Shown: in pieces, positions 1-64,000 of the stretch
Layout: every line of letters begins with the position of its first letter
How positions within the stretch are numbered: the first letter of the stretch is position 1
DNA from: Pedobacter sp. Leaf170
GTDB lineage: Bacteria; Bacteroidota; Bacteroidia; Sphingobacteriales; Sphingobacteriaceae
Direction: 5' to 3'
Length of the DNA: 64,000 bases
NCBI RefSeq assembly: GCF_920984665.1
Contig: NZ_CAKLBP010000002.1
Location: 310,001 to 374,000, forward strand
Program-made: the position numbers and the translations under genes
Notes under the pieces: model-generated
What the model saw: the letters and a program-made list of their open reading frames with translations, nothing else
Told to the model about the DNA's origin: nothing
Database searches by the model: none

Positions 1-1308
1 CTTACAGCTTATTTAAATCAAAAACCTTTTTATGTTAGGGATTGTAGCGCTTGTGCAAGTGCCGATTATAGCATATCTATAAGGGTAATTACCGAAACTG
101 CCTATCAAAATCTTTTTGCAAACAATTTATTTATCCGCCCTGCGGATGAAGATTTAGGTGCAACACCAGAGTGGACGATAATTGCTGCCCCTGGTTTTTT
201 AGCCAACCCCGAACAGGATGGTACCCGACAAGAAAACTTTTCCATCATCAACTTTACTAAAAAGATGATTATTATTGGTGGAACAGGTTACACAGGCGAA
301 ATAAAAAAAGGAATTTTTTCTGTTTTAAATTTCATCCTTCCGGTATATAAAAATACTTTATCTATGCATTGCTCTGCAAATGTGGGTGCAGAAGGAGATA
401 CGGCGATATTTTTTGGTTTATCCGGCACGGGGAAAACAACTTTATCTGCAGACCCGGAAAGAGCATTAATTGGCGACGATGAACATGGTTGGGGCGCTGA
501 TACGATTTTTAATTTCGAAGGTGGTTGCTATGCTAAATGTGTTGATTTAACAGCTGAAAAAGAACCTCAGATTTATAATGCAATAAAACATGGTTCTTTA
601 TTAGAGAATATTAACTTTTTTGAAGGCACTAATGAAGTTGATTATTCAAATATCGATAAAACAGAAAATACAAGGGTAGCTTACCCGATAAACTTTATAG
701 ATAATACGGTTATTCCGTCTGTTGCATCATCACCAAAAAACATATTTTTCTTAACCGCTGATGCTTTTGGCGTTTTACCTCCAATATCAAAATTAAATGT
801 AGAACAAGCCATGTTTCATTTTATGAGTGGCTATACGGCAAAAGTTGCGGGTACTGAAGCAGGCGTTACAGAACCGCAACTAACTTTTTCTGCCTGTTTT
901 GGGAAGGCCTTTCTACCACTGCATCCATCAAGATATGCAGCATTGCTGGGTAAAAAAATGGAGCAGGAACAAGTTAATGTTTGGCTGGTTAATACCGGTT
1001 GGACGGGCGGACCGTATGGCGTTGGGAAGCGCATGAAATTGGCTTACACGAGGGCGATGATAAAAGCTGCAATAAATGGTGATTTGGAACATAATAATTA
1101 TAAATTACACCATGTATTTAAATTAATGATGCCTTTACATTGTGCTAATGTACCGGATGAAGTTTTAGACCCATCTAAAACCTGGAGTAATCAGGAAGAA
1201 TACTTTTTAAAAGCTTACGAACTATCGGAAGCCTTTAAGCGGAATTTCAAACAATTTGAACAGCAAAAAGTTCAGAAAAAGGAGGAAGAATCCTTAAAAA
1301 TGTGTTAA
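1..1308 (+). CDS. pckA: Phosphoenolpyruvate carboxykinase (ATP), 5' end missing
   Basis: Converts oxaloacetate and ATP to phosphoenolpyruvate, CO2 and ADP, the entry step of gluconeogenesis; cytosolic. The frame is open from base 1, so the gene begins before the window. The 435 residues seen are the C-terminal part of a family usually near 535 residues, so about 100 are missing. Visible motifs are the P-loop [14 protein letters not shown] (about bases 418-459), the second metal/phosphate motif IGDDEHGW soon after, and the C-terminal stretch [15 protein letters not shown]. The first ATG (base 265) is internal, because conserved PEPCK sequence ([19 protein letters not shown]) lies upstream in frame. 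A strong terminator follows at 1381-1407. Confidence 0.96.
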
Positions 1309-1380
1309 AAGTGGTTTTAAATGCATTTTTTACTTAAAAAATTTGCAATTCGATTTTTTTTTAGTTTTTATTGTGAAAGA

Positions 1381-1407
1381 ATTGCCTCCGGCTGAGGCAA
1401 TTTTTTT
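1381..1407 (+). terminator. Intrinsic terminator of pckA
   Basis: An 8-bp perfect stem, attgcctc (1381-1388) and gaggcaat (1394-1401), with a 5-base loop, runs straight into a T tract. It lies 73 bases after the pckA stop and before the exbB promoter. Confidence 0.85.
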
Positions 1408-1480
1408 GTTATATGCCATCGTGGGATTAGTCGATAACTAAAAATTTAAGTAACGATTTAATTGTTTATTGATTTATTAA

Positions 1481-1510
1481 TTTGTAATTTAAAATCAATT
1501 TATAAATTTG
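1481..1510 (+). promoter_or_regulatory. Candidate Bacteroidetes promoter for the exbB operon
   Basis: TTTG at 1481-1484 and TAAATTTG at 1503-1510 match the Bacteroidetes primary sigma consensus (TTTG, about 19-21 bases, TAnnTTTG), here with an 18-base spacer. Initiation a few bases after 1510 would give an untranslated leader of about 95 bases. Inferred from sequence only. Confidence 0.55.
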
Positions 1511-1609
1511 TTTTCGCAACAAAATCGGATTAGCCTACGTTGTGTGTAATAGAAAAGAAAAAACAGCTAAAAATTAAAAACAAGAACTAAAACTAAAAAA
1601 TCAAAAAAA

Positions 1610-2440
1610 ATGGCAAACGCACCAAAACCAACAACTGTTAAAAAAGAGAGCTCTTCAAGTGCTTCAAATGTATTTGCAACATTAGTTATTCCAATTTGTA
1701 TCGTTATTGGATTTGTTATCTGGAAATTTGTATTAGGAGATCCATCAAACTTTATCGATAATAACAATGAAAACCTGCCATTGCCTAATAACTATCCAGG
1801 TACAGCTTACAAAGGTGGACCAATCGTTGCAGTATTAATCGGTTTATTATTGACCACAATCGTTTTCTCTATCGAGCGTTTAATCGTAATTGGTAAAGCA
1901 AGCGGAAAAACCAGCTTAGATACATTTATCATCAAAGTAAAAGGTTTATTAAATTCAGGTAACATCGAAGCTGCTAAAGCTGAGTGCGACAAACAACAAG
2001 GTTCAGTTGCAGCAGTAATTAAATCAGGTTTGAAAAAATACAGCGAAGTAGAAGCTGATACTAATATGGATGTTGAGCAATCAATCGTTGCTATCCAAAA
2101 AGAGGTTGAAGAAGCTACTGCTTTAGAAATGCCAATGTTAGAGCAAAACTTAACCATCATCGCTACATTAGTATCAATCGGTACGTTAATCGGTCTATTA
2201 GGTACGGTAACAGGTATGATTCGTGCGTTCGCAGGTTTAGCTAACTCAGGTGCTCCGGATCAGGCTGCATTAGCGGTGGGTATCTCTGAGGCACTTATCA
2301 ATACAATGACTGGTATCTCGGTTTCTACTTTAGCGATTATCATGTACAACATTTTAACTTCGAAAATCGACAAGTTAACTTATGCTATTGATGAGGCTGG
2401 TTTCAGCATCGTTCAAACTTATGCTTCTACGCATAAATAA
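1610..2440 (+). CDS. exbB: MotA/TolQ/ExbB proton channel family protein
   Basis: Inner-membrane proton channel subunit that, with ExbD, powers TonB-dependent outer-membrane transport. The 276-residue protein has an N-terminal membrane segment (about 22-43), a second (about 70-92) followed by the ERLIVIGKASGK junction, a cytoplasmic loop, and two C-terminal segments with the family's small-residue helix (GTLIGLLGTVTGMIRAF, about 191-207). The N-terminal segment before the MotA/ExbB core makes it longer than E. coli ExbB. The ATG sits in an A-rich leader without a clear Shine-Dalgarno, normal for the phylum. It is the first gene of exbB-exbD-exbD-tonB and has its own candidate promoter. TolQ is the alternative name, but the TonB gene downstream favours ExbB. 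Confidence 0.9.
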   Translation: MANAPKPTTVKKESSSSASNVFATLVIPICIVIGFVIWKFVLGDPSNFIDNNNENLPLPNNYPGTAYKGGPIVAVLIGLLLTTIVFSIERLIVIGKASGKTSLDTFIIKVKGLLNSGNIEAAKAECDKQQGSVAAVIKSGLKKYSEVEADTNMDVEQSIVAIQKEVEEATALEMPMLEQNLTIIATLVSIGTLIGLLGTVTGMIRAFAGLANSGAPDQAALAVGISEALINTMTGISVSTLAIIMYNILTSKIDKLTYAIDEAGFSIVQTYASTHK

Positions 2441-2515
2441 AAAATGAAAATAATTTTTACCGGCTTTATGGAAAACCGGAAAAAAGATCATCATTATTAA
2501 AAAGTATATAATATT

Positions 2516-3130
2516 ATGCCTAGAATTAAAGTTAAAAGAACCAGTACAGTAACAGATATGACCGCCATGTGCGACGTAGCTGCACTGTTACTTACGTTCT
2601 TCATATTAACTGCTACGGCTAAGCAACCTGAACCTCTAGCGGTATCAACACCTTCATCTACTTATGTATTTAAGGTGCCCGCTGAAAATAACGCGATTTT
2701 AACAATCGGTCAAGGTAAGGTTTTCTTTGAGGTAGCAGGACAAAAAGTAAGGGCAAGAACGTTGCAATTAATGGGAGAGCAGTATAAGCTTACTTTCACT
2801 CCTGAAGAAATTAACAGATTTTCTGTAGTTGGTTCATTCGGCGTTCCTGTTTCAAATCTTAAGCAATTTATCGGTATGTCTGGTGCAGATCGTATGAAAC
2901 CAGGCGCACAGCCAGGCATTCCTACAGATTCTACAGATAACCAGCTAAACTCATGGGTTTTAAATGCACGTAAAGCTACACAAGAACTTAATGGCGCAGC
3001 AATGCGTGTAAGTATTAAGGGCGATGCGAAAGAAGAATATCCGGTAGTTAAAAAAGTTATCGATGTTTTGCAAAAACAAAAAGTGAATAAATTTTTGTTA
3101 GTTACAAACTCTGAAGCACCAAGAAAATAA
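2516..3130 (+). CDS. exbD: ExbD/TolR family biopolymer transport protein, first copy
   Basis: Stator partner of ExbB. The 204-residue protein has the usual topology: a short cytoplasmic N-terminus (MPRIKVKRTSTVTDMTAM), one membrane helix (CDVAALLLTFFILTATA, about 20-36) with the conserved Asp near its start (CDVA), and a periplasmic domain. It is longer than E. coli ExbD (about 140 residues) through a periplasmic insert around residues 60-140. It ends three bases before the second exbD and lies 75 bases after exbB; that gap holds only a weak CCGG hairpin. Two non-identical ExbD copies behind ExbB are common in Bacteroidetes and may form heteromeric stators. Confidence 0.9.
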   Translation: MPRIKVKRTSTVTDMTAMCDVAALLLTFFILTATAKQPEPLAVSTPSSTYVFKVPAENNAILTIGQGKVFFEVAGQKVRARTLQLMGEQYKLTFTPEEINRFSVVGSFGVPVSNLKQFIGMSGADRMKPGAQPGIPTDSTDNQLNSWVLNARKATQELNGAAMRVSIKGDAKEEYPVVKKVIDVLQKQKVNKFLLVTNSEAPRK

Positions 3131-3133
3131 GAA

Positions 3134-3637
3134 ATGGCAGAATTAAACACAGGCGGGAAGAAAGCCACACCAAGGGTTGATATGACTCCAATGGTGGATT
3201 TAATGTTTCTTTTGGTAACATTCTTTATCTTAACGACTAGTATATCTACGCCACAAGCGATGGATATTACCAAACCGGATAAGGAAGATAACTTGCCAGA
3301 GAACAGATTGGAGCTAAAAGCAACCAAAACAATGACAATTTTATTAGGTAAAAACAATAAAGTTGCGTGGTACATGGGCGAAGCTGGAAAGAGCTCACCA
3401 ACAATTGAATCACTTCAGTCAATTGAAGGTTCGATTCTTAAAAACAGAAAGGGTTCTAATGAAACAGAAAAAGATCCGTTTGTTGTGCTTGTAAAGCCAA
3501 CTTCAGGTTCAACTTTTCAAAACTTTGTTGATATTATGGATGAATTGGAAATTTTAAAGGTGAATGCTCGTCAGATTGATGATGATAATATCCTTGACAA
3601 TGAAAAACAATTTATGCAACAACAAGGTATTTTATAA
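3134..3637 (+). CDS. exbD: ExbD/TolR family biopolymer transport protein, second copy
   Basis: Second ExbD-like stator protein, 167 residues. The N-terminus reads RVDMTPMVDLMFLLVTFFIL, which contains the family signature DMTPMVDL with the membrane-embedded Asp that carries protons. This copy is nearer the canonical sequence than the first (which has TDMTAMCDV). A periplasmic domain of about 120 residues follows. It starts 3 bases after the upstream exbD and ends 18 bases before tonB, so co-translation is likely. The two ExbD proteins are clearly diverged, which suggests separate positions in the complex and not a recent duplication. Confidence 0.92.
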   Translation: MAELNTGGKKATPRVDMTPMVDLMFLLVTFFILTTSISTPQAMDITKPDKEDNLPENRLELKATKTMTILLGKNNKVAWYMGEAGKSSPTIESLQSIEGSILKNRKGSNETEKDPFVVLVKPTSGSTFQNFVDIMDELEILKVNARQIDDDNILDNEKQFMQQQGIL

Positions 3638-3655
3638 TTTACTAAACCAGTAATC

Positions 3656-4474
3656 ATGTCGAAATTAGATATATTTAGAAAGGAATGGCTGGAAGTAGTT
3701 TTTGAAGGTAAAAACAAAAACTATGGTGCTTACGAACTACGTAAGACCTCTCCTGCTAATACCACAAAGGCACTAATTTATGGCTCGGTAGTATTTCTTG
3801 TTTTGTTCTTTGCTCCAAAGATTTACAGCCTTATTAAAGGTTCGTTACCAGTAGAAAAAGAAGAAATAGCACAAGAAGTAGTACTTACGCCGCCACCACC
3901 GGTAAATCCGGAAACACCTCCACCGCCACCGGTAGAGCCACCGCCACCAAAAGTGGATCAGGTAAAAATGCCACCTCCGATTGTAAAACCGGATATTGAA
4001 GTTCAGGATGAACCACCTACTGTTGAAAAACTTAAGGAGGCTGACCCAGGGCAGAAAGATATTAAAGGTGATCCTACTGCGGATATTGTTATCGCTGAAC
4101 CTGTAGGTGAAGGACCGAAAAGAGAAGCTGCGGTAGCAGTTGATGATAACAAAGTTTATGACTTCGTTAGTATCGAAAAGGTTCCTGAATATCCAGGTGG
4201 TATGCCAGCTTTCTATAAATACTTAGGAAGTGCAATTAAGTATCCGCCAATGGCACAAGAAAATAACGTACAAGGTAAAGTATCATTATCTTTCGTAGTA
4301 GAAAGAGATGGTTCATTAACCGATATTACAGTTATTCGTGGTCCGGGAAGTGGTACTAACGAGGAAGCTGTACGTGTACTAAAAGCTAGTAAACGTTGGA
4401 TTCCGGGTATTCAGAATGGTAAACCAGTTAGGGTAAAGTACAACATCCAGGTAAACTTTACACTTAGCAATTAA
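3656..4474 (+). CDS. tonB: Energy transducer TonB
   Basis: Transfers proton-motive energy from ExbB/ExbD to outer-membrane TonB-dependent receptors. The 272 residues begin with the Bacteroidetes-type cytoplasmic start containing NKNYGAYELRK (about 20-30), then one membrane helix (about 39-60), a proline-rich periplasmic spacer with runs such as TPPPPVNPETPPPPPVEPPP (about 78-110), and a C-terminal TonB domain from about 178 (YPGGMPAFYKYL, IKYPPMAQE, GKVSLSFVVERDGS). It follows exbB-exbD-exbD directly and ends one base before the next small gene. Confidence 0.95.
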   Translation: MSKLDIFRKEWLEVVFEGKNKNYGAYELRKTSPANTTKALIYGSVVFLVLFFAPKIYSLIKGSLPVEKEEIAQEVVLTPPPPVNPETPPPPPVEPPPPKVDQVKMPPPIVKPDIEVQDEPPTVEKLKEADPGQKDIKGDPTADIVIAEPVGEGPKREAAVAVDDNKVYDFVSIEKVPEYPGGMPAFYKYLGSAIKYPPMAQENNVQGKVSLSFVVERDGSLTDITVIRGPGSGTNEEAVRVLKASKRWIPGIQNGKPVRVKYNIQVNFTLSN

Positions 4475-4475
4475 A

Positions 4476-4694
4476 ATGTTAAATTTTGATATTTTTAAGC
4501 AAAAATCGCCTAAACAGCGGTTTTTGCTCATTTTAGGCCTTCTCATGTTCGTGTTCTACCTATTTATCGGTTTAGCATGTATCTTTTGGAAAGACCTTCC
4601 TTTAAATATTGCCTATCCTTACAAAGTTGCAATTGGAATATTTCTTATCGTTTATGCATTTATCAGATTATTAAGCTTAGGAAGGCGAGACTAA
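4476..4694 (+). CDS. Small two-helix membrane protein, unknown function
   Basis: The 72-residue product has two predicted membrane helices, FLLILGLLMFVFYLFIGLACIFW (about 16-38) and IAYPYKVAIGIFLIVYAFIRLL (about 45-66), with a basic C-terminus (GRRD). It starts 1 base after tonB and ends 6 bases before the next gene, so it is almost certainly translated as part of the TonB operon. I do not recognise a named family. Its fixed place between TonB and a PstS-like lipoprotein suggests a helper of the energising complex, which is inference. Confidence 0.75.
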   Translation: MLNFDIFKQKSPKQRFLLILGLLMFVFYLFIGLACIFWKDLPLNIAYPYKVAIGIFLIVYAFIRLLSLGRRD

Positions 4695-4700
4695 AAATCA

Positions 4701-5600
4701 ATGAGGAATATCTTATTACTTTTATTGGCATTATTAACATTTTCTTCCTGCAACCGCAAGAAAGATAACAAAGTTGAAGAAACGCGAACCAGCGGAACTT
4801 TAAAATTATTGGTTGATGAAACTGTTGGTCCGATAGTTCAGGATGAGATTGACATTTTTAAACTTGATTATCCGCAGGCAACATTTATTACAACAGTTAA
4901 GCCCGAAGAAAAGCTTTTACCTACATTTTTAAATGATAGTGTAAGGGTAATTATTTTGCCAAGAATGCTAACCAAGCAAGAGGAGAAATATTACAATCAA
5001 CGCCAGATTAAAATAAACACTTCTCGTTTTGCGGTAGATGGTATTGCATTAATTACTAATGCAGGCAATATAGACAGCACTATTAACGTTAAAGAAATTA
5101 TTGATATATTGCAGGGCAAGGATTCGGATAAGAAATTAGTATTTGATAACGCTTACTCCAGTACATTTAAGTACTTTAAACAACTGGCTAATATCAGTCA
5201 GTTTCCCCAAAAAGGTGTGTATTCTAAAAATTCGAGCAATGAGGTGATCAATCTTATTGCGGAGGATAAAAGTTTTATTGGTATTTTAGGTGTTAACTGG
5301 CTTTCTGAAAAAAATCCGGTAATGCTTAAAAATAAGGATAAAATAAAAACGCTTGGGGTAAAAAATATTAAAGGAAGTTTGGGTGATGATCAGTACTACA
5401 AACCCACCCGTTTAAATTTAACCAATGGGATTTATCCACTGCTCAGAAACATTAATATTATAGATTGCGAAGGACGCGGAGGTTTAGGCACAGGATTTGC
5501 AACATGGTTAAGAAGCCAGAGAGGACAGTTAATTGTACTTAAATCTGAACTGGCACCACATAAATTAATGCCGAGAGAACTGAACATCACAAAAAAATAA
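4701..5600 (+). CDS. PstS-like substrate-binding lipoprotein
   Basis: The 299-residue protein has a lipoprotein signal with lipobox-like LTFSSC (Cys about residue 17). A periplasmic-binding fold of the PstS type follows, starting SGTLKLLVDETVGPIVQDE, with a later stretch (GTGFATWLRSQRGQLIVLKS) resembling the end of phosphate-binding proteins. No pst permease or ATPase genes are nearby; it sits between TonB and a TPR protein, so it may act with the TonB system and not with an ABC importer. Phosphate binding is not established by the sequence. Confidence 0.75.
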   Translation: MRNILLLLLALLTFSSCNRKKDNKVEETRTSGTLKLLVDETVGPIVQDEIDIFKLDYPQATFITTVKPEEKLLPTFLNDSVRVIILPRMLTKQEEKYYNQRQIKINTSRFAVDGIALITNAGNIDSTINVKEIIDILQGKDSDKKLVFDNAYSSTFKYFKQLANISQFPQKGVYSKNSSNEVINLIAEDKSFIGILGVNWLSEKNPVMLKNKDKIKTLGVKNIKGSLGDDQYYKPTRLNLTNGIYPLLRNINIIDCEGRGGLGTGFATWLRSQRGQLIVLKSELAPHKLMPRELNITKK

Positions 5601-5707
5601 TAAATTGAACCACGATTGTTTTTGCAATCAGAAAAAAAGAATATCAGATGAAGCTTTGCATTAGCTTATGTAAACTTTACAACCATTAAAAAAACAAAAA
5701 AAGAACT

Positions 5708-7420
5708 ATGAAAATTTTAAAGAAAGCAATAACCTTAAATGTAGGTTTGGTGTTGATGGGTTCTGCAGTTTTTGCTCAAAGTTTAAACGACGCGAAAAAA
5801 GCGATTGATGCCGAACAATACCAAAAGGCAACATCAATGCTTAAAACATTAGTAAACTCACAAGCATCTAATGGTGATAATTATTATAACCTTGGCTTGG
5901 TTTACTTAAAAACCGGATATATCGATTCAGCAAGAGCTGTATTTACTAAAGGTACAACGGCTGACCCAAAAAATGCATCAAATTTTGCAGGTTTAGGCGA
6001 GGCCGATTTATTATCTAACAATGCAGCATCAGCAAAAACAAATTTTGATAAAGCAGTATCTGTTGCACCTAAAGATTACAAAACATATTTAGCAATTGGT
6101 AAAGCATATTTAGCTCAGGATAAACCGAGTGAAGATGTTTCTAAGCCAGATTTTGCGAATGCATTGACGAACTTAACTAAAGCAGATGAGTTAGATTCGA
6201 AAGATAAAGATGCTGAAGTATTTATTGGCTTAGGTGATGTTTATGCGTTACAAAAGAAAAACTCTGAAGCAATTGGGCCATATTTCCGCGTAGCAGATAT
6301 TGACCCAACAAACAGAAGAGCTGGAACACAAGTTGGTAAAATGTACAAAGAAGCACGTTCATTTCCTGAAGGCGAAGCAGAATTAAACAAAGTAATTGCA
6401 GCTGATGCAAATTATGGTCCTGCTTACCGCGAGTTAGGTGAGTTATACTTGCAATGGAGTAGTTTTGGTACAGATAAAGAAAAAGCAGCGAAAGCAGTAG
6501 AGCTTTATAAAAAGTATATGGATTTAACTGATAAATCATTAGAATCTCAGTTACGTTATATGCAGTTTTTATTCTATGCAAAAGATTTCCAGGCTTTGGA
6601 GCAAGTGGCATCATCCATTCAGGTTCCGGCTAACGACCCTAAAGGTGTTATTGTTTCAAGGTTAAAAGGATGGTCGGCTTATGAGAATAAAAACTATCCT
6701 CAGGCTTTAACCAATATGACTGAATATTTTGCTAAACAAAAGGATGAAAGCAAGCTTTTAGGTTTTGATTATTTGTATCTTGGTAAAGCTCAATTAAAAG
6801 CTGGTCAGGATAGTTTGGCCTTAATCAACATTACAAAAGCAGTTGAAAAGGATTCTACTAACACCGATGCATTAGCTGAGGTTGCAAAAACTTTCTTTGA
6901 TGCTAAAAAATATGCTAAAGCAGCTCAGATTTATGATAAAGTAATTGCTGCAGGCCCGAATGCTAAAGGTGTTTTATATAGCTATTTTTATAATGGTTTA
7001 GCTTACTATTTTGATTACGCAGGTCAATATTCAGCGAAGAAAAATCCATCAAAAGATTTATTAGTAAAGGCTGATTCATCAATTGCTAAAGTTGCTCAAT
7101 TAGCTCCTGAAACTACTGATGCATATTTGTACCGAGCTAGAATTAATAACCTTTTGGATGATGAAAAAGCACCAAAAGGATTAGCAATTCCGTTTTTTGA
7201 AACTTTTGTTGAGAAAGTAACGGCAAAACCTGAGCTGGTAACTGCCAACGCTAAGAAATTATCAGAGGCATATGATAATATTGGTGGATATTACTTTAAC
7301 ACTGATAAAGCAAAAGCAAAAGAATACTTTGATAAAAGTGTAGCTGTTTATCCAGCAGGAACATTTGCTGCAGCGAAGTTGAAAGAATTAGCTGCTCCTG
7401 CAAAAGGAAAAGGTAAATAA
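5708..7420 (+). CDS. Tetratricopeptide repeat protein, secreted or periplasmic
   Basis: A 570-residue protein with a cleavable signal (ending near AVFAQ, residue 23) followed by TPR helices over most of its length. Typical repeats are NYYNLGLVYLKTGYIDSARA (about 58-77), NFAGLGEADLLSNNAASAKT and DAEVFIGLGDVYALQKKNSE; the C-terminus is lysine/alanine-rich. TPR proteins scaffold other proteins, and no catalytic domain is visible. It is 107 bases after the PstS-like gene with the same orientation and ends at a strong terminator, so it is likely the last gene of the TonB cluster. Confidence 0.85.
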   Translation: MKILKKAITLNVGLVLMGSAVFAQSLNDAKKAIDAEQYQKATSMLKTLVNSQASNGDNYYNLGLVYLKTGYIDSARAVFTKGTTADPKNASNFAGLGEADLLSNNAASAKTNFDKAVSVAPKDYKTYLAIGKAYLAQDKPSEDVSKPDFANALTNLTKADELDSKDKDAEVFIGLGDVYALQKKNSEAIGPYFRVADIDPTNRRAGTQVGKMYKEARSFPEGEAELNKVIAADANYGPAYRELGELYLQWSSFGTDKEKAAKAVELYKKYMDLTDKSLESQLRYMQFLFYAKDFQALEQVASSIQVPANDPKGVIVSRLKGWSAYENKNYPQALTNMTEYFAKQKDESKLLGFDYLYLGKAQLKAGQDSLALINITKAVEKDSTNTDALAEVAKTFFDAKKYAKAAQIYDKVIAAGPNAKGVLYSYFYNGLAYYFDYAGQYSAKKNPSKDLLVKADSSIAKVAQLAPETTDAYLYRARINNLLDDEKAPKGLAIPFFETFVEKVTAKPELVTANAKKLSEAYDNIGGYYFNTDKAKAKEYFDKSVAVYPAGTFAAAKLKELAAPAKGKGK

Positions 7421-7442
7421 TTATAAGAGTTAAATAATTTAG

Positions 7443-7474
7443 AAAAGGCAGAGTTTGGTTACTCTGCCTTTTTC
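7443..7474 (+). terminator. Intrinsic terminator after the TPR gene
   Basis: A 12-bp perfect stem, aaaaggcagagt (7443-7454) and actctgcctttt (7461-7472), with a 6-base loop and a T-rich tail. It closes the exbB-TPR cluster. The downstream arm is also part of the nuoA promoter. Confidence 0.88.
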
Positions 7475-7485
7475 TTTTACTTTTG
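7454..7485 (+). promoter_or_regulatory. Promoter of the nuo operon, overlapping the upstream terminator
   Basis: TTTG at 7454-7457, a 20-base spacer, then TACTTTTG at 7478-7485: a very good match to the Bacteroidetes TTTG/TAnnTTTG promoter. Initiation near 7490 would leave a leader of about 12-15 bases before the nuoA ATG at 7504. This also rules out the in-frame TTG at 7483 as start, since it is inside the -7 box. Confidence 0.75.
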
Positions 7486-7503
7486 CAACAGAAAATAATA
7501 ATT

Positions 7504-7875
7504 ATGCAAGCGCAAAGCACTCCGATAGATTTTTTACCAATTATATTTCAAGTAATTGTGGCTTTAGGTTTTGTTGTAACTACTTTGGTTGCTACACACT
7601 TTTTAGGTCCGAAACGTAAAACAAGCGATAAACTTGAGATTTTTGAAGCTGGTGTTAAAAGTATTGGTAATGCCCGTCAGCCATTTTCTATTAAGTATTT
7701 TGTGGTAGCAATACTGTTTGTTTTATTCGATATCGAAGTAATTTTCATGTATCCATGGGCTGTTAATTTTAGAGCATTGAAAATGGATGGAATGATTGAG
7801 ATGTTCATTTTTATGGGCACACTATTACTAGGTTTTATCTACGTGATTAAGAAAAAAGTATTAGACTGGAACTAG
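7504..7875 (+). CDS. nuoA: NADH-quinone oxidoreductase subunit A
   Basis: Membrane subunit of respiratory complex I, which passes electrons from NADH to quinone and pumps protons. The 123 residues give three membrane helices, with the conserved loop FLGPKRKTSDKLEIFEAG between helices 1 and 2 and the PFSIKYFVVAILFVLFDIEV stretch with acidic residues in helix 2, both hallmarks of NuoA. I chose the ATG at 7504; an open frame extends to a TTG at 7483 but that lies in the promoter. Unlike the rest of the cluster, it is separated from nuoB by 187 bases. Confidence 0.94.
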   Translation: MQAQSTPIDFLPIIFQVIVALGFVVTTLVATHFLGPKRKTSDKLEIFEAGVKSIGNARQPFSIKYFVVAILFVLFDIEVIFMYPWAVNFRALKMDGMIEMFIFMGTLLLGFIYVIKKKVLDWN

Positions 7876-8012
7876 TTGTAGCAATTTAGTTATAACTCAT
7901 AACCGGCGTTAAAGAACAACATGTGTACAGATTACACTTAGCGGGCATGTTTTTATCTAATTTAGAAAGGTTCTAAATCGAGTTAAGCTAGTTTAATTGC
8001 CCTTAAATATTG

Positions 8013-8052
8013 TAAATTTGTTGCTCATTCTGCAAAGGAATGAGCATTTTTT
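8013..8052 (+). promoter_or_regulatory. nuoB leader: -7 box followed by a terminator-like hairpin
   Basis: TAAATTTG at 8013-8020 fits the -7 box, though no good -33 element is seen at the right distance. Right after it comes an 8-bp perfect inverted repeat, tgctcatt (8022-8029) and aatgagca (8039-8046), and then six T, ending 10 bases before nuoB. Read through from nuoA this would look like an intrinsic terminator or attenuator; started from 8013 the transcript would lack the left arm. Confidence 0.5.
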
Positions 8053-8062
8053 GTTTATAAAC

Positions 8063-8605
8063 ATGAGTGAAATTAATATAGTTGATGCGCCTCCAGGAAC
8101 CGAAGGACCTGGCTATTTTGCCACTTCTTTAGATAAAGTGATTGGTTTGGCTCGTTCAAATTCATTATGGCCTTTACCGTTTGCAACATCTTGTTGTGGA
8201 ATTGAGTTTATGGCAACCATGGGTTCTCACTACGATTTAGGTCGTTTTGGTGCAGAGCGTTTGAGTTTTTCTCCCCGTCAGGCTGATGTTTTAATGGTTA
8301 TGGGAACCATTGCTAAAAAAATGGCTCCTGTACTTAAACAGGTTTATATCCAAATGGCTGAGCCGCGTTGGGTAATGGCCGTAGGTGCTTGTGCAAGTAG
8401 TGGTGGTATTTTCGATACTTATTCTGTTTTACAAGGAATTGATGAGGTTATTCCGGTAGATGTTTATGTGCCAGGTTGCCCACCAAGACCAGAAGCTATT
8501 CTGGATGGTTTTCAACGTATTCAGGATTTGGTTAGAAACGAATCTGGCAGAAGAAGAAACTCTGATTATTACAAAGAACTTTTGGGTCAATACGGCATTA
8601 AATAA
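8063..8605 (+). CDS. nuoB: NADH-quinone oxidoreductase subunit B
   Basis: Peripheral-arm subunit that holds the N2 [4Fe-4S] cluster next to the quinone site. The 180-residue protein shows all four cluster cysteines: the adjacent pair in [10 protein letters not shown], the third in GACASSGG and the fourth in [12 protein letters not shown] start it at the ATG at 8063 ([12 protein letters not shown]); the longer frame back to 7997 would run through the -7 box and hairpin in the leader. Its stop overlaps the nuoC ATG by one base (TAATG), so the two are translationally coupled. Confidence 0.96.
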
Positions 8606-9105
8606 TGGAAGAAACGACGCTAAATACCGACATCCACGTTAAGCTTACCGAGAAGTTTGGCGATAAAGTTACTGCTGTTTCTGAGCCTTATGGTTTTTTA
8701 ACTGTTGTAACTTATAAAGATGTTATTGTAAATGTGCTTTCGCATCTAAAAAACGAATTAAAATTTAATTTTCTTACTGATATTACAGCAGTTCATTACC
8801 CTGGTAAAGACCATGGTATTGCAGTTGTTTACCATCTGCACAATATGGTAGAAAAAGTAAGAATCAGAATCAAGGTTTTTATTTCTGAGCAAAACCCAAC
8901 TATCCCTACAGCTACAACAGTTTGGAAAGGTGCAAATTGGATGGAAAGAGAAACTTACGATTTGTTTGGAGTTAAGTTTGAAGGACATCCTGATTTACGC
9001 CGTATTTTAAATATGGATGATTTAGGCGTTCACCCAATGCTTAAACAATATCCATTGGAAGACCCAAACAGAGTGGATAAAAAAGACGAATTTTTTGGAA
9101 GGTAA
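8605..9105 (+). CDS. nuoC: NADH-quinone oxidoreductase subunit C
   Basis: 30-kDa subunit of the peripheral arm; structural, without cofactor. The 166 residues contain the family signature ERETYDLFGVKFEGHPDLRR near 113-132. C and D are separate genes here, unlike the fused NuoCD of E. coli. It overlaps nuoB by one base. The 90 bases to nuoD contain two small hairpins, including ttccga (9172-9177) with tcggaa (9181-9186) just before nuoD. Confidence 0.95.
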   Translation: MEETTLNTDIHVKLTEKFGDKVTAVSEPYGFLTVVTYKDVIVNVLSHLKNELKFNFLTDITAVHYPGKDHGIAVVYHLHNMVEKVRIRIKVFISEQNPTIPTATTVWKGANWMERETYDLFGVKFEGHPDLRRILNMDDLGVHPMLKQYPLEDPNRVDKKDEFFGR

Positions 9106-9195
9106 ACCCCTTGCCCCTAAGGGCGAATGGGACAGAATATATAAGTAAATAATTAATAAATTTGAAAGGAGTTCCGAGCTTCGGAATTAAGGTCT

Positions 9196-10410
9196 ATGAA
9201 TCATAACCATCCGGTATTTACAGATAACGACCCGCAAAGTGAGCTGGTAACCTTAAATTTAGGTCCAACACACCCTGCAACTCACGGTGTTTTTCAAAAC
9301 GTTTTGCAATTAGATGGCGAGCGTATTGTTAGCGGCGTTTCTACAATTGGCTACATCCACCGTGCTTTCGAAAAGATTGCCGAGCATCGCCCGTTTTATC
9401 AAATTACGCCACTAACCGACCGTTTAAATTATTGTTCATCACCAATTAACAATATGGGATGGCACATGACGGTTGAGAAATTACTGAATATACAGATGCC
9501 TAAACGTGTAGATTATCTTCGCGTTATCATCATGGAACTTTCTCGCATCGCCGATCATATTATTTGTAATACAATTATTGGTCAGGATACAGGTGCAACA
9601 ACAACTTTCCTTTACCTTTTTCAATTCCGCGAACATATTTACGAAATTTTTGAAGAGGTTTGTGGTGCTCGTTTGACAACAAATATTGGTCGTATTGGTG
9701 GTTTTGAGAGAGATTTTAATGACATCGCATTTGCGAAAATCAACAAATTTTTAAAAGAGTTTCCGTTTGCTTTAAAAGAATTTGAAAACCTTTTAACGCG
9801 TAATCGTATTTTTATCGATAGAACTGCAGGCGTTGCCGAAGTTACTAAAGAAGATGCTTTAGAATATAGCTGGACTGGCCCGCTTTTACGTGCAACTGGT
9901 GTAGATTATGATGTTCGTGTAAGCGATCCTTATTCATCTTATCAGGATTTCGATTTCGAAGTTCCGGTTGGAACCAGTGGTGATATTTACGATAGATATT
10001 TAGTACGAAACGAAGAAATGTGGCAAAGTTTGCGCATTATTGAGCAAGCCACGGTTAAGTTAAAAACAGAAGAAAAGGGTATTTTTCATGCTGATGTACC
10101 AGAGTTTTATCTGCCTCCGAAACAAGAGGTTTATAACAACATGGAAGCATTAATTTATCACTTTAAAATTGTTATGGGAGAAATTGATGCACCAAAAGCA
10201 GAAGTTTACCATGCTGTAGAAGGTGGGAATGGAGAATTAGGTTTCTATTTAATTAATGATGGAGGACGTACACCATACCGTTTACACTTCCGCAGACCAA
10301 GTTTTATAAATTACCAAATGTTTGCACCAATGAGCGAAGGCATGTTATTGTCAGACGCCATTATAAACATGAGTAGTATGAATATTATTGCAGGAGAATT
10401 AGATGCTTAA
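9196..10410 (+). CDS. nuoD: NADH-quinone oxidoreductase subunit D
   Basis: 49-kDa subunit, related to the large subunit of NiFe hydrogenases, forming the quinone-reduction cavity with NuoB. The 404 residues begin with the conserved NLGPTHPATHGVFQNVLQLD region (about 21-40), carry GYIHRAFEKIAEHR and a C-terminal tail with SMNIIAGELDA. Length is normal for stand-alone NuoD. The nuoE ATG lies inside its last codons (8-base overlap). Confidence 0.96.
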   Translation: MNHNHPVFTDNDPQSELVTLNLGPTHPATHGVFQNVLQLDGERIVSGVSTIGYIHRAFEKIAEHRPFYQITPLTDRLNYCSSPINNMGWHMTVEKLLNIQMPKRVDYLRVIIMELSRIADHIICNTIIGQDTGATTTFLYLFQFREHIYEIFEEVCGARLTTNIGRIGGFERDFNDIAFAKINKFLKEFPFALKEFENLLTRNRIFIDRTAGVAEVTKEDALEYSWTGPLLRATGVDYDVRVSDPYSSYQDFDFEVPVGTSGDIYDRYLVRNEEMWQSLRIIEQATVKLKTEEKGIFHADVPEFYLPPKQEVYNNMEALIYHFKIVMGEIDAPKAEVYHAVEGGNGELGFYLINDGGRTPYRLHFRRPSFINYQMFAPMSEGMLLSDAIINMSSMNIIAGELDA

Positions 10411-10918
10411 AGTAGAAGAACAAACACCTGTAGAATTTTCATCAGAATTACTAGCTAAATTTGATGAGATAAAAAGCCGTTATCCAGAGGGAAAACATAA
10501 ATCAGCTTTGCTACCATTATTACATTTGGTGCAGGCAGAATTTCTTTGGGTACCAACATCTGCAATGGATAAAGTTGCCGCATACTTAAACATTCAACCT
10601 ATTGAAGTTTACGAAGTTGCAACCTTTTATACCATGTACTTTTTAAAGCCTCAGGGTAAATATGCTTTGGAGGTTTGCCGTACAGGGCCATGCTGTTTGG
10701 TTGGTGCAGAAAAAATATTAAGCCACTTAGAAAATAAGTTGGGCGTTAAAGAAGGCGAAATAACTGCCGATGGCTTATTCAGCTTTAGAGGAGTTGAGTG
10801 TTTGGCTGCCTGTGGTTTCGGTCCGGTATTGCAAATTAGCCCGGAATATACCTTTTACGAAAACTTAACTACAGATAGCGTAGATAAACTGATTGAAGAT
10901 TTAAAGAACAAGATTTGA
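10403..10918 (+). CDS. nuoE: NADH-quinone oxidoreductase subunit E
   Basis: 24-kDa thioredoxin-like subunit carrying the N1a [2Fe-2S] cluster. The 171 residues show the ligand pattern: CRTGPC (C-x4-C) and, about 40 residues on, CLAAC (C-x3-C), followed by GFGP. It overlaps nuoD by 8 bases. Its 3' end runs into a short-period repeat tract that fills the gap to nuoF. Confidence 0.95.
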   Translation: MLKVEEQTPVEFSSELLAKFDEIKSRYPEGKHKSALLPLLHLVQAEFLWVPTSAMDKVAAYLNIQPIEVYEVATFYTMYFLKPQGKYALEVCRTGPCCLVGAEKILSHLENKLGVKEGEITADGLFSFRGVECLAACGFGPVLQISPEYTFYENLTTDSVDKLIEDLKNKI

Positions 10919-10920
10919 GA

Positions 10921-10984
10921 AACTAGATTTGAGATTTGAGATAAGGCGGCAATCGTACATCTCACATCTCACATCTCACATCTA
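10921..10984. repeat. Short-period repeat tract between nuoE and nuoF
   Basis: The left part repeats tttgagat-like units (10928-10942), and the right part (10957-10983) is about four copies of the 7-mer acatctc. The two halves are near-complementary (gagatttgagat against atctcacatctc) and could fold into a hairpin of about 12 bp. No frame is open across it. Confidence 0.75.
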
Positions 10985-10991
10985 AAAAATA

Positions 10992-12359
10992 ATGAGTCGC
11001 AAATTATTACTTGAGCATATAAACGTACCAGGCATCAATACACTTGAAGTCTATCGCCAAAAAGGCGGGTACCGTGCCGTGGAAAAGGCCCTTAAAACTT
11101 TAACACCTGAAGAGATTGTTGAAGAAGTTAAGAAATCAGGCTTACGCGGTCGTGGTGGTGCGGGTTTCCCTACCGGGATGAAATGGAGCTTTTTGGCTAA
11201 ACCAGAAGGTGTTGCACGCTATTTGGTTTGCAATGCTGATGAGTCTGAGCCAGGAACTTTTAAAGATCGTTACCTTATGACTCATATTCCTCATGCTTTA
11301 ATTGAGGGCATGATTGTTTCGAGTTTTGCCTTGGGTGCAAAGGTTTCATACATCTATGTTCGTGGAGAAATGATGCCTCAAATCCGTATTTTGGAAAAAG
11401 CAATTGCAGAAGCAAAAGCAGCCGGATGGTTAGGTAAAAACATTTTAGGTACAGGGTACGATTTAGAATTATATGTTCAGCCGGGTGGTGGCGCTTACAT
11501 TTGTGGTGAAGAAACCGCATTGTTAGAATCTCTTGAAGGAAAAAGAGGTAATCCAAGAATTAAACCACCTTTCCCTGCAATTGCAGGATTGTATGGTTGC
11601 CCAACGGTGGTAAATAATGTAGAGTCGATTGCAGCCGTGGTGCCAATTATTAATGATGGTGGCGATGAATACGCAAAAATTGGTATCGGTAGAAGTACAG
11701 GTACGAAATTAATATCAGCATCTGGCAACTTAGTTAAACCGGGTGTTTACGAAATTGAATTAGGTTTACCAGTTGAAGAATTTATTTATTCTGATGAATA
11801 TTGCGGCGGTATAGCAAATGGTAAACGTTTAAAGGCAACAGTTGCGGGTGGTTCATCTGTACCAATTTTACCAGCTAACTTAACTTTGAAATACGCAAAC
11901 GGCGAACCTCGTTTAATGAGTTACGAATCTTTATCAGAAGGTGGTTTTGCTACCGGAACCATGATGGGTTCGGGCGGTTTTATTGCTTTTGATGAAGACC
12001 AATGTATTGTTCGCAATACCTGGAATTTCTCTCGTTTTTATCACCACGAAAGTTGCGGTCAATGTTCACCTTGCCGTGAAGGTACTGGCTGGATGGAAAA
12101 GGTATTGCATAAAATTGAGCATGGACATGGTTCTATGGAGGATGTTGATTTGCTTTGGGATATCCAACGTAAAATTGAAGGAAATACCATTTGCCCATTA
12201 GGTGATGCGGCAGCATGGCCGGTTGCAAGTGCAATTCGTCATTTTAGAGATGAGTTTGAATGGCACATTAAAGAACCTGCTAAGAGCCAAACACAAAATT
12301 ATGGTATTGCAAATTATGCTGTGCCGATAGAAAAGGAACCGGTAACGGAGGAAAAGTAG
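10992..12359 (+). CDS. nuoF: NADH-quinone oxidoreductase subunit F
   Basis: 51-kDa subunit: binds NADH and FMN and carries the N3 [4Fe-4S] cluster, so electrons enter complex I here. The 455 residues contain the glycine-rich FMN/NADH site [16 protein letters not shown] (about 50-65), the second glycine motif [20 protein letters not shown] (about 160-179), and the cluster ligands [11 protein letters not shown] (about 355-365) with the fourth Cys in NTICPLGD. Length is normal. Confidence 0.96.
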
Positions 12360-12394
12360 TTATCGACATATAACTATTTACAAGATATATATCA

Positions 12395-12473
12395 CGTCAT
12401 TGCGAGGAACGAAGCAATCCTAAAGCGATTAGACGTAAAAAATACAAAGATTGCTTCGTGCCTCGCAATGACG
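12395..12473. repeat. Palindromic dispersed repeat, family A, copy 1
   Basis: Left arm 12395-12419 begins cgtcattgcgaggaacgaag and right arm 12449-12473 is its reverse complement with one mismatch in 25, separated by 29 bases. Closely related copies lie at 15077-15150 and 35638-35737. It is a REP-like element in the nuoF-nuoG gap. Confidence 0.9.
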
Positions 12474-12509
12474 GCAATGAGCATAAAAAAATAAAGATTA
12501 TCATTAACC

Positions 12510-13520
12510 ATGAGTGATAAAGTTAAAGTAACTATAGACGGAATAACAGTAGAGGTTGACAATGGCACCACTATTCTAAATGCTGCAAGGCAAATAGGAG
12601 GTGACATCGTTCCGCCGGCAATGTGCTATTATTCTAAGTTAGAAGGCAGTGGTGGTAAATGCCGTACCTGTATTGTTAAGGTAACAAAAGGTTCGGAGAA
12701 AGATCCACGGCCTATGCCGAAATTGGTTGCATCTTGCCGTACAACTGTAATGGATGGTATGGAAGTGTTAAACATCACTTCGCCCGAAGTTTTAGAAGCC
12801 CGTGCAGGTGTGGTTGAAATTTTATTAATCAACCATCCGTTAGATTGCCCTGTTTGCGACCAGGCTGGTGAGTGCGATTTGCAAAACTTAGGTTACGAGC
12901 ACGGTTTACAAAAAACCCGTTACGAATTTGAGCGCCGTACTTTCGACCGTATTGATATCGGAGATAAAATTCAGTTACACATGAACCGTTGTATTTTGTG
13001 TTATCGTTGTGTTTTCACAGCAGATCAAATTACAAATAAACGTGTTCATGGTATTTTAAACCGCGGCGACCATTCAGAAATTTCTACATACATCCAACAA
13101 GCTGTTGATAGCGATTTCTCAGGAAACGTAATCGATGTTTGTCCGGTTGGTGCTTTAACAGACAAAACTTTCCGTTTTAAAAATCGTGTTTGGTTTACTA
13201 AACCGGTTGATGCACATCGCAATTGCGACCATGAAAAATGCAATGGCAAAGTGACTCTCTGGTATAAAGGCGAGGATGTTTTACGTGTAACGGCACGTAA
13301 AGATCAATTTGGTGAGGTTGAAGAATTTATCTGCAATACTTGCCGTTTTGATAAAAAAGCAACATCAGACTGGACAATTGAACATCCAACACATATTGAT
13401 GATACATCGGTAATTGCTTCAAATCATTATGAAACATTAAAACCGCTTCCGGTTATTAAGCCAAATGCGGCATTGCAAGCAGCTAATGAAATTGAGTTAC
13501 ATAAAACAGTAAAATACTAA
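12510..13520 (+). CDS. nuoG: NADH-quinone oxidoreductase subunit G, short form
   Basis: Iron-sulfur subunit of the peripheral arm. It has only 336 residues against about 700-900 in most NuoG. Present: the N-terminal [2Fe-2S] ferredoxin domain (MCYYSKLEGSGGKCRTC, then ASCRT), the His-Cys3 cluster site HPLDCPVCDQAGEC, a four-Cys site (RCILCYRC, later DVCPVGAL), and the start of the molybdopterin-type domain with four more cysteines (CDHEKC, ICNTC). Absent: the rest of the large molybdopterin-oxidoreductase-like domain. The reading frame ends cleanly and nuoH overlaps the stop by one base, so this is a stable short form and not a decaying gene. Confidence 0.9.
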   Translation: MSDKVKVTIDGITVEVDNGTTILNAARQIGGDIVPPAMCYYSKLEGSGGKCRTCIVKVTKGSEKDPRPMPKLVASCRTTVMDGMEVLNITSPEVLEARAGVVEILLINHPLDCPVCDQAGECDLQNLGYEHGLQKTRYEFERRTFDRIDIGDKIQLHMNRCILCYRCVFTADQITNKRVHGILNRGDHSEISTYIQQAVDSDFSGNVIDVCPVGALTDKTFRFKNRVWFTKPVDAHRNCDHEKCNGKVTLWYKGEDVLRVTARKDQFGEVEEFICNTCRFDKKATSDWTIEHPTHIDDTSVIASNHYETLKPLPVIKPNAALQAANEIELHKTVKY

Positions 13521-14557
13521 TGGAAATAAGTTTTGTAATAGAAAAATTTATTCTGGTAGCGGTAATTTTCGGTATCAGTTTAGTTATCGCCATGTATTCT
13601 ACTTATGCTGAGCGTAAAGTTGCAGCCTATCTTCAAGACCGCTTAGGTCCGGATAGAGCTGGTCCGTTTGGTATTTTACAGCCGTTGGCTGATGGTGTAA
13701 AAATGTTTATGAAGGAAGAAATTATTCCGGCTTCATCAAACAAATGGTTATTTATAGTAGGGCCGGGTTTGGCTTTACTTTGTGCTTGTATAGGTACAGC
13801 CGTTATTCCTTGGGGCAGCCCAATGGAAATTGGGGGCAAAATGGTTCCTTTACAAGTTGCTGATATTAATGTTGGTGTTTTATACATTTTTGGTGTTGTA
13901 TCATTAGGCGTTTACGGTGTAATGATTGGCGGCTGGGCATCAAATAACAAATATTCGTTGTTAAGTGCTATTCGTGCAGCATCGCAAAACATCAGTTATG
14001 AAATCGCAATGGGATTATCAATCATCGCTTTGCTTTTAATGACAAACACTTTAAGTTTAAAAGAAATTGTTGATCAACAGCATGGCTGGAGATGGAATGT
14101 ATTGTATCAACCTTTAGGATTTTTAATCTTTATGGTATGTTCTTTTGCTGAAACCAATCGTGCACCTTTCGATTTACCGGAGTGTGAAACAGAGTTAATC
14201 GGTGGTTATCATACAGAATATTCATCAATGAAATTGGGTTTCTACCTTTTTGCTGAATATATCAACATGTTTGTATCATCAGCAGTAATGGCAACTTTAT
14301 ATTTCGGCGGATACAATTATCCGGGTATGGATTATATGGCAACCTTATTAGGGCCAACGTGGGCACCGCTTTTTGGCGTTGGTATTTTCTTTTTAAAGAT
14401 CGTGTTTTTCATCTTTTTCTTCATGTGGGTACGTTGGACAATCCCTCGTTTCCGTTACGATCAATTGATGAATTTAGGTTGGAAAGGTTTAATACCTTTG
14501 GCTATTGCCAACATTATAATAACAGGTATTGTGATTGCGATTATTGAGAAGTTTTAG
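13520..14557 (+). CDS. nuoH: NADH-quinone oxidoreductase subunit H
   Basis: Membrane subunit at the joint of the two arms that forms part of the quinone channel. The 345 residues have about eight hydrophobic helices and the two family signatures: AAYLQDRLGPDRAGPFGILQ followed by PLADGVKMFMKEE near the N-terminus, and FAETNRAPFDLPECETELIG in the middle. It overlaps nuoG by one base and ends two bases before nuoI. Confidence 0.96.
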   Translation: MEISFVIEKFILVAVIFGISLVIAMYSTYAERKVAAYLQDRLGPDRAGPFGILQPLADGVKMFMKEEIIPASSNKWLFIVGPGLALLCACIGTAVIPWGSPMEIGGKMVPLQVADINVGVLYIFGVVSLGVYGVMIGGWASNNKYSLLSAIRAASQNISYEIAMGLSIIALLLMTNTLSLKEIVDQQHGWRWNVLYQPLGFLIFMVCSFAETNRAPFDLPECETELIGGYHTEYSSMKLGFYLFAEYINMFVSSAVMATLYFGGYNYPGMDYMATLLGPTWAPLFGVGIFFLKIVFFIFFFMWVRWTIPRFRYDQLMNLGWKGLIPLAIANIIITGIVIAIIEKF

Positions 14558-14559
14558 TT

Positions 14560-15063
14560 ATGGAATCATTAAGTAATAAGAAAAAAGTACTGGAGCAAAA
14601 GCCTTTAAGCTTTATGGAGCGTATGTACCTGCCTGCAATTGCAAAAGGTATGGGTATTACCATCAGCCACTTATTCAAGAAAGAGGCTACTGTAAGATAT
14701 CCGGAAGTAGAACGCGAATTCTCTACAAATTTTAGAGGTATGCATTCGCTTAAACGCGATGAAAACGGTAAAGAGCGTTGTACGGCTTGCGGTTTATGTG
14801 CATTATCTTGTCCGGCTGAAGCAATTACTATGATTGCTGCTGAACGTAAAAATGAAGAGAAGCATTTATATCGTGAAGAAAAATATGCTGCAACTTATGA
14901 AATTAATATGTTGCGTTGTATTTTCTGCGGATTATGCGAAGAGGCTTGTCCGAAGGAAGCAATTTACTTAGACGGACCAATTGTTCCTGCTGATTACCTT
15001 CGTAAAGATTTTATCTACGGAAAAGATAAGTTGGTTGAAGCTCCGTTAGAGATGAAAAAATAG
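14560..15063 (+). CDS. nuoI: NADH-quinone oxidoreductase subunit I
   Basis: Ferredoxin-like subunit with clusters N6a and N6b that feed electrons to NuoB. The 167 residues contain two classic [4Fe-4S] motifs, CTACGLCALSCP (about 71-82) and CIFCGLCEEACP (about 121-132). It starts two bases after nuoH. A palindromic repeat separates it from nuoJ. Confidence 0.96.
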   Translation: MESLSNKKKVLEQKPLSFMERMYLPAIAKGMGITISHLFKKEATVRYPEVEREFSTNFRGMHSLKRDENGKERCTACGLCALSCPAEAITMIAAERKNEEKHLYREEKYAATYEINMLRCIFCGLCEEACPKEAIYLDGPIVPADYLRKDFIYGKDKLVEAPLEMKK

Positions 15064-15076
15064 TTATAACACAATC

Positions 15077-15150
15077 CGTCATTGCGAGGAACGAAGCAAT
15101 CCTAAAGCAATGACTATAAAAATGAGATTGCTTCATGCCTCGCAATGACG
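15077..15150. repeat. Palindromic dispersed repeat, family A, copy 2
   Basis: Left arm 15077-15101 is identical over 25 bases to that of copy 1 (cgtcattgcgaggaacgaag and on). Right arm 15126-15150 is its reverse complement with two mismatches. The inner 24 bases differ from copy 1. It sits between nuoI and nuoJ. Confidence 0.9.
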
Positions 15151-15175
15151 AGGTCTACAAAAAAATAACAAATTA

Positions 15176-15679
15176 ATGGGTACACAAGTATTCTATTTCG
15201 TAGCTACATTAAGTATCATCTTTTCGCTGATGGTGATTTTTGCAAAAAATCCTATCCATAGCGTTTTGTACTTAATCCTTACCTTTTTCACATTTACGGT
15301 ACATTATGTATTGTTGAATGCTCAATTTTTGGCAGTTGTAAACTTTATCGTTTATATGGGTGCCATAATGGTTTTATTTTTATTCGTGCTAATGCTCCTC
15401 AACCTTAACAAGGAAACCGAGCCGGTAAAATCGCCATTAATAAAAATTGTGGGCGTAATTGCCGGTTGTTGCCTGGTGGTTACTTTAGTTGGGTCTTTCA
15501 AAGCGGCAAGTATTAACAGCCCATTAGTATTGAAAAATCAAAGCTTAGGTTTGGTAGAAAATTTAGGAAAAGAGCTTTTCGGTCCTTTCTTATTGCCGTT
15601 TGAGTTATCATCTCTATTACTATTGGCAGCAATGGTTGGAGCCGTTTTATTATCTAAAAGAGATGAGGTAGAAGCATAA
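15176..15679 (+). CDS. nuoJ: NADH-quinone oxidoreductase subunit J
   Basis: Membrane-arm subunit with five helices. The 167 residues include the family pattern NPIHSVLYLILTFFTFTVHY in helix 2 and NFIVYMGAIMVLFLFVLMLL in helix 3, where a pi-bulge couples to NuoH. The start follows the repeat by 25 bases. The nuoK ATG overlaps its stop (TAATG). Confidence 0.93.
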   Translation: MGTQVFYFVATLSIIFSLMVIFAKNPIHSVLYLILTFFTFTVHYVLLNAQFLAVVNFIVYMGAIMVLFLFVLMLLNLNKETEPVKSPLIKIVGVIAGCCLVVTLVGSFKAASINSPLVLKNQSLGLVENLGKELFGPFLLPFELSSLLLLAAMVGAVLLSKRDEVEA

Positions 15680-16008
15680 TGGAAAATTTAACTACACAAA
15701 TGGCAGGCGTTCCGCTAAATCACTACATCTACTTATGTGCAATTATTTTCACGATAGGCGTAATTGGTGTTTTAACCCGTAGAAATGCAATCGTAATTTT
15801 TATGTCGGTTGAGTTGATGTTAAATGCAGTAAATTTGCTTTTAACGGCTTTCTCTGTTCATAGTAACGACCCATCCGGACAGGTTTTCGTATTCTTTATT
15901 ATGGCGCTGGCTGCTGCAGAGGTTGCAGTTGGTTTGGCGATTATCGTAATGGTTTATAGAAATACGAAATCGATAGATATTAATGTTTTAAATCGCCTTA
16001 AGTGGTAA
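15679..16008 (+). CDS. nuoK: NADH-quinone oxidoreductase subunit K
   Basis: Small membrane-arm subunit taking part in proton transfer. The 109 residues give three helices; the conserved glutamate of helix 2 is in FMSVELMLNAVNL and that of helix 3 in AAAEVAVGLAI. It overlaps nuoJ by one base and is 13 bases before nuoL. Confidence 0.95.
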   Translation: MENLTTQMAGVPLNHYIYLCAIIFTIGVIGVLTRRNAIVIFMSVELMLNAVNLLLTAFSVHSNDPSGQVFVFFIMALAAAEVAVGLAIIVMVYRNTKSIDINVLNRLKW

Positions 16009-16021
16009 ATATATATTAAGA

Positions 16022-17923
16022 ATGACAATAGAACAATTGATTTGGTTAGTTCCGTTACTTCCTTTTTTAGGGTTTGTAATTAATGGACTGGGCAGAAACT
16101 CTTTATCTAAAGGGCTTGTTGGTATTATTGGGAGTGGCGTTATTCTAGCTTCTTTCGTTATCAGCGTGGTTATTTTCTTTAGTTTACAAGGCGATACACA
16201 AAAATCTCACGAAGTATTTTTATTCGATTGGATTAGCGCAGGCACACTCCACATTCCTTTATCATTTCTGGTTGATCCATTAAGTTCAATCATGCTTTTG
16301 ATTATAACCGGAATAGGTTTTTTAATCCATTTATATTCTACCAGCTACATGCATGATGATGCAGGATTTGGTAAATTCTTTGCCTACCTAAACCTGTTTG
16401 TGTTCTTCATGCTATTGTTGGTATTGGGCTCAAACTATATTGTTATGTTTATCGGTTGGGAAGGTGTAGGTTTATGCTCATATCTTCTAATCGGTTTCTG
16501 GTATACAAATAGTGCCTATGCATCGGCAGCGAAAAAAGCTTTTGTGATGAACCGTATAGGTGATTTAGGCTTTTTGTTAGGTGTATTCTTAATCTTTAAT
16601 ACTTTCGGTAGTGTAGAATTTGCAAAGGTTTTCCCTCAGGCTGCAAATATGTTGCCTGGTCAAAATACTTTATTTCTGATTACAGTATTGTTATTTATTG
16701 GTGCTTGTGGTAAATCGGCTCAATTGCCATTATTTACCTGGTTACCTGATGCAATGGCCGGTCCAACACCTGTTTCTGCATTAATACATGCGGCAACAAT
16801 GGTAACCGCAGGTATTTATATGATTGCCCGCTCGAGTGTATTGTTTGATTTAGCACCAGTAACACAAAACATCATTGCAATTGTTGGTGCCGCAACGGCG
16901 TTGGTAGCCGCTATTATCGCCTTAACTCAAACCGATATTAAAAAAGTATTGGCTTATTCAACAGTATCACAATTAGGTTACATGTTTTTAGGCTTAGGCG
17001 TTGGTGCTTATACAGGTTCATTCTTCCATGTATTAACTCACGCATTCTTTAAAGCATTATTATTCTTAGGTGCTGGTTCGGTTATTCATGCTATGCATCA
17101 CGAACAAGACATGCGTCACATGGGTGGATTAAGAAAGAAACTTCCGATTACATTTTTAACCATGATGATTGGTACAATTGCTATAGCAGGTTTACCGCCC
17201 TTTTCTGGTTTTTTCTCAAAAGATGAAATTTTAGCACATGCTTTTCAGGCAAGTCCTATTTTATGGGGAGTTGGGGTGCTGACAGCATTCTTAACAGCAT
17301 TTTATATGTTCAGAATGATGTTCCTTACTTTCTCAGGAAAATATCGTGGAACCCATCATGAAGAAAGCCATGTTCATGAATCGCCTGTGGCGATGACTAC
17401 GCCATTAATAATTCTGGCAATTTTGGCCGCTATTGGTGGAGCAATAAATATCCCTCATGTTTTTGGTGGAAACGAATGGTTAGCACATTGGTTAACAGGT
17501 GCTGATGTTTCGCAACATGAATTAGATTTAAGTCATTCAACTGAATTTACTTTGATGGGCGTTTCAGTTTTGGCTGCAATTGTAGCTTTGCTATACGCTT
17601 ATACACGATATGTAAAAGGTGCCCGTGTACCTGTAGCTGATGAAGCGCCACGTTCTGCACTCGCAAAATTATCATACAACAAATTTTATTTAGATGAGAT
17701 TTACGATTTCATCATTACAAAACCATTAGATGCTTTCTCAAGATTTTTCTACAGAATAATCGATACTAAATTTATTGATGGAATTGTCAACGGATTAGGT
17801 TGGAGTACAAACGAAGCGAGTAAAGGCGTTCGTTTATTACAAAGTGGAAATGTAGGTTTCTATATTTTTATGATGGTTATTGGTATCATCGCATTGCTTG
17901 CTTATACATTTTATTACATATAA
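16022..17923 (+). CDS. nuoL: NADH-quinone oxidoreductase subunit L
   Basis: Distal antiporter-like proton-pumping subunit. The 633 residues hold about 16 helices; the conserved core includes FIGWEGVGLCSYLLIGFWY, LPDAMAGPTPVSALIHAATM and the broken-helix region with HVLTHAFFKALLFLGAGS. The C-terminus carries the long lateral helix ending in a last membrane span. A His-rich loop (GTHHEESHVHESP, about 441-453) precedes it. It is 13 bases after nuoK and 20 bases before nuoM. Confidence 0.96.
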   Translation: MTIEQLIWLVPLLPFLGFVINGLGRNSLSKGLVGIIGSGVILASFVISVVIFFSLQGDTQKSHEVFLFDWISAGTLHIPLSFLVDPLSSIMLLIITGIGFLIHLYSTSYMHDDAGFGKFFAYLNLFVFFMLLLVLGSNYIVMFIGWEGVGLCSYLLIGFWYTNSAYASAAKKAFVMNRIGDLGFLLGVFLIFNTFGSVEFAKVFPQAANMLPGQNTLFLITVLLFIGACGKSAQLPLFTWLPDAMAGPTPVSALIHAATMVTAGIYMIARSSVLFDLAPVTQNIIAIVGAATALVAAIIALTQTDIKKVLAYSTVSQLGYMFLGLGVGAYTGSFFHVLTHAFFKALLFLGAGSVIHAMHHEQDMRHMGGLRKKLPITFLTMMIGTIAIAGLPPFSGFFSKDEILAHAFQASPILWGVGVLTAFLTAFYMFRMMFLTFSGKYRGTHHEESHVHESPVAMTTPLIILAILAAIGGAINIPHVFGGNEWLAHWLTGADVSQHELDLSHSTEFTLMGVSVLAAIVALLYAYTRYVKGARVPVADEAPRSALAKLSYNKFYLDEIYDFIITKPLDAFSRFFYRIIDTKFIDGIVNGLGWSTNEASKGVRLLQSGNVGFYIFMMVIGIIALLAYTFYYI

Positions 17924-17943
17924 AAAGGGTTCAAAAATAAATA

Positions 17944-19407
17944 ATGGAACAACTTTTACTACTTATATTTCTTCCGCTTTTAGGTGCTATTATTACGGCA
18001 TTTGCAGGTAAATCGGCTAAAATAGTTTCTACTGTAATTTCAGTAGTATCTTTGGGATTGGCATTGTTTATTGCATGTAACTTCATTCCTAATGCAAGTA
18101 CGCAATTTGAGGCTAACCTGCCATGGATTACTGACTTAGGGATTCGTTTTCATGCCGGTATAGATGGGATAAGCATGCTTGTGTTATTGCTTACCAATTT
18201 GCTAATTCCTATTATCATCTTATCAAGCTATAAACACGAGTATAAAAACCCCTCTGCCTTTTATGCATTGATTTTATTTATGCAAACGGGTTTATTGTTG
18301 GTATTCACTGCGATGGACGCTTTCTTATTCTATATTGGGTGGGAAGCGGCATTAATCCCAATCTATTTCATTTGTGCCTTCTGGGGCGGAAAAGATAGAA
18401 TCCGCATTAACATGAAGTTCTTCGTGTATACGATTGCTGGTTCATTATTTATGCTGATGGGTATTATTTATTTGTATTTACAAAACCCGGCTAACAATTT
18501 TGAAATAGCAGAATTTTATAAATTAAATTTAGATAGCGCTCAACAAGGATGGATTTTCTGGGCTTTCTTTATTGCCTTTGCGATTAAGATGCCGATTTTT
18601 CCTTTCCATACCTGGCAACCAGATACCTATACAGCAGCGCCAACGCAAGGTACCATGTTGTTATCAGGTATTATGTTAAAGATGGGTATTTATGGTGTAA
18701 TCAGATGGTTACTGCCTATCGTACCGGCAGGTGTACAAGATTGGTCGGGTTTAGCTATGGTACTTTCTATCATTGGTATTGTTTACGCCTCTATAATTGC
18801 TTTCACACAGAAAGATGCCAAGCGTTTAGTCGCCTATTCATCTATCGCTCACGTTGGCTTAATTTCGGCAGGTATTTTCGCATTAAATCAACAAGGTTTA
18901 CAAGGCGCAATGGTTCAAATGTTGAGTCACGGTATTAACGTAGTCGGTTTATTCTTCGTGTTAGACATCATTTTCTCAAGAACTAAAACCAATAAAATTG
19001 AAGAACTGGGGGGTATTGCAAAATCAGCACCGCAACTAGCCATTGTTTTCTTAATCATCGTTTTAGGAACAGTAGCCTTACCAGGAACAAATGGTTTTAT
19101 TGGCGAGTTTCTACTTTTAATGGGCGTTTATAATTATGGCATTTTGGCTGCAGCTGTTGCGGGTTTAACCATCATTTTTGGTGCGGTTTATATGTTACGC
19201 ATGTACCAAAATTTAATGCTTGGTAAAACAAACGATTTAACCATCACTTTTACGGACATTCAAGGAACAGAGAAATTGGTTCTTTATATTATTTGTGCTT
19301 TAATTATTGTTTTGGGTGTTTACCCGAAACCATTATTGCACTTAACAGAAGCATCTGTACAACATTTGTTAGAACAGGTAAATCAAAAATTAACATCAGT
19401 AAAATAA
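17944..19407 (+). CDS. nuoM: NADH-quinone oxidoreductase subunit M
   Basis: Second antiporter-like proton-pumping subunit. The 487 residues contain the key glutamate motif FYIGWEAALIPIYFIC, the PIFPFHTWQPDTYTAAPTQG loop with LLSGIMLKMGIYGVIRW after it, and AYSSIAHVGLISAG. Length and 14-helix pattern fit NuoM, not NuoL. The gap to nuoN is 3 bases. Confidence 0.96.
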   Translation: MEQLLLLIFLPLLGAIITAFAGKSAKIVSTVISVVSLGLALFIACNFIPNASTQFEANLPWITDLGIRFHAGIDGISMLVLLLTNLLIPIIILSSYKHEYKNPSAFYALILFMQTGLLLVFTAMDAFLFYIGWEAALIPIYFICAFWGGKDRIRINMKFFVYTIAGSLFMLMGIIYLYLQNPANNFEIAEFYKLNLDSAQQGWIFWAFFIAFAIKMPIFPFHTWQPDTYTAAPTQGTMLLSGIMLKMGIYGVIRWLLPIVPAGVQDWSGLAMVLSIIGIVYASIIAFTQKDAKRLVAYSSIAHVGLISAGIFALNQQGLQGAMVQMLSHGINVVGLFFVLDIIFSRTKTNKIEELGGIAKSAPQLAIVFLIIVLGTVALPGTNGFIGEFLLLMGVYNYGILAAAVAGLTIIFGAVYMLRMYQNLMLGKTNDLTITFTDIQGTEKLVLYIICALIIVLGVYPKPLLHLTEASVQHLLEQVNQKLTSVK

Positions 19408-19410
19408 GCA

Positions 19411-20784
19411 ATGAATATTATTATAACCATTAGTATAACCGCTTTTATTGTACTTTATGCAGGTTTGTTTAAAGCAAAGAAAGCCTTGTTGCCGCTTACC
19501 GTTGTTGGCTTATTAACTGCGTTGGGTTTTACATGTGCTGCGTGGAATAGCAATGCTGTTCATTTCGGGATGATGCAAACTGATAATTTTGCTTTGGCAT
19601 TTTCGGGTGTTTGTATTATCGGCACACTTTTAATCTTCTTACTAACACAAAATTATTTTCACGCTAAGAGTGATAACATTGCCGAGTATTATACCCTTAT
19701 TCTTTTTGCCCTTGCGGGAATGATTATGATGGTATCGTACAAAAACATGGCGATGTTGTTTGTTGGCTTGGAAATTATGTCGGTAAGTTTGTACATCCTA
19801 GCTGGTATTCGTAAAAAAGATTTTGCCTCGAACGAGGCTTCGTTGAAATATTTTTTAATGGGTGCTTTTTCAACCGGCTTTTTATTATTTGGTATCACTT
19901 TAATTTATGGTGCTACCGGTTCATTCGATTTAGATAAAATTCAAGCTTATTTAGTTGATAACAGCAAAGCAATTTCTCCAATTTTTTATCCGGGTGTTAT
20001 CTTAATGATGATTGGTTTATGCTTTAAGGTTGGTGCTGCTCCATTCCACTTCTGGACACCAGACGTTTACGAAGGCTCGCCAACGTTGATTACCACTTTC
20101 ATGAGTACTGTTGTGAAAACCGCAGGTTTTGCAGCTTTCTTAAGGTTATTTGCTGATGCTTTTGCACCACTTCACGATTTCTGGGTTGCACCTTTAATTG
20201 TTATTGTTTGCATCACCTTGTTTATAGGTAATGTTACTGCATTGTTCCAAAAACACTTTAAGCGTATGCTGGCCTACTCGAGTATCTCTCATGCGGGCTA
20301 CTTATTGTTTTCATTAGTTGTTATTGGTGCTAATTCTCAAAACAGTGTTTTAGTATATGCTGCAGCATACACCTTCGCCTCAATCATCGCGTTTGCGGTT
20401 TTAATTTTGGTAAAACAAAAAACAGGTAGCGATAGCTTTGAAAGTTTTAACGGCTTAGGAAAGAAAAATCCCTTAGTGGCCATTTCTTTAACTATAGCCA
20501 TGCTTTCATTAGCCGGAATTCCTTTAACGGCTGGTTTTATTGGGAAATACTTAATGTTTCTGAATGTAATGGGCGAGTACAAAATGCTTTTAGTGGCTTT
20601 CGCTATCTTAAATGCTTTAGTAGGTTTCTATTATTACTTTAAGGTAATTGTTGCGGTGTGGTTTAAAGATGGCTCAGAAGTTGAATTATCTACGCCAGCA
20701 CAATATAAAGTTGTATTAGCAGTTTCAGTTGCGATTACGCTAGTTTTGGGCGTTTATCCGGCAATTATTTTAAACCTGATATAG
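19411..20784 (+). CDS. nuoN: NADH-quinone oxidoreductase subunit N
   Basis: Third antiporter-like subunit, next to NuoK in the membrane arm. The 457 residues include FVGLEIMSVSLYILAG (key glutamate), KVGAAPFHFWTPDVYEGSPT and MLAYSSISHAGYLLFS. It ends the nuo cluster. There is no obvious terminator in the 46 bases to the next gene, so read-through is possible. Confidence 0.95.
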   Translation: MNIIITISITAFIVLYAGLFKAKKALLPLTVVGLLTALGFTCAAWNSNAVHFGMMQTDNFALAFSGVCIIGTLLIFLLTQNYFHAKSDNIAEYYTLILFALAGMIMMVSYKNMAMLFVGLEIMSVSLYILAGIRKKDFASNEASLKYFLMGAFSTGFLLFGITLIYGATGSFDLDKIQAYLVDNSKAISPIFYPGVILMMIGLCFKVGAAPFHFWTPDVYEGSPTLITTFMSTVVKTAGFAAFLRLFADAFAPLHDFWVAPLIVIVCITLFIGNVTALFQKHFKRMLAYSSISHAGYLLFSLVVIGANSQNSVLVYAAAYTFASIIAFAVLILVKQKTGSDSFESFNGLGKKNPLVAISLTIAMLSLAGIPLTAGFIGKYLMFLNVMGEYKMLLVAFAILNALVGFYYYFKVIVAVWFKDGSEVELSTPAQYKVVLAVSVAITLVLGVYPAIILNLI

Positions 20785-20830
20785 GTGTAACTTGTTAGAT
20801 AATTATTTGTAGTTTTACGAATAATTGAAT

Positions 20831-21487
20831 ATGCACGATTTTTGGACTAACCTTCAGCATCTAATCTCTCCCGAAAAATTATTGAGGGAGGGCGGTTTCT
20901 ATCTCGTTGTATTCGTTATCTACGCGGAAACAGGCTTATTCTTTGGTTTTTTCCTACCTGGAGACTATTTATTATTTCTTGCTGGCATGTTTGTTGCTAC
21001 TGGCAAACTTGATGTTAACATTGCTGTTTTATTGGCCGGATTATGCGTAGCTGCAATTTCAGGTAATTTTACGGGTTATTGGTTCGGTAGAAGAACTGGT
21101 CCACTATTGTATACCAGAAAGGATAGTTTCTTTTTTAAGAAACGCTATTTAAAAGCAGCTGAGAATTATTACAATAAGCAAGGTGCATTTGCTTTAATTA
21201 TGGGCAGATTTGTGCCAATTGTAAGAACTTTTGCGCCTATTTTTGCAGGAATTGTAAAACTAGACTTTAAAAAATTTGCGCTTTATAATATTGTTGGCGC
21301 ATTGCTTTGGATTTGCTCGCTAACTTTATTGGGTTATTTTTTGGGCCGAAAATTTGAAAAAGAGATTAACGATTACTTATTATATATTATTATTGGCTTT
21401 ATCCTTATCACAACTATACCATTATTAATTACCTTTGTAAAAAATAAAGTAACAACTGCTGAAGAGGAAAAGACAGATTTAAATTAA
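20831..21487 (+). CDS. DedA family membrane protein
   Basis: DedA/SNARE-associated family proteins act in phospholipid transport across the inner membrane and in membrane homeostasis. The 218 residues show the family pattern: an amphipathic re-entrant region with [28 protein letters not shown], and the signature [17 protein letters not shown] (about 124-140), then C-terminal helices. I start at the ATG at 20831 (MHDFWTNL); a TTG two codons earlier is possible. It ends 2 bases before ppa, so both are likely co-transcribed. Confidence 0.9.
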
Positions 21488-21489
21488 AA

Positions 21490-22041
21490 ATGGCAAAAGA
21501 AGAAAACCACGCTTGGCATAGCGTATCACCTGGTGCAAACGTACCTGAAATTGTAAATGCAATTATAGAAATTCCAAAAGGCTCAAAAGCTAAATATGAA
21601 ATAGATAAAGAATCTGGTTTAATTAAGTTAGACAGGGTTCTTTTTTCATCAGTAATGTATCCGGCTAACTATGGTTTTATTCCACAAACGTATTGTGATG
21701 ATAAAGATCCATTAGATATTTTGGTGCTTTGCTCTGTAGATGTTTACCCAATGACGGTTATTGAAGCTAAAGTTGTTGGTGTAATGCACATGGTAGATAA
21801 TGGCGAGCAGGATGATAAAATTATCGCTGTTGCTAAAAACGATATGTCGGTAAATTATATCAACGATTTAGATGAATTGCCGCCACATACAATGAAAGAA
21901 ATTGTTCGTTTCTTTCAGGATTACAAAGCATTAGAAGAAAAAAATGTAACTATCGAGCATTTGCTTGGCGTTCGTTATGCACATAAAGTAATTAGAGAAA
22001 GTATAGAACTTTATAATACAACATTTAGAGAATTAGCATAA
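21490..22041 (+). CDS. ppa: Inorganic pyrophosphatase, family I
   Basis: Soluble Mg-dependent enzyme that splits pyrophosphate from biosynthetic reactions. The 183 residues contain the family I signature [11 protein letters not shown] with the metal-binding aspartates, preceded by [13 protein letters not shown]. It starts 2 bases after the dedA stop, and the downstream gene overlaps its stop by one base (TAATG). Confidence 0.95.
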
Positions 22042-23468
22042 TGGATTTACCCACGGTCTGTTTGTTTTTAAATTTAAAGTTAAGCGCAATCCTTCCATCA
22101 ACAAACCTGGCGATGGTTGCCTTACAGGAAACTGATGAAACTTCAGTAGGATGGCGGTTATTTTTTGCTCTATTTTTGGTGCTATTAAATGGATTTTTCG
22201 TTGCCGCAGAGTTTGCAATCGTTAAAGTTCGGGCATCACAAATCGAAATAAAAGCAAAATCGGGCAGTCGAGTTGGCAAAATGGCCAAAACCATTATTCA
22301 TAATTTGGATGGTTATTTAGCCGCAACACAATTAGGTATAACGCTTGCATCACTTGGTTTAGGTTGGGTTGGTGAGGGTGTTATGCATACCATTTTCAAA
22401 AATCTTTTTGATAGTTTGCAATGGGGATTTAGTGATGCTACAATCCATACGGCATCTACTATTGTAGCTTTCTCGCTTATTACCATTATGCATATTGTAT
22501 TTGGTGAATTGGCTCCAAAATCTTTTGCAATACAACGTCCTGTAGCAACAACACTTTTTGTATCTGTTCCGCTACAGATTTTTTATGTAGTGTTTAAGCC
22601 TTTCATCTGGACATTAAACAGCCTTGCAGCTGTTATTTTGAAGCCATTTGGTATCGATACTTCAGCAGGACATGAATCTTTGCACAGTTCTGAAGAGCTA
22701 CAATATCTGCTCGATCAAGGTAAGGAGAGTGGTGCATTAGATAATAACGAACACGAGCTCATCAAAAATGTATTTGATTTTAATGAGCGTGTTGTAAAAA
22801 ACATCATGGTTCCACGAACCAAAATTTCGGGTATCGAGCTTTCTTCTTCTAAAGAGGATGTTATTGATAAAATCATTAAGGAAGGCTATTCCCGTTTACC
22901 TGTTTATGATGAAATTATGGACAAGATTGTTGGTATTATCCATGCCAAAGATATTTTGCCATTGGTTGCATCAGGTAATCAGCATTGGACATTGAACGAC
23001 ATTATACGTAAACCTTATTTCGTTACAGAAACAAAAAAGATTAACGATTTGATGAGCGAGCTGCAAAGTAACCGCATACAAATTGCGATTGTTTTGGATG
23101 AGTTTGGTGGCACTGCCGGAATGGTAACCCTTGAGGATATTGTTGAAGAACTTGTAGGCGAAATTCAGGATGAGTATGACGAGGAAAAACCTTTGGTAGA
23201 AAAAATTGCAGAGAATGAATTCATTGTAAATGCTTTCGCTACGGTGTACGATGTGAACGAACATCTGCCTCACGATTTGCCGGAAGATGAAGACTTTGAT
23301 ACTATAGGTGGATTAGTTTCTCACGTGTTTGAGCGTATTCCTGAAGTTGGAGAGAGTAATGAATCTTATGGGTATTTGTTTACCATCCTTAAGAAAACAG
23401 AACAAAATATCGAAACCGTTAAGTTAGAATTGGTTATAAACGAAGATGATATGGTTGATAATCATTAA
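22041..23468 (+). CDS. CNNM/CBS-domain transporter family protein (HlyC/CorC type)
   Basis: The 475-residue protein has an N-terminal CNNM membrane domain (helix LFFALFLVLLNGFFVAAEFAI, about 40-60; then GYLAATQLGITLASLGLGWV and SLITIMHIVFGELAPKSFAI), a CBS pair (MVPRTKISGIEL through VLDEFGGTAGMVTLEDIVEE, about 258-375) and a C-terminal CorC_HlyC domain. Family members are linked to magnesium or cobalt efflux and in Bacteroidetes are often labelled hemolysin-related or gliding protein GldE. Here there is no gldD neighbour, so I do not use that name. The start overlaps ppa by one base; a later ATG (MVALQETDE, residue 25) is an alternative. Confidence 0.88.
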   Translation: MDLPTVCLFLNLKLSAILPSTNLAMVALQETDETSVGWRLFFALFLVLLNGFFVAAEFAIVKVRASQIEIKAKSGSRVGKMAKTIIHNLDGYLAATQLGITLASLGLGWVGEGVMHTIFKNLFDSLQWGFSDATIHTASTIVAFSLITIMHIVFGELAPKSFAIQRPVATTLFVSVPLQIFYVVFKPFIWTLNSLAAVILKPFGIDTSAGHESLHSSEELQYLLDQGKESGALDNNEHELIKNVFDFNERVVKNIMVPRTKISGIELSSSKEDVIDKIIKEGYSRLPVYDEIMDKIVGIIHAKDILPLVASGNQHWTLNDIIRKPYFVTETKKINDLMSELQSNRIQIAIVLDEFGGTAGMVTLEDIVEELVGEIQDEYDEEKPLVEKIAENEFIVNAFATVYDVNEHLPHDLPEDEDFDTIGGLVSHVFERIPEVGESNESYGYLFTILKKTEQNIETVKLELVINEDDMVDNH

Positions 23469-23476
23469 TTTCAACT

Positions 23477-24181
23477 ATGAATATTTTTTATACCCCTGAT
23501 ATATCTGATTCTTCTTACACACTTAACGAAGAAGAAAGTAAACATTGTATCAGGGTTTTAAGATTGCCGGTTGGTGCTATTGTTTACCTTGTTGATGGTG
23601 TGGGCGGTTTTTTTACAGCCGAAATTACATCCGATAATCCAAAAAAGGTTACGCTAAAAGTTATTAGCGCCGAAGCCGAGTACGGTAAAAGAAACCATTA
23701 TCTGCACATCGCAGTTGCACCGACTAAAAATATCGATCGCCTTGAATGGTTTTTAGAAAAGGCTACTGAACTGGGTATCGATGAAATTACGCCGATTATT
23801 ACCGATAGATCTGAACGTAGAGTAGTCAAAGAAGATCGCTTAAATAAAGTTATTACTTCGGCGGTTAAGCAATCCATAAAGGCTTATCACCCAAAAATGA
23901 ATGAAGCCCTTTCTTTCGATTCTTTAATGAAGCAACCGTTTGAAGGAAACAAACTGATTGCTCATTGTATTGATAATGCAGATAAAAAATACATTTCAGA
24001 TTTAGTAAGTCCTTTTCAAAAATATTTAGTATTAATTGGTCCGGAAGGTGATTTTACACCTAACGAAGTTGAACAAGCTTTGAATAAAGACTTTAAACCC
24101 CTAACTTTAGGTAATAACAGATTAAGAACAGAAACTGCAGCCCTTGCAGCCTGTTTCGAAATCAATTACCTAAACCGATAG
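23477..24181 (+). CDS. rsmE: 16S rRNA (uracil(1498)-N(3))-methyltransferase
   Basis: SPOUT-family enzyme that methylates U1498 of 16S rRNA with S-adenosylmethionine. The 234 residues show the RNA-binding N-terminal domain (SKHCIRVLRLPVG) and the knotted SAM site: VAPTKNIDRLEWFLEKATEL, then LIGPEGDFTPNEVEQA and LGNNRLRTETAALAAC at the C-terminus. Start 8 bases after the CNNM gene; operon-like spacing on both sides. Confidence 0.95.
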   Translation: MNIFYTPDISDSSYTLNEEESKHCIRVLRLPVGAIVYLVDGVGGFFTAEITSDNPKKVTLKVISAEAEYGKRNHYLHIAVAPTKNIDRLEWFLEKATELGIDEITPIITDRSERRVVKEDRLNKVITSAVKQSIKAYHPKMNEALSFDSLMKQPFEGNKLIAHCIDNADKKYISDLVSPFQKYLVLIGPEGDFTPNEVEQALNKDFKPLTLGNNRLRTETAALAACFEINYLNR

Positions 24182-24186
24182 TTAGT

Positions 24187-24888
24187 TTGAAATTTTCAAA
24201 AATCAATTTCCAATTTTCAAAAATAGCAAGGTTGCTATTTTGCTTCGGCGTTTTGTCATTTATCCTTAGCCTTTACTCATTTTCATCACCACCATCTTAT
24301 CGAATAGCTAAGTTAAAGTACAATGGCGGCGGAGATTGGTATGCCGATAGAACAGCACTTCCCAACTTAATCGCTTTTTGTAATGCTAATCTTAAAACTA
24401 ATTTTTATCCTGAAGAAAGTATTGTAGAAGTTGGCAGTAAAGAACTTTTCAACTTTCCTTTCGTTTATATGACGGGGCATGGAAACGTTGTTTTTAGTGA
24501 CCAGGAAGCTAAAAATTTAAGACAATATTTAGTTGGTGGTGGTTTTCTTCACATCGATGATAATTATGGTTTAGATAAATTTATTCGGCCACAGATGAAA
24601 AAGGTTTTTCCTGAACTGAGTTTTGTAGAGTTGCCGGCAAATCATGCTATTTACAATCAAAAATTTAAATTCCCTGGTGGATTGCCAAAAATCCATGAAC
24701 ATGATAATAAAAGGCCTCAAGGTTTTGCATTAATTTTTAAAGGAAGAGTTGTTTGTTATTATACCTTTGAGTGTGATTTAGGCAACGGTTGGGAAGATTT
24801 TGGAACTTACCCTGAGGATACGCAGGAAACTCGCTCCAAGGCTTTAAAAATGGGCGCTAATCTTATTCAGTACTCTTTAACTCAGTAA
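24187..24888 (+). CDS. DUF4159-type secreted or membrane-anchored protein
   Basis: The 233-residue frame has a hydrophobic N-terminal segment (LLFCFGVLSFILSLYSFSS, about 16-34) and then a soluble domain resembling DUF4159: YRIAKLKYNGGGDWYADRTA, FVYMTGHGNVVFSDQEAKNL, GGGFLHIDDNYG. This fold recalls glutamine-amidotransferase-like domains but no catalytic Cys is evident. There is no ATG before the signal; the start is probably the TTG at 24187 or a later TTG. The first codons include a direct repeat aattttcaaaaat (24191-24203 and 24212-24224). Function unknown. It lies 5 bases after rsmE and 2 bases before the biotin carrier gene. Confidence 0.75.
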   Translation: MKFSKINFQFSKIARLLFCFGVLSFILSLYSFSSPPSYRIAKLKYNGGGDWYADRTALPNLIAFCNANLKTNFYPEESIVEVGSKELFNFPFVYMTGHGNVVFSDQEAKNLRQYLVGGGFLHIDDNYGLDKFIRPQMKKVFPELSFVELPANHAIYNQKFKFPGGLPKIHEHDNKRPQGFALIFKGRVVCYYTFECDLGNGWEDFGTYPEDTQETRSKALKMGANLIQYSLTQ

Positions 24889-24890
24889 TT

Positions 24891-25391
24891 ATGTATAAAA
24901 TAAAAGTTAACGATAATTTTCAGTTTGAGCTTGAAGAAAAAGCAAGTGATTTTTATTTAAATGGCTCAAAATTAAATGTTGATGTAAGTGATACAGCAGC
25001 TAATGCAACTAATATTATTTACAACAACAAATCTTTTAACGCAGAAATTGTTGAGCTTAACAGAATGGATAAAACATGTACCGTTCGGGTTAATGGAAAT
25101 AATTATTCACTCAAGGTTGAAGATAAATTTGACCAATTGTTAAAACAGCTCGGTTTAGACAACATCGCATCAGCTAAAATAGCCGAAATTAAAGCACCAA
25201 TGCCAGGGTTAGTTTTAAGTGTTGCTGTTAAAGAAGGCACGGAAGTAAAAAAAGGCGACAACCTTTTGATATTAGAAGCCATGAAAATGGAGAACATTAT
25301 TAAATCTCCAACGGATGGTATCGTAAAAAAAATAGCGGTTATACAGGGCGATAAGGTCGAAAAAAATCAGGTGCTCCTGCAGTTTAAATAA
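24891..25391 (+). CDS. Biotin/lipoyl-attachment carrier protein
   Basis: The 166-residue protein ends in a biotinyl domain: IKAPMPGLVLSVAVKEGTEV, then LLILEAMKMENIIKSPTDG, in which the lysine of AMKM (about residue 132) is the expected biotin site. The N-terminal half is not a carboxylase domain. Such carriers serve acyl-CoA carboxylases (for example propionyl-CoA carboxylase) together with separate carboxylase and transferase chains, but none is encoded here. It is the last gene of the dedA-ppa-rsmE run and is followed by a hairpin terminator. Confidence 0.88.
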   Translation: MYKIKVNDNFQFELEEKASDFYLNGSKLNVDVSDTAANATNIIYNNKSFNAEIVELNRMDKTCTVRVNGNNYSLKVEDKFDQLLKQLGLDNIASAKIAEIKAPMPGLVLSVAVKEGTEVKKGDNLLILEAMKMENIIKSPTDGIVKKIAVIQGDKVEKNQVLLQFK

Positions 25392-25404
25392 AGCTTATAA
25401 CAAG

Positions 25405-25434
25405 AGAAGCCCCGATATTTTCAGGGCTTCTTTT
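25405..25434 (+). terminator. Intrinsic terminator between convergent genes
   Basis: Stem agaagccc (25405-25412) with gggcttct (25424-25431), 11-base loop, followed by T-rich sequence on the plus strand. It ends the biotin-carrier transcript and lies just before the stop of the minus-strand gldJ. Confidence 0.8.
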
Positions 25435-25437
25435 ATA

Positions 25438-27096
25438 TTATCTCTTAGGAGGATTAAAAGCTTTTGGCTTCGTTTGTTTAAAGTTTCGCTTGCCAGCCGT
25501 ACTAATTTCCGGCGCTCCAAGCATCGTCATTGCACAACGGAAACCTACTTCTGCTGATGCTTCATCTTGTTGTAAGAAACGACGCGTTGCCGGATTTAAC
25601 CAATAAGCCATATCATTCCATGAACCACCTTTATAAACTCTTGATTTATCGTTTACCAATGAAATACCTTCATCGTTAAGCAATTTGTTTTGTCTGTCGC
25701 GATATCCACGCTCATCAGCCTGATAAGAAGTTACCATTGCAGTTGGATCTGGAGATTTAGCAATTGAATCTGCTCTTTTTGCTAAAGCTTGTTTTTCAGC
25801 CCATGTTAATTTTTTACCCGAGTAAGCATTTGCTTTAATCGGCTTGCCATATTTATCTAAAGCAATTTTTCCATTTGCCGCATCAGCAAGCTGCTTATCT
25901 TGAAATTGGTTACCACGATAAGGATTAAAAGCTTCAGCATCAGTAAAAGTACCTGTACGATAAACATCATTAACCCACTCATTTACGTTTCCAGCCATAT
26001 TAAATAAACCGAAATCGTTTGGTGCATAATAGCGAACAGGTGCCGTTAAATCAGCCTTATCATTTAATGAACCGCCAACACCCATATAATCGCCAGGTGC
26101 TCTTTTAAAGTTGGCCTGTACTAAACCTCTGGTTTTTTTTGCCGCAGAGCTAACGCCAAGGCCATTCCATGGATAAATTTTATTCTGACTAATGTTTTCG
26201 TATTCTGTATTTCCAATTAAACCTAATGCTGCATATTCCCACTCGGCTTCTGTTGGTAATCGGTATGGTTGCATAATTACACCATCTTCTAACGTTGCGT
26301 TTCTGGTTGGTACTGCGTTACCACCTCTTCCACCAGCTGCACCCACAGATGCGCCAGCTTTAGCATTATAGTCTTTTGGTGCATTTTTACCTTTATCATC
26401 ATACTGACCGTTTAAGTAAGCATCAGTATTAAAAGGTTTATCAGGTCTGGCTGTTGCAGCGGCAGTAGTTGTATTACCTCGTGCAGGGTTATTTCCCTGA
26501 GCCAATGTTTTGTAATCCGTTAAAATACCTTTTTGGCGAAGAATGTATTCGTTAGCCTGAGAAGTTCTCCATTCGCAAAAACGCGATGCTTGTTCCCAAC
26601 TTACACCAACAACCGGGTAATCTCTATATGCCGGGTGTCTTAAATAATTATCAACGTATGGTTCGTTGTACGATAGCGCACGGCGCCACACCAAAGTATC
26701 AGGTAATTCATTGTAATAAAATTCTCTGTCTTCCGGATAGCTCGTTCTTATCCAATGCAAATATTCAAGCCAATCCGTATTTGAAACTTCCGTTTCATCC
26801 ATGTAAAAAGAAGGTACAGTTACTTGTCTTTTGTAATTGTAAATATTTGGTTCAACCCCTGCAACCTCAATTGCACTTCCACCTACAACCAAAACCCCAC
26901 CTTCAATAGGAATTAAGCCGGGTCCGGGGGCACGCTTGTATTGAGATGCTACAGTAAAACTGCCATAAGTTTTGTTGTTCTTATCAGCATAAGGAATACC
27001 AGTTTTACTGGATACGCCTCCTTTGTTTCCACCGCAAGAAGATAGAAGGGCTACAGCAGCAAGGCAGGTTAAAGAATATAGTAATTGTTTTTTCAT
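25438..27096 (-). CDS. gldJ: Gliding motility / type IX secretion lipoprotein GldJ
   Basis: Outer-membrane-associated lipoprotein needed for type IX secretion and, in gliding species, motility. The 552 residues start with a lipoprotein signal MKKQLLYSLTCLAAVALLSS followed by Cys. Next comes a formylglycine-generating-enzyme-like (SUMF1) fold split by long inserts: FYMDETEVSNTDWLEYLHW, ALPDTLVWRR, NYLRHPAYRDYPVVGVSWEQ, MQPYRLPTEAEWEYAAL, FGLFNMAGNVNEWVNDVYR and, near the end, YKGGSWNDMAYWL and EVGFRCAM. I chose the ATG at 27096 because it opens the signal peptide; the frame stays open to 27129. GldK is related, but length and motif text fit GldJ better, and porV nearby supports it. Confidence 0.84.
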   Translation of the reverse strand: MKKQLLYSLTCLAAVALLSSCGGNKGGVSSKTGIPYADKNNKTYGSFTVASQYKRAPGPGLIPIEGGVLVVGGSAIEVAGVEPNIYNYKRQVTVPSFYMDETEVSNTDWLEYLHWIRTSYPEDREFYYNELPDTLVWRRALSYNEPYVDNYLRHPAYRDYPVVGVSWEQASRFCEWRTSQANEYILRQKGILTDYKTLAQGNNPARGNTTTAAATARPDKPFNTDAYLNGQYDDKGKNAPKDYNAKAGASVGAAGGRGGNAVPTRNATLEDGVIMQPYRLPTEAEWEYAALGLIGNTEYENISQNKIYPWNGLGVSSAAKKTRGLVQANFKRAPGDYMGVGGSLNDKADLTAPVRYYAPNDFGLFNMAGNVNEWVNDVYRTGTFTDAEAFNPYRGNQFQDKQLADAANGKIALDKYGKPIKANAYSGKKLTWAEKQALAKRADSIAKSPDPTAMVTSYQADERGYRDRQNKLLNDEGISLVNDKSRVYKGGSWNDMAYWLNPATRRFLQQDEASAEVGFRCAMTMLGAPEISTAGKRNFKQTKPKAFNPPKR

Positions 27097-27342
27097 ATGA
27101 TGCAATATCATGAATATGAGCTTATTCAACTCGTAAAATTACGGAATTTTAAATGATTTCGTAAAATTTGTGTTAATAAATATAGTAGATGCTTTTTTTA
27201 ATGCAAAACGTATTAATAATCAATGTATTGTGTTTTGTTTAAAATATTTAGATTAAAGATTTCTGTCTGCAAAGGGGGTATAAATTGGTGTGCTTATTGC
27301 CTTATACGATTTTCAAATAAATTAGTTTAAAAGGTTTAGGTT

Positions 27343-29928
27343 ATGTTTAAAAAGGTATTAATTATAGTTTTTTCGTTATTTATATTGTTATTCGCTGCCG
27401 CAGCTGCCATTCCAATGTTTTTTAAAGAGGAAATTGATGCGAAAACCAAATCCAGCATTAATAAAAACGTAAATGCAAAGGTTAATTATAAAGAACTTGA
27501 TTTATCTATAATATCTTCATTCCCCAATGTGGGCATTAAAATCAACAATCTATCTATAATTGGTATTGATAGTTTTTATAAAGATACACTTGCAAATGTT
27601 AAACAACTTCAATTAAATGTTAATTTATGGAGCGTTTTAAAGGGCGATACATACCAGATTAATTCTGTTAATTTAAATGAGCCAAATATATTAGTTAAGG
27701 TATTGAAAAATGGTGTTGCCAATTGGGATATCATGAAACCAGATTCTGCAAATTTAACGACCGACTCGTTAAAAAGTACTTTTAAGGCGGCCTTGCAAAA
27801 ATATTCTATAGAGCAGGGTACAATAACTTATGATGATGCATCGCTGGGTTTATACATGAAATTAGATAGTTTAAACCATAGCGGAAAAGGTGATTTCACG
27901 CAGGATTTATTCACGCTGGATACGCAATCAAAAATTGAAAAACTAACGGTAAAATATCGCGGAATTCCGTATTTAAATGGCGTTAAGTTAGATGCTGAGC
28001 TTCCTGTTGAGATAGACACTAAAAATATGAAGTTTACTTTTGCCGATAATAAAATAAAGTTGAATGAACTCCTTTTATCGGCAATTGGTTATTTGGCCAT
28101 GCCAAATGAAACCGATATGGTTATGGATTTTAAATTTGATGCAAAAGAATCTGAGCTTAAAAATTTCTTGTCGCTAATACCATCTATTTATGCAGCAAAT
28201 TTTAAGGATTTAGAAGCAACAGGCAAATTTTCGATGAATGGAAACGCAAAAGGCATTTATAATGAGAAATCCTTACCAGCCTTTAATGTTAATCTACTTG
28301 TAGAAAATGGTAAAATAAAGTATCCTTCATTACCTTCAGCAATTAATAATATTCAAATCAAGTCGCAAATCAGTAATCCAAATGGTGTAATTGATAATAC
28401 AGTTGTTAATGTTCCTTCTTTTCATTTAGAATTTGGACAAGTTCCTGTTGATGGAAAACTTTTGCTAAAAAATCCGGTCTCCGATCCATTTATTGATATG
28501 GCATTAAAAGGGAAATTAGATTTAAAACAATTAACTGCAATTTTTCCAATGAAGGATATGGTGTTAAGCGGTATTTTAGATGCTGATGTTAAGGCCGCCG
28601 GTAGAAAATCATCAATAGATAAGCAACAATACGAAGCGTTTAAAGCATCTGGACAAATTATTGCTAATAACTTTAATTATGCCGGCAAAAATGTACCAAT
28701 GCCTGTAAGTGTTCCGTCGGCAAAACTAATATTTAGCCCAAAAAATATCACACTAAGTAACCTTATTGCAAAAATTGGAAGTAGTGATTTTGCCGCTAAT
28801 GGTTCGCTTAACAACTACCTGAGTTATTTCTTTAATAAAAATCAATTATTGCAAGGTAGCTTCAACATGTTATCCAATCTGGTAAATGTTAACGAGTTAA
28901 TGGGACCAAAAGTAACTGGGGCTACACCGGCATCAAATGAAAGTAAGTTAACCGTATTCGAAGTTCCGGGAAATATTAATTTCAATGTAAACGCAAAAGC
29001 AAATAAAGTAATTTATGATAATTACGATATCACCAATGCAATCGGAACATTATTGGTGAAAGATAAGACCATAACTTTTAAAAATATGGGCATGAATATG
29101 CTTGATGGCAAATTAAGAATGGATGGAACTTACGCCACCATAAACCCAAAAAAACCAAAAGTAGATGTTGATTTTGGTATCGATAACATGAATATTCAAA
29201 AAGCCTTCCAGGCTTTTAATACTGTGAAATTGTTGGCGCCGGTTGCAAAATATGCGAAGGGTACTTTCTCCACTGATTTAAAATATAATTCGGATTTAGA
29301 TGAGCACATGAAACCGGTGTATTCAACAATAAATGCAGAAGGCTTAACAAATATTATTCAGGCAATGATTGATGGTTTTGAGCCATTAAATAAATTGGCG
29401 GCATCCTTAAGTTCAGATAAATTTAAAAAACTGGAGCTTAATAATGTGATTACAAAGTTCAAAATAAAAGATGGAAGACTGAATGTAGCTCCATTTGATA
29501 TTAAAAAGGATGGAATTGTGATGAATGTTCAAGGCTCAAACGGTATAGACCAAACCATGGATTATAACCTGGGTTTAAATTTGCCAAGGGCGATGCTAGG
29601 CGCTAAAGCAAATGAAACCGTAAATGCAATGCTTGGAAAATTAAACAGTAAAGCTGGCACAAACGTATCTGTGAGTGATAACGTTAAAGTTAACGCTGTT
29701 TTAGGCGGAACATTTTTGAAACCAACCATTAATCTAAAATATGGCATTGCCGATGCAAAATCTACAGCTAAGGAAGCCATTACGAATGTTATAGCTGAAA
29801 AAAAGGCAGAATTTCAAACAAAAGCACAGGCGAAATTAGACACGGTTAAGGTAAAGGCTACAGAAAAAGTTAAAGATGCAATTGCAGATAAACTAAACAA
29901 TCTATTCAAGAGAAAGACAGTTAACTAG
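27343..29928 (+). CDS. AsmA-like family protein
   Basis: The 861-residue protein has one N-terminal membrane anchor (VLIIVFSLFILLFAAAAAIP, about 5-24) and a long periplasmic region of repeated beta-strand sequence ending in an AsmA C-terminal-like domain (for example GTYATINPKKPKVDVDFGID, INLKYGIADAKSTAKEA). The last 60 residues are lysine/alanine-rich and probably helical. AsmA-type proteins are seen as bridges for lipid movement between membranes or as modulators of outer-membrane assembly. It diverges from gldJ and is followed by porV. Confidence 0.85.
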   Translation: MFKKVLIIVFSLFILLFAAAAAIPMFFKEEIDAKTKSSINKNVNAKVNYKELDLSIISSFPNVGIKINNLSIIGIDSFYKDTLANVKQLQLNVNLWSVLKGDTYQINSVNLNEPNILVKVLKNGVANWDIMKPDSANLTTDSLKSTFKAALQKYSIEQGTITYDDASLGLYMKLDSLNHSGKGDFTQDLFTLDTQSKIEKLTVKYRGIPYLNGVKLDAELPVEIDTKNMKFTFADNKIKLNELLLSAIGYLAMPNETDMVMDFKFDAKESELKNFLSLIPSIYAANFKDLEATGKFSMNGNAKGIYNEKSLPAFNVNLLVENGKIKYPSLPSAINNIQIKSQISNPNGVIDNTVVNVPSFHLEFGQVPVDGKLLLKNPVSDPFIDMALKGKLDLKQLTAIFPMKDMVLSGILDADVKAAGRKSSIDKQQYEAFKASGQIIANNFNYAGKNVPMPVSVPSAKLIFSPKNITLSNLIAKIGSSDFAANGSLNNYLSYFFNKNQLLQGSFNMLSNLVNVNELMGPKVTGATPASNESKLTVFEVPGNINFNVNAKANKVIYDNYDITNAIGTLLVKDKTITFKNMGMNMLDGKLRMDGTYATINPKKPKVDVDFGIDNMNIQKAFQAFNTVKLLAPVAKYAKGTFSTDLKYNSDLDEHMKPVYSTINAEGLTNIIQAMIDGFEPLNKLAASLSSDKFKKLELNNVITKFKIKDGRLNVAPFDIKKDGIVMNVQGSNGIDQTMDYNLGLNLPRAMLGAKANETVNAMLGKLNSKAGTNVSVSDNVKVNAVLGGTFLKPTINLKYGIADAKSTAKEAITNVIAEKKAEFQTKAQAKLDTVKVKATEKVKDAIADKLNNLFKRKTVN

Positions 29929-30061
29929 TTGCTAATTTAGCTCGTTATCATCAAGAAAATTGTTCAAAAAATGTGCTAGATCATATTTGTAAAAAATCGT
30001 AGATTTAGTTAGTATAATTTTCAAAAAACGTAAGTTTACTGTAAAATATAATTTGTGTAAT

Positions 30062-30069
30062 TACGTTTG
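30062..30069 (+). promoter_or_regulatory. Candidate -7 box of porV
   Basis: TACGTTTG at 30062-30069 matches TAnnTTTG. The -33 region is weak (TTTAC near 30035). Initiation shortly after 30069 would give a leader of about 50 bases. The 199-base gap after the AsmA gene holds nothing else I can name. Confidence 0.45.
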
Positions 30070-30127
30070 ATGATTATATTCTTTAAAAGTATTAACTTAC
30101 CTGAAATCTTAAATACATACCCTAAGG

Positions 30128-31318
30128 ATGAATTTCAAGTACATTTGTAAACTTGCAGTTTCTGCATTATCTGCAGTTTTGGTATTTGGCAAGTCGAATG
30201 CGCAGGTAACAATAGGTAATACACAAACTAATGGTAGTGAATCAAATAACATCATTACTGCTGTCCCATTTTTACTAATCACACCCGATGCCCGGGCTGG
30301 AGCTATGGGTGATGCGGGTGTTGCGATTACCGGTGATGCAAATGCTGCAAGCATAAACCCTGCTAAATTAGCTTTTCTTGAAAAACCTTATGGTTTTGCA
30401 CTTTCTTACAGTCCTTGGCTTAAAAGCCTTGTGCCAGATATTAACCTGGCTTATGTTAGTGGTTTTTATAAATTAGATGATAGAAATACGATTGGCGCAT
30501 CATTAAGGTATTTTTCATTAGGTCAGATTCAGCTTACAGATATAAATCAGCAAGATTTAGGTATTTCAAATCCAAATGAGTTGGCTTTTGATGTTACTTT
30601 TGCCCGCAATTTTGGCAAGGAGTTTTCATTGGCATCTTCATTAAGGTATATATATTCTAATCTAGCTTCCGGACAATTTTCTTCAACCGGACAAGTGAGG
30701 GCAGGTAATGCATTAGGAATTGATGTTGCCGGATTATATAAAACACCAACAACAATGTTTGGTAAAAATGCGATAGTATCTGCAGGCGCAAATATCTCAA
30801 ACATTGGTACAAAGATGAGTTATTCTGATGGCGGCGAGAACTATTTTCTACCTACAAATTTTAAACTTGGAGGCGCTTCTACAATAGAAATTGATGATTT
30901 TAACACATTTACCTTAGCCTTAGATTTTAATAAACTGTTGGTGCCTACACAGCCTATCTACGATTTGAATAACAATATCGTTAAAGGAAAAAATCCTAAT
31001 CGTTCGGTTCCGGCAGGTATTTTTGGTTCGTTTAGCGATGCACCTGGAGGTTTTAGTGAGGAACTTAAAGAAGTTGGAATTTCTACCGGATTTGAATACT
31101 GGTATAATCAGCAGTTTGCCATACGTGGAGGCTATAATTACCAAAGTCCGCAGAAAGGTGACAGCAGATATTTCACACTTGGCGCAGGTTTAAAGTATAA
31201 TGTTTTTAATATTGATTTTGCCTACCTTATCGCTAATGCTCAAACCAGTCCTTTGGCAAATACTTTACGTTTCAGCCTTTTATTTAATTTTGGCGATAAA
31301 AAAGCCTCGTTCAAATAA
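30128..31318 (+). CDS. porV: Type IX secretion outer-membrane channel protein PorV
   Basis: Outer-membrane beta-barrel of the FadL-like PorV/PorQ group that shuttles substrates of the type IX secretion system to the sortase PorU. The 396 residues have a signal peptide (cleaved after KSNAQ, about 26) and the family opening PFLLITPDARAGAMGDAGVA (about 45-64), then DANAASINPAKLAFL and many amphipathic strands. It ends with an aromatic-containing strand typical of barrels. In well-studied Bacteroidetes porV is beside porU; porU is not in this window. Confidence 0.9.
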   Translation: MNFKYICKLAVSALSAVLVFGKSNAQVTIGNTQTNGSESNNIITAVPFLLITPDARAGAMGDAGVAITGDANAASINPAKLAFLEKPYGFALSYSPWLKSLVPDINLAYVSGFYKLDDRNTIGASLRYFSLGQIQLTDINQQDLGISNPNELAFDVTFARNFGKEFSLASSLRYIYSNLASGQFSSTGQVRAGNALGIDVAGLYKTPTTMFGKNAIVSAGANISNIGTKMSYSDGGENYFLPTNFKLGGASTIEIDDFNTFTLALDFNKLLVPTQPIYDLNNNIVKGKNPNRSVPAGIFGSFSDAPGGFSEELKEVGISTGFEYWYNQQFAIRGGYNYQSPQKGDSRYFTLGAGLKYNVFNIDFAYLIANAQTSPLANTLRFSLLFNFGDKKASFK

Positions 31319-31366
31319 TAGCGTTTCGAAATATTTTGGCAACTTCGTGCCTTATTTAAAATTTAT

Positions 31367-31846
31367 ATGAAAATCAGGGTAGGCTTTGGATTTGATGTTC
31401 ACCAACTAAAAGATCAACATCCTTTTGTGGTTGGTGGCGTAACGCTCGAACATGATAAAGGCGCATTCGGTCATTCTGATGCTGATGTATTGTTACACGC
31501 CATCTGCGATGCATTATTAGGCGCTGCCAATTTGAGAGATATAGGTTTCCATTTTAAAAATACAGATGATAGATGGAAAGGGATTAGCAGCTTAATTTTG
31601 TTAAAAGAAACCGTTAAGCTTTTAACGGAAAAAAATTGGCAAGTGGGTAATATTGATGCAATGCTCTGCCTGGAGGCGCCAAAAATAAATCCTCATATAC
31701 CAGCCATGCAGCAAAATATAGCTGAAGCAATTGGCATTTCTACTGAAGATATTTCAATTAAAGCAACAACTAACGAGCAAATGGGCTTTATTGGTAGGGA
31801 AGAAGGTGTTGTTGCTTACGCAGTGTGTTTAATAGAGCGGCAATAG
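31367..31846 (+). CDS. ispF: 2-C-methyl-D-erythritol 2,4-cyclodiphosphate synthase
   Basis: Fifth enzyme of the MEP isoprenoid pathway; forms the cyclic diphosphate with release of CMP. The 159 residues contain the metal ligands in GFGFDVHQL (Asp, His) and the following FGHSDADVLLHAICDALLGA signature, plus ATTNEQMGFIGREEG at the C-terminus. Length is standard. It lies 48 bases after porV. Confidence 0.96.
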   Translation: MKIRVGFGFDVHQLKDQHPFVVGGVTLEHDKGAFGHSDADVLLHAICDALLGAANLRDIGFHFKNTDDRWKGISSLILLKETVKLLTEKNWQVGNIDAMLCLEAPKINPHIPAMQQNIAEAIGISTEDISIKATTNEQMGFIGREEGVVAYAVCLIERQ

Positions 31847-31847
31847 C

Positions 31848-31879
31848 AAAAAAAACCGACAGATATTAGCTTGCCGGTT
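31848..31879 (-). terminator. Intrinsic terminator of the pirin gene
   Basis: On the minus strand, aaccggca (31879-31872) pairs with tgtcggtt (31861-31854), 8 bp with one G-U, and then runs into eight T (31855-31848). On the plus strand there is no T tract, so it serves the minus-strand gene. Confidence 0.75.
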
Positions 31880-31903
31880 CTTAAAATATAAACTTAAACC
31901 TTA

Positions 31904-32773
31904 TTATTCTTCCAGATAACCAAATTTGCCTTGGTTGTAATCGGCAATTGCCTGATGAATCTCCGCTTCGGTATTCATTAAAAATGGCCCATACTGATGA
32001 ATTGGTTCATCAATTGGTAATCCGCTCAATATTAAAATAACAGAATTTTCTTGAGCTGTAATGGCAATGTTTTCACCCCCATTTTTGAAATAGGCAAAAG
32101 AATTGGCATTTACGATTTGGCTACCATTTATAGTAACTGAACCTTCAATAACCAAAAAACCAGTATTGTACGCTTTAGGGAATGCAAAATCTGCGTTACC
32201 TCCTTTATTAAAGCGAGCATTGTACACTTCAATTGGCGTAAATGTACTTGCTGAGCCTTTAACACCTTTATATTCACCAGCTATCACCTCCACTTTCCCG
32301 CCATAATTAGCCAGATTAACAAGGGGCATATCAGTTTGTTTAATTGCCTGATATTTTGGTGTGCTCATTTTATCCTTAGCAGGTAAATTAACCCAAAGTT
32401 GTACCATCTGGAATGGTCCACCCTTTATGCTATACTCCGCTTCGTGATATTCTTTGTGCAAAATACCGCTGGCTGCTGTCATCCATTGTACATCTCCCGG
32501 ATATATAACGCCGCTGTGCCCGGCACTGTCATGGTGCGCAACCGCTCCATGGTAAGCAATGGTTACCGTTTCAAATCCGCGGTGCGGATGAACACCAACA
32601 CCGCGGGGATTTTTTCGTGCAGAGAATTCTATTTTAGAGCCATAATCCATTAAAAAAAATGGATTCATATCAATTTTATATCCGCTAGGGAAAAAATTAT
32701 GTACTCTAAAACCATCGCCAACCATATGTGGTGCTGGCGCATTTAATACCTCTGCAACTTCTCTCTTTTCCAT
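31904..32773 (-). CDS. Pirin family protein
   Basis: Bicupin of the pirin family; some members are quercetinases or metal-dependent regulators. The 289 residues contain the N-terminal cupin metal site pattern GVGVHPHRGFETVTIAYHGA (about 57-76) with its histidines, HHDSAGHSG, and the pirin-typical KEYHEAEYSIKGGPFQMVQL. The second cupin has lost obvious metal ligands, as is usual. It lies downstream of yceI on the same strand with a 45-base gap. Confidence 0.9.
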   Translation of the reverse strand: MEKREVAEVLNAPAPHMVGDGFRVHNFFPSGYKIDMNPFFLMDYGSKIEFSARKNPRGVGVHPHRGFETVTIAYHGAVAHHDSAGHSGVIYPGDVQWMTAASGILHKEYHEAEYSIKGGPFQMVQLWVNLPAKDKMSTPKYQAIKQTDMPLVNLANYGGKVEVIAGEYKGVKGSASTFTPIEVYNARFNKGGNADFAFPKAYNTGFLVIEGSVTINGSQIVNANSFAYFKNGGENIAITAQENSVILILSGLPIDEPIHQYGPFLMNTEAEIHQAIADYNQGKFGYLEE

Positions 32774-32818
32774 ATCAGGAATAATTAAGATTCGTTTTAC
32801 CGAATATTTTTTAAGCGA

Positions 32819-33349
32819 TTAAGCTTGCTTAACAAACTGTAATTCGCCTAAAATTCTAACTTCTTCACTTACCATTACACCTCCTGTTTCTAAGGCTGCA
32901 TTCCAGGTTAAACCAAAATCATTACGATTAATTTTTCCGCTTAACGTAAAACCTGCTTTAGTATTTCCCCACGGATCGGTAGCAATACCACCAAATTCTG
33001 CTGTTAATTTTACGGGTTTAGTTTCACCTTTAATGGTTAAATCTCCTTTTAAAATATAATCATCACCATCTTTTTCCATCGATGAAGATTTGAAAGACAT
33101 AGCCGGAAATTGTTCAGCATCAAAAAAATCAGCACTTTTTAGGTGATTATCGCGGTCTGTGTTTCCGGTATCTAAAGAGCTGATGTCTCCGTTAAATGAA
33201 ATTTCTGCCCGCTCAAACTCGTCACCTTCTGAAGTTAATTCTGCCGTAAAAGATTTTAAATTACCAGTTACGGTAGTAATCATTAAGTGCTTTACTTTAA
33301 ACTGTAATTCGCTGTGGGTTGGATCTAATGTCCATTTTGTAGTTGCCAT
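32819..33349 (-). CDS. YceI family protein
   Basis: Lipocalin-like beta-barrel that binds isoprenoid-type lipids; often stress-linked. The 176 residues start MATTKWTLDPTHSELQFKVK, then FNGDISSLDTGNTDRDNHLK, FDAEQFPAMSFKS, and end GVMVSEEVRILGELQFVKQA, all family landmarks. No signal peptide, so it should stay in the cytoplasm, unlike E. coli YceI. It has a good -7 box just upstream. Confidence 0.92.
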   Translation of the reverse strand: MATTKWTLDPTHSELQFKVKHLMITTVTGNLKSFTAELTSEGDEFERAEISFNGDISSLDTGNTDRDNHLKSADFFDAEQFPAMSFKSSSMEKDGDDYILKGDLTIKGETKPVKLTAEFGGIATDPWGNTKAGFTLSGKINRNDFGLTWNAALETGGVMVSEEVRILGELQFVKQA

Positions 33350-33382
33350 ATCTTTGTGTTTTGATTATTAATATTTATAACA

Positions 33383-33390
33383 CAAATGTA
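33383..33390 (-). promoter_or_regulatory. Candidate -7 box of the yceI-pirin unit
   Basis: The minus strand reads TACATTTG here, a full TAnnTTTG match; a TTTC sits at about the -33 distance. Initiation near 33377 would leave a leader of about 28 bases before the ATG at 33349. Confidence 0.55.
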
Positions 33391-33522
33391 AGGCGAGGGC
33401 TTGGGTTTGAAATTGATGTATGGTAACTAATTAATGATTGAGTTATTGAACGAGAGCATTATTGAAAGGCTGAATATCTATTAGCTACCATTCATTAAAT
33501 TAAAAATTCTCTGCTTCTACAT

Positions 33523-34113
33523 TTAACTTGTTCTGAAATGTTTATTGGCTAGTTCTTTTCTAACCCTGCTTAAAGACTCTGGCGTTATGCCCAGGTAAGA
33601 AGCTATCATCCATTGCGGTACACGCAAAGTTAGGTTTGGATATAATTTGATAAAATCAAGGTATCTTTCTTCGGCAGTTGCGCTTAAAAGCATGTTGATG
33701 CGCTTTTGCATAAAACGAATAGAATTGTTTAGCAATCTGTTGTGCATGGGCTGTAAACAAGGTACTTTTATTGCAGCCTGTTCCATAAAATCATAGGGCA
33801 TAATTACAACCTCGGTATGCTCAATTGCATCTATAAAAAACACCGAAGGTTCATTATTCATGCTGTTTCTATCAGACATGAGCCAGTTTTCTGGTGCAAA
33901 CTGAAGTATATGTTCTTTCCCTTTAGAATCGATGGAATAAGCCCTTAATAATCCTTTACAAACAAAAAAACCGTATTTTGTAATGTCGCCTGTATATTGA
34001 ATGATTTCGTTTTTATCGAACTTCTTTATTTTTAAATCAGCAGAGATGCTGTCGAATTGATCATCTGTAATTTCTATTTTCTCTTTGAGATAATTTCTAA
34101 ACTGATCAATCAT
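33523..34113 (-). CDS. Crp/Fnr family transcriptional regulator
   Basis: The 196-residue protein has a cyclic-nucleotide-binding-like sensor domain (NEIIQYTGDITKYGFFVCKG, KGKEHILQFAPENWLMSD) and a short C-terminal DNA-binding helix-turn-helix containing YLGITPESLSRVRKELA. There is no N-terminal Cys cluster as in FNR, so it is unlikely to sense oxygen through iron-sulfur. The ligand is unknown. It lies 13 bases downstream of a small Cys-rich membrane-protein gene and may be co-transcribed with it. Confidence 0.9.
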   Translation of the reverse strand: MIDQFRNYLKEKIEITDDQFDSISADLKIKKFDKNEIIQYTGDITKYGFFVCKGLLRAYSIDSKGKEHILQFAPENWLMSDRNSMNNEPSVFFIDAIEHTEVVIMPYDFMEQAAIKVPCLQPMHNRLLNNSIRFMQKRINMLLSATAEERYLDFIKLYPNLTLRVPQWMIASYLGITPESLSRVRKELANKHFRTS

Positions 34114-34126
34114 AAAAGGGATTGGA

Positions 34127-34285
34127 TTATTTTTTTACAGGTTTAATGTCAGAAAAATCTATGCTACATTTGCAATTACCACCGCAACCATCTTTTTTAA
34201 CTTGCAAAGATTTATAAACCAAACGGCCAACATATACTAATGCAATAGCAAAAAGTAAAAAGACTAAAATCGTTTGAATGTTCAT
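34127..34285 (-). CDS. Small Cys-rich single-span membrane protein (FeoB-associated type)
   Basis: A 52-residue gene. The protein starts MNIQTILVFLLFAIALVYVG, giving one membrane helix (about 4-24), then a basic stretch, then the cysteine cluster DGCGGNCKCS (Cys 34, 38, 40) and a short tail ending KPVKK. This architecture matches the small Cys-rich proteins annotated next to FeoB iron transporters, but no feoB is nearby. The three cysteines could bind iron or zinc. A full -7 box lies five bases before the ATG. Confidence 0.78.
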   Translation of the reverse strand: MNIQTILVFLLFAIALVYVGRLVYKSLQVKKDGCGGNCKCSIDFSDIKPVKK

Positions 34286-34289
34286 AACA

Positions 34290-34297
34290 CAAATATA
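34290..34297 (-). promoter_or_regulatory. -7 box directly before the small Cys-rich gene
   Basis: The minus strand reads TATATTTG (34297-34290), a full TAnnTTTG, and the ATG begins only four bases on (TGTT, then ATG). Initiation would fall at or next to the A of the ATG, so the mRNA may be leaderless. Confidence 0.5.
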
Positions 34298-34344
34298 GTA
34301 TGATTTTGCATCTCTGAATTCAGTTTAATGTAAAATGATGGTTG

Positions 34345-34421
34345 AGCCGCAGATTTACAGATTGCCATTTTCTTTTATTAAGACATTAAAAAAAATGCAA
34401 TGCGATTAAAAATCTGTGGCT
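34345..34421. repeat. Imperfect inverted repeat downstream of the ATP-grasp-like gene
   Basis: Arms agccgcagattt (34345-34356) and aaatctgtggct (34410-34421) are reverse complements with one mismatch, with 53 AT-rich bases between. It may be a dispersed intergenic element; it has no clear T tract and so is a poor terminator. Confidence 0.55.
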
Positions 34422-34428
34422 AATAAAA

Positions 34429-35616
34429 TTATTGCTCCATGAAACCCACTGTTCCGCCAACCCAATCAAAATCTGCATTATAGCGAACGCCAATCATTTT
34501 GCCTCGGCTTAAGCGTGCTAAATTTAAGCAAAGCTGAGGTTCTCCACCATCGGGCCATAAGTACATCATTCTAATTTCTGCTTTTACGCCGCCGTCAGGC
34601 GATTGAACTACTGGTTCGTAACTTACTTTACGTTGTAAAATCCAGTTTTCAGGGTCTGCAATATTTTTTATATCAGTTTCTGAAACATCAATGATTACAC
34701 CCATGCCGGCAAAAGAAAATAATGGTTTTAATACATAGTTTTCTAAATCTGCAGGAATAGACGTTACTTCATTTAAAAACCTGGTTTCAGGTACAAATTC
34801 ACTTTTTAGAAAAGGCATGGTGTATTTACTGATTCTGTAAAACCAGTTTGGATGCGTCACCCATTCTACATCAAGTTCTTCGCGAGGGTCGAAACTGTTT
34901 TTAAAAATATCGGTATTATCTGCTACTTCATCAAAAATTAATCTGTTGTAAATTCTTTTTAACTGAATTTGCTTCCCATCTTCTTCGTAGAAAAGTTGTT
35001 TACCAATCTTCTTTATATCTTCTAAAGCCAAGATTTTAATGCCTAACATTTTCTGCGTCACAAAAAAATCTATTGCAGTTTTTTGATTGCGTGCATCAAC
35101 ATCCATTAAAGCTACTTCGTGTGGCTGATGCTGGCCAATTATAACTTCCTTAAAAAGTTCGATATATTTATCTTCATCAAATCCATTTAAGAAATAATTC
35201 AATGAATTATCAATGTTGTAGTTTTTTTTGAAGGTTTTGGCCAGGTGTGTTTGAAAACCATATAAAGACGGAAAACCCTGCATTTCAATAAGCATTGGAG
35301 TAAGTGCTCCTGCGTTATTCTTACAAATTCCAAAATCGAAAGTTAAAAAATGCGGCTGCTCGTTTTCATTAGGCACATTCCAGTTTTTTGGAATAGCGTT
35401 TTCTGTTAATGCCTTAAAGTTAGGCTGTTTAATTAGTTTGATGATTTCTTCGCCTGCGGCGATTAACTTTTCTTTTAAGTCCTTAGGTATAAATATTGGC
35501 GTTTCTGCAACTCTAAATGGAATTTCGGGATATCCTTCTTGTAAATCAGTCAAAAAGTTTTGATACTTTTCTTCAGTAAATTGCTGATTAAAATTTTGAC
35601 GTTGATCAGGTATCAT
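34429..35616 (-). CDS. ATP-grasp-like protein, putative amide ligase or its inactive relative
   Basis: The 395-residue protein resembles ATP-grasp or glutathionylspermidine-synthase-like proteins. Visible landmarks: FDFGICKNNAGALTPMLIEM (about 95-114), EVALMDVDARNQKTAIDFF, IQLKRIYNRLIFDEV, the nucleotide-loop-like VLKPLFSFAGMGVIID (about 298-313), WILQRKVSYEPV, and a C-terminal VKAEIRMMYLW followed by LNLARLSRGKMIGVRYNADF. I cannot name its substrate. It is the last gene of a minus-strand set (esterase, ATP-grasp, GCS2 ligase, amidotransferase, this gene) and is separated from the amidotransferase gene by a palindromic repeat. Whether it is active cannot be decided by eye. Confidence 0.62.
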   Translation of the reverse strand: MIPDQRQNFNQQFTEEKYQNFLTDLQEGYPEIPFRVAETPIFIPKDLKEKLIAAGEEIIKLIKQPNFKALTENAIPKNWNVPNENEQPHFLTFDFGICKNNAGALTPMLIEMQGFPSLYGFQTHLAKTFKKNYNIDNSLNYFLNGFDEDKYIELFKEVIIGQHQPHEVALMDVDARNQKTAIDFFVTQKMLGIKILALEDIKKIGKQLFYEEDGKQIQLKRIYNRLIFDEVADNTDIFKNSFDPREELDVEWVTHPNWFYRISKYTMPFLKSEFVPETRFLNEVTSIPADLENYVLKPLFSFAGMGVIIDVSETDIKNIADPENWILQRKVSYEPVVQSPDGGVKAEIRMMYLWPDGGEPQLCLNLARLSRGKMIGVRYNADFDWVGGTVGFMEQ

Positions 35617-35637
35617 AATTTAGTATTTTAATAATAT

Positions 35638-35737
35638 CGTCATTGCGAGGCAGGAAGCAATTTTGTTCTGATTAAGTAGCTAAACATTTAAGATCGCTTT
35701 CCCGAAGTGTCGGGATTAACTGTGCCTTGCAATGACG
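35638..35737. repeat. Palindromic dispersed repeat, family A, copy 3 (longer form)
   Basis: It begins cgtcattgcgaggcaggaag (35638-35657) and ends with the matching ccttgcaatgacg (35725-35737), as in copies 1 and 2. This copy is longer and has a nested palindrome cccgaagtgtcggg (35701-35714) in its right half. It lies between two genes of the ligase cluster. Confidence 0.82.
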
Positions 35738-35771
35738 ACCGCATAGAAAAGAGAGTTAGTGAATTAATTTT

Positions 35772-36596
35772 CTAGGCCTCCTGTAAATTCCCTATTGCTT
35801 TGTTTAAGAAATTTGGAAGAATAACGCTTTGTGTGAGTACAATTCTATCCGGGTCATCTAAACTATTTAGCATGTCGAAATATTTTGCTTCGCCATGGGT
35901 ATCAACAATGGCCTTTTTCTTTTCATCTTGTAGTAAATACATCTTCATGCCAATGGGATCAGCTTCCGGATGAAATTGAGTGCCAATGATTTCTTCGGTG
36001 AAACGAATTGACATCATGCAACGTTCCAGATCAACATGTTTACGCTCTTTTTCGATTGCTAACAATTTTGCTCCTTTTGCATTAAAAGCATCCAGATTAG
36101 GTTCGATTACCTGCCAATCTCTACTATCAACAGAATAGAAAGGGTTTGTAATTCCATCGAAAATTTCATCCTGCTCACCATCATTTGTCAAAGTGATAGG
36201 GAAAATACCAAAAGCGTTTGAACGCCTTTCGGTTACATTACCCAAATTATATTTTCTACAAGCCAATTGAAAAGAGTGGCAAATTAAGAAAGCATATTTC
36301 TTTTCTTCATTAGCTGAGTTAAAATTCTCAACCTGATCTAAAAGATTAAAAAAATCATTCTCCCATTTTTCACCCTTGCTTTCTATTGGGCTTCCCGGAC
36401 CACCGCTAGAAATGTAAGCATCGTAGTCAATGCCCGGAATTTGTCCTTTTTGTCTTAAATCAAAAATATCGAATGTTAAATTGATATTGTTTTCAGTTCT
36501 AAACCGGGATAAAATTTCCTGTATTCCCCGCATGCCCTGATTTGGAGCGCCGTTATTCATATCAATAACAGCGACCCTTAAGCTCCTTTTATCCAT
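35772..36596 (-). CDS. Class I glutamine amidotransferase-like protein
   Basis: The 274-residue protein has a class I amidotransferase fold: oxyanion-region YISSGGPGSP (about 60-69), nucleophile elbow FLICHSFQLACR with the catalytic Cys (about residue 105), and the His-Glu pair in GTQFHPEADP (about 205-214). So the Cys-His-Glu triad looks intact, but the elbow is ICHSFQ and not the usual GxCxGxQ, which suggests a substrate other than plain glutamine or a gamma-glutamyl hydrolase role. It starts 7 bases after the stop of the GCS2-ligase gene, so the two are translated together. Confidence 0.82.
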   Translation of the reverse strand: MDKRSLRVAVIDMNNGAPNQGMRGIQEILSRFRTENNINLTFDIFDLRQKGQIPGIDYDAYISSGGPGSPIESKGEKWENDFFNLLDQVENFNSANEEKKYAFLICHSFQLACRKYNLGNVTERRSNAFGIFPITLTNDGEQDEIFDGITNPFYSVDSRDWQVIEPNLDAFNAKGAKLLAIEKERKHVDLERCMMSIRFTEEIIGTQFHPEADPIGMKMYLLQDEKKKAIVDTHGEAKYFDMLNSLDDPDRIVLTQSVILPNFLNKAIGNLQEA

Positions 36597-36603
36597 AATA
36601 ATT

Positions 36604-37704
36604 TTACTTTGCGCCTATAAGTGTCTGTGTGGTAATGTAATCTACCACGGCCTCAAAGTTACCGGTTTGTTCGTAAACTGCCAACTGTCTGTCTGCACCT
36701 GTACCGTGTTCTAAAATTTTATGTACATAATTAAGGTCTTCTCTGCAACCTAAATCATCAACAACATCATCTACAAAATCTAAAAGTTCTAAAACCAGAT
36801 TTCGGCAATTTACCTCCATCTCTTTACCAAAATCAATTAAATTTCCATCTATTCCATATCTTGCAGCACGCCATTTGTTCTCGTTGATTAAGGCACGGGA
36901 GTAATTTATGAAAGTCATGTTTTGCAAACGCAGTTTATACAGCTTGGCGCAAAGTGCCTGAAACAGGGCCGTAAAAGCCATCGTTTCATCAATTAACATT
37001 GGGCAATCGCAAATTCTAAATTCTACCGTATCAAAAAATGGATGTACACGAATATCCCACCAGATTTTTTTTGCATTATCCATGCAACGGGTTTTAATCA
37101 GCAGTTTAACATAGTTATCATAATCTTCTATGCTGTTAAAAATATCAGGAATTCCGGTGCGAGGGAATTTATCAAAAATCTTAGTTCTGAAAGATTTGTA
37201 ACCGGTATTTCTCGATTCCCAAAAAGGAGAATTTGTAGACAATGCAAAAACATGGGGAAGGAAATACCTTACCTGGTTTGCAATGTGTATGGCTAGCTCA
37301 CGCGATTGAAACCCGACATGAACGTGTAGACCAAAGATTAAGTTTGAACGTGCAGCTTCCTGCAGTTCGTTAACAATTTCATTATAGCGGGGATGTTCTG
37401 TTATCAATTGTTTTTCCCAATGAGAAAATGGGTGAGTTCCGGCGGCACCAATACGTAAGCCCTGCTCGCCTGCAAGCTGCGATACCGTATAGCGTAATTG
37501 CGAAATTTCCTTCCGGGCTTCGGTTGTTGTTTTGCAAATTCCGGTTCCGACTTCTACAACAGCCTGGTGCATTTCTGCTTTAACCTGGTCTTTATGTATT
37601 TTTTGTGCCGCCTCAACAATTTTTTGGTCGTGCGAGGTAAGTTCCCTGGTAACGGGATCAATTACCATATATTCTTCCTCTATACCAAGCGTAAATTCGT
37701 TCAT
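36604..37704 (-). CDS. Carboxylate-amine ligase, GCS2/YbdK family
   Basis: Relatives of plant/proteobacterial glutamate-cysteine ligase that join an amino group to a carboxylate with ATP. The 366 residues open with the family signature LGIEEEYMVIDPVTRELTSH (about 6-25) and continue with EMHQAVVEVGTGIC, RIGAAGTHPFSHW, FGLHVHVGF, TVEFRICDCP, and NKWRAARYGIDG near the C-terminus; all metal/ATP-site acidic residues I can recognise are present. The substrate is unknown; YbdK itself has weak glutamate-cysteine ligase activity. It is 29 bases after the ATP-grasp gene and 7 bases before the amidotransferase gene. Confidence 0.9.
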   Translation of the reverse strand: MNEFTLGIEEEYMVIDPVTRELTSHDQKIVEAAQKIHKDQVKAEMHQAVVEVGTGICKTTTEARKEISQLRYTVSQLAGEQGLRIGAAGTHPFSHWEKQLITEHPRYNEIVNELQEAARSNLIFGLHVHVGFQSRELAIHIANQVRYFLPHVFALSTNSPFWESRNTGYKSFRTKIFDKFPRTGIPDIFNSIEDYDNYVKLLIKTRCMDNAKKIWWDIRVHPFFDTVEFRICDCPMLIDETMAFTALFQALCAKLYKLRLQNMTFINYSRALINENKWRAARYGIDGNLIDFGKEMEVNCRNLVLELLDFVDDVVDDLGCREDLNYVHKILEHGTGADRQLAVYEQTGNFEAVVDYITTQTLIGAK

Positions 37705-37733
37705 CCTGATGGTTATTAAATTCTAAATCCCTT

Positions 37734-38786
37734 TTATTTCTTTGCTGCTGGCTTTTTTGGCTTAGCCGATGCTTTAGTTGCAACCGTTTTTTCAGGTGCT
37801 TTTTTAGCCGCAGGTTTAGTTGCTGCTTTAGCAACAAGCGGTCTTCCGGCTACTGATGCTTTAATATATTCTCCCCAGGTTAAATTATCCTGTCCATCTT
37901 TTTGCGCTTTAGCTCTTTCAATTGCATAATTAGCAGTAGTTTCTACAACCCAATCAAAGTTTTCTTGTCCAACGCTTTTTATATCAGCATCTGGCGCAGG
38001 GTTACAAAAATCAATCGCGATAGGCACACCATCACGAACTGCAAACTCTACCGTATTAAAATCGTAACCTAAATATTGGCAAAGTTTTAGGGTGTATTCT
38101 TCTACTGTTTTTAATAATTTTTCGCTTGATGGTTTGGTATCGACCGCATAGCGTAAGTGATGCGGGTTACGCGGGTCGTATTGCATAATGCGAACATGTT
38201 TGCCACCAATGCAATACACTCTGAAATATTCATCAAAAATTATTTCTTCTTGCAGCAACATCACCAGTTGCTCTGTGCCGCTATGTTTATCAAAAAAATC
38301 TTCCTTATCATGAAGTTTGTAAACATCTCTCCAGCCTCCACCATCAAATGGCTTCATATAAGCCGGAAAGCCTACATAATCAAAAATTTCATCCCAGTTT
38401 AAAGGCATTGTTAAGTTTGAAAATGAATCGCCGGTTGTGCCTGTTGGATGTTGTCTGGATGGAATCAACGCTGTTTTTGGAACTGGCACGCCAATTTGTT
38501 CGGCAAGTGAGTTGTTAAAAAACTTTTCATCGGCACTCCACCAAAATGGGTTGTTAATTACCGCAGTACCGGTTATGGCTGCATTTTTTAAAGAAGCACG
38601 ATAAAAAGGTACATCCTGCGAAATTCTATCAATGATTACAGAATAGCCCAAAGGTTGATTTTGTAATATTTTCTCAATTTTAACGGCTTCTGCAGTGATG
38701 CCTTTTTCAGCTTTTTGGTTAATTCTTTCAACTACCGCTTCTGGAAAAGAGCGTTCTTGTCCAAATAAAATCCCTATTTTTTTCAT
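37734..38786 (-). CDS. RimK-like ATP-grasp ligase with a Lys/Ala/Pro-rich tail
   Basis: The 350-residue protein has an N-terminal pre-ATP-grasp region (MKKIGILFGQERSFPEAVVE), a nucleotide-binding region with FPAYMKPFDGGGWRDVYK (about 139-156), and the catalytic part LQEEIIFDEYFRVYCIGGK, then FNTVEFAVRDGVPIAIDFCN with the metal-ligating Glu, Asp and Asn (about 243-262). These are the elements of a live ATP-grasp ligase. The last 35 or so residues (AAKKAPEKTVATKASAKPKK and on) are a basic, low-complexity tail like those of histone H1-like proteins, unusual for a metabolic ligase. It is 79 bases after the esterase and 29 before the GCS2 ligase. Confidence 0.85.
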   Translation of the reverse strand: MKKIGILFGQERSFPEAVVERINQKAEKGITAEAVKIEKILQNQPLGYSVIIDRISQDVPFYRASLKNAAITGTAVINNPFWWSADEKFFNNSLAEQIGVPVPKTALIPSRQHPTGTTGDSFSNLTMPLNWDEIFDYVGFPAYMKPFDGGGWRDVYKLHDKEDFFDKHSGTEQLVMLLQEEIIFDEYFRVYCIGGKHVRIMQYDPRNPHHLRYAVDTKPSSEKLLKTVEEYTLKLCQYLGYDFNTVEFAVRDGVPIAIDFCNPAPDADIKSVGQENFDWVVETTANYAIERAKAQKDGQDNLTWGEYIKASVAGRPLVAKAATKPAAKKAPEKTVATKASAKPKKPAAKK

Positions 38787-38865
38787 TCGTAATTTAGTTT
38801 AATTGTGTAACTGTTTATGGCATATAACCAGTTAATTCGTTTTATTGTTAAATTGTTTTCAGCAA

Positions 38866-39573
38866 CTATAATTGTGCAATATAATTTGGAAACATTTCTC
38901 TCCAAATTGGCCAGTCATGATCAGCATTCTGTCTGATGTCAAGCCAATGATCGATACCTTTTTGCGATAAAATACGCGACAGATTTTCGTTATCGCCCCT
39001 GCACATATCTCTATCAGTTGTACCTAAAACTATTTTCATGTAATGAAGTTCAGGGTTACTGTTATTCATCAGGTTATCAACAGGATTGTTAAAGTAAACA
39101 TCATCATTATAAAAACCATCAAGCTGGCCGGTAATATCAAAGGCACCGCTCATACTAAACATGTGGCTAACCAACCAGGGGTGCCGAAAAGCAAAGTTTG
39201 CGGCATGATAACCGCCAAAACTACAGCCTGCGGTAATAATTTTGCTATGGCCGGTTTCATGTCTGGCTAATGGCGCTACTTCTTCCAACAGGTATTTATC
39301 ATACCAAATGTGATTTTTTACTCTATCTGCGGGATGTATGCTTTTATTGTACCAGCTTAATTTATCAATACCATCCGGGCAGTATATTTTGATTTTACCT
39401 TCATTAATAAAACCCTCAACAGAATCAATTAATTTGAAGTCTTTGTTTTCAAAATATCGCCCCATACTTGTTGGGAACAGTAGAATAGGGATACCACCGT
39501 GACCAAAGATGAGCATGTCGATATCAGTATTTAAATTTTGGCTGTACCACCTTTTATGTTCTTCTTTAACCAT
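38866..39573 (-). CDS. Alpha/beta hydrolase, esterase family
   Basis: The 235-residue protein has the alpha/beta-hydrolase nucleophile elbow AGCSFGGYHAANFAFRHP (Ser about 123) with an acidic residue downstream and the catalytic histidine probably in NADHDWPIWR near the C-terminus. It resembles the putative-esterase group that includes esterase D and enterochelin esterases. There is no signal peptide, so it acts in the cytoplasm. First gene of the minus-strand ligase set, which suggests it trims or transfers an ester or acyl intermediate of that pathway (inference). Confidence 0.85.
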   Translation of the reverse strand: MVKEEHKRWYSQNLNTDIDMLIFGHGGIPILLFPTSMGRYFENKDFKLIDSVEGFINEGKIKIYCPDGIDKLSWYNKSIHPADRVKNHIWYDKYLLEEVAPLARHETGHSKIITAGCSFGGYHAANFAFRHPWLVSHMFSMSGAFDITGQLDGFYNDDVYFNNPVDNLMNNSNPELHYMKIVLGTTDRDMCRGDNENLSRILSQKGIDHWLDIRQNADHDWPIWREMFPNYIAQL

Positions 39574-39689
39574 ACAAAAATTTTAATGCTTTAAGGTATA
39601 AATTAAATTCTACAAAAATGAAAGCATTTGATCTAAAAAAGCTTATTACAAAAAATGGCAACTCATATTTAATAGTTTATCAAGATTTG

Positions 39690-39697
39690 TAACTTTG
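39690..39697 (+). promoter_or_regulatory. Candidate -7 box for the divergent esterase gene
   Basis: TAACTTTG is a full TAnnTTTG match, 47 bases before the ATG at 39745. No clear -33 box. The 171-base divergent region should also hold the promoter of the ligase operon on the minus strand, but I see no full match there. Confidence 0.45.
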
Positions 39698-39744
39698 CAA
39701 AAAAAATTGAGGCGGTTGCCATGTGATAGGGGGTTTGAATAATT

Positions 39745-40563
39745 ATGTACACTACAGTTTTATCGGTAAATATTAATACCAGTCATTTTAAGATTCCGTC
39801 GGCTTATTTAAAGCGTGAGGTTGAAATAGATATATATGCGCCTGAAGGCATTTTAGGCAATGAAAAAATTGAATTGTTATTACTGAACGATGGTCAGGAT
39901 GTAGCAAAGATGGATTTTGCGCAAATTTTGCAAAATGCGCACCTCAATAAAAGAAACCACAGATTGGTTGTTGTTGCCATTAAAGCATCTGTAGAGCGAT
40001 TAATGGAGTATGGCGTAGCCGGAGTGCCTGATTTTAAAGGCAGGGGCGCAAAAGCAAACTTATATTCAGATTTTATTATAAAGGAATTGATGCCCTTTGT
40101 AAAAAAGAAAATAGCAATGCCAATTGGTGGCAGAGTCGCTTTTGGTGGTTTTTCGTTAGGCGGTTTATCTGCTTTTGATATTGCCTGGAATAATCCTTCT
40201 GTTTTTGATACAATTGGTGTTTTTTCTGGTGCTTTTTGGTGGCGCAAAAAAGATTTGGCAGATGGTTACACTGATGCAGACAGGATTATGCATGAGCTTA
40301 TCGATACTACATCTACCAAACCAGATATGAAATTTTGGCTGATGACAGGAACGGAAGATGAAAAAGCCGACCGCAATAAAAACTTGATTATAGATTCTAT
40401 TGATGATACAATTGATGTGGTAAAATCGTTGTTGAAAAAGAACTACAAACGCCGCGAGCATATTTTTTATTATGAAAAAGTAGGTGGTAAGCACGATGTT
40501 GCAACCTGGGAGAGTGTAATGCCTGCATTTTTGGATTGGGCTTTCCCGAAAACGGGGATTTAA
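39745..40563 (+). CDS. Alpha/beta hydrolase, esterase family, divergent second copy
   Basis: The 272 residues carry the elbow RVAFGGFSLGGLSAFDIAWN (Ser about 139), an acidic region, and a C-terminal GGKHDVATWESVMPAFLDWA whose His is the likely base. It starts with a strand-rich region (FKIPSAYLKREVEIDIYAPE) like enterochelin-esterase-type proteins. It is divergent from the ligase operon and distantly related in fold to its first gene, so it may serve the same pathway. No signal peptide. Confidence 0.85.
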   Translation: MYTTVLSVNINTSHFKIPSAYLKREVEIDIYAPEGILGNEKIELLLLNDGQDVAKMDFAQILQNAHLNKRNHRLVVVAIKASVERLMEYGVAGVPDFKGRGAKANLYSDFIIKELMPFVKKKIAMPIGGRVAFGGFSLGGLSAFDIAWNNPSVFDTIGVFSGAFWWRKKDLADGYTDADRIMHELIDTTSTKPDMKFWLMTGTEDEKADRNKNLIIDSIDDTIDVVKSLLKKNYKRREHIFYYEKVGGKHDVATWESVMPAFLDWAFPKTGI

Positions 40564-40638
40564 GCCCTCTTGATTGGTTTTTAGTAACCTAGGGAGTTAA
40601 AATAATTGCTTAACTTGGTTTATCAGATTTGATTTGCC

Positions 40639-41082
40639 ATGAAAAAATTATTGCCTTTTTTATTTCTATCATTTTGTGCATTAACCGTAAATGCGCAAGA
40701 AAAAAATTCTTCTCAAAAAGCTGCGGAGCAAACTATTGTTGATTTCTTTGATGCTTTATCTGCTCTTGATTTCGAAAAAATGAAATACTATACCAAAGAT
40801 GTTGAATTTGTGGAGTATGGTGAAATTTGGAATTTGGATGTTTTGGTAGGTAGGCTAAAGCCAATGGTTGGTAAAGGCATTAAAAGAACCAACACATTAA
40901 AGTTTACAAAAACTGTAGTTGAAGATAACACGGCTTGGGTTATTTATTTTAATACTGCAGATTTAGAAATCAAGGATAGGAAAGATCAGGTAAAATGGTT
41001 AGAGAGTGTTGTTTTAGTTAAGGATGAAGGAAGATGGAAGATTTCACTTTTACATTCTACAGTTTTAAGCAATAAAAAATAA
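40639..41082 (+). CDS. Secreted NTF2-like (SnoaL/DUF4440-type) protein
   Basis: The 147 residues begin with a signal peptide (cleaved after TVNAQ, about 20), followed by an NTF2-like cone fold: AEQTIVDFFDALSALDFEKM, TAWVIYFNTADLEIKDR, and the C-terminal strand pair VLVKDEGRWKISLLHSTV. Such proteins are usually small-molecule-binding or of unknown function. It is probably periplasmic. It starts 75 bases after the esterase gene. Confidence 0.8.
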   Translation: MKKLLPFLFLSFCALTVNAQEKNSSQKAAEQTIVDFFDALSALDFEKMKYYTKDVEFVEYGEIWNLDVLVGRLKPMVGKGIKRTNTLKFTKTVVEDNTAWVIYFNTADLEIKDRKDQVKWLESVVLVKDEGRWKISLLHSTVLSNKK

Positions 41083-41123
41083 ACCGTCTTTAAAGCATTT
41101 TCTTATGCATTAAATACACACTA

Positions 41124-41903
41124 ATGAGAGAGAAAATTAATCGCATAATTTTTGGGCATGATACAAAAGGCGGGAAGCTATTTGATATTGTTTTATTATG
41201 GGTAATACTTGCCAGTGTGTTAATTGTTATTCTAGAGAGTATCCCATCTTTTCACAGCGCCTATTTTAAGTATTTTTATTATATCGAATGGATTATAACC
41301 ATTCTTTTTTCTCTGGAATATGTTGTAAGAATTTGGAGTACAAAAACTCCTTTCAGGTATATTTTTAGTTTTTGGGGTATAGTTGATTTGCTTTCTATTT
41401 TACCAACGTATCTTGAACTTGTTAACTTTGGTTTCCATTACTTGCTGGCAATAAGAATTTTTAGGTTACTACGAGTTTTTAGAATTTTAAAGCTAGTTAG
41501 ATTTAACCGCGAAGCGCAAAAATTGTTATTGGCATTAAATGCTAGTCGCCATAAAATGAGTGTTTTTTTAATGGCTGTTCTTACCATTATGGTTATCCTT
41601 GGTACTTTAATGTATGTAATTGAGGGTGGCGAAAACGGCTTCACCAGTATTCCTCAAAGTATTTATTGGGCAATTGTTACCGTAACAACTGTAGGGTTTG
41701 GAGATATTGTGCCGCAAACAGTTGCGGGTAAATTTCTTTCTTCAATTGCTATGATTATGGGCTATGCAATTATTGCCGTGCCAACAGGAATCATCACGGT
41801 AGAACTAGCTACAAAAAAATCTGAGGATAAAGTCTGCGAAGTTTGTAAACATGATAATCCTGATAATGCTAATTATTGTAACCAATGCGGATTAAAGTTT
41901 TAA
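41124..41903 (+). CDS. Voltage-gated-type potassium channel with C-terminal zinc ribbon
   Basis: The 259 residues have six membrane helices: S1-S4 (with the charged S4-like RIFRLLRVFRILKLVRFNRE, about 112-131), a pore loop with the potassium selectivity filter TVTTVGFGDIVP (about 187-198) and S6. The C-terminus adds CEVCKHDNPDNANYCNQCG (about 238-256), two CxxC pairs typical of a zinc ribbon. Family: ion transporter / Kv-like bacterial channel. The zinc ribbon may act as a cytoplasmic assembly or sensing module (inference). Confidence 0.9.
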   Translation: MREKINRIIFGHDTKGGKLFDIVLLWVILASVLIVILESIPSFHSAYFKYFYYIEWIITILFSLEYVVRIWSTKTPFRYIFSFWGIVDLLSILPTYLELVNFGFHYLLAIRIFRLLRVFRILKLVRFNREAQKLLLALNASRHKMSVFLMAVLTIMVILGTLMYVIEGGENGFTSIPQSIYWAIVTVTTVGFGDIVPQTVAGKFLSSIAMIMGYAIIAVPTGIITVELATKKSEDKVCEVCKHDNPDNANYCNQCGLKF

Positions 41904-41977
41904 GCTATCAATTTTGATGATGTGAAGATTGAGAAAAGTGATTTTCTTTGCGCTTTGCCAAACTGTAATTTCACAGT

Positions 41978-42430
41978 ATGATAAAAGGATTATTTGAAAC
42001 ACACCTCTTCGTAGAAAACCTAGAGCGGTCTGTCGATTTTTACAAAAATGTTTTAGGCTTAACAGAATGTAGTTATAATGATGATCGCAGAATTGCATTT
42101 TTTTGGATTGGTGAGCCGAAAGGCGCAATGTTAGGTTTATGGGAAAAGCCGAAAGAGGAAATAGATATTCGACATTTTGCTTTTGGCTGTGAAGTTGAAG
42201 ATGTACTAAATAAATCTGTTGATTTTTTGAAAACCAGAAACTTAAAGCCTTATAATTTTTTAAAGGATGGTAGCGAACAGCCAATGGTTTTTGCCTGGAT
42301 GCCAGCTTTAGCTATTTATTTTAAAGACCCCGATGGACACGATTTGGAGTTTATAGCTATTTTAGAAGGCGATGGTAAACCTGAATTGGGCGTAATTACC
42401 TATGATGAATGGCTGGAAAAAGCAAATTAG
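41978..42430 (+). CDS. VOC family protein (glyoxalase/dioxygenase-like)
   Basis: The 150-residue protein has the vicinal-oxygen-chelate fold: GLFETHLFVENLERSVDFYK at the start, then FYKNVLGLTECSYN, and IYFKDPDGHDLEFIAILEGD near the end. Metal ligands of the family are His near the start (His 8) and a Glu in DLEFIA. Substrate unknown; the family includes glyoxalase I and antibiotic-binding proteins. Its stop is 6 bases from the stop of the convergent protease gene. Confidence 0.88.
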   Translation: MIKGLFETHLFVENLERSVDFYKNVLGLTECSYNDDRRIAFFWIGEPKGAMLGLWEKPKEEIDIRHFAFGCEVEDVLNKSVDFLKTRNLKPYNFLKDGSEQPMVFAWMPALAIYFKDPDGHDLEFIAILEGDGKPELGVITYDEWLEKAN

Positions 42431-42436
42431 GCGGAC

Positions 42437-43579
42437 TTAAAAAATTGATTTTGTAATGTTCAGCTTTTCGCCTGTAACAGTTGTTACCGAAAACTGATCT
42501 TTTTTAGCTTGCTCCGCGTACCAAATTAAGAATTCGCATCTATCAGCAAAGCTCTCTGCATTACGGCCATTTAGTTCTTCTATAATTTGGCCTATGGTTA
42601 GTGATTGTGCTGAATGTTTCGAAGCACCATTTAAAGAAACAACTTCGATTTTATTTTTATCGTTAAAGTGAAAACCTGCATCAAAATTGGTTTGTTTAGG
42701 CGGGGTAACATTACTTGTTTGCAGCCAATATTTAAGCTCCGTATTGTTTAATATGATTTGATTGAAATACTTTCGGAGAAATGAAAGCCCAATTTTATTG
42801 TCGGTGTCATTCATCGCATTTATTTTAAAATCTTTTACGGCAACACCTCCAAAAACTACCGAATCAAGAAAAAAAGAATTAGTCGTTTTGCCTGCCGACA
42901 TAGAATTTAAACCCATTGAAGAACTTTTGCTGGGATAAATATTTTCTGGTGAAAGGTTGCCCATGATGTTTTTGGTGCTATTTGCTTTAATGTTCATTGT
43001 ACAGTTCCCGGCGAAACCAAAATCAATTAAAATATTATCTATAGCTATCCCATTTGCAATTAGTGAAGAAAAATGGCGGTTTCCTACAATCTTTAAATCC
43101 ATTTCTTTCATACCACTTTCCTGTGTGAAGGGCATTTTGGAAAAATAAACCTTGTTGTTCTGGAAATCGAATTTCCAATTTAATTTATTAATGATATCGC
43201 CGCCCAATAAGTAAGTTTTATTGCAAAATAAAAATGGCATATCTGCTACAACGCTCGTAACATCTGCGAAATTAAAAGAGCCAATTTTTAGGTTATCAAT
43301 TTTAGCTACATCTAGTTTGGCTGAGTTTTTCTGACTATCATTTATTCTCCTTGAACCCTTTAATTTTATTTTCGAATCATTTACATTTTTGCTGTTTACC
43401 ACACCAAGTGCAGCACCTGTATCAAATGCAAAATCGGTTTTTATACCATTTAAATAACCTTCAAAAACAACTAAACCTCGGGCCATACTAAAAGAAAGAC
43501 TATCTATTTGTTTCTCTTGTGCATATCCGTTTATAAAAAAGAAGCATACTGTAATTATTGAAAGTAATATTTTTCTCAT
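42437..43579 (-). CDS. Retropepsin-like aspartic protease with C-terminal PDZ-like region
   Basis: The 380 residues have a signal peptide (cleaved after NGYAQ, about 21), a first lobe with the catalytic motif FAFDTGAALGVV (about 50-61), and a second lobe in which the matching motif is ILIDFGFAGNC (about 178-188): DFG where a canonical pepsin-type protein would have DTG or DSG. A PDZ-like stretch follows (SLTIGQIIEELNGRNAESFA). Secreted or periplasmic. Substrates unknown. Convergent with the VOC gene. Confidence 0.8.
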   Translation of the reverse strand: MRKILLSIITVCFFFINGYAQEKQIDSLSFSMARGLVVFEGYLNGIKTDFAFDTGAALGVVNSKNVNDSKIKLKGSRRINDSQKNSAKLDVAKIDNLKIGSFNFADVTSVVADMPFLFCNKTYLLGGDIINKLNWKFDFQNNKVYFSKMPFTQESGMKEMDLKIVGNRHFSSLIANGIAIDNILIDFGFAGNCTMNIKANSTKNIMGNLSPENIYPSKSSSMGLNSMSAGKTTNSFFLDSVVFGGVAVKDFKINAMNDTDNKIGLSFLRKYFNQIILNNTELKYWLQTSNVTPPKQTNFDAGFHFNDKNKIEVVSLNGASKHSAQSLTIGQIIEELNGRNAESFADRCEFLIWYAEQAKKDQFSVTTVTGEKLNITKSIF

Positions 43580-43897
43580 GTGTTATGGTTTAATATATGA
43601 TGCTTTTTAGCAACTATAGGTTGCAAGTAAAATAAAATTTATAGCATTACCTAAGCCTATTTAAACCCGATGGCAGGGTAAATACTTTATGGTTGTAATT
43701 CCTTTCATAAGGCTTCAAATTAAAAACAAAAAGATTGGAGTGCACAGCGGGACAAAACCCTCCGTATATTTTACTGCAAATGCTTTTCTAATTATAAATG
43801 AGATAATTACAACATTATCATAGCATTAAATAGTAGGCTACATAGTAGAAAATCCATTTCTAAACACTATCTTTGCGCCAAATTTGAGGCGCATTTT
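43580..43897. other. Intergenic region before typA
   Basis: About 318 AT-rich bases between divergent genes. Apart from the typA -7 box and hairpin at its end (43868-43893), I see no RNA or coding feature. The middle part (about 43660-43770) is richer in G and C and may be a degraded dispersed repeat, but no second copy is in the window. Confidence 0.55.
43868..43893 (+). promoter_or_regulatory. typA -7 box overlapping a hairpin
   Basis: TATCTTTG at 43868-43875 is a full TAnnTTTG. A 6-bp inverted repeat, TGCGCC (43874-43879) and GGCGCA (43888-43893), begins inside the box and ends 4 bases before the ATG. It could be an operator or a chance overlap. Confidence 0.5.
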
Positions 43898-45700
43898 ATG
43901 CAAAAGATTAGAAATATAGCTATTATAGCACACGTTGACCACGGTAAAACCACTTTGGTTGATAAGATTTTACACTCTTGTTCTGTTTTTCGTGATAACG
44001 AGCAAAAAGGAGAGTTGATATTGGATAACAACGATTTAGAGCGTGAGCGTGGTATCACAATCGTATCTAAAAACGTTTCAGTTCAGTACAAAGACGTAAA
44101 AATTAACATTATCGATACACCTGGTCACGCGGATTTTGGCGGTGAGGTAGAGCGTGTATTGAAAATGGCCGATGGGGTACTTTTACTTTGTGATGCTTTT
44201 GAAGGTGCAATGCCTCAAACGCGTTTTGTTACGCAGAAAGCTTTGGCTTTAGGTTTAAAACCGATTGTTGTTGTAAATAAAGTAGATAAAGAAAACTGTC
44301 GCCCTGAAGAGGTTTATGAGCAAATTTTTGAGTTGTTCTTTAATCTTGAAGCTACTGAAGATCAATTAGATTTCCCGGTTATTTACGGTTCATCTAAACA
44401 AGGATGGATGAGTACTGACTGGAAAAAACCAACTACTGATATTTTTGCCTTGTTAGATGCCGTAGTGGAAAATATTCCTGCTGCACCAATTAATGAAGGT
44501 ACTTTACAAATGCAAATTACTTCGTTAGATTATTCTTCTTTCGTAGGTCGTATTGCAATTGGACGTGTTCACCGTGGTACAATTAAAGAAAACCAACCGG
44601 TTACTTTAATTAAACGCGATGGTAAAATTGTTAAAACAAGAGTAAAAGAACTTTATACTTTCGAAGGTTTAGGAAAAATTCGTACTACGGAAGTAGGTTC
44701 TGGTGATATTTGTGCAGTTGTTGGTATTGATGGTTTTGATATTGGTGATACTATCGCTGATTTTGAAGCACCAGAGCAATTACCAGTTATCAGCATTGAT
44801 GAGCCAACAATGAACATGTTGTTCACCATTAACAACTCGCCTTTCTTTGGTAAAGAAGGTAAATTGGTTACTTCTCAACGTATTAAAGATCGTTTGATGA
44901 AGGAAATGGAGAAAAACTTAGCATTAAAAGTTGTTGAAACTCAAGGTGCAGATTCATGGTTGGTTTACGGTCGTGGTATTCTTCACTTATCTGTATTAAT
45001 CGAAACGATGCGTCGCGAAGGTTACGAATTGCAAGTTGGTCAGCCACAGGTTATTGTTAAAGAAATTGATGGTAAAAAACATGAGCCGATTGAAACTTTA
45101 ATCGTTGATGTTCCTGCAGAAGTTTCTGGTAAAGTAATCGAATTGGTAACTCAGCGTAAAGGTGAGTTGTTAATTATGGAGCCAAAAGGCGATTTACAAC
45201 ATTTGGAATTCGAAATTCCATCTCGTGGTATTATCGGTTTACGTAACAACGTTTTAACTGCTACTGCTGGTGAGGCAATTATGGCACACCGTTTCAAAGC
45301 TTACGAGCCTTGGAAAGGTACAATTCCTGGTCGTTTAAATGGTGTATTAATTTCAATGGATAAAGGTACAACTACTGCATATTCAATTGATAAATTACAA
45401 GATAGAGGCCGTTTCTTTGTAGATCCGGGAGTTGATATTTACGAAGGACAAATTTTAGGTGAGCACATCCGTGATAACGATTTAGTAATCAACATTGTTA
45501 AAGGTAAAGCGTTAACCAACATGCGTGCTTCTGGTACTGATGATAACACCCGTATTGCACCAGCTATTAAATTCTCTTTAGAGGAATGTATGGAATATAT
45601 ACAGGCTGATGAGTACATCGAGGTTACACCGCAAAGTATGCGTTTACGTAAAATCTTCTTAACAGAGCAACTACGTAAGGCAAACGGTAGCAAAAACTAA
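43898..45700 (+). CDS. typA: Translational GTPase TypA/BipA
   Basis: Ribosome-associated GTPase of the EF-G family, acting in ribosome assembly and stress or low-temperature growth. The 600 residues begin IAIIAHVDHGKTTLVDKILH (G1), then switch motif ERGITI, DTPGHADFGGEVERVL (G3) and NKVDKENC (G4), beta-barrel domain II, and the BipA-specific C-terminal domain (GRGILHLSVLIETMRREGYE, SRGIIGLRNNVLTATAGEAI). Codon use is markedly biased, as in highly expressed genes. A strong terminator follows. Confidence 0.97.
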   Translation: MQKIRNIAIIAHVDHGKTTLVDKILHSCSVFRDNEQKGELILDNNDLERERGITIVSKNVSVQYKDVKINIIDTPGHADFGGEVERVLKMADGVLLLCDAFEGAMPQTRFVTQKALALGLKPIVVVNKVDKENCRPEEVYEQIFELFFNLEATEDQLDFPVIYGSSKQGWMSTDWKKPTTDIFALLDAVVENIPAAPINEGTLQMQITSLDYSSFVGRIAIGRVHRGTIKENQPVTLIKRDGKIVKTRVKELYTFEGLGKIRTTEVGSGDICAVVGIDGFDIGDTIADFEAPEQLPVISIDEPTMNMLFTINNSPFFGKEGKLVTSQRIKDRLMKEMEKNLALKVVETQGADSWLVYGRGILHLSVLIETMRREGYELQVGQPQVIVKEIDGKKHEPIETLIVDVPAEVSGKVIELVTQRKGELLIMEPKGDLQHLEFEIPSRGIIGLRNNVLTATAGEAIMAHRFKAYEPWKGTIPGRLNGVLISMDKGTTTAYSIDKLQDRGRFFVDPGVDIYEGQILGEHIRDNDLVINIVKGKALTNMRASGTDDNTRIAPAIKFSLEECMEYIQADEYIEVTPQSMRLRKIFLTEQLRKANGSKN

Positions 45701-45743
45701 GCCCACCCAAATCCTCCGCACAACGGTAGGACTTTAAAATATC

Positions 45744-45778
45744 AAGCCCATTTCTTGATTGAGATGGGCTTTTTTTTA
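45744..45778 (+). terminator. Intrinsic terminator of typA
   Basis: Stem aagcccat (45744-45751) with atgggctt (45764-45771), 12-base loop, then a run of T. It lies 44 bases after the typA stop. Confidence 0.88.
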
Positions 45779-45794
45779 CCTCAGCTTGAACTAT

Positions 45795-46301
45795 ACTTTC
45801 ACCTCACCCCAACCCTCTCCTTGAAGAGAGGGTGCTTTGGATGCATATTTTGCAAGAGTATATAAGCCACTGTCTTACATTCACCTCTTTTCAAGGATAG
45901 GGATTGCAGAATAGAAACCTTAAATCACAAACTTAAATAGGGTGAGGTTTTTAAAGGAGCTTCACTTTCACCTCAGCCCAATCTGCTTCTTGAGGAGATG
46001 AAGCTTTGGATGCATATTTTGCAAGAGTCTATAAAAGCACTGTCTTATATTTCCTCTTTTCAAGGATAGGGATTGCAGAATAGAAACCTTAAATCACAAA
46101 CTTAAATAGGGTGAGGTTTTTGAAGGAGCTACACTTTCACCTCAGCCCAATCTGCTTTTTGAGGAGATGGAGCTTTGGATGCATGTTTTGCAAGAGTCTA
46201 TAAAACCACCGACTTACATTTCCCTCTCTTCAAGGAGAGGGATTGCAGAATAGAAACCTTAAATCACAAACTTTGATAGGGTGAGGTTTTTGAAAAGCAA
46301 A
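45795..46301. repeat. Three tandem 169-bp repeats with terminal inverted ends
   Basis: Units begin at 45795, 45964 and 46133 (each actttcacctca), so the period is exactly 169 bases. Each unit runs from CCTCACCC or CCTCAGCC to GGGTGAGG, so it has inverted ends. The outer arms hold perfect hairpins: ccctctc/gagaggg at 45813-45832 (unit 1 left) and at 46222-46241 (unit 3 right). The inner arms share diverged variants. No long open frame. Confidence 0.88.
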
Positions 46302-46348
46302 TTTCTAAACCACTATTAATGCCAGTCCTTCTTTCCGCTATATCTTTC

Positions 46349-46403
46349 TGGCTGTCCGTCGATGACTTGACCTGACACTTCGGGAAGCTTAGGATGACAG
46401 CCA
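46349..46403. repeat. Palindromic intergenic element, family C
   Basis: Ends tggctgtc (46349-46356) and gacagcca (46396-46403) are perfect reverse complements. Between them lie dgatga/ttcggga-like bases and an internal cacttcggga; similar to REP-like elements but no second copy is seen in the window. Confidence 0.55.
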
Positions 46404-46581
46404 AAAAGGACACCGCTACAATAAGGTTTAGAGAAATTTAGTCTGTGCAAGCAACAAAGTTTTTTTACCGAAGCCCTAAAAAAATTAATCACTCGATTGA
46501 TTTTTCGTCAGCGAAATTTCAAAACAACTAAATGGAATAAAATTCTAACAATTTCATGGCAATTGATTTTTTCGAGGCCTG

Positions 46582-46589
46582 TAATTTTG
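46582..46589 (+). promoter_or_regulatory. Candidate -7 box of the acyltransferase gene
   Basis: TAATTTTG is a full TAnnTTTG match 24 bases before the ATG at 46614. It decides the start: the earlier in-frame ATG at 46497 lies upstream of it. Confidence 0.5.
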
Positions 46590-46613
46590 TATCATAAACT
46601 AATCATACCCTTT

Positions 46614-47546
46614 ATGATTAATAAGATTTTATCTCGATTCGGGATTTTTTTATTAAATGCAATTTCTCTCTTACCACTTTTTCTGCTTTATAAATTAGCC
46701 GATGCTTTTTATTTATTGATTTTTTACGTTTTTAAATATCGTAGAAGAGTGGTTAAGGAGAATTTATATCATGCCCTTCCGGATAAATCTTGTGCCGAGC
46801 TTAATGCAATAGAAAAGGAATATTATAAGTTCCTGTCTTCGTTATTTGTAGAAGTTATCAAGATGAAAAGTATCTCTAAAAAGGAATTGAATAAACGCGT
46901 TAAGTTTAAAAACAAAGATTTGGTCGAAGCGTATTTACAAAACAATGAAAGCGTAGTGTTTTGTTCGTCACATTATGGCAACTATGAATGGGTTTGTATG
47001 GCTATTGGTTTAAATTTTTCAGGTCAGCACTTTCCAATTTATAAGCCTTTAAGCAGCGAAGTTTTTGATAACTGGTTCTTCAACATGAGAAGTAAGTTTG
47101 GAAATAAAATGGTTTCGATGCGCCAAACGCTTAGAGCCGTGCAAGCCAATAAAAATACAGCAAGCATGTTTACTTTTGGCAGCGACCAGGCGCCATCAAG
47201 AGAAGAATCTATGTACTGGACCAATTTTTTACATCAGGAAACATCTGTACAACTAGGCGTTGAAAAGATTGCAAAGAAAACCAACCGACCGGTTTTTTAT
47301 TTGAAAATAAACTATTTAAAGCGTGGTTATTACGAGGTTGATTGCGTTCCAATTTGCCTTCATCCAAAAGAGACAGCAGAATTTGAAATTACAGAACTTC
47401 ACACCAATTTTTTGGAAAGTATGATTCAACAACAACCTGCCTACTGGCTTTGGAGCCACAGAAGGTGGAAACATAAACGTCAGCTTAAAACACCTAAAAT
47501 TGATTTAGGCGATTTGAATAATCAATCTTTATTCAGTCATTCTTAA
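46614..47546 (+). CDS. Lipid A acyltransferase-like protein (LpxL/HtrB family)
   Basis: Membrane-associated acyltransferase that adds secondary acyl chains to lipid A. The 310 residues from ATG 46614 begin with a membrane segment (FGIFLLNAISLLPLFLLYKL) and contain the catalytic HX4D/E-type motif in SSHYGNYEWVCMAIG (His-Tyr-Gly-Asn-Tyr-Glu), the GSDQAPSREES loop, and the C-terminal PAYWLWSHRRWKHKRQ stretch typical of the family. The frame is open to 46497 but that part lacks the family pattern and contains the -7 box. Confidence 0.86.
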   Translation: MINKILSRFGIFLLNAISLLPLFLLYKLADAFYLLIFYVFKYRRRVVKENLYHALPDKSCAELNAIEKEYYKFLSSLFVEVIKMKSISKKELNKRVKFKNKDLVEAYLQNNESVVFCSSHYGNYEWVCMAIGLNFSGQHFPIYKPLSSEVFDNWFFNMRSKFGNKMVSMRQTLRAVQANKNTASMFTFGSDQAPSREESMYWTNFLHQETSVQLGVEKIAKKTNRPVFYLKINYLKRGYYEVDCVPICLHPKETAEFEITELHTNFLESMIQQQPAYWLWSHRRWKHKRQLKTPKIDLGDLNNQSLFSHS

Positions 47547-47622
47547 TACTATTTGGTGTTTACTTAATAAATATCAGGTGCTTTAATTAGTTTAGCTTTT
47601 TGTTTGAAATCAGAAGCTATTA

Positions 47623-48813
47623 ATGAAAGTTTTCAAAAGGATATTAACCAGCATATTTGCACTTTTTATAATTGCAATCATTACATTATTTATCTGGAAA
47701 CCCTATTTAGTTCGTGTTTTACAATACCGAACGCCAGATGCCAATACCTATAAAATTTTCCCGCAAGCAATTGTTCATAAAAGCGATTCTCCATTCCATT
47801 TTATCAGGACAGAAAAAAGCAGAACAGATTTAGATACCCTTCATGTATTTGATGCAAAAAATCAATACATCAGCTTTAACGATTATTTTAAAAACGGAGC
47901 AATAAACGCATTTTTAGTGATTCGAAATGATACCGTAATTTATGAAAGATATCAGAATGGCTATTCAGACAGTACATTAACTACAATATTTTCCGGTGCA
48001 AAAAGCATCATTTCGATAATTATTGGAAAGGCGTTGGAGAATGGCGATATTAAAAGCATAGATGATAAGGTTACCAACTACATCCCCGAATTAAAAGCAA
48101 ATTCTGCTTATCAGCAAATTACCATCAAAAACTTGCTCGATATGAAATCAGGTCTGGCTTTTCAAGATGCTTTGGGTGGAATTACAAAAGCTTTCTTCTC
48201 TGATGAAGCAAAATACTTTTATACTCATGACATGAAAGCTGAGCTGATGAATGTTAAGCTTTTGAATAAACCTGGAACATTCTGGCAATATAAAAGCATC
48301 GACCCAATTCTTTTAGCCTGGGTTTTAGAACGTGCTACAGGAAAATCAACTGCAACGTTTTTTGAAGAAAATATATGGAAAAATCTGGGTACAGAATATA
48401 ATGCAAGCTTCGGTTTAGACCGTAAAAATGGATTGGCGAATACAGCAAGTCGGTTTCAGGTTGCTGCAATTGATTTTGCTAAAATTGGTCGATTATTTTT
48501 GAACAAAGGAAAATTTAATGGCAAGCAAATTTTATCTGAACATTGGATAAACCAGTCGACAAATATAGGTTCAGAAAAACCTGCATCAGCAAAAGGTTGG
48601 CAAAAATCAGCCCATCATTTTCTGTGGTGGATTCCGCAAGAAGGTAACAATGGAGATTACGCCGCAGAAGGTATGCTTGGACAACGATTATACATCGACC
48701 CGAAAACAAACACAATTATTGTTCAGTTTGCAAATCGTGGTTCTGGCGATTATCCATATCGTAAAATTAGCAGGTATTTGGCAGGCTTGCCGTTTGCTTA
48801 CCCAAAAAGGTAA
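47623..48813 (+). CDS. Serine hydrolase, class C beta-lactamase-like
   Basis: The 396-residue protein has an N-terminal membrane helix (ILTSIFALFIIAIITLFIW, about 7-25), then a penicillin-binding-like domain with the SxxK motif in IFSGAKSIISI (Ser about 124), the Tyr motif in FWQYKSIDPILLAWV, and a late active-site stretch near WWIPQEGNNGDYAAEGMLGQ. Such proteins are peptidases or esterases; beta-lactam hydrolysis is not implied. Its membrane anchor places it in the periplasm. It starts 77 bases after the acyltransferase gene. Confidence 0.86.
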   Translation: MKVFKRILTSIFALFIIAIITLFIWKPYLVRVLQYRTPDANTYKIFPQAIVHKSDSPFHFIRTEKSRTDLDTLHVFDAKNQYISFNDYFKNGAINAFLVIRNDTVIYERYQNGYSDSTLTTIFSGAKSIISIIIGKALENGDIKSIDDKVTNYIPELKANSAYQQITIKNLLDMKSGLAFQDALGGITKAFFSDEAKYFYTHDMKAELMNVKLLNKPGTFWQYKSIDPILLAWVLERATGKSTATFFEENIWKNLGTEYNASFGLDRKNGLANTASRFQVAAIDFAKIGRLFLNKGKFNGKQILSEHWINQSTNIGSEKPASAKGWQKSAHHFLWWIPQEGNNGDYAAEGMLGQRLYIDPKTNTIIVQFANRGSGDYPYRKISRYLAGLPFAYPKR

Positions 48814-48842
48814 AAAAAACGGCTAACCTAAGTCAGCCGTTT
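48812..48842 (-). terminator. Intrinsic terminator of the DJ-1/PfpI gene
   Basis: On the minus strand aaacggct (48842-48835) pairs with agccgttt (48824-48817), and eight T follow (48819-48812). It lies between convergent genes and serves the minus-strand one best. Confidence 0.8.
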
Positions 48843-48872
48843 CGAGTAATTCAGAAAGAGCGTCTAAAGTTT

Positions 48873-49433
48873 TTAGGCATGTTGCCCGTCATGTACCCCT
48901 TCTGCAAATTCTTCAACAATTTTATCATTAAAAGCAGGCAAATCTTCTGGCGTTCTACTCGTTACTAAACCTTGGTCTACAACAACTTCTTCGTCACTCC
49001 AATCAGCACCTGCATTGATTAAATCTTGAGAAATATTTTTAACCGAAGTTAGTTTTCTGCCTTTAACAACGTTAGCACTAATCAAGGTTTGCGGTCCGTG
49101 GCAAATAGCCGCGACAGGTTTACCAGCTTCAAAAAATGCTTTTACAAACTTAATTGCGTCTTCATTAACTCTTAGTTGGTCAGGATTGATAACGCCTCCT
49201 GGTAAAAGCAAGCCGTCGTAATCGTCAGCATTAGCTTCTGAGATGGTCTTGTCAACATCAACTTCAATCGACCAATGGTCGTGATTCCAGGCTTTTATTT
49301 TCCCACTTTTTGAGGAAACAATGTGAACAGTTGCACCTTCTTCTTTTAAACGTTTTAAAGGTTCTGTTAATTCAACTTCTTCAAATCCGCTTTCTGATAA
49401 TATTGCAATATTTCGGTTGCTCAATTGTGCCAT
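48873..49433 (-). CDS. DJ-1/PfpI family protein
   Basis: The 186-residue protein has the PfpI fold: NIAILSESGFEEVELTEPLK, DYDGLLLPGGVINPDQLR, and the nucleophile elbow PVAAICHGPQTLISA with Cys about 112 and the neighbouring His; Glu in SGFEEVE completes the site. Family members are chaperones, deglycases or stress proteases. It stands alone, convergent with the serine hydrolase and terminated by its own hairpin. Confidence 0.92.
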   Translation of the reverse strand: MAQLSNRNIAILSESGFEEVELTEPLKRLKEEGATVHIVSSKSGKIKAWNHDHWSIEVDVDKTISEANADDYDGLLLPGGVINPDQLRVNEDAIKFVKAFFEAGKPVAAICHGPQTLISANVVKGRKLTSVKNISQDLINAGADWSDEEVVVDQGLVTSRTPEDLPAFNDKIVEEFAEGVHDGQHA

Positions 49434-49538
49434 AATCTTAATTTTTTAATAGGTGATGTAATTAAGACAGCAGTAGAGAAGATATTGTTTTTGAAAATTT
49501 TAAATTACGCAATTAAAGAATTGCAAAACTTATTACTC

Positions 49539-50285
49539 CTAATCATTCGTTCTGCTATTCTTTAAAAAATAAAAACCAAGATTAAAAGCAATGATAACAT
49601 GATTAAAAATATTCGGAATTAATCCATAATATTTAGTGAAAATCTGAAAACGTTCTTTTAAACTCTCGCGATGTTTTTTCTTGCTCATGCCGCCAACCAA
49701 ATATTTTGCTACATAACGATGAACGTTTACAATATTTGAAGATTTTTTAGCCGCTTTAATAATCCAGTCAATATCCGAGCTGTATTTGTATTGTAAATCG
49801 TATGGCGTAATAATACTTCTGCGAATGTAAATTGCCTGATGGCTAATGCTCATTCCATATTTAAAACTTTGCCAGTTGAAATGTTCTGGTGCCTCATGTC
49901 TTCTTCTACCTAAGCTTTCCCAGTTATCATTATACATTTCCGTTTCGCCATAGTAAATATCTGCACCATTTGCGGTATCGAAAATATCCTCTACCGTATG
50001 CTCATCGTAAATTTCATCACCAGAATTCATAAACAAAACATAATCTCCTGTTGCCAAAGCAAGTCCCTTATTCATTGCATCGTAAATGCCTTTATCTTTT
50101 TCAGAAACGATTTTTGCTGTTTGCGATCTATATCTTTCTATTACCTCAAGTGTTCCATCGTTTGATGCACCATCAATAATGATGTATTCAATATCTTTAA
50201 ATGTTTGGTTAATAACCGATTTTATTGTTCGTTCTACATCACGAACGTTATTATAAACGATTGTTATTATGGTTAGTTTAGGCAT
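49539..50285 (-). CDS. Glycosyltransferase family 2
   Basis: The 248-residue protein has the GT-A nucleotide-sugar fold: LTIITIVYNNVRDVERTIKS, EYIIIDGASNDGTLEVIERY with the family Asp, and the DxD-like region LFMNSGDEIYDEHTVEDIFD. The C-terminal part has no long membrane helix. It probably adds a sugar to a surface glycan. It begins 2 bases after the stop of the YhcG-type gene upstream on the same strand. Confidence 0.88.
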   Translation of the reverse strand: MPKLTIITIVYNNVRDVERTIKSVINQTFKDIEYIIIDGASNDGTLEVIERYRSQTAKIVSEKDKGIYDAMNKGLALATGDYVLFMNSGDEIYDEHTVEDIFDTANGADIYYGETEMYNDNWESLGRRRHEAPEHFNWQSFKYGMSISHQAIYIRRSIITPYDLQYKYSSDIDWIIKAAKKSSNIVNVHRYVAKYLVGGMSKKKHRESLKERFQIFTKYYGLIPNIFNHVIIAFNLGFYFLKNSRTND

Positions 50286-50287
50286 TG

Positions 50288-51379
50288 TTAATCCATTAAT
50301 TTTTTAAGGGTTTCTACGTCTGGTAAAAGGCCCTTAAAGGCTGCGGGTAAAACCTGGCTTGTTTTGTATGTAGAAACACCCATTGCCTTATTAAAATCTC
50401 TAAATGAAAATTCAATAACTTTATTCTTCTTCTCTTTGCACAAAATAATCCCAATCGATGTTTGTTCGTGTGGCTGTTTTACATATTCATCTAAAGCTGA
50501 TAGGTAAAAATTCATTTTACCCATATATTCAGGTTTGAATTTTCCGGTTTTTAATTCAAAAACAACCAAACACTGTAATCGGCGATTAAAAAATAAAAGA
50601 TCTAAAAAATATTCTTCGTCTTCTACAATTAAACGATATTGATTGGCTATGAAAGCAAAATCAGAACCCAATGACATTAGAAACTTTTTAATGTTTTGAA
50701 CAATTTCACTTTCTAAAACGCGTTCGTCATTTTCATCGTTGTCTTCAATGTTTAAAAAATCTAACAGGTATTCATCTTTAAATGATTGTAGTGCCTTTTG
50801 CCTTACATCATCATTAATAATTGTTTGTGAGAAATTATTTGGCAGACGACCAGTTTTTTTAAAAGTTTGATTAGCGAGGTGATTTTTTAGAGTACTTATA
50901 CTCCAAAATTCTGCCGCGGTTTTTTGAATGTAAAATATCCTTTCATCGAGGGATTTTGTATTTTGTAATATTTCAATATGATGCGTAAAACTAACATTTG
51001 AAAATACATTTCCTAATTGGTCCGTCAGTGACGGACTGAATTTAATCTCCTCTAAATCAATAACTTGTGTTTGGTTCGTTACTGACGGACTAATTACAAA
51101 TTGATCATGCCAAGCTTCAAAAAAAACTCTCATTCGTTTAATGTTCGATGCTGAAAATCCTCTTAATCCAGGCAGTTCTAATTGTAAATCTGCAGATAGA
51201 TTATCAATAATTTTTGCACCCCATTTTTCTTCCTCAATTTTTCTGGATATAAATCTACCAATGGCAAAATATAAGATGAGGAGTTCTTTATTAACAATTG
51301 TCGCAGCTTTATAGCGGCTTTTTAAAATAGCCGATTTTAACGCATTAATATTGTCGAGATAGTTTTTAGAAAGCTCCAT
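50288..51379 (-). CDS. YhcG-type (DUF1016) PD-(D/E)XK nuclease-domain protein
   Basis: The 363 residues have the DUF1016 N-terminal region (AATIVNKELLILYFAIGRFI, NIKRMRVFFEAW) and a C-terminal PD-(D/E)XK nuclease-like domain, YFLDLLFFNRRLQCLVVFEL then K (about 249-269: Asp, Glu, Lys of the active site). A linker carries two short repeats, SPSVTNQ and SPSLTDQ, coded by a palindromic DNA motif. Such proteins are thought to be nucleases of accessory or defence islands. It lies inside a glycan operon, 1-2 bases from the genes on both sides. Confidence 0.85.
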   Translation of the reverse strand: MELSKNYLDNINALKSAILKSRYKAATIVNKELLILYFAIGRFISRKIEEEKWGAKIIDNLSADLQLELPGLRGFSASNIKRMRVFFEAWHDQFVISPSVTNQTQVIDLEEIKFSPSLTDQLGNVFSNVSFTHHIEILQNTKSLDERIFYIQKTAAEFWSISTLKNHLANQTFKKTGRLPNNFSQTIINDDVRQKALQSFKDEYLLDFLNIEDNDENDERVLESEIVQNIKKFLMSLGSDFAFIANQYRLIVEDEEYFLDLLFFNRRLQCLVVFELKTGKFKPEYMGKMNFYLSALDEYVKQPHEQTSIGIILCKEKKNKVIEFSFRDFNKAMGVSTYKTSQVLPAAFKGLLPDVETLKKLMD

Positions 51380-51380
51380 A

Positions 51381-52652
51381 TTACTTCGGTTGCAAATTAA
51401 TCAACGTTTCATATAAATGTATATGTTCAGTAGCGATAACCTCTTCCGAAAAATCAGTTAAAATGCTTAGTCTTGCAGCTTTATTTAATTCATCTTTATT
51501 CGGGCGATGGTACAACCATTCAATTCCGTTAGCTAAATCAGTGGCATTTTTGTACTCTGCCAAATAACCATTTTGCATATGTGTAACCATATCGGGAATT
51601 CCGCCTGTTGTAAAGGCGATAACCGGAGTAGCGCAAGCCAGGCTTTCCATTACGGTATTTGGCAAATTATCTTCTAAAGATGGCGTGATAAATGCATCAG
51701 CAGCCGAATAACATTTTGCTAAATGCTCATCTTTGTTAATGGTTCCTAAAAAAGTTGTTTTAAAAGGAAACGTTGGCATTTCGGCATTCTCTTTATTCCC
51801 GAAAATTACGAGTTCTATATCTTCTTTATTAATTCCCGCTCTGCGTGATAAAATTTCTAAAGCTTCAATCAAATAAGGCGTTCCTTTATGTTTGTCATTT
51901 TTTGAGGGCATAAAACCACTCATCAAAACAAACTTATCTGGATTTATTTTCAGAATTTTTTTCGCTTCTGATTTAACATAAGGCTTAAAAATTTTAGTTT
52001 CGATGGTGTTCGGAATTACCGTAGTTTTCCGCGTACCCAACAAACTGCTAAATTTTACCGAAGCCGCCATCCAATTACTTGGGGCAACAATATGAAAATT
52101 TAATTTTGTGTAAGCTGTTTGCTTTCTTAACCAGGTTTTATGCGATATATCTTCTGGGCCACTAATTTTTAAAATTGGGCAATTGCCGCATTGCTGATGA
52201 AAATGCTCGCATCCATAACGCACATGGCAGCCACCCGTAAAAGCATTACTATCATGAAATGTCCATACAATTGGCTTTTCAAGTTCATCTAGCTGCGCTA
52301 AAAACTTTGGATTAAGAAAGCCGTGATTTACCCAATGTAAATGAATTACATCTGCATTTTTAACATCAGGATGGTTGATAACCGATCGGCCAAACCACTG
52401 CAAACTAAAAGGTGTTTTTACGGATTTGCTTAACCATTTAGCAAAATATCGTTCTGAGAAAATATTATAAACAGCCTTTGCTTTTTGAAATGGCGATTTA
52501 CTAAAAGTATCTACCGCTGGGTTTTGCCCAAATTTATAATAAACCAATACTTTCGAATCGATGCCACTTGCTTTAAGCGCATCGCTTAAGCGTAAACAGG
52601 CTCTTCCTGCTCCGCCATTTCCGTCATAGGTATTTAGATGTACAACTTTCAA
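51381..52652 (-). CDS. Glycosyltransferase family 4
   Basis: The 423-residue protein has GT-B fold landmarks: KVVHLNTYDGNGGAGRACLR at the start, WMAASVKF and TVIPNTIETKIF in the middle, FVLMSGFMPSKNDKHKGTPY, and the donor-site glutamate region in CYSAADAFITPSLEDNLPNT. A Cys-rich stretch (CHVRYGCEHFHQQCGNC) resembles those of WcaC-like enzymes. There is no ATG; I take the TTG at 52652 (TTG AAA GTT), which opens the conserved start. An in-frame TTG at 52661 is the alternative. It is the first gene of the three-gene operon. Confidence 0.85.
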   Translation of the reverse strand: MKVVHLNTYDGNGGAGRACLRLSDALKASGIDSKVLVYYKFGQNPAVDTFSKSPFQKAKAVYNIFSERYFAKWLSKSVKTPFSLQWFGRSVINHPDVKNADVIHLHWVNHGFLNPKFLAQLDELEKPIVWTFHDSNAFTGGCHVRYGCEHFHQQCGNCPILKISGPEDISHKTWLRKQTAYTKLNFHIVAPSNWMAASVKFSSLLGTRKTTVIPNTIETKIFKPYVKSEAKKILKINPDKFVLMSGFMPSKNDKHKGTPYLIEALEILSRRAGINKEDIELVIFGNKENAEMPTFPFKTTFLGTINKDEHLAKCYSAADAFITPSLEDNLPNTVMESLACATPVIAFTTGGIPDMVTHMQNGYLAEYKNATDLANGIEWLYHRPNKDELNKAARLSILTDFSEEVIATEHIHLYETLINLQPK

Positions 52653-52735
52653 ATCAATCAAAAATACATTTTATTGTTTACGATTATAAAAACTGTTACG
52701 TATTTTCATGCTTCCAAAGCCAAACGAACAAAATC

Positions 52736-55700
52736 ATGCTTAAAAAACTATTTAAATCGCTTGCGGCAATAGCATTTCTGTTGCCCTTTAATTCATTTTC
52801 ACAAGGTCAAACTTACTTCGCCGCATACCCAGCTTTAACGCCCGATGCGCAAACGATAGTATTTGCCTATGATGGAGATATTTGGAAAGCGCCGGTTGGT
52901 GGCGGCGTTGCATCGCGAATTACCGCCATGCAAGGCGAAGAAATTAATCCCAAAATATCTCCTGATGGAAAATGGATGGCTTTTTCATCAAATCAGTTTG
53001 GCAATTATGATGTTTACCTAATGCCTTTGGCAGGTGGCGATATTAAGCAGTTAACTTTTAATGATGCTGCAGATGAAGTGGATAACTGGAGCTGGGATTC
53101 GAAAAGCATCTATTTTACTTCCGGTAGGTTCAATTCGTTTTCGAGTTATAAAGTTGGTATAACTGGCGGAACTGCAGTGCGCCTTTTCGATAACTATTTT
53201 AATACTACACATCATATTGCAGAAGCACCTGATGGCGAATTATTTTTTAATGATACCTGGGAAAGCTACCGTTTTGCAAATCGTAAGCATTACAAAGGCG
53301 CTTACAATCCAGATATTCAATCTTATAATCCAAAAACTAAAGCTTATAAGCAATACACCAATTATTTAGGTAAAGATTTCTGGACCAGCGTAGACCAGAA
53401 AGGAAATATTTATTTTGTATCGGATGAAGGCAACGAAGAATACAATCTTTATACTTTTTTAAATGGTAAAAAAACGGCTTTAACCAATTTTGATAGTTCA
53501 ATTAAACGCCCTTTTGTAGCTGCGAATGGAAGTACAATCGTTTTTGAGAAAGATTATCAGCTTTACACTTATGATGTTGCATCAAAAAAATCAGCAAAAA
53601 TTAACATTAGCACTTCCAGAAATCAGGTTTTAAGTAAAGAGCAGGAATATGATGTGCGTGGAAATATCTCGGCTTTTGATGTTTCTACTGATGGAAAGAA
53701 AACCGTATTTATTTCTAGAGGGGAGATTTTTGTGAGCGATGCTGATGGAAAATTTATACGTAAAATAAGCAATACTGGCGAGCGGGCTTTACAGTGCAAA
53801 TGGCTGGCCGATAACAAAACAATTCTCTTCAGTCAAACCTGGAATGGCTATCAAAACTGGTTTACCATAACCGGCGATGGCAAGGGCACCATAAAACAGC
53901 TTACCAAAGATAAGGCGAACAATAGAGACATCACCCTTAATAAAGCTAAAACTTTAGGCGTTTATTTAAGTGGAAGAAATGAATTAAAGCTTATCGATTT
54001 GAAAACTTTTGATAGCAAAACATTAGTTACTGATGAGTTTTGGGCCATCCAAAATTCTACCCCAAGTTTTTCTCCGAATGATGAATATGTGCTTTTTACC
54101 GCTTACCGTAACTTTGAGCAAGATATATTGGTGCATAATATCAAAAGCAACAAAACCATCAATTTAACAAATACTGGCGTTACAGAAACTGCTCCGGCCT
54201 GGTCGCCAGATGGTAAGTATATTTATTTTACAAGTGCACGTACAGATCCGTTTTATCCTTCGGGAAGCGAAAACGTTCATATTTATCGAATGGCCTTAAA
54301 TAATTACGATGCCCCATTCCGGGCCGACAAATTTGATGATTTATTTAAAGAAACGCCGGTTGCGCCAAAAGAAGTTACCACGGTAATAGACAAAAAGGGA
54401 AAAAAAACAACCGATACGGCAAAGAAGAAAACTGATGTTAAGCCAACACCAAAGCCTGCCAGCGTTATTACAATTAATACACAGAATATTTTAGACAGAA
54501 TTGAACTGGTTAGCCCGGGTTTTGGTAGTCAGTTTGGAACAGATGTTTTTGCCAAAGGCGATAAAACGTATGTGTTCTACAGTTCAAACCACGAAGGTGG
54601 AAAATCAGGTTTGTACAGAACCACTATCGAACCTTTTGAAGCAAATAAAACTGAAAAGGTTGGCGATGGACAAGATTACACAATTGTGCAAAGTGGCGAT
54701 AAGTTTTTCGCCTTAATAGGTGGCGCCATTAATAAGTACAACCTGGATGGTAATAAACTTGATAAAGTTGACCATGCATATAAGTTCGCAAAAAACCTGA
54801 ATGCAGAGTTTAACCAGATGTTTTATGAAACATGGGTTGGTTTGGATGAGAATTTTTATGACGAAAATTTCCATGGTGTAGATTGGGAAAAGATGAAAAC
54901 CCATTATTCGGCCTATTTGCCTTATGTAAATAATCGTAGTGATTTAAGGATTTTACTGAATGATATGCTTGGCGAATTAAATTCATCGCACATGGGCTTT
55001 AATAGTTTCGGTGCCGAAGAAAAGAAAAACCTAAATTATATCACAAACCAAACAGGCATTATTTTCGACAATGAAAATCCTTTTAAAATTGAACGTGTTG
55101 CTGCTAAAAGTAATGCATCTTACGGTAGCGTAAATGTTTTGCCCGGCGATGTTCTGAAAAAAGTGAATGGGGTAGAAGTTGATGAAAAAATTGACCGTGA
55201 TTATTATTTTAGTAAGCCATCGTTAGATAAAGAAATGACTTTAACTTTTACCAGAAGTGGGAAAGAAGTTAATGTAAATATCCATCCACAAAGTTCTGGT
55301 AGTTTAAAAAATAACCTTTATGACGAATGGATTGCTAAAAACCGCTCTAATGTTGATAAATGGGGCAATAACAGAATTGCCTACTCTTACATGAAAAATA
55401 TGGGTAGCGGTGAGTTAGAACGTTTCCTTTTAGATATGGTTGAACAAGAGGAAAATAAAGATGCAATTATATTGGATTTACGCTACAATACCGGTGGAAA
55501 TGTTCACGATGCTGTGCTAAGATTTTTATCTCAAAAACCTTATTTGAAGTGGAAATATAGAGGTGGTAAAATGGCGCCTCAAAGTAACTTCGGCCCTGCT
55601 GCAAAACCGATTGTATTACTCATTAACGAACAATCTTTAAGCGATGCGGAAATGACTGCCGCAGGTTTTAAACAATTAAAATTGGGTAAAATTATTGGAA

Positions 55701-55924
55701 CGGAAACTTATCGCTGGATTATTTTTACCTCTGCAAAGGGTTTGGTTGATGGTTCTTCATACCGATTGCCATCTTGGGGATGTTATACAATGGATGGAAA
55801 AAATATCGAAAAGGATGGTGTAACACCAGATATTTATGTGAAAAATACTTTTGAAGACCGTTTAAATGATAAAGACCCACAATTAGAAAAGGCAGTTGCA
55901 GAAATTTTAAAAGACTTGAAATAG
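52736..55924 (+). CDS. Tricorn-like S41 family serine peptidase
   Basis: The 1062-residue secreted protein has a signal peptide (cleaved near NSFSQ, about 22), an N-terminal beta-propeller of repeated strands (ISPDGKWMAFSSNQFGNYDV, WSWDSKSIYFTSGRF, WSPDGKYIYFTSARTDPFY), a lysine/proline linker (about 555-585), a PDZ-like domain (LPGDVLKKVNGVEVDEKIDR), and the S41 catalytic core (DAIILDLRYNTGGNVHDAVL; active Ser in LLINEQSLSDAEMTAAG, about 968). It is a large extracytoplasmic protease. Divergent from the glycosyltransferase operon. Confidence 0.92.
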   Translation: MLKKLFKSLAAIAFLLPFNSFSQGQTYFAAYPALTPDAQTIVFAYDGDIWKAPVGGGVASRITAMQGEEINPKISPDGKWMAFSSNQFGNYDVYLMPLAGGDIKQLTFNDAADEVDNWSWDSKSIYFTSGRFNSFSSYKVGITGGTAVRLFDNYFNTTHHIAEAPDGELFFNDTWESYRFANRKHYKGAYNPDIQSYNPKTKAYKQYTNYLGKDFWTSVDQKGNIYFVSDEGNEEYNLYTFLNGKKTALTNFDSSIKRPFVAANGSTIVFEKDYQLYTYDVASKKSAKINISTSRNQVLSKEQEYDVRGNISAFDVSTDGKKTVFISRGEIFVSDADGKFIRKISNTGERALQCKWLADNKTILFSQTWNGYQNWFTITGDGKGTIKQLTKDKANNRDITLNKAKTLGVYLSGRNELKLIDLKTFDSKTLVTDEFWAIQNSTPSFSPNDEYVLFTAYRNFEQDILVHNIKSNKTINLTNTGVTETAPAWSPDGKYIYFTSARTDPFYPSGSENVHIYRMALNNYDAPFRADKFDDLFKETPVAPKEVTTVIDKKGKKTTDTAKKKTDVKPTPKPASVITINTQNILDRIELVSPGFGSQFGTDVFAKGDKTYVFYSSNHEGGKSGLYRTTIEPFEANKTEKVGDGQDYTIVQSGDKFFALIGGAINKYNLDGNKLDKVDHAYKFAKNLNAEFNQMFYETWVGLDENFYDENFHGVDWEKMKTHYSAYLPYVNNRSDLRILLNDMLGELNSSHMGFNSFGAEEKKNLNYITNQTGIIFDNENPFKIERVAAKSNASYGSVNVLPGDVLKKVNGVEVDEKIDRDYYFSKPSLDKEMTLTFTRSGKEVNVNIHPQSSGSLKNNLYDEWIAKNRSNVDKWGNNRIAYSYMKNMGSGELERFLLDMVEQEENKDAIILDLRYNTGGNVHDAVLRFLSQKPYLKWKYRGGKMAPQSNFGPAAKPIVLLINEQSLSDAEMTAAGFKQLKLGKIIGTETYRWIIFTSAKGLVDGSSYRLPSWGCYTMDGKNIEKDGVTPDIYVKNTFEDRLNDKDPQLEKAVAEILKDLK

Positions 55925-55946
55925 GTCTAACTTTTATGGTATGCCA

Positions 55947-56002
55947 GTCGCCATTCTGAGCTTGTCAAACACATTAATAAGTTTCGACAAGCTCAACATG
56001 AC
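55947..56002. repeat. Palindromic dispersed repeat, family B
   Basis: Left part 55947-55970 (gtcgccattctgagcttgtc and on) and right part 55981-56002 (gtttcgacaagctcaacatgac) are near-complementary (shared core gagcttgtc). It lies after the S41 gene and is REP-like. Only one copy is in the window. Confidence 0.65.
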
Positions 56003-56061
56003 AATTAATATAAAATTTATCATACTTTTCCGTTTCTTTGGCGTTGGAATCAATTTAGAAC

Positions 56062-56814
56062 ATGGCAAATTTATTAACCGACAGAGCTTTTTGGGTAAAT
56101 TATTGGGAAAGTAAAACAGGACTTGCAGTTCAGTTGCCGGAAAACTACTTGTTTCATAAGCAACTTGCAGAGGTTATAAATAAAGAAAGTGTTAAAAATG
56201 CCATAGAATTAGGTGGCTTTCCTGGTTATTATGCAGTTTTTTTAAAGAAGTTTTTTAACCTTGATGTTACCCTGTTAGATTATTTCGTTCATCCTCCAGT
56301 GGTAAACGATTTGCTGTTGAAAAACAATTTATCCGAGAAAGACATCCACATTATAGAAACAGATTTGTTTAACTACACGCCAGTTCAACAATATGATTTG
56401 GTGCTGAGCTGCGGTTTAATTGAGCATTTTAATGATACTGCCGATATTATTAATCGCCACATTACTTTTGTAAAACCCGGCGGAACGCTTTTTATTACTT
56501 TACCAAACTTTAAAGCCGTAAATGGTTGGTTTCAAAAAAACTTCGATAAAGAAAATTACGATAAGCACAACATCGATAGCATGAACCCCGAATTACTTAA
56601 ATCCATCTGCGAAAAAGCAGGATTGAAAGCAGTAAAGTCTGGTTACTTCGGGCGTTTTAGCGTATGGTTAGAAAACGAAGCCCAAAAATCTACTGGTGTT
56701 CGTTTATTTAAAAAAATTGTATGGTTAAGTGGCAAAGTTTTCACAAAACTTATTCCTTTCGAGAGCCAAAGTTTGTCGCCTTACATTATTCTACAGGCAA
56801 AGAAACCGTTATAA
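56062..56814 (+). CDS. Class I SAM-dependent methyltransferase
   Basis: The 250-residue protein has the Rossmann SAM site: AIELGGFPGYYAVFLKKFFN (about 53-72), DVTLLDYFVHPP, DLVLSCGLIEHFNDTADIIN, and GGTLFITLPNFKAVNGWFQ. The core fits glycan- or lipid-type methyltransferases. Its stop codon overlaps the end of the convergent alpha-L-fucosidase gene by six bases. Substrate unknown. Confidence 0.85.
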   Translation: MANLLTDRAFWVNYWESKTGLAVQLPENYLFHKQLAEVINKESVKNAIELGGFPGYYAVFLKKFFNLDVTLLDYFVHPPVVNDLLLKNNLSEKDIHIIETDLFNYTPVQQYDLVLSCGLIEHFNDTADIINRHITFVKPGGTLFITLPNFKAVNGWFQKNFDKENYDKHNIDSMNPELLKSICEKAGLKAVKSGYFGRFSVWLENEAQKSTGVRLFKKIVWLSGKVFTKLIPFESQSLSPYIILQAKKPL

Positions 56815-58260
56815 GGTTTTTTTATAAACTCCAAATTCGCTTAAAGTGATACATACCGGAGATTTCGAAATGTTTAATCTTAGTTTTTGTGCTGTAATTG
56901 GTTTATCCAACATAATCAATCTTTTTGCACCAATGCTTTCTCCGCTGTAAACTTTTTTCCAGGCGTTGTTTTCAAAAACTTCAACATTAAATTCCTCAAT
57001 TCTTTGTCCCAAAGGGATGTATTCCTGCAAACTTATAATGTCGAAAGTTTTTGCAGCACCTAAATCAATCTCAAGATTTGCAGTGTGAATCTTATCAGCG
57101 GTTGCCCAATAAGTTTCCTTATCACCATCTAAAATAGTGTTAATGCTAAAGTTTTTTCCTCGGCTATTACTGGCTTTAATTTTTCCATTTTTAGCTAGAT
57201 TATTAGCGAAAGTATGTTTTACGATATCGCCAAAACCTTTCAAAGCGGCCACATCATCACTATGTAATTGCCCTCTGGTATCTGGCGCCAAGCCTAAATC
57301 CAAAGCCGCACCATGGCCTACACTCTGCAAGTATAAATCGAATAATTCTTCAGGCGATCTTGGTTTCTCGTTTTCATGGTAAAACCAACCCTTTCTTAGT
57401 GGAACATCGCATTCTGCAGGCATCCAAAATTTACCATTTCTAATGCCCATTGGACTTTGAGGATAATTCGCCTGACCCGGAACGGCTACATTTTTTCCCT
57501 CTGGAGGAAGTGGTGTAAAGGTTGCCCAACTGGTTTCTGCAGCTGTTCCATCTTCGCTTCCAACCCATCTTACGTCTAAACCAATATCGCTAAAAATGTT
57601 TGCCATTGGCTGCATTTTGCGGGTAATGCCCCAGGTATTGTTCCAGTCGTAATAGGTTGTGTTGTCAATAGAACGCTTTTCCCTGGCGCCACCATAATAT
57701 CCATCGCCACCATTTGCACCATCGTGCCAGCTCATAAAAAGCTCGCCATAATTGCTGTATAATTCTTTAAGCTGCGCTTGATAGATGGCTAAATATTTAT
57801 CTGTGCCATAAAGCGGATTGTTTCTATCCCAAGGCGAACAATAAATACCAAATTTTAATCCATTTTTTCTTACGGCTTGCTCAACTTCTTTAACCAAATC
57901 GCCTTTGCCATTCCTAAAGGGACTTTTGGTAATATTATATTCAGTAGTTTTTGTTGGCCACAGCGCAAAACCATCATGGTGTTTTGCAACCAGAATGATG
58001 CCTTTCAAACCGCCGGCTTTGGCAGCACCGATAATCTGCTCTGCATTAAAATCAGTAGGATTAAATGTTTTTGGATCTGCATCTCCAAATCCCCATTCCT
58101 TGTTTTCGAATGTTGTGGGCGTGAAATGTATTAATCCATATACCTCCACATTATGCCAGGCCAGTTGCCTTTTAGATGGAACAGCTCCGTATGGTTTTGG
58201 TGCTGTTTGCGCAAAAATATTTGTAGAAATAAATAAGATAAGGATGGATAAAACTCTCAT
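56809..58260 (-). CDS. Alpha-L-fucosidase, GH29 family
   Basis: Retaining glycoside hydrolase that removes alpha-L-fucose. The 483 residues start at ATG 58260 with a signal peptide (cleaved near NIFAQ, about 18), then AWHNVEVYGLIHFTPTTFEN, LKGIILVAKHHDGFALWPTK, the region with the likely catalytic Asp ELFMSWHDGANGGDGYYGG (about 179-197), then MPAECDVPLRKGWFYHENEK. The C-terminal part (LEIDLGAAKTFDIISLQE) is a discoidin/F5-8-type carbohydrate-binding domain. The frame stays open three codons further (58269) but the ATG at 58260 opens the signal. It overlaps the methyltransferase by six bases at the stop. Confidence 0.9.
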   Translation of the reverse strand: MRVLSILILFISTNIFAQTAPKPYGAVPSKRQLAWHNVEVYGLIHFTPTTFENKEWGFGDADPKTFNPTDFNAEQIIGAAKAGGLKGIILVAKHHDGFALWPTKTTEYNITKSPFRNGKGDLVKEVEQAVRKNGLKFGIYCSPWDRNNPLYGTDKYLAIYQAQLKELYSNYGELFMSWHDGANGGDGYYGGAREKRSIDNTTYYDWNNTWGITRKMQPMANIFSDIGLDVRWVGSEDGTAAETSWATFTPLPPEGKNVAVPGQANYPQSPMGIRNGKFWMPAECDVPLRKGWFYHENEKPRSPEELFDLYLQSVGHGAALDLGLAPDTRGQLHSDDVAALKGFGDIVKHTFANNLAKNGKIKASNSRGKNFSINTILDGDKETYWATADKIHTANLEIDLGAAKTFDIISLQEYIPLGQRIEEFNVEVFENNAWKKVYSGESIGAKRLIMLDKPITAQKLRLNISKSPVCITLSEFGVYKKTL

Positions 58261-58313
58261 GATTAACATTTGGAATAACCAAAATACAAAGAATTTTTAA
58301 GAATGGCTCTGTC

Positions 58314-59228
58314 TTATTTTGAAAAGTATTGTGATAGTTTCTCGTTTACAAAACGCTTCAATCTCCTTACCATGTTGCCTTTTCTGGTCGCCAGAAATTG
58401 TTTTATGGTTTTATAAGCAATTTCGTCTTCTTCTATTACCTTCGGAAATTTAGTTATAGGTTTTGGATTAATAATAACATTGTAAATATCGTTTATGCCC
58501 GAATGTACCCCAGAACCATCATGACCAATGTTATTAACTAAGGATTGCGATGGGTTTAAAGTTAAGCCGCCTTTTAAAAAAATTGAGGCATACCACCTGA
58601 TTGCCCAGCTATTATTTTTACCTTTTTTAAATTCCTGCATTTGCTTCCAGAAATTCATTTTATTATCTATAGAAAAGGCAGATTTTTTCTTTTTATCAAA
58701 TTGACTAATCAAATTATCGATGTTTGGTTCGAAGTGTGTCCAAGCCCTTTCCCAGGTTGCCCAGCCCCAACTTGTAGCCGCACGGAAGAAGAAAGATTGT
58801 GGAAGCTTTTCGGGGTTAATTGGGTACATATAAGCTCCAATGTGCATAACCTTCTCCTCGCCTTCATAAAGGGTTAAAGCATCATTAAAGTAGGTTAAGG
58901 TGTGTGGCGAGGTAACCAAATCATCCTCAAAAACGATAACTTTGCCATAATCTTTAATTAATTGGCTTACGCCTGAAATAACTGAATTTGCCAAGCCTGC
59001 ATTTTCTTTCCTTTCAATTACCTTAATGGATTTAAAACCATCAATTTTATTGATTATGGTCCTTACTTTTGCAACATCATCAATCTCGTCTTTGGTTTTA
59101 GCGCCGTCAGAAAAAATGTATAAATGACTTTTTGCCGCAAGTTTATTTTCCTGCAAAAACTTTATAGTTCGCTCTGTATGTTGCGGACGATTATAAACGA
59201 AAAGGGCTATAGGAGCAAGGTTTTGCAT
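58314..59228 (-). CDS. Glycosyltransferase, GT2-like sugar transferase
   Basis: The 304 residues begin IALFVYNRPQHTERTIKFLQ, then HLYIFSDGAKTKDEIDDVAK, and carry the DxD-like metal motif in VIVFEDDLVTSPHTLTYFND (about 97-116) and the acceptor-side SWGWATWERAW. The C-terminal part is basic. Family: GT-A sugar transferase of surface-glycan clusters. It is on the same strand as the upstream methyltransferases. Confidence 0.85.
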   Translation of the reverse strand: MQNLAPIALFVYNRPQHTERTIKFLQENKLAAKSHLYIFSDGAKTKDEIDDVAKVRTIINKIDGFKSIKVIERKENAGLANSVISGVSQLIKDYGKVIVFEDDLVTSPHTLTYFNDALTLYEGEEKVMHIGAYMYPINPEKLPQSFFFRAATSWGWATWERAWTHFEPNIDNLISQFDKKKKSAFSIDNKMNFWKQMQEFKKGKNNSWAIRWYASIFLKGGLTLNPSQSLVNNIGHDGSGVHSGINDIYNVIINPKPITKFPKVIEEDEIAYKTIKQFLATRKGNMVRRLKRFVNEKLSQYFSK

Positions 59229-59253
59229 GTTGTTTTTACCATTTTTACTTCTG

Positions 59254-59278
59254 CGTCATGCTGAATTTATTTCAGCAT
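59254..59278. repeat. Intergenic palindrome, family D
   Basis: atgctgaa (59258-59265) and ttcagcat (59271-59278) form an 8-bp perfect inverted repeat with a 5-base loop, preceded by gcgtc. It sits between two minus-strand glycan genes, in a 107-base gap that holds nothing else. Confidence 0.6.
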
Positions 59279-59335
59279 CTATACAATAAGATCCTTAAAT
59301 AAATTTAGGCTGTCGAGTTCAGGAAGTATTTGCTA

Positions 59336-60097
59336 TTAAAATATTTGAAGATTTGAATCTGATTTTTTTGTTAAAACCGTATAAGCATTTGCAAATTGCT
59401 CTTGCTTTTTTCTGCCAAGAAAATTTCCCAAGGCTTTTTTAATTCGGTATTCCAGCTCAATTTTTAAATTTTTAGTAAATGTTTTTGGCGCTTTTCTATT
59501 AATAAATTCGTTAAACTTTACCGTTTCAGTTGCAGTCATCGAAACCTTATCTTCTAAAATTTCAAGTCCTTCGCTTTGCAATAAAAACCTTAATGATGTA
59601 GGCGTGTACATATTGATGTGCCCATAATCAAGGAAATGTTTCATTCGCTGGTCTACCCCGAACCGATAATCTTTCGGAACTTCAACAACAATATACTTCG
59701 AAACTCTTTTCAGCTCACGCAATAAAATCCTTTCATGCTCCACATGTTCGAGCACATGTGCGAGTATCACTAAATCGAAAGCATCATCCTCGAATGGTAT
59801 TTTGTAACCATCAAAAGTTTGAACTGATTTTAAACTGGATAAATTTCTGCTTTTTATAATATCTACACCACTTTCTGCAATTTCCAATGCATACAGCTCA
59901 GGGGCAAAACTCCATTCGTTTAAAAAATGAAGGATACTTCCATCGCCGGCACCAACCTCTAAAACTTTAGTCGGTTTTATATCTCTACAAACATCAACAA
60001 TGTTTTTTGCTTTGTATTTTGCGCCGAGCATTCGCCAGGCAACATCACTATTTGTATAAAAATTATCGTATGCCGTTTTTACTTCTTCGCTGAGCAT
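59336..60097 (-). CDS. Class I SAM-dependent methyltransferase
   Basis: The 253 residues have the SAM-binding motif PTKVLEVGAGDGSILHFLNE (about 37-56), FDLVILAHVLEHVEHERILL and YIVVEVPKDYRFGVDQRMKH. The pattern fits methyltransferase-11-type enzymes seen in glycan clusters. It lies 10 bases downstream of the next methyltransferase gene (60108-60755) and before the GT2 gene; the whole set is minus-strand. Confidence 0.86.
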   Translation of the reverse strand: MLSEEVKTAYDNFYTNSDVAWRMLGAKYKAKNIVDVCRDIKPTKVLEVGAGDGSILHFLNEWSFAPELYALEIAESGVDIIKSRNLSSLKSVQTFDGYKIPFEDDAFDLVILAHVLEHVEHERILLRELKRVSKYIVVEVPKDYRFGVDQRMKHFLDYGHINMYTPTSLRFLLQSEGLEILEDKVSMTATETVKFNEFINRKAPKTFTKNLKIELEYRIKKALGNFLGRKKQEQFANAYTVLTKKSDSNLQIF

Positions 60098-60107
60098 GCT
60101 GTAATGA

Positions 60108-60755
60108 TTAAATGCCTAAGCAGTTATCTGCTTTATAAAAAACTGAAGTTGCTTTTTCGTAAAATAAGCCTGGAGAAATTCCGCTGAAACTGATTTCTTT
60201 AAAGCCCTTTTCTTTCAATAAAACACGTGCAGGATTGTAAACTTCTCGTTCACTATCATCCAATACAATTACACCATTGGCAGATAAAGCATCCAAACTG
60301 TAAGCGCAACACCTAACTCTATCTCTTCCATCAACAATAATAATTTCGAATTTCCTGTTAAGTAATGCCGCTTTTTTAGCATATTCACCATCCCGTTGCA
60401 ACTCACAATAAATCATTTCTGCATTTGCTGGACTGGTGTTTTTTACCTTTTCGAACCAGTTTTTATCATGTTCTACCGATGTAACCGAACCTGCTCTTTC
60501 TGCATAAAAAATTGTCGAGTTTCCAGAGCCATACTCAAAAATGTGTTGGGTTTTGTTAATTCTTTCTTTTATAAAATCGATAAAAGAATATGTAACCCAA
60601 GGCAGCGCTTTGCCCTGCCCATCAACCGCCTGTTTGTTGTCGAACGCGGTAAACCAGCCAATGCTATTTAGATATCCTTTATGCCCGTATGATAATAATG
60701 CTTTTAACCTTGATGGTTTAGCAATTAGTGTGCTTAATGCTTTTAATGTACTCAA
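60108..60755 (-). CDS. Small class I SAM-dependent methyltransferase
   Basis: 215 residues counted from a TTG at 60755: the codon series TTG AGT ACA overlaps the flippase stop TGA (TTGA), the usual coupling geometry. The longer frame (to 60920) would run through the end of the flippase gene. Conserved parts: TQHIFEYGSGNSTIFYAERA (SAM site), VTSVEHDKNWFEKVKN, EIIIVDGRDRVRCCAYSLDA, and VIVLDDSEREVYNPARVLL. Similar small enzymes act on surface sugars or lipids. Confidence 0.78.
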   Translation of the reverse strand: MSTLKALSTLIAKPSRLKALLSYGHKGYLNSIGWFTAFDNKQAVDGQGKALPWVTYSFIDFIKERINKTQHIFEYGSGNSTIFYAERAGSVTSVEHDKNWFEKVKNTSPANAEMIYCELQRDGEYAKKAALLNRKFEIIIVDGRDRVRCCAYSLDALSANGVIVLDDSEREVYNPARVLLKEKGFKEISFSGISPGLFYEKATSVFYKADNCLGI

Positions 60756-62071
60756 CGTTTTAATATTTTTTGAAATGCAGTTATCAAAAATAATGATTTT
60801 AACATCATTATGCCTTGTTGGCGAGTTTTTGGAATTAATAATAAATAAAAAGTTGAAACAAAACACGCAATGAGCGTTGCTAATGATGCTCCCACTCCGG
60901 CATATAATGGAATTAACCACAAATTTAGTCCAACATTAATTACTGCTCCGGCAGCCGTTCTGTAAAATGAAATTTTTGTAAAGCCTTCTGCAACTAAATA
61001 TTGCGAACTGGCTGTACCTAAAAATACAAAAATGCCTGACCAGATATGTATGGATAACATTGGTCCGGCTCCATCATATTTACCTTGATAAATAATATGG
61101 ATAATATCAGAACCAAAGAAACTTATAAAAAGTGCCACAGGAAGGCTGATGAAGACCAGCAAATCGTATAAATTGCCTAAACGCTTTTGATAGCGGTCTA
61201 AATCTGTTTTCCTGGCATTTAATAATGCGGGGAATACGGAAGTAACAATTGCAACGGGAATAAAATACCAGGCTTCACTCAAATTTTGAGCGGCACTGTA
61301 AATACCTACTGCTTTACTGCCAATACTTTTTAGCATAACAACATCAATTTTCATGTAAATTGAAACCATTACAGCTGATAAAATTAATGGCGAAGATTTC
61401 TGTAAAAGGAATTTTGCTCTTTGTTTATTAAAGGTCCAATCGAAAATATTAAATCCCCGTTTCTGAAAAATAAGGATTAAACCAATTGCCAGAATTAACC
61501 CATCAAAAACATAAGCTAATACAATATAAATGAGCGGCAGATTTAATGTGATAAGAATTATTTTTACAACAGAAGTAACGATTAAACAGATATTTTGAAC
61601 CTGCACTACATATTTCGATTGTACCTGAGACTGAAAATATGCATCAATTACATTAAAAGATTTAAAGAAGGAGGCGAGTGCAAGTAGGCCGACTAAAAGT
61701 GTAAGTGGTTCGCCCGGCTTTGTTGAAAGATGATGACTGAATAAGTAAATGCCTACTGCTACAGGAATCAGCAGTGCATTTGCAACCATTCTGAGCCATA
61801 ACGATGTGCCTAATATTTCGTTGCGTTTCTCTGGTTCTTGAATAATTTCGCGGATGATAAATGTATCTAAACCTAAGGCACCAACCGCAGCTAAAATAGC
61901 AACCAGAGATAAGCCAAAGTTTAAATCTCCAAATAAAATGGGACCAAGGTAACGGGCAATTAAAAGGTTTACAATAAGGCTTAATCCTTTGCCAAACATA
62001 ACCCAACCAGCATTTTTTAAATACTTGTTAAAAGCCTCTTCATCAAAACCTTTTATGGCGGGTAATTTCAT
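60752..62071 (-). CDS. Flippase, polysaccharide biosynthesis type (Wzx-like)
   Basis: The 439-residue protein is very hydrophobic with about 12-14 membrane helices: GWVMFGKGLSLIVNLLIARY, LNFGLSLVAILAAVGALGLD, TFIIREIIQEPEKRNEILGT, SSPLILSAVMVSIYMKIDVV and GVGASLATLIACFVSTFYLL. The pattern fits MOP-superfamily O-antigen flippases, which move lipid-linked glycans to the periplasm. It is the first gene of a minus-strand set with two methyltransferases and a glycosyltransferase downstream. Confidence 0.88.
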   Translation of the reverse strand: MKLPAIKGFDEEAFNKYLKNAGWVMFGKGLSLIVNLLIARYLGPILFGDLNFGLSLVAILAAVGALGLDTFIIREIIQEPEKRNEILGTSLWLRMVANALLIPVAVGIYLFSHHLSTKPGEPLTLLVGLLALASFFKSFNVIDAYFQSQVQSKYVVQVQNICLIVTSVVKIILITLNLPLIYIVLAYVFDGLILAIGLILIFQKRGFNIFDWTFNKQRAKFLLQKSSPLILSAVMVSIYMKIDVVMLKSIGSKAVGIYSAAQNLSEAWYFIPVAIVTSVFPALLNARKTDLDRYQKRLGNLYDLLVFISLPVALFISFFGSDIIHIIYQGKYDGAGPMLSIHIWSGIFVFLGTASSQYLVAEGFTKISFYRTAAGAVINVGLNLWLIPLYAGVGASLATLIACFVSTFYLLLIPKTRQQGIMMLKSLFLITAFQKILKR

Positions 62072-62104
62072 CAGCGCAAAGATGTAAAAAATTGCATTAG
62101 CTTT

Positions 62105-62626
62105 TTAAGTTAATGGAGCGCCAACTGCAATATCGCACCTATGTCCATCTTTTCCATGTTCTGGATTGAGTTTTATCTTGCTGCTTGCTTCTGTTGTTTT
62201 ATTTACTGATTTGTTTAAAGCAACTGGCTTTGCTACTGGCTTAGAATCTAAAGGCGCACCCACCGCAATATCGCATCGATGGCTCGGCTGACCATGAGCC
62301 GGATTCAGGTTTTTTGCCGATGTTTTTACGATTGGAGGCTCGGCTTTTGCTTTAATCTCTTGCTTTACAATTTGTTGAGCTTGTGGGGTAGATGCAGCCT
62401 GGTTTAAAGGAGCACCAACCGCTAATTCGCATCTATGTCCGGGTTTACCATGCTCAGGATTAAAGATTAAATTACTCTTTACGGATTGATTTACCGGCTG
62501 CGCTGGAGCGCTATTTTGCAAGCCCTGCATACCTGTTGGAGTGGCTATAACAACTTGCGTTGAAGATTTTTTATTATTACAGGCAAAAAATATCAAGGTA
62601 ATAAATAAGTACGATGATTTTTTCAT
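62105..62626 (-). CDS. Lipoprotein with three HG..HRC repeats, unknown function
   Basis: The 173-residue protein has a lipoprotein signal (FITLIFFACNN, lipobox-like before Cys 16) and three copies of a motif of about 18 residues: NPEHGKPGHRCELAVGAPL (about 57-75), NPAHGQPSHRCDIAVGAPL (about 108-126) and NPEHGKDGHRCDIAVGAPL (about 154-172). Each copy keeps two His and a Cys. Spacers are low-complexity (A, P, Q, K). I recognise the motif as one recurring in uncharacterised Bacteroidetes lipoproteins, but I cannot name a function; metal binding is a guess. It ends a minus-strand set with yjjG-like and DinB-like genes. Confidence 0.85.
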   Translation of the reverse strand: MKKSSYLFITLIFFACNNKKSSTQVVIATPTGMQGLQNSAPAQPVNQSVKSNLIFNPEHGKPGHRCELAVGAPLNQAASTPQAQQIVKQEIKAKAEPPIVKTSAKNLNPAHGQPSHRCDIAVGAPLDSKPVAKPVALNKSVNKTTEASSKIKLNPEHGKDGHRCDIAVGAPLT

Positions 62627-62652
62627 AAGCAGTTCTTATTTAATGATGGTAA

Positions 62653-63177
62653 TTATGTTCTTTGCAGATAGCTTTCTTCAATTCTAATTAACTGCTTTAA
62701 ATGATGCTTTAAGTGGATTTCTATAAACCTTAACCATTGCTTTGAGTTTAAATACCCTAACCTTGGATGCTTGGTTTTTGAACGATTAGAAGCTTTTGCA
62801 ATTTGTGTATAAACATTTTCTAAGGTTTTTTCAAATTCTAAAATAAAATCCAAGGCTTCAGTTTTACTGATTTTTTTTACCCTGCTCGCAAGTCTTTTTG
62901 GTACTTCATATTTTTTTGCAGGCGGCAGAGCGCCAAATAGCAGTATTAGTTTTACAATAAAATGGGTGGGTTTATCTTCACCTTTACCATTTGCTGCGTT
63001 TTCAAGAGCAATGGTAGAAAGTATGCTCGAATCGAAAATGTGGCAATAAACTTCGCTAAAACTCCAGCCATTTATGGGTGGTGTTGTTTCAAAAATCTCA
63101 TCAGTATAAGAAGAAAGTTTTGCTTTATAAGCTTCCACAATGTGATGGATTGAAACTCTTATTTTGGCTGCAGTCAT
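62653..63177 (-). CDS. DinB-like metal-dependent protein
   Basis: The 174 residues form four-helix-bundle-like sequence with the DinB/YfiT metal His candidates: His 47 in YCHIFDSS and His residues in EIHLKHHLKQLIRIE (about 153-167). Members are thiol transferases or stress proteins, often of unknown role. It lies 21 bases after the yjjG-like gene and 26 bases before the lipoprotein gene on the same strand. Confidence 0.8.
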   Translation of the reverse strand: MTAAKIRVSIHHIVEAYKAKLSSYTDEIFETTPPINGWSFSEVYCHIFDSSILSTIALENAANGKGEDKPTHFIVKLILLFGALPPAKKYEVPKRLASRVKKISKTEALDFILEFEKTLENVYTQIAKASNRSKTKHPRLGYLNSKQWLRFIEIHLKHHLKQLIRIEESYLQRT

Positions 63178-63198
63178 TCTTAAAGCTACTAAATACTA

Positions 63199-63894
63199 TT
63201 AAAATAACTGCAAAAGTTCCTCAAGATGAACAATTTCCTTTTTCACATCTTCAGGCTTTTCTTTCTTTAACGGATTAAAAAATATGGCATCCATACCAAA
63301 ATTTAATGCACCGTAAATATCTGCCTCCAAACTGTCTCCAATCATAATGCTTTCTGCTTTAAGTGCTTTTGCTTTATCTAATGCATATTCAAAAATTACC
63401 GGATTTGGCTTGTTCACACCAACATCTTCAGAAATAATTACGTTCGAGAAATATGGATTAAGTGCTGAAAAATCCATTTTTGTAAGTGTAGTTTCTTTAA
63501 AACCATTTGAAATGATGTGTAAAGTATATTTCTGCTGCAAATAGCTTAAAACATTCTCTGCACCTTCAAATAAATTCGTTTTCGTTGGAGAAATGCATAC
63601 GTAATCGTCTTCAAACTGATGTGGAACGGCATCCGGATGGATACCCAATTCCAAAAATGTTTTGCTAAACCGCTCTGCCCGAAGAAAGTCTTTAGTGATT
63701 TTTCCGAGGTGATAATCTGCCCAGAGCTTATGGTTGTTCTCTGTATATTTTGAAATAAAATCCGAACATGATTTTAAGCCCAATTCATCAAGCTTATATT
63801 TTTTATATAGCTCTTGAAGCGTTTCTTCTGCATTTCTGTCGAAATCCCAAATCGTGTGGTCAAGGTCAAAGAATATGTGTTTTTTGTTTTTCAA
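63199..63894 (-). CDS. YjjG family noncanonical pyrimidine nucleotidase (HAD superfamily)
   Basis: HAD-family phosphatase that dephosphorylates noncanonical nucleoside monophosphates. The 231 residues show all HAD motifs: HIFFDLDHTIWDFDRNAEET (DxD motif I, about 6-25), HIISNG (motif II), the lysine in DVGVNKPNP (motif III), and MIGDSLEADIYGALNFGMDA (motif IV). Length and text fit YjjG. First gene of a short minus-strand set. Confidence 0.93.
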   Translation of the reverse strand: MKNKKHIFFDLDHTIWDFDRNAEETLQELYKKYKLDELGLKSCSDFISKYTENNHKLWADYHLGKITKDFLRAERFSKTFLELGIHPDAVPHQFEDDYVCISPTKTNLFEGAENVLSYLQQKYTLHIISNGFKETTLTKMDFSALNPYFSNVIISEDVGVNKPNPVIFEYALDKAKALKAESIMIGDSLEADIYGALNFGMDAIFFNPLKKEKPEDVKKEIVHLEELLQLF

Positions 63895-64000
63895 GATGTT
63901 TTGTTATTGGGATGGTTAGAATTAGTGAAGTAGAAAGGGTTGAAAGTTTGAATATTGGAAAGTTATATCCTGCTAATCCTAAAAATCCTGATCACACTTT
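63895..64000. other. Window end without a gene
   Basis: About 106 bases upstream of the yjjG-like gene. The final part (63967-63996) has the short irregular repeat aatcctaaaaatcctga, which may be the start of a repeat tract continuing past the window. No coding frame is supported. Confidence 0.5.

Follow-up and report, generated by a model that had tools for sequence, protein, structure and literature searches.

Why three ATP-dependent ligases of unrelated families stand beside an amidotransferase-fold protein and two esterases in Pedobacter sp. Leaf170, and whether these genes act together, is the question raised by the locus described here. The window, that is, the whole 64,000-nucleotide stretch of DNA that was analysed, carries five of the genes on the minus strand and one on the plus strand. 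The first gene of the operon, g1 (38866-39573), encodes an alpha/beta-hydrolase (PF00756-like esterase), and it is followed by g2 (37734-38786), a ligase with the RimK/LysX ATP-grasp fold; g3 (36604-37704), a GCS2 carboxylate-amine ligase of the YbdK/PRK13515 type; g4 (35772-36596), a class-I glutamine amidotransferase (GATase)-fold protein; and g5 (34429-35616), a circularly permuted ATP-grasp protein with the fold of glutathione synthetase (GSS), glutathionylspermidine synthetase (GspS) and YgiC. A second PF00756 esterase, e2 (39745-40563, plus strand), is divergent and is a lineage-dependent partner. All six reading frames start with ATG and end exactly where a preliminary description of this DNA had placed them, and its six family assignments were found to be correct, those of g2 and g5 with the help of predicted structures. 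The gaps from g1 to g5 are 79, 29, 7 and 155 bp, in agreement with the 29 and 7 bp claimed earlier for the middle three genes. The intergenic region between the divergent transcripts (39574-39744) holds TAACTTTG, which is oriented to e2 and is, as a pattern match only, a Bacteroidetes-type -7-like element (TAnnTTTG). None of the flanking genes examined (CRP-like regulator, YceI, pirin, ispF, SnoaL-like protein, potassium channel and typA) was related to the cluster.

The gene content of the locus is conserved and co-inherited in other Bacteroidota, and its proteins have predicted folds with intact active-site motifs. At least 590 related loci were recovered in a scan with g2, and synteny was examined in the best 80, which belong to Pedobacter, Mucilaginibacter, Pontibacter, Algoriphagus, Indibacter, Sediminibacterium, other Chitinophagaceae and Saprospiraceae. 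In these best 80 of at least 590 loci, the order g1-g2-g3-g4-g5 was largely kept and the flanks varied. As synteny persists in most of 80 independent loci with differing flanks, the arrangement is not due to chance. The CRP, YceI, pirin and typA flanks are common mainly to Pedobacter and its relatives, and therefore it is the cluster and not the region that is conserved. In most Chitinophagaceae loci, only e2, g2 and g3 were together, and in the Saprospiraceae loci, g3 was not nearby. Extra members of the Chitinophagaceae operons (F9-F11: a sigma factor, an outer-membrane protein and a protein of no assigned family) were considered and judged unrelated. A plasmid search with g2 and g5 gave no matches.

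In an even draw of 248 Bacteroidota genomes, where the E-value cut-offs may miss divergent members, g2 was present in 86 genomes, g3 in 79, g5 in 73 and g4 in 59. The three ligase genes g2, g3 and g5 co-occurred with Fisher p values of 1e-35 to 1e-42, and the pairs among g2 to g5 with values of 1e-18 to 1e-42, in tests that ignore shared ancestry. All three ligases were found in 65 genomes, 18 of which retain them fully dispersed, on separate contigs or with more than 8 kb between any two of them. Within one genus (that of genome G158), about a quarter of 200 genomes carry the system, a patchy presence: g2 and g5 were both found in 48 and both missing in 150, and the two discordant genomes were incomplete assemblies (68% and 89% complete). 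The pathway is not uniform, because the GATase was missing in 24 of the sampled genomes that hold g2, g3 and g5, and g3 was missing in 4 genomes with g2, g4 and g5 and in 8 with an alternative ATP-grasp.

This alternative ATP-grasp, a PF14403-like permuted protein, replaces g5. It is encoded between g2 and g4 both in those 8 genomes, which have g2 and g4 and lack g3 and g5, and in 5 genomes that have g2, g3 and g4 and lack g5. Among all 58 sampled genomes with g2 and g4, 45 carry g5 and 13 the PF14403-type enzyme, with none holding both and none holding neither. The profile of the replacement matched PDB 3n6x, which was also the top match of the g5 model. Since the profiles of g5 and of the enzyme that takes its place matched only weakly when compared directly (probability 6.5%), their kinship is structural, through the shared 3n6x match. 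The retention of scattered genes and the strict replacement of one ligase by the other indicate that the product is under real selection.

Taken together, synteny, co-occurrence across the phylum, the all-or-none distribution within a genus and the ligase replacement in the same slot strongly support the proposal of the preliminary description that the genes serve a common pathway, whose product may be a free small metabolite or a modified protein. The six-gene neighbourhood for which it suggested a search in other genomes was recovered in part: the genes are syntenic and co-occur, but the core consists of the three ligases rather than a strict set of six.

Three ligase families without an NRPS or a precursor peptide fit a stepwise pseudo-peptide assembly in which a gamma-glutamyl-type bond is formed first, and distinct peptide ligases, when linked, usually act in succession (PMC4431377). 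We give about an even chance to the reading that the locus is dedicated to the synthesis, independently of any NRPS, of a small pseudo-peptide with gamma-glutamyl or isopeptide links. Its fuller form, a Bacteroidota-wide route in which three unrelated amide ligases make a glutathione-like but distinct gamma-glutamyl pseudo-peptide serving as a cofactor, osmolyte or signalling molecule, is put forward more tentatively. The step order, the substrates, the product and the direction of the amidotransferase are what we infer here. The three ATP-dependent ligases, which belong to three families, would form one amide bond each. g3 would most likely couple the gamma-carboxylate of glutamate, or of a similar acid, to an amine; g5 would extend the peptidyl carboxylate by an amino acid or amine; and g2 would add a further residue. 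g4 would then most likely remove the gamma-glutamyl or a terminal residue in a PuuD- or EgtC-type manner, and the esterases may act on the product, or on a precursor of it, in processing or turnover.

g3 belongs unambiguously to GCS2, with 210 bits in Pfam and, in NCBIfam, 546 bits for NF010039/PRK13515 (cut-off 371); this assignment gives the class of the enzyme only and not its substrate specificity. The GhExE motif, which is the Mg/ATP-binding signature of GCS2/YbdK-type ligases (PMC2588565), reads GIEEE in the window protein and was kept in 108 of 109 orthologues.

g2 has no Pfam match, and its NCBIfam matches (TIGR00768/LysX) are far below threshold, 31.9 against 143.4 bits and 28.1 against 275.6 bits. 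Its AlphaFold2 model (pLDDT 84.5, with a disordered tail) matched ArgX/LysX, RimK, D-Ala-D-Ala and graspetide ligases in Foldseek. The ATP-grasp catalytic residues of RimK/LysX are present, and K145, E247, D259 and N262 are invariant. g2 thus has the fold and the catalytic residues in common with RimK/LysX/ArgX, but it differs from them in its scores, in a C-terminal tail of its own and in that the operon contains no LysW gene. The disordered tail (about residues 315-350) is rich in Lys, Ala and Pro; it is histone-H1-like and highly variable in Pedobacter, Mucilaginibacter and Saprospiraceae, and is absent in Algoriphagus and Chitinophagaceae (loci L001-L080). In locus L080, the g2 tail ends in an apparent helix-hairpin-helix segment.

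RimK/LysX-type ligases act on proteins too, and the nearest relatives of g2 in fold, ArgX/LysX (carrier LysW), RimK (ribosomal S6) and the graspetide ligases, all act on polypeptides. An alternative, which we consider unlikely, is that g2 works with its partners to tag a protein with gamma-glutamyl or oligopeptide groups, which the hydrolases then take off. The Lys-rich tails of many g2 proteins could bind a macromolecule, and 16 of 27 g2 members showed weak similarity to R2K_2 (best E 7e-4); the R2K ATP-grasp clade, whose hallmark is a RAGNYA domain with two lysines and without the linker lysine, has been proposed to modify proteins (PMC4431377). However, no carrier or precursor ORF was found, the gaps of near 0-30 bp in tight operons leave no room for one, and the tails are missing from whole lineages. 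Moreover, GSS/GspS/YgiC-type and GCS2 enzymes are small-molecule ligases for the most part. A graspetide (RiPP) or carrier-protein system was considered separately and rejected, as the gaps are often 0-30 bp and no conserved small ORF fits inside the operon.

As a single sequence, g5 gave nothing in Pfam, NCBIfam or PDB; the window protein did not match the Pfam family GSP_synth (glutathionylspermidine synthase), and the best of 44 members reached E 4e-4, below the gathering cut-off. An AlphaFold2 model made from 44 sequences (pLDDT 92.7) gave 27 Foldseek matches with E <1e-3, all of the GSS/GspS/YgiC/YjfC/Cp1B type, and this predicted structure confirmed the ATP-grasp-like nature that had been claimed for 34429-35616. 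E111, Q113, K264, K297, E347 and R349 are invariant. YgiC and YjfC are reported to be peptide-polyamine ligases and Cp1B a pseudodipeptide ligase (PMC12568646).

The likeness of the g5 fold to glutathionylspermidine synthetase, and to YgiC and YjfC, which ligate peptides to spermidine, is consistent with a second alternative, the handling of amines or polyamines for storage, detoxification or nitrogen use, either by Puu-like gamma-glutamylation and de-glutamylation or by GspS/YgiC-like peptide-polyamine conjugation. GCS2 with a GATase-fold hydrolase would mirror the logic of PuuA/PuuD, and in one locus (L153, 3637-6240) a single frame encodes a sodium:solute symporter (SSF) as the N-terminal part with g5 behind it, which may hint at function. 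We regard this alternative as decidedly unlikely: no polyamine genes were among the cluster neighbours examined, g4 matches PF00117 only (38 bits, Pfam), the third ligase would be superfluous and the fusion to a symporter was seen only once.

The Cys-His-Glu triad of g4 (C106-H209-E211) is complete and invariant (33/33), and g4 usually lies near the permuted ATP-grasp gene, in 33 of 46 genomes with g5 and in all 13 with the alternative enzyme. Both observations would suit an ammonia-dependent amidation, in which the GATase feeds ammonia to an ATP-grasp to give a C-terminal or side-chain amide, as with CarA/CarB and MurT/GatD. This is improbable in our view, since 27 of the 248 genomes keep g5 without g4, and in two GATase-less genomes of different families (G075 and G113) an M29 aminopeptidase occupies the g4 slot. 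The latter finding, of two cases only, favours hydrolysis over ammonia transfer. It suggested that g4 most likely cuts an amide bond and less likely supplies ammonia for amidation.

Ordinary glutathione-type thiol synthesis, which the preliminary description had set against the single-pathway idea, is highly improbable; here it would depend on divergent forms of gamma-glutamylcysteine ligase and glutathione synthetase. GCS2 does stand together with a eukaryotic-GSS-like fold, and PF00756 includes the S-formylglutathione hydrolases, but the same genome has the bacillithiol gene bshC above the cut-off, and a prokaryotic-type gshB (TIGR01380) was not found in it. Furthermore, g5 is only 10-14% identical to GSS, another enzyme stands in for it in certain lineages, and a RimK-like ligase would be superfluous.

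The part played by the two esterases (PF00756, 27 and 74 bits in Pfam) is less regular. g1 has an AGCSFGG nucleophile motif with Asp189 and His219, and e2 has GFSLGG. The g1 family occurs in 98 of the 248 genomes and in 83 of the 86 with g2, being adjacent to it in 43. In two operons (L137 and L133), g1 has lost both the catalytic Ser and His, and in a third (L125) the Ser alone; judged from their sequences, these appear to be pseudoenzymes kept in the operon, so catalysis by g1 is not always required. The divergent spacing between e2 and the operon was mostly 155-191 bp (40 loci where measurable), and in Algoriphagus and Indibacter e2 does not adjoin the operon. The position of e2 in these two genera and the lost g1 residues weaken the view that both esterases are obligatory parts.

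Several known systems resemble this locus. PuuA/PuuD, EgtA/EgtC and BtrJ/BtrG are protecting-group pathways with a gamma-glutamyl ligase and a remover, and they likewise pair a gamma-glutamyl-type ligase with a GATase-fold or other amide hydrolase, but each role is filled by other families and no polyamine, ergothioneine or aminoglycoside genes lie near the cluster. The synthesis of glutathione and glutathionylspermidine (GCS2-type GshA, eukaryotic GSS, GspS) and the YgiC/YjfC systems likewise involve GCS2 and a permuted ATP-grasp; however, g5 is only 10-15% identical to these enzymes, the cluster adds a RimK/LysX-type ligase and a GATase, and the host has bshC. As summarised in PMC4431377, Iyer et al. 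(2009) described multi-ligase neighbourhoods with linked ATP-grasp and COOH-NH2 ligases and predicted peptide metabolites or tags as their products; to the extent of that summary, the present cluster is similar in linking unrelated amide ligases. Our literature search found no paper on this gene set, of which a prior mention in Iyer et al. (2009, Mol Biosyst 5:1636) is possible. Roughly one in three of the Bacteroidota genomes sampled carries the set, and two of its three ligases (g2 and g5) are without a named family at cut-off. If the pseudo-peptide route is correct, present maps of this phylum, a major one in soil, in the sea and in association with hosts, would lack a conserved metabolite or modification, and enzymologists would gain two useful new families of amide ligases.

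Some neighbouring features were also observed. In one family of loci (L171-L174 and L159), genes for a HutH histidine ammonia-lyase and a calcineurin-like metallophosphoesterase lie near g2, with HutH directly adjacent in most, and in L155, L160, L182 and L185 an Amidohydro_3 gene is overlapped by g5; we take these neighbours as weak functional leads. Between g5 and the CRP-like gene, a small ORF (34127-34285, minus strand) encodes a 52-aa Cys-rich membrane-type protein, which we presume to be similar to FeoB-associated Cys-rich proteins. The g4-g5 gap (35617-35771) contains an inverted repeat with the arms GTCATTGCAAGG ... CCTCGCAATGAC, which pair again at 12396/12461 and 15078/15138. This repeat is a dispersed REP-like element and may be the source of the variable gap length in relatives.

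Follow-up and report, generated by a model that had tools for sequence, protein, structure and literature searches.

The locus analysed here raises the question of what function may be served by a small envelope protein of Pedobacter sp. Leaf170 that carries three almost identical repeats. The window, that is, the whole stretch of 64,000 nucleotides of genomic DNA that was analysed, encodes this protein on the minus strand in an open reading frame of 173 amino acids plus stop codon. A preliminary description of the DNA had claimed a lipoprotein with three repeats, each containing two His and one Cys. The open reading frame was confirmed at exactly 62105–62626 (−), and the His and Cys residues were found in all three copies. 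The protein starts with MKKSSYLFITLIFFAC, directly followed by NNKK, and this N terminus comprises a signal peptide with a lipobox-like Cys16 (FFAC; 62579–62626, minus strand). Three repeats of 22 residues with the consensus xxNPxHGxPGHRCDIAVGAPLx follow, joined by low-complexity linkers. Repeat 1, IFNPEHGKPGHRCELAVGAPLN (62402–62467), repeat 2, NLNPAHGQPSHRCDIAVGAPLD (62246–62311), and repeat 3, KLNPEHGKDGHRCDIAVGAPLT (62108–62173), which has the stop codon directly after it, were assigned by sequence and motif profile; all three lie on the minus strand. A genome search revealed a single copy of the gene in the window's genome. The DNA of the three repeats has diverged to 68–73% identity, and third codon positions are 33–52% identical, although the protein remained nearly invariant. 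Consequently, the repeats result neither from a recent duplication nor from an assembly artefact. Furthermore, repeats of the same index were closer between species than repeats of different index (0.87 versus 0.675 in Pedobacter). The repeats within the window protein are old.

The distribution of the protein was determined by searches of different scope. A contig scan of 84,980 species (one genome each), queried with six peptides from the window protein, a set that would not reach divergent copies outside Bacteroidota, returned 22 loci. Grouped by record title, all of them belong to Bacteroidota, including Pedobacter, Chitinophagaceae, Flavobacterium, Chryseobacterium, Kaistella, Vaginella, Taibaiella, Dyadobacter and others. 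A motif profile (A1; 22 columns, 32 rows) was then applied to whole-genome samples. It detected the motif in 31 of 395 genomes of a phylum sample, in 44 of 201 genomes of the window's own family, in 45 of 120 genomes of Weeksellaceae (family f19, a label that includes named Chryseobacterium and Kaistella genomes) and in 14 of 147 genomes of a Chitinophagaceae-like family (f18), which was so named on shared gene contexts. With the single protein as query, matches were obtained in 12 of 41 relatives; in G004 the match was confined to the N terminus. The motif is not restricted to one species, a finding that would have counted against the preliminary description, but is present in several Bacteroidota families. 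Each genome holds one repeat gene with 2–4 repeats, all copies being located at one place. The gene is usually a single reading frame of about 100–290 residues, a frame break was observed in some genomes (e.g., G864 and G343), and the match tables showed no additional domain fused to it.

Searches of the repeat protein against Pfam, NCBIfam, PADLOC and PDB sequences gave nothing exceeding chance. The PADLOC anti-phage models yielded 0 families, a plasmid collection gave no match, and none of 11 pattern matches on viral contigs was confirmed. The sole match among the PDB sequences, a C2H2 finger with HGERGHRC, was rejected at a chance-level E value of 3.7. Rfam showed no match over window positions 60000–64000. 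A sigma-70 promoter scan gave nothing better than shuffled sequences; promoters of Bacteroidota are different from this type. A literature search on the motif letters found no paper, subscription journals being mostly outside its coverage. The repeat protein represents a widespread family of environmental Bacteroidota without a model in the searched libraries.

The constraint on the motif was analysed in a census of 274 copies from 108 distinct proteins, of which 52 contain two, 54 three and 2 four copies. The copies were located with a profile built from family members, which strongly decayed copies could escape. The gene-neighbourhood table excludes 4 duplicates and 6 loci at which no motif ORF begins with ATG; five of these six re-entered the motif census and the linker composition, and the sixth (L092) is a remnant. 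Residues N3, P4, H6, G7 and H11 were invariant in 274 of 274 copies. The same was true for C13 and G18 in all 273 copies extending that far, L078 holding one shortened copy. Of the near-invariance claimed at the outset H-x-C held without exception, but the Arg of HRC is variable and occurs in 222 of 274 copies, with D, N, T, K and S as alternatives. The linkers after the anchor Cys comprised 11,775 residues with 0 Cys, 5 His and 1 Trp. In 24 disjoint pairs of close relatives dN/dS was 0.023 for the motifs, 0.172 for the linkers and 0.229 for the signal region, the linker value exceeding that of the motifs 7-fold. The invariant ligand-type residues, this low dN/dS and the confinement of Cys and His to the motif thus support well the early proposal of the motif itself as the unit of function. 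Judging from this conservation H-x4-H-x-C likely represents its ligand set.

Conservation also extends to N3, P4, G7, V17, G18, P20 and L21, which are as conserved as the ligands or nearly so. Such a pattern would be expected if each copy were a docking peptide for the same pocket in a conserved partner protein of the periplasm or outer membrane, with the string as a multivalent scaffold. The low-complexity linkers and the 2–4 copies would suit avidity. We consider this unlikely, and it is likewise doubtful that His and Cys contact such a partner and not a metal: a conserved Cys that recurs in each copy but is absent from the linkers would be unusual for a docking peptide, and no partner gene is linked to the repeat gene across lineages except the metal unit described below. 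An AlphaFold2 model of the window protein (21 sequences) had a mean pLDDT of 64.6 and a pTM of 0.24, with block means of ~78–88 across most of the motifs and 43–55 across the linkers. It provided loop-like local order alone, which would also agree with docking. Single bridge residues 18 apart (55/73, 107/125 and 153/171) suggest that each motif may close into a small loop, a weak indication from a model that is poor overall. A Foldseek search of the model against the PDB gave zero matches.

A Cys precedes the first motif in 106 of the 108 relatives examined, and most family members are predicted to be lipoproteins. Among the loci of the window's own family 11 of 29 were without a Cys ahead of the first motif; ten of these carry a hydrophobic helix at the N terminus, and in the remaining one (L270) the frame is cut. 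The repeat protein of L065 carries a plain signal peptide and that of L080 a membrane helix. A lipobox Cys after a signal peptide is present in the window protein but not family-wide. The proposed exposure at the envelope was retained only in the sense that the protein is tethered on the outer side of the inner membrane, since many relatives carry a membrane helix in place of the lipobox and the signal peptide of one is of the plain type. The conserved trait is this tether and not the anchor lipid. In a genus of Sphingobacteriaceae (g20) the membrane-helix form was observed by eye beside a small putative regulator and/or an MFS-type transporter in constant order (L246, L249, L251, L254, L266–L269 and L272).

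Near-identical cores with variable spacers between them are also a feature of precursors from which cleavage releases multiple copies of a single modified peptide, either RiPP-like or for signalling. For the repeat protein such a role is highly improbable. The protein is membrane-anchored, its cores are the same across families without diversification, and neither a maturation enzyme nor a peptide transporter was noticed by eye and clustering in the listed loci.

In the window the repeat gene is part of a tight gene run on the minus strand that is common to other Pedobacter. It is located between the gene of a DinB_2 family protein upstream (62653–63177; PF12867, 1.6e-07), at a distance of 26 nt, and that of a polysaccharide flippase downstream (60752–62071; PF01943, 5.8e-22), at a distance of 33 nt. 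The same run contains a YjjG-family HAD nucleotidase (63199–63894; TIGR02254, 1.1e-66). In seven relatives without the repeat gene DinB directly adjoins the flippase. Moreover, at this gene position the Pedobacter relative G004 has kept the signal peptide and the first linker, including a TPTGLQGLQK stretch, and lost all repeats (L092, G004:C49, about 315847–315975). Because of these seven relatives and this remnant the repeat gene is regarded as an optional insert in the Pedobacter run. A direct functional tie to its Pedobacter neighbours was dropped for this reason.

The DinB-superfamily gene found at position −1 in Pedobacter (window 62653–63177) was observed at +1 in five Chitinophagaceae-type loci (e.g., L004, 6711–7217) and at +2 in L197. 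The DinB superfamily includes thiol-S-transferases, and DinB-superfamily neighbours in three contexts would be compatible with a thiol or redox site, in which neighbouring His and Arg would activate the Cys for the removal of oxidants or electrophiles or for mixed-disulfide formation. The invariant Cys with a His close by in all copies would fit as well. Nevertheless, this function is quite improbable: it accounts neither for the first of the invariant His residues nor for the N-P/G scaffold, and no thioredoxin-like or sulfoxide-reductase partner was found beside the gene across lineages by eye and clustering. The families being large, the DinB adjacency is possibly due to chance. The DinB profile was seeded with these adjoining genes, so that its absence at distant positions is biased.

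A different gene context was observed in Weeksellaceae. Forty-five loci were fetched, and at 41 of them the gene was called from an ATG start. Four named loci that were identical or overlapped had been merged, and L014, L015 and L017 represent three genomes. A TonB receptor gene was present near the repeat gene on the same strand in 32 of the 41 ATG-start loci, within three genes at 31 loci and at a distance of five genes in L163. The receptor was immediately upstream on the same strand in four loci with a non-ATG start (L079, L157, L172 and L178). Altogether, the repeat gene lies beside or at most five genes from a receptor with a conserved Cys-Cys plug in 36 of 45 genomes. The receptor link is missing in 9 of 45 loci (L017, L151, L158, L162, L165, L167, L169, L173 and L175), and in 9 of 45 Weeksellaceae genomes no metal gene adjoins the repeat gene. 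At the linked loci the Weeksellaceae receptor is mostly fused to heavy-metal-associated (HMA) domains; for L014 Pfam identified HMA (PF00403) and the TonB barrel (PF00593). Most receptor-linked loci also encode a small secreted protein rich in Cys and His, and the two of these examined (L014 and L073) matched no NCBIfam model. The gaps flanking the repeat gene are often about 20–100 nt.

The gene orders were placed on a receptor tree of 37 rows, for which the intended outgroup loci L220 and L222 yielded no row. The repeat gene is first in 22 rows and last in 13 rows. Three changes of gene order are needed on this tree, and well-supported branches force at least 2. The order has changed, yet the linkage was kept, and the repeat gene is therefore probably tied functionally to the receptor unit.

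The plug of the receptor (AACCNLSESFETN...) occurs phylum-wide, in 104 of 395 genomes. In the phylum sample the receptor was present in 26 of 31 genomes with the repeat gene versus 78 of 364 others, a comparison confounded by descent. In Weeksellaceae it was found in 109 of 120 genomes, among them all 45 with the repeat gene. The corresponding Fisher p values for co-occurrence, 3.5e-12 (phylum) and 0.0066 (Weeksellaceae), ignore kinship and are not to be relied on. Twenty receptor loci outside Weeksellaceae, inspected by eye, usually contain small Cys-rich and secreted HMA proteins. Four of four small Cys-rich proteins tested from such loci matched HYC_CC_PP (NF047658), and single neighbours matched HMA, HMBD and HMA-MauE. 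Since HYC_CC_PP, HMA, HMBD and HMA-MauE genes accompany the receptor, its locus is considered a metal locus. The metal is presumably copper, judging from the HMA/CopZ-type relatives; HMA domains also serve metals other than copper. A literature search on HYC_CC_PP found no paper. Along L208–L227 the combination of HYC_CC_PP, Cys-Cys-plug receptor and secreted HMA was observed phylum-wide, with an HMA-receptor fusion in some families.

In the window's genome the Cys-Cys receptor was not found at E 1e-20. This genome has five HMA matches, and a locus with HYC_CC_PP, secreted HMA, DUF3347 and HMA-MauE proteins (G000:C2:209000–219000) is located ~156 kb from the repeat gene. At this metal locus an apparent fusion of a metal-binding-like N terminus (MVCNRCK) to an AraC-type helix-turn-helix was noted by eye (L243, 4195–4755), and a reading frame in L225 (2918–3484) resembles it. 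No metal gene adjoins the repeat gene at the examined Pedobacter loci, and local profiles revealed no adjoining HMA or receptor gene at the Flavobacterium and most Chitinophagaceae-like loci. Because the repeat gene is unlinked to metal genes there, we infer metal and partner for Pedobacter, Flavobacterium and most Chitinophagaceae. In L065 the gene of a CopZ-like HMA protein of 74 residues lies tail-to-tail with the repeat gene at a distance of 19 nt; this adjacency, one case in 25 loci, could be due to chance.

Several known systems resemble the repeat protein in part. HMA domain proteins (PF00403) and chaperones of the CopZ/MerP type likely share with it a trade in metals at the envelope, and their genes are linked in Weeksellaceae. 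They differ by a folded domain of about 65 residues with CxxC, whereas the repeat protein has one Cys per motif; PF00403 gave no match in the window protein. HYC_CC_PP, which is encoded at the receptor loci, is likewise small, secreted and equipped with Cys and His, but lacks repeats. NF047658 matched neither the window protein at E≤1 nor the repeat proteins of L014 and L065 at E≤0.01. Zinc-finger-like and metallothionein-like peptides share short His/Cys sites on an otherwise unstructured chain, and the repeat protein differs from them by a single Cys per site. A further system is that of the OprC-type copper TonB receptors, discussed for the flavobacterium Bizionia argentinensis, for which copper entry across the outer membrane has been proposed; the accessible part of that article mentions no repeat lipoprotein (PMC11213822).

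Overall, we favour a role of the repeat protein as a tethered periplasmic buffer or relay for a metal, probably copper, and give this reading an even chance. It is favoured because of the ligand set, the linkers nearly free of Cys and His, and the gene clusters of Weeksellaceae. The HMA/TonB-receptor operons of this family provide indirect support for metal binding by the motif. We infer such binding, the choice of copper over zinc or other metals, and the buffering or relay role from these genomic data. The protein would be a flexible periplasmic string that is tethered to the membrane and binds metal at multiple sites. His6, His11 and Cys13 of each 22-residue motif would serve as metal ligands positioned by the invariant Asn-Pro, Gly7 and Gly18, and the linkers rich in Thr, Ala, Pro and Ser would merely space the sites. 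Such a string would buffer a soft or borderline metal reaching the periplasm, most probably copper, and then hand it on. In Weeksellaceae it would work with the co-encoded TonB receptor, the HMA domains and the Cys/His-rich protein; in Pedobacter possible partner genes would be located elsewhere in the genome. More tentatively, the family might represent an undescribed class of envelope carrier, in which a tethered string of identical H-x4-H-x-C sites takes copper that enters via the Cys-Cys-plug receptor, or by another route where this receptor is missing, and hands it on without a folded chaperone domain. In this reading the bead stays constant, whereas its copy number and the kind of anchor (lipid, membrane helix or none) differ.

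With the metal-binding proposal a protein without a family model, present in many Bacteroidota, gains a testable hypothesis, for which the 22-residue peptide is the minimal experiment. If the motif indeed binds copper, the poorly known copper biology of Bacteroidota would gain a short metal site of a new type together with a layout like beads on a string. Such a result would also help to assign a function to the phylum-wide locus of the Cys-Cys TonB receptor.
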